Shown: positions 1-22,191 of the stretch, one piece after another
Layout of the letters: the number at the start of each line of letters is the position of its first letter
Numbering within the stretch: the stretch's first letter is position 1
Virus record (IMG/VR): IMGVR_UViG_3300027668_000115
Span: 1 to 22,191 of that record
Strand: one strand, 5' to 3'
Source of the DNA: a virus
DNA: 22,191 nucleotides
Notes under the pieces: model-generated
The model's input: the letters and a program-made list of their open reading frames with translations, nothing else
Database searches by the model: none
Told to the model about the DNA's origin: nothing
Translations under genes and position numbers: made by a program

Positions 1-2
1 TA

Positions 3-1583
3 CCTCTAGGGTACAAGCGCAAGCCTGTGCCAACTCTGGGCGACAGTCCTGAAATCATTAAGTCTTATGTGGCCGACGAGCTGCAGCGTATCGAGAATAC
101 CCTGGCACTGAATGGCCAGGAAACCAAGACAACCCAGGACGGTGTCACTGAAGTCAAGCAAACAATAATTGACATCAACAATACCGTAGGCAACAACACC
201 GCAGCTATTACTCAAGAAGCCGTCACGCGCACAGGTGAAAACTCAGCATTTGCCTCTCTCATAACCACTGTGCAAGCAAATGTTGCAACTAACGCTGCCT
301 CTGTTGTAACCGAAACAACAGCAAGGGCTGATGCCATTAGTGCCGAAGCAACTGCACGGCAAGCTGTACAAGCGAATGTAGATACTGTGGCTGCCTCGGT
401 GGTGACTGAGGCTTCGGCTGCTGCAACTGCTACTGCCGCAGTGGCATCCAATGTCACAACGCTCACAGCAACTGTCGGTGACAACACATCCGCGATTTCC
501 ACTGAAGCCACGGCTAGAGCAGATGCTGACACTGCGAGTGCCGCTCTTATTACCTCTTTGACTGCCGCTGTCGCTACGGCAAATGGCAACATCAGTAACA
601 ACTACAACATCTCAGTTTCTGCTGACAATGTTCTGACTCAGAGCATCAACAGTTTAAGTTCGGTAGTTGGACAAAACACAGCAGACATAACGACTACGGC
701 AACAACTGCTGCAACTGCCAATAGTGCAACTGCCTCGTTGGTTACAGCCTTGACAGCGACTGTTGCCACAGCTAACGGCAACATTGCCAACAACTACAAC
801 ATTTCTGTGAGTGCAGACGATGCTTTGGCAACCAGTATATCTACAGTCTCCGCAGCAGTTGGTACGGTGGCAACCTCAGTCACCACAGAGACTAATGCTA
901 GGATATATGCAGATGGGATAATCGGAGCCAAATATGGCGTTACTCTAAATGCTAATGGTTACATTACTGGTTTTGAACAGAACAACAACGGCTCGACTGG
1001 CACCTTCAAGATTCTTGCAGACAAGTTCACCATCATTGACCCCGCAGCAGCAGGCTCAGGACTCGCAGGCACTCAGGTATTCGACATCACGAATGGCGTG
1101 GTGACGATGGAAGCCGCGCATATCAAGAATCTGACCGTGGGCAACGTAGGCGGAACAATCAGTGCCACCTCAGCCTTCTCAGGTAGTGCCAGCAAGACCT
1201 TTGGGCCTACGTCTGCTGGGTTTGTTGAGTTGATGACAGTTGATTGCCCAGGCAACGCTGCGAAAGCTCACGTACCTAGCATTAACATGGTATTCGACGC
1301 GGCATTTGCCACAGATACTGCCTATGTAAAACTCGAATCAGCCACTGTCACTGGTGGTAGCGCAGGCTCTTATACAGAGGTGCAAACTCTGCGGCACAAG
1401 ACCGCATCAGGTGGTAACTCTTGGACGACGATTCCGGTAGTAGGCAGCCTAAGTTCATCCACAACCTCCACGACCAGGTTCCGTGTCAGTATCCAAATGT
1501 ACAGCGACAACGGCACTGGTACCACTAATCAGTCTCGCAGTGGAACAGCGCACTGGTCAGGCACAACTACAGGTATCGTGTAA
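3..1583 (+). CDS. Tail/central fibre protein with DUF1983-like C-terminal region (5' partial)
   Basis: The frame is open to the left edge, so the true start is probably just outside. A GTG at 27 exists, but the in-frame residues before it (PLGYKRKPV) look like real protein, and the following PEIIKSYVADELQRIENTL resembles the N terminus of phage fibre proteins, so perhaps only a few residues are missing. Residues about 10-290 (counted from 27) are an Ala/Thr/Ser-rich, probably coiled-coil shaft with a 64-residue duplication. At about residues 315-370, the segments FKILADKFTIIDP and FDITNGVVTMEAAHIKNLTVG match the DUF1983 signature of lambda J-type host-specificity proteins. The last ~140 residues are Ser/Thr/Gly-rich and beta-like, a plausible receptor-contacting end. 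The stop TAA overlaps the ATG of the next gene, suggesting translational coupling. Role as a tail tip or fibre protein is inferred from family resemblance. Confidence 0.75.
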   Translation, partial: PLGYKRKPVPTLGDSPEIIKSYVADELQRIENTLALNGQETKTTQDGVTEVKQTIIDINNTVGNNTAAITQEAVTRTGENSAFASLITTVQANVATNAASVVTETTARADAISAEATARQAVQANVDTVAASVVTEASAAATATAAVASNVTTLTATVGDNTSAISTEATARADADTASAALITSLTAAVATANGNISNNYNISVSADNVLTQSINSLSSVVGQNTADITTTATTAATANSATASLVTALTATVATANGNIANNYNISVSADDALATSISTVSAAVGTVATSVTTETNARIYADGIIGAKYGVTLNANGYITGFEQNNNGSTGTFKILADKFTIIDPAAAGSGLAGTQVFDITNGVVTMEAAHIKNLTVGNVGGTISATSAFSGSASKTFGPTSAGFVELMTVDCPGNAAKAHVPSINMVFDAAFATDTAYVKLESATVTGGSAGSYTEVQTLRHKTASGGNSWTTIPVVGSLSSSTTSTTRFRVSIQMYSDNGTGTTNQSRSGTAHWSGTTTGIV

Positions 1584-1996
1584 TGTTTTATAGTCGAATA
1601 GAAAATGACTTACCCGACGGAAGTCCACAGTTCCTCACGGACGAGCAACTTGGACAGATGGGTGGTACCTGGGCCGAATACGTGTTCTGCAGCGACCCCA
1701 TCGATGAGCTTATACAAACCTACGCTAACGTCTACGACGCTGACCAGGAACGTGTGGTCCAAACAATTGTTTCCTTAGAAAACCCGCGTGACCTTATTGT
1801 TAACAATGTCAGGGTGACTCGTAATGAGCGCCTGGCAGCATGTGATTACACGCAGATGCCAGACGTAACTTTTAATGCAGGAGTCAAGGCTTCCTGGGCA
1901 ACCTACCGCCAGGCACTGCGCGATTTACCAGGCGCTATCCCAAGCGATATAGCGTCTCTGGACAATGTTGTGTGGCCAAGTTCCCCATCGAGTTAG
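1583..1996 (+). CDS. Phage tail assembly chaperone-like protein (Phage_tail_APC type)
   Basis: This 137-residue protein starts at an ATG that shares its first base with the preceding stop codon (TAATG). No strong Shine-Dalgarno is visible, so it is probably translated by coupling. The second half has the pattern typical of the Phage_tail_APC family: RNERLAACDYTQMPDV followed by WATYRQALRDLP (about residues 81-117). Family members are small proteins encoded just downstream of tail-fibre or tail-tip genes and are thought to assist fibre folding or assembly. Position directly after the DUF1983-type fibre gene fits that role. The N-terminal ~70 residues contain an acidic DPIDELIQTYANVYDADQE stretch of no known function. 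No signal peptide or membrane segment is seen. Confidence 0.72.
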   Translation: MFYSRIENDLPDGSPQFLTDEQLGQMGGTWAEYVFCSDPIDELIQTYANVYDADQERVVQTIVSLENPRDLIVNNVRVTRNERLAACDYTQMPDVTFNAGVKASWATYRQALRDLPGAIPSDIASLDNVVWPSSPSS

Positions 1997-2005
1997 AGGT
2001 GCCTA

Positions 2006-2296
2006 ATGAAAGTGCCTGTAATCGAGTCAGATAATTTTAACGTCTACTACGAGCACCATGACGGCTTAACCTGGATTCACTGTGACGTTTTCCGTTACAG
2101 CAAAAGTGTCAGAGAAGAGCTGTTAATGGGCATGCGTCTTTTAATGACGTTACGCGAAACACCTCTCATGGCACTACATGAGCACGGTGATTTTAAACAT
2201 AAAAAATTCTTAAAGATGCTGGGCTTTAGTTACCAGCAAACAAATCTATGTGTCGACGGACAGGCCCGAGACATTTACCGGAAAGAGGTTATATAA
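2006..2296 (+). CDS. Conserved small phage protein, possibly acetyltransferase-fold
   Basis: A 96-residue ORF with a good ribosome site (AGAGGT at 1995-2000) six bases before the ATG. The middle is LTWIHCDVFRYSKSVREEL and the end is HGDFKHKKFLKMLGFSYQ. The phrase KFLKMLGF preceded by a His/Asp-rich turn resembles the C-terminal part of small GNAT-like proteins found beside tail and ejection genes in podoviruses, but the ORF is shorter than a full GNAT domain and no acetyl-CoA loop can be defended. It may be a structural or assembly factor with a truncated GNAT-like fold. It sits between the tail chaperone gene and the first ejection-protein gene and nearly touches the latter. Function unknown. 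Confidence 0.6.
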   Translation: MKVPVIESDNFNVYYEHHDGLTWIHCDVFRYSKSVREELLMGMRLLMTLRETPLMALHEHGDFKHKKFLKMLGFSYQQTNLCVDGQARDIYRKEVI

Positions 2297-2297
2297 A

Positions 2298-3335
2298 ATG
2301 GGTGCAGCAGCAGCACAAGTTGTAGGTTCAGTAGCAGGCGGGCTTATGTCACGCCGAGCCGCTAAGGACGCGCAATCAGCGCAGGATGAAGCCAACGCCA
2401 ACACAATGGCAGGCTACAATTTTTCGCAACCATACATTAAGGATTCTTACGACTCTGCAGGCAACTATCTACAGAACGTACAGGATGCTGGTGCTTACAT
2501 GGGCGATACCCATGCAGGACCAAACCAGTACCAAATGATGGGCAACCAGTACATGGGTAACATGGGTGCCGCAGGTGGTCAGGGTGCATTTGATATTAGT
2601 CAGCAAGGCAAAAACTTTGCGGCAAACTACGGTGACCTTTATAAGCAGTCACAGCAGGACAACATTGGCGACAGCTACCAATATGCCCGTGACAACAGCG
2701 GTGGAATTGTTGACTCAGCCATGCGCGATGACTTTCGCAACCTGACTGAGAACCAGCTGACGGGTAACAACATGAATGCCTCAGCAAGTGGCAACATGAA
2801 TAGCAGCCGTGCAGGTATTGCCGATGCCAACCTGATGCGTGGCTTTAATGACCGTAAGGCCGACATGACGGCCAACGTCGAAAATACCTTATCAGGCCAA
2901 TACATGGGCCAAAAAAATCAGCAGTTCAACAATGCCATGAATGCCAATTCTGGACTCCAGCAATCCTATGGCCAAGGCATCAATGCCATGAACCAATTTG
3001 GCAACATGATGAATAGCGCGGGCAACAACTTGCAAGGCTACGACCAGGCGCGTATGAATGACGAGCGTAATCGATTTGAGCGCAATCGTGACTTCGGATT
3101 AGATAACCAAATAAAGTACCAGAGAGGAATCCTAAACAACGCGGTGTACAACTCATCGTCAACCACTCCGAACATGCATTCACCCGATGCAGCATTCATG
3201 GGTGGGGCAATGCAGGGCGCTGGTATCGGTGGCGACATGTACGGGGCGTATCAGGCCAACAAAGCTTCTGGAGCAGCTTCTGGAGCAGCGTCAGGAACAA
3301 CTGCCCCCAATAATTTCGCGGGGTTCTCATTCTGA
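2298..3335 (+). CDS. Probable internal virion / DNA-ejection protein (first of three)
   Basis: 345 residues from the ATG at 2298, chosen because AGAGG lies about 10 bases upstream and the N terminus MGAAAAQVVGSVAGGLMSRR then resembles the short hydrophobic helix that opens many phage ejection proteins. An upstream GTG at 2250 would overlap the previous gene by 47 bases and adds residues unlike that pattern. The rest is rich in Gly, Asn, Met, Gln and Tyr, with motifs such as NMNSSRAGIADANLM (about residues 166-180) and a long helical QQFNNAMNANSGLQQ segment. The Ser-Ser-Arg-Ala-Gly-Ile pattern is familiar from podovirus ejection or internal core proteins. The stop TGA overlaps the next ATG. 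Context (three large virion genes in a row) supports a role in genome delivery; this is inference, not homology shown here. Confidence 0.65.
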   Translation: MGAAAAQVVGSVAGGLMSRRAAKDAQSAQDEANANTMAGYNFSQPYIKDSYDSAGNYLQNVQDAGAYMGDTHAGPNQYQMMGNQYMGNMGAAGGQGAFDISQQGKNFAANYGDLYKQSQQDNIGDSYQYARDNSGGIVDSAMRDDFRNLTENQLTGNNMNASASGNMNSSRAGIADANLMRGFNDRKADMTANVENTLSGQYMGQKNQQFNNAMNANSGLQQSYGQGINAMNQFGNMMNSAGNNLQGYDQARMNDERNRFERNRDFGLDNQIKYQRGILNNAVYNSSSTTPNMHSPDAAFMGGAMQGAGIGGDMYGAYQANKASGAASGAASGTTAPNNFAGFSF

Positions 3336-4438
3336 TGCCTATCCAACGCGGCTATAACCAGCAGAGTTACCTCCCTAACTATTTCCCACAAGACTACACC
3401 AGTCCCCAGGGCATGAGTCAGATGCAATCTAACATGGGCAACCTGCACATGTACGGACCTGATGGTAGTTTATTACCTGAGCACCAGCAAACAGTCGAAG
3501 ACCACATAGCTGGCGTCACCATGGCACCTGACCCTAACGGACGCTATGCACAAACGCCTCCACCCGTGCTCGGTACACCAGCAACTGGAGCAGCTACGCC
3601 TCCAGTGCTAACACAACAAGGTCCAGCACCTATTGTTGAATCTGTCGGCCAGGCACCAATGGACCCACAGCAAGCCGCAGCATTTGAAGCCGCTAATCCG
3701 CAAATCTATGACGACGACACTGAGGTCACCTCAGGTCGCCGCGATGGTACTCAGATGGGGCGGGCCAACAAGGGTAGTGGCTATCAAAAGATTGGGCTCA
3801 ACGAAAGACTGATACGCCTTGGGGGTGCCATGCAAGGCGCCAGCCACCTTGGCGGCAATGCCGCTATGGGCGCCTTCGGTAAAGAATACGCCAACATTCA
3901 AAATTCAGACCGCTCAGGTTTAGCAGCCTACGAGCAAAGCCAGATGGATTACCAGACTGCCCTGGCGAAAGCGCAGGGTGACGGTGGTGAAGCGCAAGAA
4001 ACTCTTATGCAGTACGACACAGCTATTGCTGAGATGGACTCCCTGTATAGCGAAATTGCGGGCTACGGTGATGACTTGACGGGTGTCAAAGACGGCACTG
4101 TCGATGCGTGGCTTGAAAATATGTCTGGCGACCCTAAGGCTTACACCAGGTTGCGTATGGAACAATTCCGCGTCGACCAGATGTTACTTTCTATCGCACA
4201 GACCAAGGGTGCAGTTTCCGATAGAGAGATGGCGATATTTGCTAAGCCAATGCCCACGATGGTGGCCGACGAAAAGGTTTGGTTAGACTGGATTAAAGCT
4301 AAAAGAGATGCAACGGCATCAGTTAGATATCGACTAGCGAATGGCGTCAGAGTTTCAAGTTCGCCCGCAGCGTCCAATCCACAAGCGACAACACAATATT
4401 CGCCAGAAGACCAAGCAATAATTGACCAATACAAGTAA
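3335..4438 (+). CDS. Probable internal virion / DNA-ejection protein (second of three)
   Basis: 367 residues, starting at an ATG that overlaps the previous stop (TGATG), so probably translationally coupled. The N-terminal ~130 residues are Pro/Gln/Gly-rich and probably disordered (PPPVLGTPATGAATPP and similar). From about residue 150 there is an ordered helical part: LIRLGGAMQGASHLGGNAAM, then a long alpha-helical segment with Gln, Glu and Ala (about 195-240) and a C-terminal helical region with the segment VWLDWIKAKRDAT (about 313-325). No enzyme motif is seen. It lies between two other probable ejection proteins, the same arrangement as P22 gp7/gp20/gp16 or T7 gp14/gp15/gp16. I do not recognise a specific family, so the function rests on position and composition. 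Confidence 0.6.
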   Translation: MPIQRGYNQQSYLPNYFPQDYTSPQGMSQMQSNMGNLHMYGPDGSLLPEHQQTVEDHIAGVTMAPDPNGRYAQTPPPVLGTPATGAATPPVLTQQGPAPIVESVGQAPMDPQQAAAFEAANPQIYDDDTEVTSGRRDGTQMGRANKGSGYQKIGLNERLIRLGGAMQGASHLGGNAAMGAFGKEYANIQNSDRSGLAAYEQSQMDYQTALAKAQGDGGEAQETLMQYDTAIAEMDSLYSEIAGYGDDLTGVKDGTVDAWLENMSGDPKAYTRLRMEQFRVDQMLLSIAQTKGAVSDREMAIFAKPMPTMVADEKVWLDWIKAKRDATASVRYRLANGVRVSSSPAASNPQATTQYSPEDQAIIDQYK

Positions 4439-4454
4439 TAAAAGGAATGCCCGT

Positions 4455-7400
4455 ATGTCTGGACAGTTAGAACAAGCAATTATCAATGCCCATAACGCAG
4501 GTGATTTTGCAGCTGCAAAGAGAATGGGTGAGCTGCTAAAGCAAGAAGCAGCAGCTGGTAATAATATGCAGGTCCAGCAAGGCGGTCAATATCAGTCACC
4601 TCTGCCTAGTCCACATGCCAACCAGGCACCGCCAAAAGACAATGCGTTTCAGTACGGTGTCGACCAGGCTCAGAACTTGTATGGTGGATTTGCAGAAGGC
4701 GTTGGTCAAAAAATTGGAAGCGAGACAATGGTCGCGCACGGTCAGAACGTGCAGGCGCAGCAAGAGAAAGACATCGCCAAAGGCGACTATCAGTTTAAGT
4801 ATGATGGTTTCAAAGACGCTGTTGAAAAGGACGGAGTTTCCGGATTTGCATCTCACGCTGGCTCAGCGGTAGCAGCAGGCTTACCTACAACAGGCGCAAC
4901 TTTAGTAGGCGGTGGTTTGACTGCCGCTGCAGCAGCATACAGTGCCCCTGCCTGGTTAGTTGCATCGCTGGGGGCGGCAACTACTGCTACAGGTATTGGC
5001 CTTGGAATTGGTGAAAATGTTCTTGAGCAGAAAGAAAAGACAGGAAAGTTTGACTCTGATGTAGCTATTGGAGTCGGTGTAGTCAGCGGCCTTCTTGACC
5101 GCCTGGGTGTGCGTAAGGTTTTTAACCTGAAAGACCTAGAAAAAATGACTTCCCAGCAAATTGCAGACACCCTTCGTAAAAAAGGTATGGGCGAAAAGGC
5201 TGCACAGTTTTTAAAAGGTATGGGCGTCGAGGCTGCCACAGAGACAGGCCAGGAAGGCCTCAATATGGCGGCAACGGCAACTCAAGGCGGTGAGTACACA
5301 GGCGAGGAAGTACAGCAGCGGCTAACTGATGCAGGTATTACAGGCGGCCTAATGGCTGGCACTATAAAAACAGGTACAGGCACTTTAGGTGCAGCAACTA
5401 ACCTGGTCCGAGGAAGCAACACAAGCTCAGCTCCTGCAGACCAGGAGGCCACAGCTTCTTTTGCTCAGCGACTAGCAGAGATAGCCGAGGCTAACGGCTA
5501 TGACCTTCAGGACATCGACAAAATGTCTTCTCAGGGTGCTCGAGAAACTGTAGACAAAGCTCACATTCAGTACACAGAAGACCTCAAGCAGCTATTTGCA
5601 GATTTGAAGTCTCGGGTAGCAGTCACGGACCAGGACAGTCTTGAAGAAGTGGCACAGAAAGTTCTTGCAGCAGCGGCTTACCGCGAAGGCCGTAACAAAA
5701 CTAAAAGTACTGTCGGTGTTCAAGAAATGTCAGCACTTGAATCTCTCTCAGGAGATACCAGAGAGGGTCAGCAGGCTCTATCTGTATTACGCCAGCTTAA
5801 CCAATTGACAAAGCTTCACAATGGTGGATATCAGGGTGGTGTCTCTGCAATTACAGACCAATTTGCCATAGCAGGGGGCGGTATAGGTTATGACAAAGGC
5901 GCTGTGGCGACAGAGCGTTTACTGCGTCCGTTGCTATCAGGAAGTGCTGCATTAAGCACTGGTGGTACCTCCCTCTTAGGTCAGGCGGCTGTGCAAGGAA
6001 CTGGCCGCATGATTGATAAAATTACTGGTCGTCGTTCTGTCGTCGATAGATTTGTAAAACAGAACCGAGGCCAGCCTGGTATCCCTGGCAGCACAAGTCC
6101 AAGTTTGCGTGAAGAAAGTATTGCGGAACAGCAAGCGGCATCTCAAGAAGCAGAAGCTCTCCAGGCACAGCAGGAAGCCCAGGCGCAAGAAGAAGCAAAC
6201 CTCAACGAATACGTCTATAACCAGGGCGGTCTTCCTAACGACCAAAGTCCTGCAGGCACGATGTCATCGGTCTTGGGGATAGACCCTGAGCAAATGATGA
6301 CGATGCTCGATGAAATTATTGCTACCGAGCCTAACCCTCAAATTGTTGACGCAGCTATTGCAGCTCAAGGTTCAATAGTTCAGGGAGGGCGTGTTCCAAA
6401 TCTGAACCAGCTAATTTCCATGATGAAGCTGCGGGTCAACCCTGACCCCCAGTTCTGGATAGAGCGCGACCGCTCAGCTGGACAGGCAGCTGCTAAGACT
6501 AAATTGAGCCGTCAGGAACAAAACTATCAGCGCGGCATTGAGAACAACCAGGCGTTTAACCAGGAGCTGCAGAATGCAGTTGATGACGACGGTAGCATCC
6601 CTCCGCTCAACAAGGCGTACCTAAAGGTTGCCCTGGCAGACCTAGCAAGAGATTTGGGCGCTCAGCCTCTCGACATGGTTAACTCGATTATTGAGAGAGC
6701 TGCCGAAAAAGGTGTAACCCAGGAACAGATGCAGTCGTACCTGGCACCGTACCTGGAGCGCGTACAGCAGCAGCAGGACGCTAAGAATAGCCGTGACCAG
6801 GCAGCAGCTGAGGTCGAAGCAGACCCAATCAATGAATCACGTGTGGTACCTGTGCCATTTAACAATGCAGGTATGCAGGGCGCGTTTGGTGTAGACCAGC
6901 CCACACCTGGCGGTAACTTTATCGACCTGGACACTAAAGCAGACCTTACAGGTAACACCTACGCAGGTGGTTCTGTCAAAATTATTGATGGTAAGCCACT
7001 GCTTGAGACCAGTGAGACTTCTGCAGCTCCAGCTACAAAAGAAAGCGGTAACAAAGTTAAGGTTAACCTGTTTAAGAAGAAAGCAGGATGGTCCTGGGTA
7101 GACTACGATGGACCAGATACGATTGTATCGACAGAACAAGGCGGCAAGCACCACTACAGCCTAAGCAGCGATTTCCAGACACCTGTGACTTTGCAGACAT
7201 ATCCGAACCAGCCGTCTGAGCCACGCCTGCGCCCAACCAGCCAGGGCAAAGTGGTCTTGGGTAACAAGATTGGCAGTATCTCCGTGCGAGGTAGACTTCA
7301 TCCTGTGTATGACCAGGTGGCTATCGAGGATAAGCGTGGCGTAGACCCTATCAATGAAAACAAGACGCCAGTGCTGCAGCTAGACACAAGTCCTTCCATT

Positions 7401-9842
7401 ATCCCTGTATTAAACGGCACAGAAACACCCCCAAAGCTATCAGGCAAAACAGAAGTAGCTAAATACCTTGAGTCTAGAGCACAAGACCGTATAGGCGGTG
7501 TGCGTGAAATTAGTATCCCAGAAGACCGTAGCGCGATTGCCGACGACATGGTTGCCGAAGCTATCTATGAGATGGAGCAGCAGGACGAAGGCAGTGCTAT
7601 GGATTGGTACGATTCAACCATCGAAAAAATGCTAGGCATGATGGCGCTGAAGTACCCTGAAATTGAAACTGACGTAAATGCTAAAACACCAATGCTTATT
7701 GCGCTGTCAATAATGTCTCAGAACATGGATGTGCCGACAAACCTAAAGATTGCCGAAAAAGCATATGAGTACTTCCGTGACAATGGCAAGTTCCAAATAT
7801 TCGGTCAGGGCAAAAGTTCTAAAGTTATGAAGTTAAACTTTAAAAAAGCCAATATTCTCCTAGAGAAACTTGGCTCTATGGATGCACTTGAAAAATTATT
7901 ACAAACCAAGTTTAGCGTTAAAGACCTCAACCCTGTGCTGCAGGCATATCTGGGTGAGATAGGTTCCGTAGGCGGTGAAAACGTAGATACTCAAGTTTAC
8001 GGCTCTGCTGTATTTGGGCCGAAAGTTGGTAATGGATTCTACACTAATCTACGCGGGGACTTTACCCCAGTCACTATGGACATGTGGTTCATGAGGACGG
8101 TTGGGCGCCTACGCGGTAAGGTGATGGCTTTTGATGAAACGAAGTTACAAGGTCAGCTCGATAAACTAAAGAGTGCTTTAGGACGTAAGCGGATTTCACG
8201 GGAAAAGCTGATTGAAGAAGCATTCAAACTTATTGCAAAACACGAAAAAGACTACAAAGTTAATCGTAAACTTTACGACCTCCCCAAAGGCAATGCTAAA
8301 AGAAAACAAAAGTCAAAAGCCACACTAGCAGCTTACACAATAAAAGGTTCACTCCGCGATACCGTCGATGCACCAGCTAACGGGACTGAAAGAAATGACC
8401 TACGCAAGTTGGTCCAGGAAGCAGTGGAAAAATTCAATACACGGACAGGGCTGGATATTGAGCCTGCTGCATTTCAAGCGTTGATATGGTACCCTGAACA
8501 GGACCTGTATAAGTCATTGGGCGTCCCGCTTAAAAATGTCCGTAAAGACTTTGCATCAAGTTTAAAAGAATTATTAATTAAGGAAGGTTTCAATGAAGCA
8601 GACCTCAACTCCACAATTGACCGAGTACAGCAGAGCCGAGAACAAAGAGCAGGAAGTGTTCGACAAAGCCCAGCTGAAAATGACGCCAGAAGCCCAGGAC
8701 GAAGCCCTGCAGAAACTGGTGGACCTGTTCAAGGCCAAACAGACCCAGTAAACCCCGCAATAAAACCAGGCACTGGCATCCTGTCCGGTGCTGTCTCTGA
8801 TTACTTCAAACAGCCCACCCCCGCTCAAATTAAAGAGCAGGTAGAACCCGCAGAAAAGGTTACCAAGTTTGTCCTGGGTAAGGCTGGTTCTGAGTTTGAA
8901 AACGGCATCTCAACTTATGACGATTTAGTCGACCTGGCAAACATGCTGGATGTTTCTGTGGAAATTGTGTCGGCATCAAAGATGCAAGACAAAGGCTCTA
9001 TGGGACAAATGCAGGCGATGCTTGAAGGCACTGCAGGGGAAATTAAAATACAGCCAGTCAAAAAGCTTGGACCTTTAGAGTTTATGAAAACTTTATCGCA
9101 TGAGGTGTCTCACGCATTAGAAGGCTTAAGTTTAGATGGGCTGCGTAGCGAAAGTACCTATAAATATAATGCCCACCCACAGGCGCGTGGTTCTCAAAAT
9201 GTAATGCGCCAAAGCTCTTTAAGGTCTCGTCTAAATGAGGTAATTGAACTTGCGTTTGCAGAGCCAGGAATGTTTTTCCAGAAAAAGCATGACTCAACAC
9301 CATCAGTTGAAGTCAGTAAAAAGATAGTCGCTGAGATTGATGAGCTTCAAAAGGGAACGATGGTTGGATTTGCTGATAAGCCTGAGTTAGGCCAGCAGCC
9401 TATGAGAGAGACTTTCCCTCAATTTACGCGAGCCACGTTGGAATTTAATGTACCACTGCCTAAGAACGCCTCAGCAACGCAGATAGCAGCCAGAGAAGCT
9501 GAAATAGCTAAGATGGGCTCTAACGCAGGCGCCGCTCAGCAGATGGCTAAAAAGTTTGGCGGCTACCATGCCTACATCAAAGAAACCGCAGAGTTCGGTG
9601 TAGACCCTTTGCATTTTTACTTGATGGACCCTAAAGGCATGAAGAAGATGATGCCTGAAACCTTTAAGTTCATGCGCGATATATTCAACAAAAGCTCAAT
9701 GCCAATTGAGATGCATGCTAATCCTATGATGACAGTAATCGCACTGTTACTCGCAGGCTTCGGCAAAGCATTGTCTGGAGAAGAAGAGGAAGAGAGCCCC
9801 CAGGGCGCCCTAGCACCTCAGCCAGGAATGCTTACAACCTAA
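4455..9842 (+). CDS. Giant internal virion / DNA-ejection protein with HExxH motif
   Basis: About 1,795 residues from the ATG at 4455, chosen because AAGGA (4441-4445) is correctly spaced and the protein then begins with a helical motif (INAHNAGDFAAAKRMGELL) common at the start of phage virion proteins. An in-frame ATG at 4422 lies inside the preceding gene without a good ribosome site. Visible regions: hydrophobic Ala/Gly-rich segment at about 130-200, possibly membrane-active; Gln/Glu/Ala coiled coil at about 550-592; conserved-looking block at about 1059-1222 ending near TPVTMDMWFMRTVGRL, recalling domains of large polyvalent phage proteins; Ser/Pro/Arg/Gln-rich disordered linker at about 1393-1430; zinc-peptidase-like HEVSH at about 1549-1553; hydrophobic segment MTVIALLLAGFGKAL near the C terminus. 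Probably ejected with DNA and forms or modifies the channel through the cell envelope. A separate out-of-frame ORF lies within the linker. Confidence 0.75.
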   Translation: MSGQLEQAIINAHNAGDFAAAKRMGELLKQEAAAGNNMQVQQGGQYQSPLPSPHANQAPPKDNAFQYGVDQAQNLYGGFAEGVGQKIGSETMVAHGQNVQAQQEKDIAKGDYQFKYDGFKDAVEKDGVSGFASHAGSAVAAGLPTTGATLVGGGLTAAAAAYSAPAWLVASLGAATTATGIGLGIGENVLEQKEKTGKFDSDVAIGVGVVSGLLDRLGVRKVFNLKDLEKMTSQQIADTLRKKGMGEKAAQFLKGMGVEAATETGQEGLNMAATATQGGEYTGEEVQQRLTDAGITGGLMAGTIKTGTGTLGAATNLVRGSNTSSAPADQEATASFAQRLAEIAEANGYDLQDIDKMSSQGARETVDKAHIQYTEDLKQLFADLKSRVAVTDQDSLEEVAQKVLAAAAYREGRNKTKSTVGVQEMSALESLSGDTREGQQALSVLRQLNQLTKLHNGGYQGGVSAITDQFAIAGGGIGYDKGAVATERLLRPLLSGSAALSTGGTSLLGQAAVQGTGRMIDKITGRRSVVDRFVKQNRGQPGIPGSTSPSLREESIAEQQAASQEAEALQAQQEAQAQEEANLNEYVYNQGGLPNDQSPAGTMSSVLGIDPEQMMTMLDEIIATEPNPQIVDAAIAAQGSIVQGGRVPNLNQLISMMKLRVNPDPQFWIERDRSAGQAAAKTKLSRQEQNYQRGIENNQAFNQELQNAVDDDGSIPPLNKAYLKVALADLARDLGAQPLDMVNSIIERAAEKGVTQEQMQSYLAPYLERVQQQQDAKNSRDQAAAEVEADPINESRVVPVPFNNAGMQGAFGVDQPTPGGNFIDLDTKADLTGNTYAGGSVKIIDGKPLLETSETSAAPATKESGNKVKVNLFKKKAGWSWVDYDGPDTIVSTEQGGKHHYSLSSDFQTPVTLQTYPNQPSEPRLRPTSQGKVVLGNKIGSISVRGRLHPVYDQVAIEDKRGVDPINENKTPVLQLDTSPSIIPVLNGTETPPKLSGKTEVAKYLESRAQDRIGGVREISIPEDRSAIADDMVAEAIYEMEQQDEGSAMDWYDSTIEKMLGMMALKYPEIETDVNAKTPMLIALSIMSQNMDVPTNLKIAEKAYEYFRDNGKFQIFGQGKSSKVMKLNFKKANILLEKLGSMDALEKLLQTKFSVKDLNPVLQAYLGEIGSVGGENVDTQVYGSAVFGPKVGNGFYTNLRGDFTPVTMDMWFMRTVGRLRGKVMAFDETKLQGQLDKLKSALGRKRISREKLIEEAFKLIAKHEKDYKVNRKLYDLPKGNAKRKQKSKATLAAYTIKGSLRDTVDAPANGTERNDLRKLVQEAVEKFNTRTGLDIEPAAFQALIWYPEQDLYKSLGVPLKNVRKDFASSLKELLIKEGFNEADLNSTIDRVQQSREQRAGSVRQSPAENDARSPGRSPAETGGPVQGQTDPVNPAIKPGTGILSGAVSDYFKQPTPAQIKEQVEPAEKVTKFVLGKAGSEFENGISTYDDLVDLANMLDVSVEIVSASKMQDKGSMGQMQAMLEGTAGEIKIQPVKKLGPLEFMKTLSHEVSHALEGLSLDGLRSESTYKYNAHPQARGSQNVMRQSSLRSRLNEVIELAFAEPGMFFQKKHDSTPSVEVSKKIVAEIDELQKGTMVGFADKPELGQQPMRETFPQFTRATLEFNVPLPKNASATQIAAREAEIAKMGSNAGAAQQMAKKFGGYHAYIKETAEFGVDPLHFYLMDPKGMKKMMPETFKFMRDIFNKSSMPIEMHANPMMTVIALLLAGFGKALSGEEEEESPQGALAPQPGMLTT
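8593..8751 (+). CDS. Candidate nested out-of-frame small gene (52 aa)
   Basis: This ORF lies inside the giant virion-protein gene in the +1 frame relative to it. It begins with ATG at 8593, has AAGGAAGG at 8580-8587 (five bases before the start) and ends at TAA 8749-8751. The product begins MKQTSTPQLTEYSRAENKEQ and ends ALQKLVDLFKAKQTQ. It is charged, has no rare-residue bias and predicts as helical, unlike most chance ORFs. The main frame over the same bases is a low-complexity Ser/Pro/Arg/Gln/Gly linker, as expected when a second frame constrains the sequence. The codons end mostly in G or C. I know no homologue. It could be chance, but the ribosome site, protein-like composition and position in a disordered linker argue for an overprinted gene. 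Confidence 0.42.
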   Translation: MKQTSTPQLTEYSRAENKEQEVFDKAQLKMTPEAQDEALQKLVDLFKAKQTQ

Positions 9843-9853
9843 GGAAAAACCCA

Positions 9854-10147
9854 ATGAAAGTGAGAGCAAGTGATTTGGTGGATGCAATTCGCCAGGTGGA
9901 GTTTATTAAGTCGTCAACCGTTTTAAGTCCGGAGCAAAAACAAGTGTTCTATCGAGAGTTGGAAAACAACTTGCCGTTAGTCATTTTCTGTAGCTCATTT
10001 CCAAAAATGCGCCAGGTTGCCCAAGACATTTTGAAAGTGGAGATAAAAGATGACAGACCTAAGCCCGCCGAAGCCAAGAGCCCCGCGCAAAAAAGCACCC
10101 CCAAAAGCAAAGACCCATCCAAAAAAAGCAACGCCAAAAGAGAATAA
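9854..10147 (+). CDS. Small basic-tailed hypothetical protein upstream of terminase
   Basis: 97 residues with AAGGA at 9842-9846 upstream of the ATG. Residues 1-65 look like a compact helical domain (SDLVDAIRQVEFIKSSTVLS, then QKQVFYRELENNLPLVIF). Residues 70-97 are a Lys/Pro/Ser-rich tail that is double-coding with the start of the next gene for 98 bases (10050-10147). No family recognised. Its place directly before the terminase genes suggests a packaging or DNA-binding accessory, but the basic tail alone is weak support. Confidence 0.55.
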   Translation: MKVRASDLVDAIRQVEFIKSSTVLSPEQKQVFYRELENNLPLVIFCSSFPKMRQVAQDILKVEIKDDRPKPAEAKSPAQKSTPKSKDPSKKSNAKRE

Positions 10148-10583
10148 CTACTTTACCAATCTGATGAAAACGCCTGAAGGACGGGCGCTACGGAAAGAAT
10201 GGTCTACGAAGAAGCGTAAGAACGGAGGCCGTCCACAGGGCGTTCCGGATGGGCACACGGTGGAATCAATTAAGCCAGTACGTGAGAAGGCTAAAAGAGA
10301 CGCAGAGAAGGTAGTCAAGATTATGAGCGAAAAGTACAACATTGAAGATGAGTATCAGAAAGAAGCCCTTAAGACGGCTGTTGAGGTAATGCGAATCGAC
10401 GGACAAACTCGAGAGAGACTTGCCGCTGCCAGACTGGTACTGGACTTTACCAAAAGTAAGCCAGCGTCAAAATCAGATGTGTCTATTAGCCACGCTGAAG
10501 ATTTCCTGGCCTCCCTGCTAACAGACGAAGGAGAGAGCGTCGATGAACAAACAGCTGAAGCAGGTCCGGAAGAAACTACTTAA
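10050..10583 (+). CDS. Terminase small subunit (probable)
   Basis: 177 residues. The first ~30 are a Lys/Pro/Ala-rich basic arm, followed by KTPEGRALRKEWSTKKRKNGGRPQGVPDG, a basic DNA-binding-like segment shown here in pieces: GRALRKEWSTKK and GGRPQGVPDG (about residues 43-68). A helical core follows (EALKTAVEVMRIDGQTRERL, then AARLVLDFTK), the pattern I associate with small terminase subunits of marine phages. The start at 10050 is supported by GTGGAGA at 10037-10043; an alternative ATG at 10164 would avoid the overlap with the preceding gene but lacks a ribosome site. The last 41 bases overlap the large-terminase gene, typical of a TerS-TerL pair. It would recognise phage DNA and present it to TerL. 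Role is inferred mainly from position and composition. Confidence 0.72.
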   Translation: MTDLSPPKPRAPRKKAPPKAKTHPKKATPKENNYFTNLMKTPEGRALRKEWSTKKRKNGGRPQGVPDGHTVESIKPVREKAKRDAEKVVKIMSEKYNIEDEYQKEALKTAVEVMRIDGQTRERLAAARLVLDFTKSKPASKSDVSISHAEDFLASLLTDEGESVDEQTAEAGPEETT

Positions 10584-12114
10584 CAGCTACAACTTCTACT
10601 CCAAATCGGCCCTCAAAATAAGAACCAAAGAGGGCAAAATTAATTCCCTGGTACTAAATTCTGCACAGCAAATTCTCGACGAGGCCGTCAATAATCAGAT
10701 GGCCACTGAAGGGAAAGTACGTGTGATTATCTTGAAAGCGCGTCAGCAGGGTCTAAGCACTTACACTGGTGGCTATCTTTATTTCTCAGTGAGCCAGCGC
10801 CCAGCCTGTAAGGCTATGGTGATTACACACCATGCTGACTCGACCAGGGCGCTCTTCGATATGACGAAGAGATTCCACGAGCATTGCCCTGACATCCTGA
10901 AGCCGCATACAAAGTATAGCTCAAGACGGGAGATATCATTTGATGTTTTGGACAGTTCCTTTGTGGTTGCCACGGCTGGTGGAGAAAGTATCGGACGGGG
11001 TGAAACACTTACCCACGTACATGCCTCCGAGCTGGCCTTCTGGCAGAAGTCTACAGCCCTGGATAACTGGAATGGTCTCACCCAGGCAGTCCCAAATACA
11101 CCAGGCACGGCTATTTTTGTCGAAAGTACGGCGAACGGTGTCAATGGTATTTTCTATGACCTGTGGCGCGGTGCTGTCAATGGTACTAATGGCTACGTTC
11201 CTGTATTTATTCCTTGGTTTACTGGTGTTGAGTACCGTGAAGCTGTTCCAGAGTCTTTTGAAAGAACACCAGACGAAGAGGACCTGGCAGAGAAATATGA
11301 ACTTGACGATGAACAACTTATGTTCCGTCGTAAGAAGATTGCCCAGAATGGTCTTGACCTATTTCGCCAGGAATACCCAAGTGAGCCCGACGAAGCCTTC
11401 CTGACAACAGGTCGCCCAGTCTTCAACCCCGAGCAACTATCAGACACCTTGAAAATCACTCGGGACCTCGAAAGCCGCCTGGCACTCGAAGGCGAGGAGT
11501 TTACAAATAATGCTCGTGGCGAATTGTTTACTTGGCGACCTCATGTGCCTGGTGAACAGTATGTTATCGGGGCCGATGTTGCTATGGGTGTTCGTGGTGG
11601 TGACTACAGTGTTGCCCAGGTACTCGATGGTAAGAAGCGGCAAGTGGCAACCTGGAGAGGCCATGCCCATCCAGATTACTTTGCCCAGGTGCTTTATGCA
11701 CTAGGTACTTATTACAACGACGCATTTATCTGTGTTGAAAACAACTCTCATGGCATTTTGACATGTACTCGCCTGGGTAAGGACATGGCATATCCAAACT
11801 TCTACACCGAGGTACAGCATGACAAGGTCACTGACCGAGAAACTGTCAAGCTTGGATTCTCCACAACTTCAAAGACAAAGCCTTTAATTATTGACCAGCT
11901 TCGAGCGGCGATGCGTGAAACCGAAATAGAGCTTAACGACAAAGTGACTATCCGAGAAATGATGACTTATATCGTCACAGAATCCGGAGCAATGCAAGCA
12001 GAGTCAGGCTGTTTTGACGACTGCGTAATGTCCCTAGCTTTGGCGAATTATGTTCACGAAGCGGCTTGGGAACCAATTGAAAGCTCCGATGACTATTACA
12101 TAGAGATGTTATGA
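10543..12114 (+). CDS. terL: Terminase large subunit (ATPase-nuclease packaging motor)
   Basis: 523 residues; AAGGAG lies about nine bases before the ATG and the start overlaps the small-subunit gene by 41 bases. The ATPase half has a Walker A-like LKARQQGLST (residues 64-73), the Walker B region HASELAFW with Glu163, and the coupling motif FVESTANG (192-199). The nuclease half shows the three acidic positions of the RNase H-like fold: Asp345 in IGADVAMG, Glu399 in CVENNSHG, and Asp492/Asp493 in CFDDCVMSLALA. Length is normal for the family. It would cut concatemeric DNA and pump it into the procapsid through the portal, whose gene follows after a single base. All key residues appear intact. 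The Walker B lacks the classic Asp-Glu pair, but His-Ala-Ser-Glu is a known variant. Confidence 0.97.
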   Translation: MNKQLKQVRKKLLNSYNFYSKSALKIRTKEGKINSLVLNSAQQILDEAVNNQMATEGKVRVIILKARQQGLSTYTGGYLYFSVSQRPACKAMVITHHADSTRALFDMTKRFHEHCPDILKPHTKYSSRREISFDVLDSSFVVATAGGESIGRGETLTHVHASELAFWQKSTALDNWNGLTQAVPNTPGTAIFVESTANGVNGIFYDLWRGAVNGTNGYVPVFIPWFTGVEYREAVPESFERTPDEEDLAEKYELDDEQLMFRRKKIAQNGLDLFRQEYPSEPDEAFLTTGRPVFNPEQLSDTLKITRDLESRLALEGEEFTNNARGELFTWRPHVPGEQYVIGADVAMGVRGGDYSVAQVLDGKKRQVATWRGHAHPDYFAQVLYALGTYYNDAFICVENNSHGILTCTRLGKDMAYPNFYTEVQHDKVTDRETVKLGFSTTSKTKPLIIDQLRAAMRETEIELNDKVTIREMMTYIVTESGAMQAESGCFDDCVMSLALANYVHEAAWEPIESSDDYYIEML

Positions 12115-12115
12115 C

Positions 12116-14143
12116 ATGGCAAAAAAGGAATATAAAAAACTAAGTGACAACAATATCGTCACGCTAGTTGACCAGCAAGTTGGCAGCTCAATTGGATATG
12201 CAGATTCAGAGCTAAGCACAGAACGCGCTAAGATTATTGACTATTACAACGGCGTACTTCCAAAGCCTGCTCACGATGGCAACTCTAAGTATGTATCTCT
12301 TGATGTTTACGATGCAGTCGAGAGCCTTAAAGCAGCTCTACTTGAAACTTTTTCCAGCGGCTCACGCACTGTTAAGTTCGCCCCGCAAAACGAAGACGAT
12401 GTTGAGCTGGCAAAGATGTGTACAGAGTACACAGATTATGTGGTACACCGCCAAAATGATATGTTCAGTGTCATGAGCACTTGTATCCATGATTCTTTGA
12501 TAGCCCGAGCTGGTGTGGTTAAAGTGTTTTGGGAGACTAGCTCAGAGACTGATTATGAAGAATTTGAAGACATCACTGAGTCTGAGCTTGACATGCTTCT
12601 GGCCCAGGACAACGTCGAGCTTGTCGACAGTGAAGTCGATGATATTGGGCTTACCTCAGGAACGATTGGCATCGAGCGCGACACCTCTCAAGTTATTATC
12701 GAGAATGTGGCGCCCGAAGAGTTCTTAATTGAGAGTCAGGCCAAAAGCCTAGAGACGGTTACTTTCTGTGCCCACCGCACAAAGAAGACATTGTCCGAGT
12801 TACGCCTGGAAGGATACTCAGAGAAACTAATCGATAAGATTGGTGACCACACCGATGTTGACTTTGAGACTGACCCAGAGGTCCTGGCACGTTTCGATAA
12901 CATAGGTAACTTTAGGAATGGCAGCAGCGACCATCAGGACCAGGTACGTTCGGTCATGGTGTATGAGGCCTACATACTCTTAGACGTTGAAGGCACAGGT
13001 ATTGCTGAGCTTCACAAAGTCATCAAAGCAGGTAATGTACTGCTTGAAAAAGAGAAGGTGAGCCGTAAGCCTTTTGTGACTTTTGTCCCACTGCCTACGC
13101 CACACTCTTTCTATGGTAATAACTTCGCAGACAAAGTGGTCGCAACCCAGAATGCGCGTACTGTGTTAACCAGGTCAATCCTGGACCACGCGATGATTAC
13201 TAATAACCCACGGTACACAGTGGTCAAAGGCTCACTCAGCAACCCCCGCGAACTTATCGACAATCGTCTAGGAGGGATAGTAAACACAACACGTCCAGAT
13301 GCAATTGCACCAATGCTCCAGGCGCCGTTGAATCCATTTATTTTCCAGACTATTAAGCTGCTTGAAGAGGATATGGAAGACACCACTGGTGTTTCTAAGA
13401 TGTCACAAGGCCTTAACAAGGACGCAATAAGCAAGCAGAACTCTGCGGCTATGGTCGAGCAGCTGGCGACCATGTCACAGCAGCGTCAGAAGATTATCGC
13501 CAGGAACTTTGCAGCCCAGTTTATGAAGCCTCTATTCCACATGGTTTATGACCTGGTGTGCGAAGAAGAAACACAAGAGAGGATGGTTGAGCTAAGCGGT
13601 AGTTACGTGGAGTGCGACCCACGCAAATGGAAAGAAAAGCGTGACGTTTCCATTGAGTTACACCTGGGCTACGGCGAGCAGGAAAAAGAAGCTACTAAGT
13701 ATCTTAACGTCCACACCATGTTGACCAATGACCCTAATTTATCCGTGATGTATCAACAGCCAAATCAATATGAGCTGGCTAAGAAAATCATGGAGCTATC
13801 TGGGGTCAAGGAAGTCAGCGCGTACCTAACAAATCCTGAGAACATCGAGCCACCACAGCCTGATAAGAATGCAGAAATGCAAATGCAAATGGCTCAGAAA
13901 CAACTCGAGCTTCAGGAACGACAGACAGCCCTCGCAGAAATGAAGGCCGAGATGGACATGAAGATTAGCCAAATGAAGATTGAGCTTGAGAAATCCAAGG
14001 TCGAAAATCAACACGCTATTCAGAGTGACAACATCGACCTTAAAGAGGAGCAGTTACGTCACAAGAAACTTATCGACCATGCCGAACTTGTGCTTGCACA
14101 GCAGGCAGATGAGATTACCGCCATTGCTTCACCGAATGGTTAA
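12116..14143 (+). CDS. Portal protein (P22 gp1-like)
   Basis: 675 residues, starting one base after the terL stop; only a weak AGAG precedes it, so translation may be coupled. The N-terminal part (AKIIDYYNGVLPKP, then VSLDVYDAVESLKAALLETF) and the following HRQNDMFSVMSTCIHDSLIARAGVV and IENVAPEEFLIE pieces follow the pattern of P22-type portal proteins of podoviruses. Later, ILDHAMITNNPRYTVVKG and DTTGVSKMSQGLNKDA lie in the crown/wing part of the family. The C-terminal ~110 residues (from about 575) are a Met/Gln/Glu/Lys-rich helix that should form the long barrel or coiled coil. It forms the dodecameric DNA gate at one capsid vertex and contacts TerL and the adaptor encoded downstream. Length fits the larger podovirus portals. 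Confidence 0.93.
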   Translation: MAKKEYKKLSDNNIVTLVDQQVGSSIGYADSELSTERAKIIDYYNGVLPKPAHDGNSKYVSLDVYDAVESLKAALLETFSSGSRTVKFAPQNEDDVELAKMCTEYTDYVVHRQNDMFSVMSTCIHDSLIARAGVVKVFWETSSETDYEEFEDITESELDMLLAQDNVELVDSEVDDIGLTSGTIGIERDTSQVIIENVAPEEFLIESQAKSLETVTFCAHRTKKTLSELRLEGYSEKLIDKIGDHTDVDFETDPEVLARFDNIGNFRNGSSDHQDQVRSVMVYEAYILLDVEGTGIAELHKVIKAGNVLLEKEKVSRKPFVTFVPLPTPHSFYGNNFADKVVATQNARTVLTRSILDHAMITNNPRYTVVKGSLSNPRELIDNRLGGIVNTTRPDAIAPMLQAPLNPFIFQTIKLLEEDMEDTTGVSKMSQGLNKDAISKQNSAAMVEQLATMSQQRQKIIARNFAAQFMKPLFHMVYDLVCEEETQERMVELSGSYVECDPRKWKEKRDVSIELHLGYGEQEKEATKYLNVHTMLTNDPNLSVMYQQPNQYELAKKIMELSGVKEVSAYLTNPENIEPPQPDKNAEMQMQMAQKQLELQERQTALAEMKAEMDMKISQMKIELEKSKVENQHAIQSDNIDLKEEQLRHKKLIDHAELVLAQQADEITAIASPNG

Positions 14144-14168
14144 ATTTGTCTTTTAAGGAGAGACAGTT

Positions 14169-14426
14169 ATGAACGAACAAGAAAGTATGTTGTACCTGGG
14201 CAATGCCTCTGAGGAAACCCTCAAAGGTGATGCCTTCAATACTGTGGTTAACGATTTAATCGAAAGTACATTCAGTGCATTCGTTAACAGTGACCCAGGT
14301 GAAAATGAAAAAAGAACAGTCGCGTATTACCAGTACAGGGCTCTTCGTGAGGTCGTCGACACTTTGAAACAAAATGTGTCTGTACGCGATGAAATTAATC
14401 AACGTAACAAAGCAGAAGAGGAATAG
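14169..14426 (+). CDS. Conserved small protein between portal and scaffold
   Basis: 85 residues with a strong AAGGAG at 14155-14160 eight bases before ATG. Acidic overall, with the recognisable ending YYQYRALREVVDTLKQNVSV followed by RDEINQRN. I recall similar short proteins between portal and scaffold genes in other podoviruses, but none with a known function. A predicted helical structure and its position suggest a capsid-assembly accessory. It ends three bases before the scaffold ATG, so the two are probably co-translated. Confidence 0.65.
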   Translation: MNEQESMLYLGNASEETLKGDAFNTVVNDLIESTFSAFVNSDPGENEKRTVAYYQYRALREVVDTLKQNVSVRDEINQRNKAEEE

Positions 14427-14429
14427 ACT

Positions 14430-15461
14430 ATGTCATTAGATAACGTCAATGAAAGTTCCAACACTGGTGCAGCCGAAACTATTGATGACGCTGCGGAAGC
14501 AATTCTTGGAATGTGGGAGGACGCTGAAGAGCTATCCGAAGAAAACCAAGAGGCTGAGGTAGAAGCTGCCGACGAGACTGAAGCAGCGGATACTGAAGAA
14601 GACGAGAATGAAGAAGACCTAGAATCCGATGAGGACGATGAGGACCCTGATGATGAAGACACCGAAGAAGATGACGAAGAAGCCAGCGAAGAAGACGAAG
14701 ACGACTCCGAAGAAGTCCAAGTCATCGATGAAGAAAGCCTGGTAGAAATAGTTATCGACGGTGAAACTAAACAGGCATCCGTCAAAGACCTTAAGCGACT
14801 CTATGGGCAGGAAGCATCTCTCACCCGAAAGTCTCAAGAAATGGCATCCCAGCGTAAGTTGGCAGATGACCAGATGCAAAAAGCCGATGCATCATTGCAA
14901 GCCATGCTTAGCCGTGCCCAGGAACGATATAAGCCGTATTCAGAAGTTGACATGTTAGTTGCTAGTAAGCAAATGACAGCCGATGATTTTACAGCTTTAC
15001 GTGCCGAAGCTCGACAGGCAGAAGAAGACCTAAAGTTTCTTTCTGAAGAAGCTGACAATTTCTATGGATACGTTAAGCAGCAGCAGGGCGATTCTCTAAA
15101 GCAGCAAGCGACGGAATGCATAAAGGTTTTACAGCAGGATGTTCCTGACTGGAACAACGACCTTTATAACGATATTCGTAGTTACGCTATTTCCCAGGGA
15201 TTACCAGAAGACCAGGTTAATCAATATGCAGACCCCAATGTTATTAAGTTACTTAACAAGGCCCGCATGTTCGACCAGACCAAGAAGGTAGCCACTGTGA
15301 AAAAAGCGAAGGCGGCGAAGAAGATTCTTAGGTCTAAAAAAGCACCCCCAAATAATACTGAACTCAAGAAACAGAATCAGCAGCGTAAGGTGGACCAGCT
15401 TAGGGCTAATGCTAATGACCTCGACAACATTGCAGATGTGATTATGTCTAACTGGCAGTGA
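14430..15461 (+). CDS. Capsid scaffolding protein (probable)
   Basis: 343 residues; AGAGGAA at 14417-14423 serves the start. Residues about 25-100 are extremely acidic, with runs such as EDENEEDLESDEDDEDPDDE, then a short ordered stretch (VEIVIDGETKQASVKDLKRL). A long helical/coiled-coil centre follows (about 125-220, many Gln, Ala, Glu, Lys) and then a helical C terminus rich in Lys/Arg (KKAKAAKKILRSKKAP at about 293-308). Acidic head, coiled middle and basic tail, located between portal and major capsid genes, is the classical layout of podovirus scaffolds; the basic end would bind capsid protein. It would guide procapsid assembly and then leave. No protease motif is visible, so release by exit is more likely than self-cleavage. 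Confidence 0.85.
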   Translation: MSLDNVNESSNTGAAETIDDAAEAILGMWEDAEELSEENQEAEVEAADETEAADTEEDENEEDLESDEDDEDPDDEDTEEDDEEASEEDEDDSEEVQVIDEESLVEIVIDGETKQASVKDLKRLYGQEASLTRKSQEMASQRKLADDQMQKADASLQAMLSRAQERYKPYSEVDMLVASKQMTADDFTALRAEARQAEEDLKFLSEEADNFYGYVKQQQGDSLKQQATECIKVLQQDVPDWNNDLYNDIRSYAISQGLPEDQVNQYADPNVIKLLNKARMFDQTKKVATVKKAKAAKKILRSKKAPPNNTELKKQNQQRKVDQLRANANDLDNIADVIMSNWQ

Positions 15462-15506
15462 CGCCTAGTTTTTATCCCTCTCAATATTCCATAAGGAAAT
15501 TTTAAA

Positions 15507-16391
15507 ATGGCTACACTTGTATCCTACGCAACAACGGGTTTGGCTGAGGACGTATCTCAGACAATCGCAAATATATCTCCAACTTCTTGTCCCTTTCAGA
15601 CTCTTGTAAAGAGCGAGAAAGTATCTGCTCGTACCTTTGAATGGCTTGAAGACTCGATTCGTTCAGCGGGCGTTAATGCCCTGGTAGAAGGAGCTGACGC
15701 TGCAACTACCGCCATCGCACAGCCAACTACCCGTAGCAACACCACTCAGATAATCGGTGAAGCTTTCAAGGTAGCTGCAACAGTTGACGCTGTGAAGACT
15801 CACGGTCGTGCGAAGGAGACAGCCTACGCACTGGCCAAAACTTTGAAGGCCATCAAGCTCGATGTTGAAAGAGCGATGATTGGTGTTGACCAGGCGGCAG
15901 TAGTTGGTTCTGCTTCAGGAGCTCGTAAGATGGCTTCTGTATCACAGCAGATTTCAACAACTGTTGACGCAGGTTCCAACGCGACAGACGCACTGACTGA
16001 AGCTAAGCTGCTTGAGTTGCACCAGGATTGTTATGAGAACGGCAGCGACCCTACTGTTCTAATGATTAAGCCTGCTGATGCAACTATCGTAGCTAACTTT
16101 GCTACAGCGTCTAGCCGTGAGCGTGACTTTGGTTCTAGTAAGACCCTGGTCAACGCGATTGAAGTATTGGTAACTCCATTCGGAGAAATCCGCACTTTGA
16201 TAAACCGTAACCAGCTGGCCACCCACGCTTTCCTCATCGACCCCTCGATGTTTAAGCAGTGTGTCCTGCGTCCGTTTACTCGCACACTTCTTAGCCGCAC
16301 AGGCGATGCTGATACGCATTTCTGTGTCGGAGAAGTCAGTGTAAAACATACTAACTTTGGCGACAGCGGAATGATTACTGGTCTTTCTTGA
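15507..16391 (+). CDS. Major capsid protein, SU10 / DUF5309 family
   Basis: 294 residues with AAGGA at 15493-15497, nine bases before ATG. The N terminus (EDVSQTIANISPTSCPFQTL, about 14-33) and the following FEWLEDSIRSAGVNALVEGADA region (44-65) match the family pattern of SU10-type major head proteins, where a hydrophobic PF(x)TL is followed by a Trp-containing strand and an EGxDA turn. The C-terminal part (VLVTPFGEIRTLINRN at about 220-235, and FLIDPSMFKQCVLRPFTRTL at about 242-261) also fits. It should adopt an HK97-like fold and form the icosahedral shell. Length is typical for the family. The gene is followed by the strong terminator at 16415-16482, as expected for a highly expressed capsid gene. 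No N-terminal cleavage domain is seen. Confidence 0.93.
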   Translation: MATLVSYATTGLAEDVSQTIANISPTSCPFQTLVKSEKVSARTFEWLEDSIRSAGVNALVEGADAATTAIAQPTTRSNTTQIIGEAFKVAATVDAVKTHGRAKETAYALAKTLKAIKLDVERAMIGVDQAAVVGSASGARKMASVSQQISTTVDAGSNATDALTEAKLLELHQDCYENGSDPTVLMIKPADATIVANFATASSRERDFGSSKTLVNAIEVLVTPFGEIRTLINRNQLATHAFLIDPSMFKQCVLRPFTRTLLSRTGDADTHFCVGEVSVKHTNFGDSGMITGLS

Positions 16392-16414
16392 TTCAGTAGT
16401 TAGTAAGTAGTTTT

Positions 16415-16482
16415 GCAGGTGGGACCTGGTAAAGCAGGTTCCGCTCTCCTTACTGCCCGACCTGGGTCCCACCTGCATTTTT
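16415..16482 (+). terminator. Intrinsic terminator after the capsid gene
   Basis: A perfect 12-bp inverted repeat pairs GCAGGTGGGACC (16415-16426) with GGTCCCACCTGC (16465-16476), followed by A and five T residues (16478-16482). An inner CAGGT (16435-16439) can pair with ACCTG (16460-16464), stacking on the 3' side of the main stem. It lies in the only sizable intergenic gap of the window (16392-16500), 23 bases after the capsid stop. It probably terminates most but not all transcripts, lowering expression of adaptor and tail genes relative to the capsid gene. Confidence 0.88.
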
Positions 16483-16500
16483 ATCTTAAGGAGAAAACTA

Positions 16501-16809
16501 ATGTCTGACACAGATACTTTGCACAGCGTCCAATCGAGAGTTCTCGACGATAACGATGAGCAAAACTTTAATATCCAACAAACGCAGCATATTCCACAAA
16601 GCTTCCTGGACAACATTCGCTCACAGCGCGAAGACTCACTTGGTACAAATGCCGGAGATTACATGAGTGTTGCACGAGTACCTGTACTAGTTCATGAGAA
16701 GTGGCTACGTGAAGGATTCGATATGATGAAAGAGCCTGCCTATGCCATTGTCGCTAGGTTGAAACAAGAGAGTCTGGATGCGTTTTTAACTACGCAGAAG
16801 AAGGTGTAG
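16501..16809 (+). CDS. Conserved small phage protein downstream of capsid
   Basis: 102 residues with a strong AAGGAG at 16488-16493 seven bases before the ATG, placed just after the terminator. The first half is polar and probably disordered (DDNDEQNFNIQQTQHIPQSF); the second half carries the ordered-looking segments EDSLGTNAGDYMSVARVPVL and VHEKWLREGFDMMKEP, then AYAIVARLKQESLDAFLTTQ. I recall similar proteins between capsid and adaptor genes in podoviruses, without assigned function. A head-completion or virion accessory role is plausible from position only. Confidence 0.62.
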   Translation: MSDTDTLHSVQSRVLDDNDEQNFNIQQTQHIPQSFLDNIRSQREDSLGTNAGDYMSVARVPVLVHEKWLREGFDMMKEPAYAIVARLKQESLDAFLTTQKKV

Positions 16810-16812
16810 CGA

Positions 16813-16962
16813 ATGGCTAAGTCAGGACTGTACAACAATATCAAAAAGAAAAGGGCACGTATTAAGGCAGGCAGTGGTGAGAAGATGCGTACACCAGGTA
16901 CCAAAGGTTCCCCATCTGCAAATGCTTTCAAAAAAGCAGCTAAAACTGCAAAGAGGAAATAA
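16813..16962 (+). CDS. Small highly basic conserved protein (49 aa)
   Basis: A 49-residue ORF, ATG at 16813, only three bases after the previous stop, with AAGAAGGTG (16797-16805) as a possible ribosome site. The product contains GLYNNIKKKRARIKAGSGEK (residues 5-24) and MRTPGTKGSPSANAFKKAAK (25-44). Sixteen of 49 residues are Lys or Arg. I remember very similar tiny proteins in marine phage head-tail regions, where the GLYxNI, AGSGEKMR, PGxKG and AFKxAAKTAK elements recur. It may bind nucleic acid or be a minor capsid component; function is unknown. It is followed by the adaptor gene after four bases, which fits the tightly packed operon. Confidence 0.72.
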   Translation: MAKSGLYNNIKKKRARIKAGSGEKMRTPGTKGSPSANAFKKAAKTAKRK

Positions 16963-16966
16963 AAAT

Positions 16967-17569
16967 ATGAACAAGGGTGAAATCAGAACACACTTTAAGG
17001 CCGTGTTAAATCGCAGCGACATCACTGATGCCCTTGCAGATACTTTTATCAACCAGGGTATTTCTCGAGTGCAGCGAACACTACGCTTGCCGTCTATGGA
17101 GAAGTCCCACACCTATACTTTTACTGCTGCCACCGCGCATGTCTTTCTACCCAATGACTATTTGGAAGGAATAGATTTTCACAGTGACAGCCACGCCCTG
17201 GTCAAACTACCTGCGAGCGAAATGCTCGACATGCAGAAACAAGGTGTTACAGGCATGCCCCATTTCTTTACTCGTGAAGGCGGCAAAATAAACTTATACC
17301 CAGTACCTGCAGCTGGGACACTGACAGTAAATTACTACGCCCAGTTCCCTGTACTCGTGTCTGACAGCGACACTAATAACCTGGTCGCCGTTGGTTCTGA
17401 CGTTGTCATTTATTCAGCACTTACATATGCAGCCGACTATTTTCTGGATGAACGAGCTCAGTTGTTCGACGGTAAGTACGCACAGTTTATGTCTGAGATA
17501 CAAGGCCAGGCAGATGATGCTGAGCTATCAGGCACTCTCCAGGCAATCCGTCCAACGACAATCTATTAG
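16967..17569 (+). CDS. Head-tail adaptor / connector protein (gp4-like, probable)
   Basis: 200 residues from the ATG at 16967, preceded by AGAGGAAA at 16952-16959. A longer in-frame start at 16874 would run through the preceding small gene and adds a Lys/Arg-rich extension unlike the family. The N terminus is helical (VLNRSDITDALADTFINQGI, then SRVQRTLRLPSMEKS, about 13-47), followed by beta-rich segments (YTFTAATAHVFLPNDYLEGI at about 50-69, and FFTREGGKINLYPVPAAGTL at about 102-121) and a C-terminal helix around YAADYFLDERAQLFDGKYAQ. A helical N terminus with LPxDYL and a YP-containing strand is the pattern of adaptor proteins that attach under the portal in P22- and T7-like phages. Position after capsid and before fibres supports this. 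Confidence 0.75.
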   Translation: MNKGEIRTHFKAVLNRSDITDALADTFINQGISRVQRTLRLPSMEKSHTYTFTAATAHVFLPNDYLEGIDFHSDSHALVKLPASEMLDMQKQGVTGMPHFFTREGGKINLYPVPAAGTLTVNYYAQFPVLVSDSDTNNLVAVGSDVVIYSALTYAADYFLDERAQLFDGKYAQFMSEIQGQADDAELSGTLQAIRPTTIY

Positions 17570-17580
17570 GTGGAGAAATA

Positions 17581-20253
17581 ATGGCTAACTCAAGCTTCTT
17601 TAGTTCCACGGGCCCCAGTAGCACAGAAACAGATGCTATTGAAGGTTCCGTAACAAACGCAGCAGCCTCAGCTGCAGCAGCAGCAGCATCCCAGGCTGTT
17701 GCAAGTTCAGCAGCCACCACAGCTACTGGTGCAGTTTCTGCTAATTTGGCAAGCGCCGTTGAGGCTGAAGCTTCGAGAGTTGCTGCTGTTGCCGCAAAGG
17801 CTGCTGCCGAAACTGCTGAGACAAACGCAGAGACGGCACAAGCAGCCGCTTTGGCTTCAAAGAACGCAGCAGCTACCTCTGCCTCTGCCTCCGAAACTTC
17901 AAAAACAGGGAGTTCAGCCAGTGCCGCAACAGCGACAACTAAAGCAGCAGAGGCTTCAACATCATCGACAAACTCAGCTACGAGCGCAGCGACTGCGACT
18001 TCAAAAGCTGCCGACAGTGAAACTGCAAGAGCAGCAAGTGTTGCCGCAAAAGACGCTTCTGTCGTAGCAAAAAATCAGGCAGTCACCGCGAAGGATGCGG
18101 CAGTTGTCGCAAAGACAGGTGCTGAAACTGCACTGGCTCTAATTGGCACCTCTACAACCAATGCTGCTACTAGTGCATCTACAGCTACTACTAAAGCAAG
18201 CGAAGCTGCTACATCAGCTACTAATGCCTCTAACTCAGAGACTGCTGCAAGTACGTCAGCTACTAATGCCTCTAACTCAGAGACTGCTTCAGGTACTTCA
18301 GCTACTAACGCTGCTACTAGTGCATCTACAGCTACTACTAAAGCTAGTGAAGCTGTCACTTCAGCCAGTAATGCAGCTACGTCTGCCACTGCTGCTGCAA
18401 CTGCAGAAACTAACGCAGAGACTGCTGAGACTAACGCAGAGACCGCAGAGACTAACGCTGCTGCTTCTGCAACTACTGCTACTAACCAAGCTACTGCTGC
18501 AGGTACTTCAGCTACTAACGCTGCTGCTAGTTCTACCACGGCTACTACTAAAGCTAGTGAAGCATCAACTAGTGCAACTAATGCAGCAACTGCTGAGACT
18601 GCTGCAGTCGCCGCTAAAGATGCTGCACTTGCAGCCTTTGATTCTTTTGACGATAGGTACTTGGGGCAGAAGGCTAGTGACCCGACAACAGACAACGATG
18701 GTGATGCTCTGGCTGCTGGAATGCTCTACTTCAACACTACGTCAGATGTGATGAAGGTGTATGAAGGAAGTTCTTTTGTAGCAGCCTATGCTTCTCTTTC
18801 TGGAACGCTGGTGGCCAACAACAACCTAAGTGATGTTGCGAGTGCTGCCAATGCCAGGAGTAATTTAGGACTTGGCTCCGCAGCCACCGCAGCATCGTCA
18901 GCATTTGCCACGGCTTCTCAAGCTGACCAGACTGTTGGCCTCACAGGTGTTGGAGCAACAACTGTCTCTGGTACTTATCCTAACTTTACGATTACTAGTA
19001 CAGACTCCAATACAAACACCACATACAGTATTCAAGACGGTGAGCTTTCTCAAAATAACTTTACCAACGCTGACCACACAAAACTCAACAATCTTGATTC
19101 TTCAGATTACGCCACGGCCGCACAAGGCACTCTGGCTGCCAATGCTTTGCCGAAATCTGGCGGCACAATGACAGGTGCGCTAGTTTTGAATAACACTGGT
19201 TCTGTGAAAGTTGCCGCAGGCACCACAGGTCAGCGTGAAGGCTCTCCAGCAGCAGGTATGTTCCGATACAACACCACTGAAGGAAAGTTTGAAGGCTACT
19301 CAACAGCGTGGGGAGAAATTGGTGGTGGTGCTGCCGACCTCAAACTTAACAGCTTTACAGGCAATGGTTCAACTGTCGCTTATACGCTTTCCTCAAGTCC
19401 TGTTGAGGACAATACGCTAGTTTATGTTGACGGTGTGTACCAAAACAAAACCAGCTATGCGATTGTCGGTAATGTGCTGACGTTCTCTGCTGCTCCTCCT
19501 AACAGTTCTGCGATTGAAATTACAGCGGCAACAATTGCGCCAGTAGAGGCAAGCACTGAGTTTAAGATTAGTCAGTTCACAGGTAACGGAAGCACAGTTG
19601 CTTTTACGCTGTCTGCACAGTCCCCAGAGAACAACACCAACGTCTATATTGATGGTGTCTATCAGAGCAAGTCTAACTACTCTGTCTCAGGCACAACGCT
19701 GACGTTTAGCACAGCGCCTCCAAATGGTTCTGCGGTAGAAGTTATGGCAGCACACGCTGTTATTGTTTCTGTCAGTACGCCTGATGACAACACCGTGACC
19801 ACAGCAAAGATTGTCAACAGCGCAGTCACTACTGCCAAGATAGCTGATGATGCAATAACAGCCGCAAAGATAGCTGACAACTCTGTTGACATAGCAAGGC
19901 TAAATGTCACTGACGGTACAGCAGGTCAAAGCCTCACAACGAATGGTTCTGGCACGTTAGCTTTTGCTACGATTGGTGGTGCGTTCAACGACTTTGCAAT
20001 AAAAACTGGCAACTACACAGCCGTTACCAAAGACCAGCTTATAGTCAACTCAGGCAGCGCAGTGACAATCACTCTGCCTGCTAGTCCTGCTGCGGGTAAC
20101 GTAGTATTTATCAAGAACGCTGGCACAGGCACAGTCACAGTGGGTCGTAATGGCTCTAAGATTAACAGCACAACAGACGATGGTTCATTGGCGGCAGACG
20201 CTGGTGCGACCTTGGTATTTGTTGATGCGACTATTGGATGGAAGGAACTATAA
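17581..20253 (+). CDS. Tail fibre protein with heptad-repeat shaft
   Basis: 890 residues; AGGTGGAG at 17568-17575 precedes ATG. Residues about 15-350 are almost entirely Ala/Thr/Ser/Asn/Glu/Lys in 7-residue repeats (TAETNAE units around 280), a likely trimeric coiled-coil or lambda Stf-type shaft. A conserved joint at about 350-400 (FDDRYLGQKASDPTTDNDGD, then LYFNTTSDVMKVYEG) recurs in phage fibres. A NNNLSDVASAANARSNLGLG repeat of the Phage_fiber_2 type starts near 412. At about 589-650 and 661-722 lie two copies of a beta domain (FTGNGSTVAYTLSS, VYVDGVYQNKTSY). AKI repeats (ITAAKIADNSVD) occupy about 737-773, and the C terminus contains TGTVTVGRNGSKINS. It probably reaches out to bind the host surface; the receptor is unknown. 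Confidence 0.88.
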   Translation: MANSSFFSSTGPSSTETDAIEGSVTNAAASAAAAAASQAVASSAATTATGAVSANLASAVEAEASRVAAVAAKAAAETAETNAETAQAAALASKNAAATSASASETSKTGSSASAATATTKAAEASTSSTNSATSAATATSKAADSETARAASVAAKDASVVAKNQAVTAKDAAVVAKTGAETALALIGTSTTNAATSASTATTKASEAATSATNASNSETAASTSATNASNSETASGTSATNAATSASTATTKASEAVTSASNAATSATAAATAETNAETAETNAETAETNAAASATTATNQATAAGTSATNAAASSTTATTKASEASTSATNAATAETAAVAAKDAALAAFDSFDDRYLGQKASDPTTDNDGDALAAGMLYFNTTSDVMKVYEGSSFVAAYASLSGTLVANNNLSDVASAANARSNLGLGSAATAASSAFATASQADQTVGLTGVGATTVSGTYPNFTITSTDSNTNTTYSIQDGELSQNNFTNADHTKLNNLDSSDYATAAQGTLAANALPKSGGTMTGALVLNNTGSVKVAAGTTGQREGSPAAGMFRYNTTEGKFEGYSTAWGEIGGGAADLKLNSFTGNGSTVAYTLSSSPVEDNTLVYVDGVYQNKTSYAIVGNVLTFSAAPPNSSAIEITAATIAPVEASTEFKISQFTGNGSTVAFTLSAQSPENNTNVYIDGVYQSKSNYSVSGTTLTFSTAPPNGSAVEVMAAHAVIVSVSTPDDNTVTTAKIVNSAVTTAKIADDAITAAKIADNSVDIARLNVTDGTAGQSLTTNGSGTLAFATIGGAFNDFAIKTGNYTAVTKDQLIVNSGSAVTITLPASPAAGNVVFIKNAGTGTVTVGRNGSKINSTTDDGSLAADAGATLVFVDATIGWKEL
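18163..18344 (+). repeat. Direct coding repeats within the fibre shaft
   Basis: A 35-base sequence at 18163-18197 recurs exactly at 18310-18344 (offset 147 bases, 49 codons). A 33-base sequence at 18214-18246 recurs exactly at 18256-18288 (offset 42 bases, 14 codons). Both offsets are multiples of seven codons, so the duplications preserve heptad register and probably arose by slippage or recombination that lengthens or shortens the shaft. Confidence 0.85.
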
Positions 20254-21126
20254 ATGGCTATTACATTAGGTGGAGGCGGTAGTGCCTCAGTAATAAATGA
20301 GACAATAGATATAAACTCAGCAGAGAACCTGATTACTCTAGATGATGGCCGCGTGTATCTGAAGGGCGGTGTAACTGAGACAAACGTAGCTGCATATCCT
20401 GATGCTACATCAAGTTTTGCATACTCAGGAACAAGTTTTAGTGCAAATAGTCAAACTAATTACCCCACTGACATTGCTTGGGATGGTACACACTTCTGGG
20501 TTCTGAGTAGTTATAACCCTGAGGGCGTTTTTAAATACACAGCCGCTGGCGTTTATACAGGAACTAGCTTTTCTGTAGATGCTCAAGTTAACGACCCTAC
20601 ATCAATAACATGGGACGGAACTCATTTCTGGGTTTTAAGTAATGGCAATGATTCCGTTTTTAAATACACAACTGCTGGAGTATATACAGGAACTAGCTTT
20701 TCAGTAGCCTCTCAATCTTCAGTTCCTAGAGGCATTACGTGGGACGGTACGCATTTCTGGGTTATGGGCTATACCAATAAAACTGTGTACAAATACAATG
20801 CCTCTGGTGTCTATCAGAACGTAAGTTTTTCTATAGCGGCTCAAGAACCTTACCCTCAAGGACTTACATGGGACGGTACTTATTTTTATGTTAGTGGTAC
20901 GGGAAACAATAGTTTTTTAAAATATAGCGCAGATGGTACTTTTATTGCTAACTTAATCAGTGTGTATCCTCAAGAGACCTCCATCCAAGGAATATTAGCA
21001 GTGGGTACTGACTTATGGGCCATTGGACTAAGTAACGATACTGCCTACAAATACCAAGCCCAAATTGGCATTGGCTCGCAAGGCGGCACTGAGTACGGCA
21101 ATCAAAATTATATGAGGATTAAATGA
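20254..21126 (+). CDS. Beta-propeller-like repeat protein in the fibre cassette
   Basis: 290 residues, ATG adjacent to the fibre stop with AAGGA at 20242-20246. After an N-terminal segment (MAITLGGGGSASVINETIDI) come repeats of about 43 residues built as GTSFSVxxQxxxPxxITWDG, THFWVLSxxNxxVFKYTxAG. Trp of WDG falls at 20479, 20611, 20740 and 20869, with a degenerate fifth copy near 21010 (AVGTDLWAIGLSNDTAYKY). Such short Trp/Asp/Gly repeats with alternating strands are typical of NHL/YncE-like beta propellers. Five or so blades are plausible. No catalytic motif is seen. Between fibre genes it is probably a tail-surface receptor-binding or glycan-binding protein. It could equally be an extended beta-solenoid. 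Its end overlaps the next gene's start. Confidence 0.78.
   Translation: MAITLGGGGSASVINETIDINSAENLITLDDGRVYLKGGVTETNVAAYPDATSSFAYSGTSFSANSQTNYPTDIAWDGTHFWVLSSYNPEGVFKYTAAGVYTGTSFSVDAQVNDPTSITWDGTHFWVLSNGNDSVFKYTTAGVYTGTSFSVASQSSVPRGITWDGTHFWVMGYTNKTVYKYNASGVYQNVSFSIAAQEPYPQGLTWDGTYFYVSGTGNNSFLKYSADGTFIANLISVYPQETSIQGILAVGTDLWAIGLSNDTAYKYQAQIGIGSQGGTEYGNQNYMRIK
20424..21060 (+). repeat. Five-copy ~129-base protein-coding repeat
   Basis: Repeat units of 129-132 bases encode the propeller-like blades. Spacing of the WDG codons is 132, 129 and 129 bases between the first four copies; the fifth copy is diverged. DNA identity is high in the TGGGACGGTAC and CATTTCTGGGTT parts, consistent with recent internal duplication. 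Confidence 0.7.
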
Positions 21127-21344
21127 TGTCTTTAGTTATACAAGCAGACCATATATCGCCAACTTCAGCAGCAATCTTCTGGCGCAATGATGAACTCGCT
21201 CGGACAGACATAGCCGCCACAGTTTCTGATTATCCAAATGCAGCAGCTATCCTAGTTTACCGCGAGGCACTTAGGCAATGGCCTGCTACAAACGAAGCTG
21301 GTGAATACATAAACGGCTTTCCAGATACAAGACCAGAGGTTTAA
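21123..21344 (+). CDS. Small tail-fibre chaperone-like protein
   Basis: 73 residues, starting at ATG 21123 or the adjacent ATG 21126; the first overlaps the previous stop by four bases. The C-terminal half reads NAAAILVYREALRQWPATNE, in which YREALRxWP resembles the YRQALRDLP motif of the tail-assembly-chaperone-like gene at 1583-1996. The N terminus (MSLVIQADHISPTSAAIFWR) is different and short. Encoded directly after the propeller protein, it probably helps fold or attach the neighbouring fibre proteins. It is a low-information sequence, so assignment rests on that short motif and on position. Confidence 0.55.
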   Translation: MMSLVIQADHISPTSAAIFWRNDELARTDIAATVSDYPNAAAILVYREALRQWPATNEAGEYINGFPDTRPEV

Positions 21345-21347
21345 AAC

Positions 21348-21722
21348 ATGGCTTTAACTAAAGTAACATCAGGAGTTCTTGCTGATGGCAGCATTGGCTC
21401 CGCGCAAATAGCTGATGGCGCTGTAGGTACATCTGCTCTAGCCTCTACGATAGCCGCTGGTATTCCCACAGCTACTGTTGGGAGCAACGGCAACGCTACA
21501 CCTAACACGCACCACTTTGTAAGTGCATCAGGTGTAACACTGACGCTACCTACGCCAACTGTGGGTATGAAAGTGTACGTCACTGTAGGTAACTTTGACA
21601 CAACAGTGCTTGGGCGTAACGGCAGCACTATCGTAGGCTCTGCAACAGACTTAACAATTAACGTGGCTAATATGTCCATAGGGCTTATTGGGACTTCAAC
21701 TTCATCATGGGTGTTTATCTAA
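21348..21722 (+). CDS. Mini tail-fibre protein (AKI-like repeat plus GRNGS domain)
   Basis: 124 residues; AGAGGT at 21335-21340 precedes ATG. The N terminus (SGVLADGSIGSAQIADGAVG) resembles the AKI repeats of the large fibre, and the rest (VTLTLPTPTVGMKVYVTVGN, then VLGRNGSTIVGSATDL) is a diverged copy of the fibre C-terminal domain (VTITLPASPAAGNVVFIKN, VGRNGSKINS). It looks like a stand-alone fibre tip, possibly capping or extending a fibre. No signal peptide or catalytic motif. The next ATG begins one base after its stop. Confidence 0.68.
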   Translation: MALTKVTSGVLADGSIGSAQIADGAVGTSALASTIAAGIPTATVGSNGNATPNTHHFVSASGVTLTLPTPTVGMKVYVTVGNFDTTVLGRNGSTIVGSATDLTINVANMSIGLIGTSTSSWVFI

Positions 21723-21723
21723 T

Positions 21724-22191
21724 ATGTCGAATCTAACTGACCTTATATCAGCAGCAGGCGGGGGCGGCGGTGGTACTTTATTCACAATCCCCATTACCAA
21801 ATCAACAACATGGACACCTCCATTTGACGGTACTGCGGTTATCCACTGCATAGGCGCTGGAGGTTCTGGAGCTAGTAACGCAGCTAACCAAACGTGTACG
21901 GCTGGGGGTGGGGGTGGCTACTCCAAAAAAATAGTTACTCTTTCTACAGGCACTAATTGGACAATGGTTGTAGGTGCTGGCGGCGCTCCTGCCATTGACA
22001 CCGCAAGCGGTACGGCGGGCGGCAATACAACAGCAACTGACGGTTCTTCAAGTTTAGCAGCCAATGGTGGCGCTGCTGGCATTACGAACAGTGCTTTTAA
22101 TGTGGTGGGGGGGACAGCCAGTGGTGGGGATGTAAATAACTCAGGGGGCAGAGGGGCTGGAACTACTGGTAACGGGTATCTAACTTATGGC
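21724..22191 (+). CDS. Glycine-rich adhesin-like tail protein (3' partial)
   Basis: An open frame from ATG 21724 to the right edge (156 codons, no stop). It begins MSNLTDLISAAGGGGGG and then has the FTIPITKSTTWTPPFDGTAV and GAGGSGASNAANQTCTAGGG segments; later parts are dominated by Gly, Ala, Ser, Thr and Asn. The TWTPPFDGTAVIHCIGAGGSG opening resembles the glycine-rich tail proteins of many phages, in which Trp-Thr-xPP is followed by a hydrophobic strand and GAGGxG. Such domains often carry receptor-binding or polyglycine structures at the fibre tip. No clear Shine-Dalgarno is visible, so it is probably coupled to the previous gene. The C terminus is outside the window. Confidence 0.72.
   Translation, partial: MSNLTDLISAAGGGGGGTLFTIPITKSTTWTPPFDGTAVIHCIGAGGSGASNAANQTCTAGGGGGYSKKIVTLSTGTNWTMVVGAGGAPAIDTASGTAGGNTTATDGSSSLAANGGAAGITNSAFNVVGGTASGGDVNNSGGRGAGTTGNGYLTYG

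Follow-up and report, generated by a model that had tools for sequence, protein, structure and literature searches.

A conserved small gene in an alternative reading frame of the gene for a giant, polyvalent-like phage protein

We analyzed a 22,191-base virus contig (the window) that carries terminase, portal, scaffold, major head, tail, and tail-fibre genes. A 52-codon open reading frame (ORF) on its plus strand, at positions 8593 to 8751, is almost certainly a real, functional gene, judging from the conservation described below. It lies wholly within a much larger plus-strand gene (4422 to 9842; 1806 codons, first possible start TTG) and is in the +1 frame relative to it. The larger gene sits in the structural gene module and looks like one that encodes a giant phage protein of the polyvalent type. 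A preliminary description of this DNA had reported a Shine-Dalgarno sequence (AAGGAAGG) at 8580 to 8587, an ATG at 8593, a TAA at 8749, and no internal stop, and we confirmed each of these. The Shine-Dalgarno sequence ends 5 nt before the ATG and doubles as Lys-Glu-Gly codons of the giant protein. The TAA occupies 8749 to 8751, and a backup in-frame TAA (8761 to 8763) is 12 nt downstream of it. Two relatives (L005 and L006) have CAA in place of the first TAA and use the next one as the stop, which gives a nested product of 56 residues.

The 52-residue product of the nested gene is MKQTSTPQLTEYSRAENKEQEVFDKAQLKMTPEAQDEALQKLVDLFKAKQTQ, predicted to be a small two-helix protein. Across the same DNA, the host frame encodes NEADLNSTIDRVQQSREQRAGSVRQSPAENDARSPGRSPAETGGPVQGQTDPVN. 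This is a Ser/Pro/Arg/Gln/Gly linker (8592 to 8753) that is read through the nested gene. Upstream of the linker, the giant protein has a conserved, all-helical domain of 374 residues (7470 to 8591), which always precedes the nested gene. The domain contains a WYPEQDLY motif (8487 to 8510), and in most close relatives there are 35 codons from its Trp to the nested start.

The ORF of the window, taken alone, is not improbable. When host-frame codons were re-drawn synonymously, 18% of the draws kept the +1 frame open, as did 12% of host-frame codon permutations, and the length of the ORF is weak evidence for a gene. This much would fit the alternative that 8593 to 8751 is not a gene but is open by chance or codon bias, with its DNA conserved for RNA structure, packaging, or a recombination site. 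The ORF is significant because its frame is kept in nearly every relative that we examined and because codon conservation is position specific and bounded by the start and stop.

Near relatives of the window were taken from IMG/VR. Relatives were found mainly with the host-frame domain just upstream (window positions 7470 to 8600, alignment A1), not with the ORF. A scan with this domain gave at least 590 related stretches, and we retained the best 80; further loci came from two more scans, for which the queries were distant forms of the domain. The queries were domain peptides, so these scans do not select for the nested frame. The preliminary description had made its proposal depend on the retention of the start, Shine-Dalgarno sequence, and open frame in relatives, and they are indeed retained. 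At the nested place, 161 of 166 distinct loci had a +1 ORF that begins with ATG or GTG and is at least 42 codons long (the scanned range of starts was codons 20 to 64 after the WYPE motif). In contrast, none of the 166 loci had such an ORF in the +2 frame, and only 38 had one in the +1 frame 150 codons upstream. The five exceptions can be explained. Three loci (L040, L216, and L232) have TTG starts, one (L226) has its start at codon 18, which is two codons short of the scanned range, and the fifth (L223) has a small-protein-like sequence in the host frame, fused to the domain. In most sequences of the window's large clades, the nested start is at codon 35 after WYPE and is usually ATG. The nested gene was present in every sampled deep lineage, behind the same 374-residue domain, and the identity of this flanking domain falls to about 27% across the lineages that keep the gene.

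The constraint on this DNA changes frame where the nested gene begins and ends. Comparison of the window with L003 gave 12, 5, and 44 differences at host codon positions 1, 2, and 3 upstream of the ORF and 7, 2, and 1 inside it. Between the window and L005, the numbers were 18, 9, and 66 upstream and 15, 5, and 3 inside. For 26 disjoint pairs, they were 471, 301, and 1568 upstream, 360, 230, and 228 in the ORF, and 215, 135, and 460 downstream. The constraint leaves the host frame between 8579 and 8592 and has returned to it by 8768, just past the second stop. Host-frame synonymous variation collapses exactly over the segment, as the preliminary description had anticipated for an overprinted gene. 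Host-frame codon identity at conserved degenerate residues was 0.678 upstream, 0.896 in the ORF, and 0.686 downstream (P = 4e-53, a value that assumes independent codons and is to be read as "very strong" rather than literally), and the rise was confined to about codons 35 to 89 after WYPE. A separate analysis of the DC33-like clade (22 pairs) gave 0.679, 0.872, and 0.712 for the same three regions. Finally, an N/S-like ratio for close pairs (a rough index rather than a fitted model, with some sequences in more than one pair) was 0.39 in the nested frame; in the host frame, it was 1.20 within the ORF and 0.16 upstream.

Together, the codon-position differences, codon identities, and N/S-like ratios indicate that the nested protein is under purifying selection. 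They also indicate that the host linker is nearly free in sequence while staying open, so that its exact sequence hardly matters. The preliminary description had supposed that the host frame here tolerates almost anything, and the ratio of 1.20 bears this out. These data leave little room for the alternative that there is no gene. The segment is not invariant but differs among relatives at third positions of the nested frame. The ratio of 0.39 and the rarity of such ORFs in the control frames also argue against it. We rejected chance openness because the position-specific pattern of variation contradicts it, and we consider it extremely improbable that 8593 to 8751 is anything other than a gene.

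The nested gene very probably has its own translation start. The duplex with the anti-Shine-Dalgarno sequence at the nested start of the window was -9.0 kcal/mol. At 67 distinct nested starts the mean was -7.4 kcal/mol, compared with -2.5 kcal/mol at other +1 ATGs, and pairing of -5 kcal/mol or lower was found at 94% of nested starts, compared with 12% of other +1 ATGs. A +1 stop was located no more than 10 codons upstream of the nested start in 41 of the 67 and immediately before the nested ATG in L048 and L238/L239. Because of this strong pairing and the nearby upstream stops, we favor independent initiation over frameshifting. Programmed +1 frameshifting on the giant gene would yield a shortened giant protein that has a different C terminus. 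The nested frame is indeed the +1 frame, and a Shine-Dalgarno-like sequence inside a gene can promote +1 frameshifting, as in prfB. However, a conserved ATG or GTG heads the constrained segment, whereas the bases preceding it vary (TTTCA, TTTCG, GTACA, TACG, and TATG). In addition to the close upstream stops, some relatives have the same small gene as an ordinary cistron in a split layout (see below). For these reasons we rejected programmed frameshifting, which we regard as highly unlikely.

We used AlphaFold2 on 51 sequences to predict the structure of the nested product. Residues 18 to 29 and 32 to 51 were predicted to form two helices (block pLDDT, 88 to 94), and the N terminus was predicted with low confidence. 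With these two confidently predicted helices and its low N/S-like ratio, the nested product does appear to be the structured and constrained one of the two, as had been suggested. The best-conserved residues, N17 and Q20, are just before and in the first helix. The 52-residue product has no Cys, no hydrophobic signal, and only 2 Pro. Many members of the DC33-like clade, plus L070 and L093 of another clade, have a C-terminal extension like ...GLTREEAEEMAEAFGF. A recurrent C-terminal peptide, ...NPGLTREEAEEMAEAFGF, ends many of the longer nested proteins (L070, L093, L013, and most of L140 to L214) and resembles a docking or packaging tag.

The 52-residue protein had no convincing family in Pfam, PHROGs, NCBIfam, or PDB, and it had no match among viral folds. 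A match to phage KLEP17-4 in phage records was discarded because it was at chance level (E = 5) and in an unrelated context. A DNA-level search of phage records for the segment found no match. A search with a nested peptide pattern found 42 loci, all at the nested place, although this pattern was built from one subclade and distant copies elsewhere could escape it. The preliminary description knew of no described counterpart, and we likewise found none in these databases or in the literature searched, which missed most subscription papers.

The nested product is also encoded by Limnohabitans phage DC33 (PQ492659.1, our locus L013), where the ATG is at L013:5109 and the peptide begins MNAQDEHDYRMSKLRSLEGSRPK... 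This 39-kb record has an Inoviridae taxonomy line. The giant protein of DC33 matches tailed-phage relatives, and the Inoviridae line is probably a misclassification. Three deposited phage records (PQ492659, MW202640, and MW202722) list the giant gene but not the nested gene, probably because gene callers suppress overlaps.

The 374-residue domain of the giant protein was confidently predicted as an all-helical fold (pLDDT, 92), using an alignment that excluded three phage-record rows. The domain occurs in only three phage records. It had no fold match in the PDB and no recognized catalytic motif. Its viral fold matches are labelled "large polyvalent protein associated," ART-PolyVal, and RelA/SpoT. 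However, what matched in these cases was the helical domain rather than the enzyme domains that the labels name. Pfam DUF7178 and phrog_3842 have weak similarity to the domain in some relatives, and no confident Pfam domain was found in the giant protein of the window. Like the polyvalent proteins of phages and conjugative elements (PMC5512222), the host gene is giant, multidomain, and near structural genes, and the fold relatives of its domain carry polyvalent-type labels. In two annotated relatives, a lysozyme or M23 peptidase gene is directly upstream of the giant gene.

There were two other features of this region of the window. The downstream part of the giant protein contains HEVSH (9099 to 9113), an HExxH sequence that resembles a zinc-metallopeptidase motif, and this part had no Pfam match. 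Just after the giant gene are two small ORFs (9854 to 10147 and 10050 to 10583), which are in different frames, share about 98 bases, and had no family match.

The host gene differs considerably between relatives beyond the nested gene. The length of the host protein downstream of it varies between about 110 and more than 1,600 codons. The sequences of L005 and L006 scarcely differ through the domain and the nested gene and then diverge abruptly from about window position 8900, which would fit replacement of the downstream part of the giant gene by recombination. In some loci (L229 to L231, L233, L238, and L239), the domain gene ends 45 to 48 codons after WYPE. The small gene of these loci is an ordinary cistron whose overlap is short, and another large gene comes next. 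The layout of L222 is also split. In L223, the domain has an in-frame tail that is similar to the small protein (E = 8e-4; the best of 999 shuffles was 0.72). This small-protein-like sequence, at L223:3916-4239, is YHPWQDEDEEDQTHMSDEQARKFAQRIKA, and the gene ends there.

These layouts bear on the history of the arrangement. In a domain tree of 102 rows, which is unrooted (no outgroup), the open (nested) layout occurred in all deep clades and three changes of layout were sufficient. The split layout might suggest that the giant gene arose by fusion across a small gene that was there first, but the tree, unrooted as it is, instead places the nested layout deep. The preliminary description had interpreted the locus as overprinting, with the nested gene as the new one. 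The first part stands, in that there is an out-of-frame, constrained gene. The second part is one possibility among others, because the nested gene is in every sampled deep lineage, is sometimes a separate cistron, and once appears fused.

What might the small protein do? We propose that ribosomes would start independently at 8593 on the giant-gene mRNA, so that a helical protein of about 52 residues would be made alongside the giant protein. This small protein would be a dedicated partner that binds the 374-residue helical domain encoded just upstream. It would escort or shield the domain up to the loading of the giant protein into the virion and its ejection into the next host, and the host-frame linker would be a flexible connector. 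The fixed linkage to one domain and the possible fusion in L223 suggest a physical partnership, and the structural module and polyvalent class suggest a role in loading or ejection. The polyvalent-protein class is predicted to be packaged and injected (PMC5512222), and packaging of the giant protein in the virion, with later ejection, is presumed here. In favor of the partner role, the nested gene follows one domain in all deep clades while the downstream part of the host protein varies. However, the L223 fusion is one sequence with an E value of 8e-4, and the linkage could instead reflect an overlap that is immovable. The partner or escort role is a serious possibility that falls slightly short of being probable. 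For the combined proposal of a real gene, independent initiation, and a partner or escort role, we consider the chances evenly balanced, with the role as its weakest part.

Two other roles deserve consideration. The nested protein might be an antitoxin-like inhibitor of an enzymatic part of the giant protein in the producing cell, and ejection would then lose it or leave it in that cell. Inhibitors commonly take the form of small helical proteins that are co-encoded, and the fold relatives of the flanking domain include ART-PolyVal- and RelA/SpoT-labelled proteins. Polyvalent proteins also carry host-modifying enzyme domains (PMC5512222). However, an inhibitor is expected to track the toxic part, whereas the nested gene is kept with an all-helical domain that lacks a catalytic motif while the downstream part changes. 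A similar sequence is also fused to that domain in L223. We think that inhibition is unlikely. Alternatively, the small protein might be an independent virion accessory or early effector that shares DNA with the giant gene without acting on its product. It is small, charged, helical, and encoded in a late structural region, where a linker can host a gene at little cost, and variable C-terminal extensions such as the ...GLTREEAEEMAEAFGF type suggest lineage-specific contacts. Even so, it is linked to the same domain down to about 27% domain identity, the search with its own motif found it nowhere else, and the pair stays together even though the layout can split or fuse. This explanation also seems improbable to us.

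Returning to the partner role, a broader and more tentative idea is that the helical "polyvalent-associated" domain and an obligate small partner form an ancient two-protein module of tailed phages. The partner would be encoded out of frame in the linker behind the domain, and the module would move as one DNA unit between giant proteins that differ in their downstream parts and would represent a new class of loading or ejection helper. The nested gene, separate cistron, and in-frame fusion would then be three layouts of the same small protein, an extension that we consider somewhat less likely than not.

Rz1 is among the best-known examples of a nested gene in a tailed phage. In the lambda Rz/Rz1 spanins, a small +1 gene with its own start is embedded in a larger gene, and the two products cooperate (PMC5295617). 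The gene described here is likewise embedded in the +1 frame with its own conserved initiation signal. However, Rz1 is an outer membrane lysis lipoprotein, whereas the nested protein has no signal or lipobox by eye and is charged and helical; neither the lipobox Cys nor the proline-rich body of an Rz1-like o-spanin was found in the 52-residue sequence. Here the larger gene is a giant one of the structural module, and there is no homology to Rz/Rz1. In podoviruses, T7 gp6.7 and gp7.3 are small virion proteins that accompany large internal or ejection proteins. Their genes are separate in T7, not nested, and the family libraries gave no homology. For phage P1, deletion of Hdf or DarA excludes other Dar proteins, including DarB, from the head (PMC12810830). 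Hdf is thus a helper for the entry of large ejected proteins into the head, an analogy of mechanism only; Hdf is larger, has its own gene, and had no detected sequence link with the nested protein.

Out-of-frame nested phage genes are a known kind, but the protein family, the host gene, and the three layouts reported here appear to be new. The nested gene spans very diverged lineages, being present at about 165 of the 166 distinct loci from public contigs, and it supplies a component that had been missing from a widespread class of giant proteins, which are presumably ejected. The locus is also a natural system for studying how a single stretch of DNA can encode a constrained protein in one frame and, in the other, a linker that is almost free. 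Limnohabitans phage DC33 is a cultured carrier, which makes both the product and its role directly testable.
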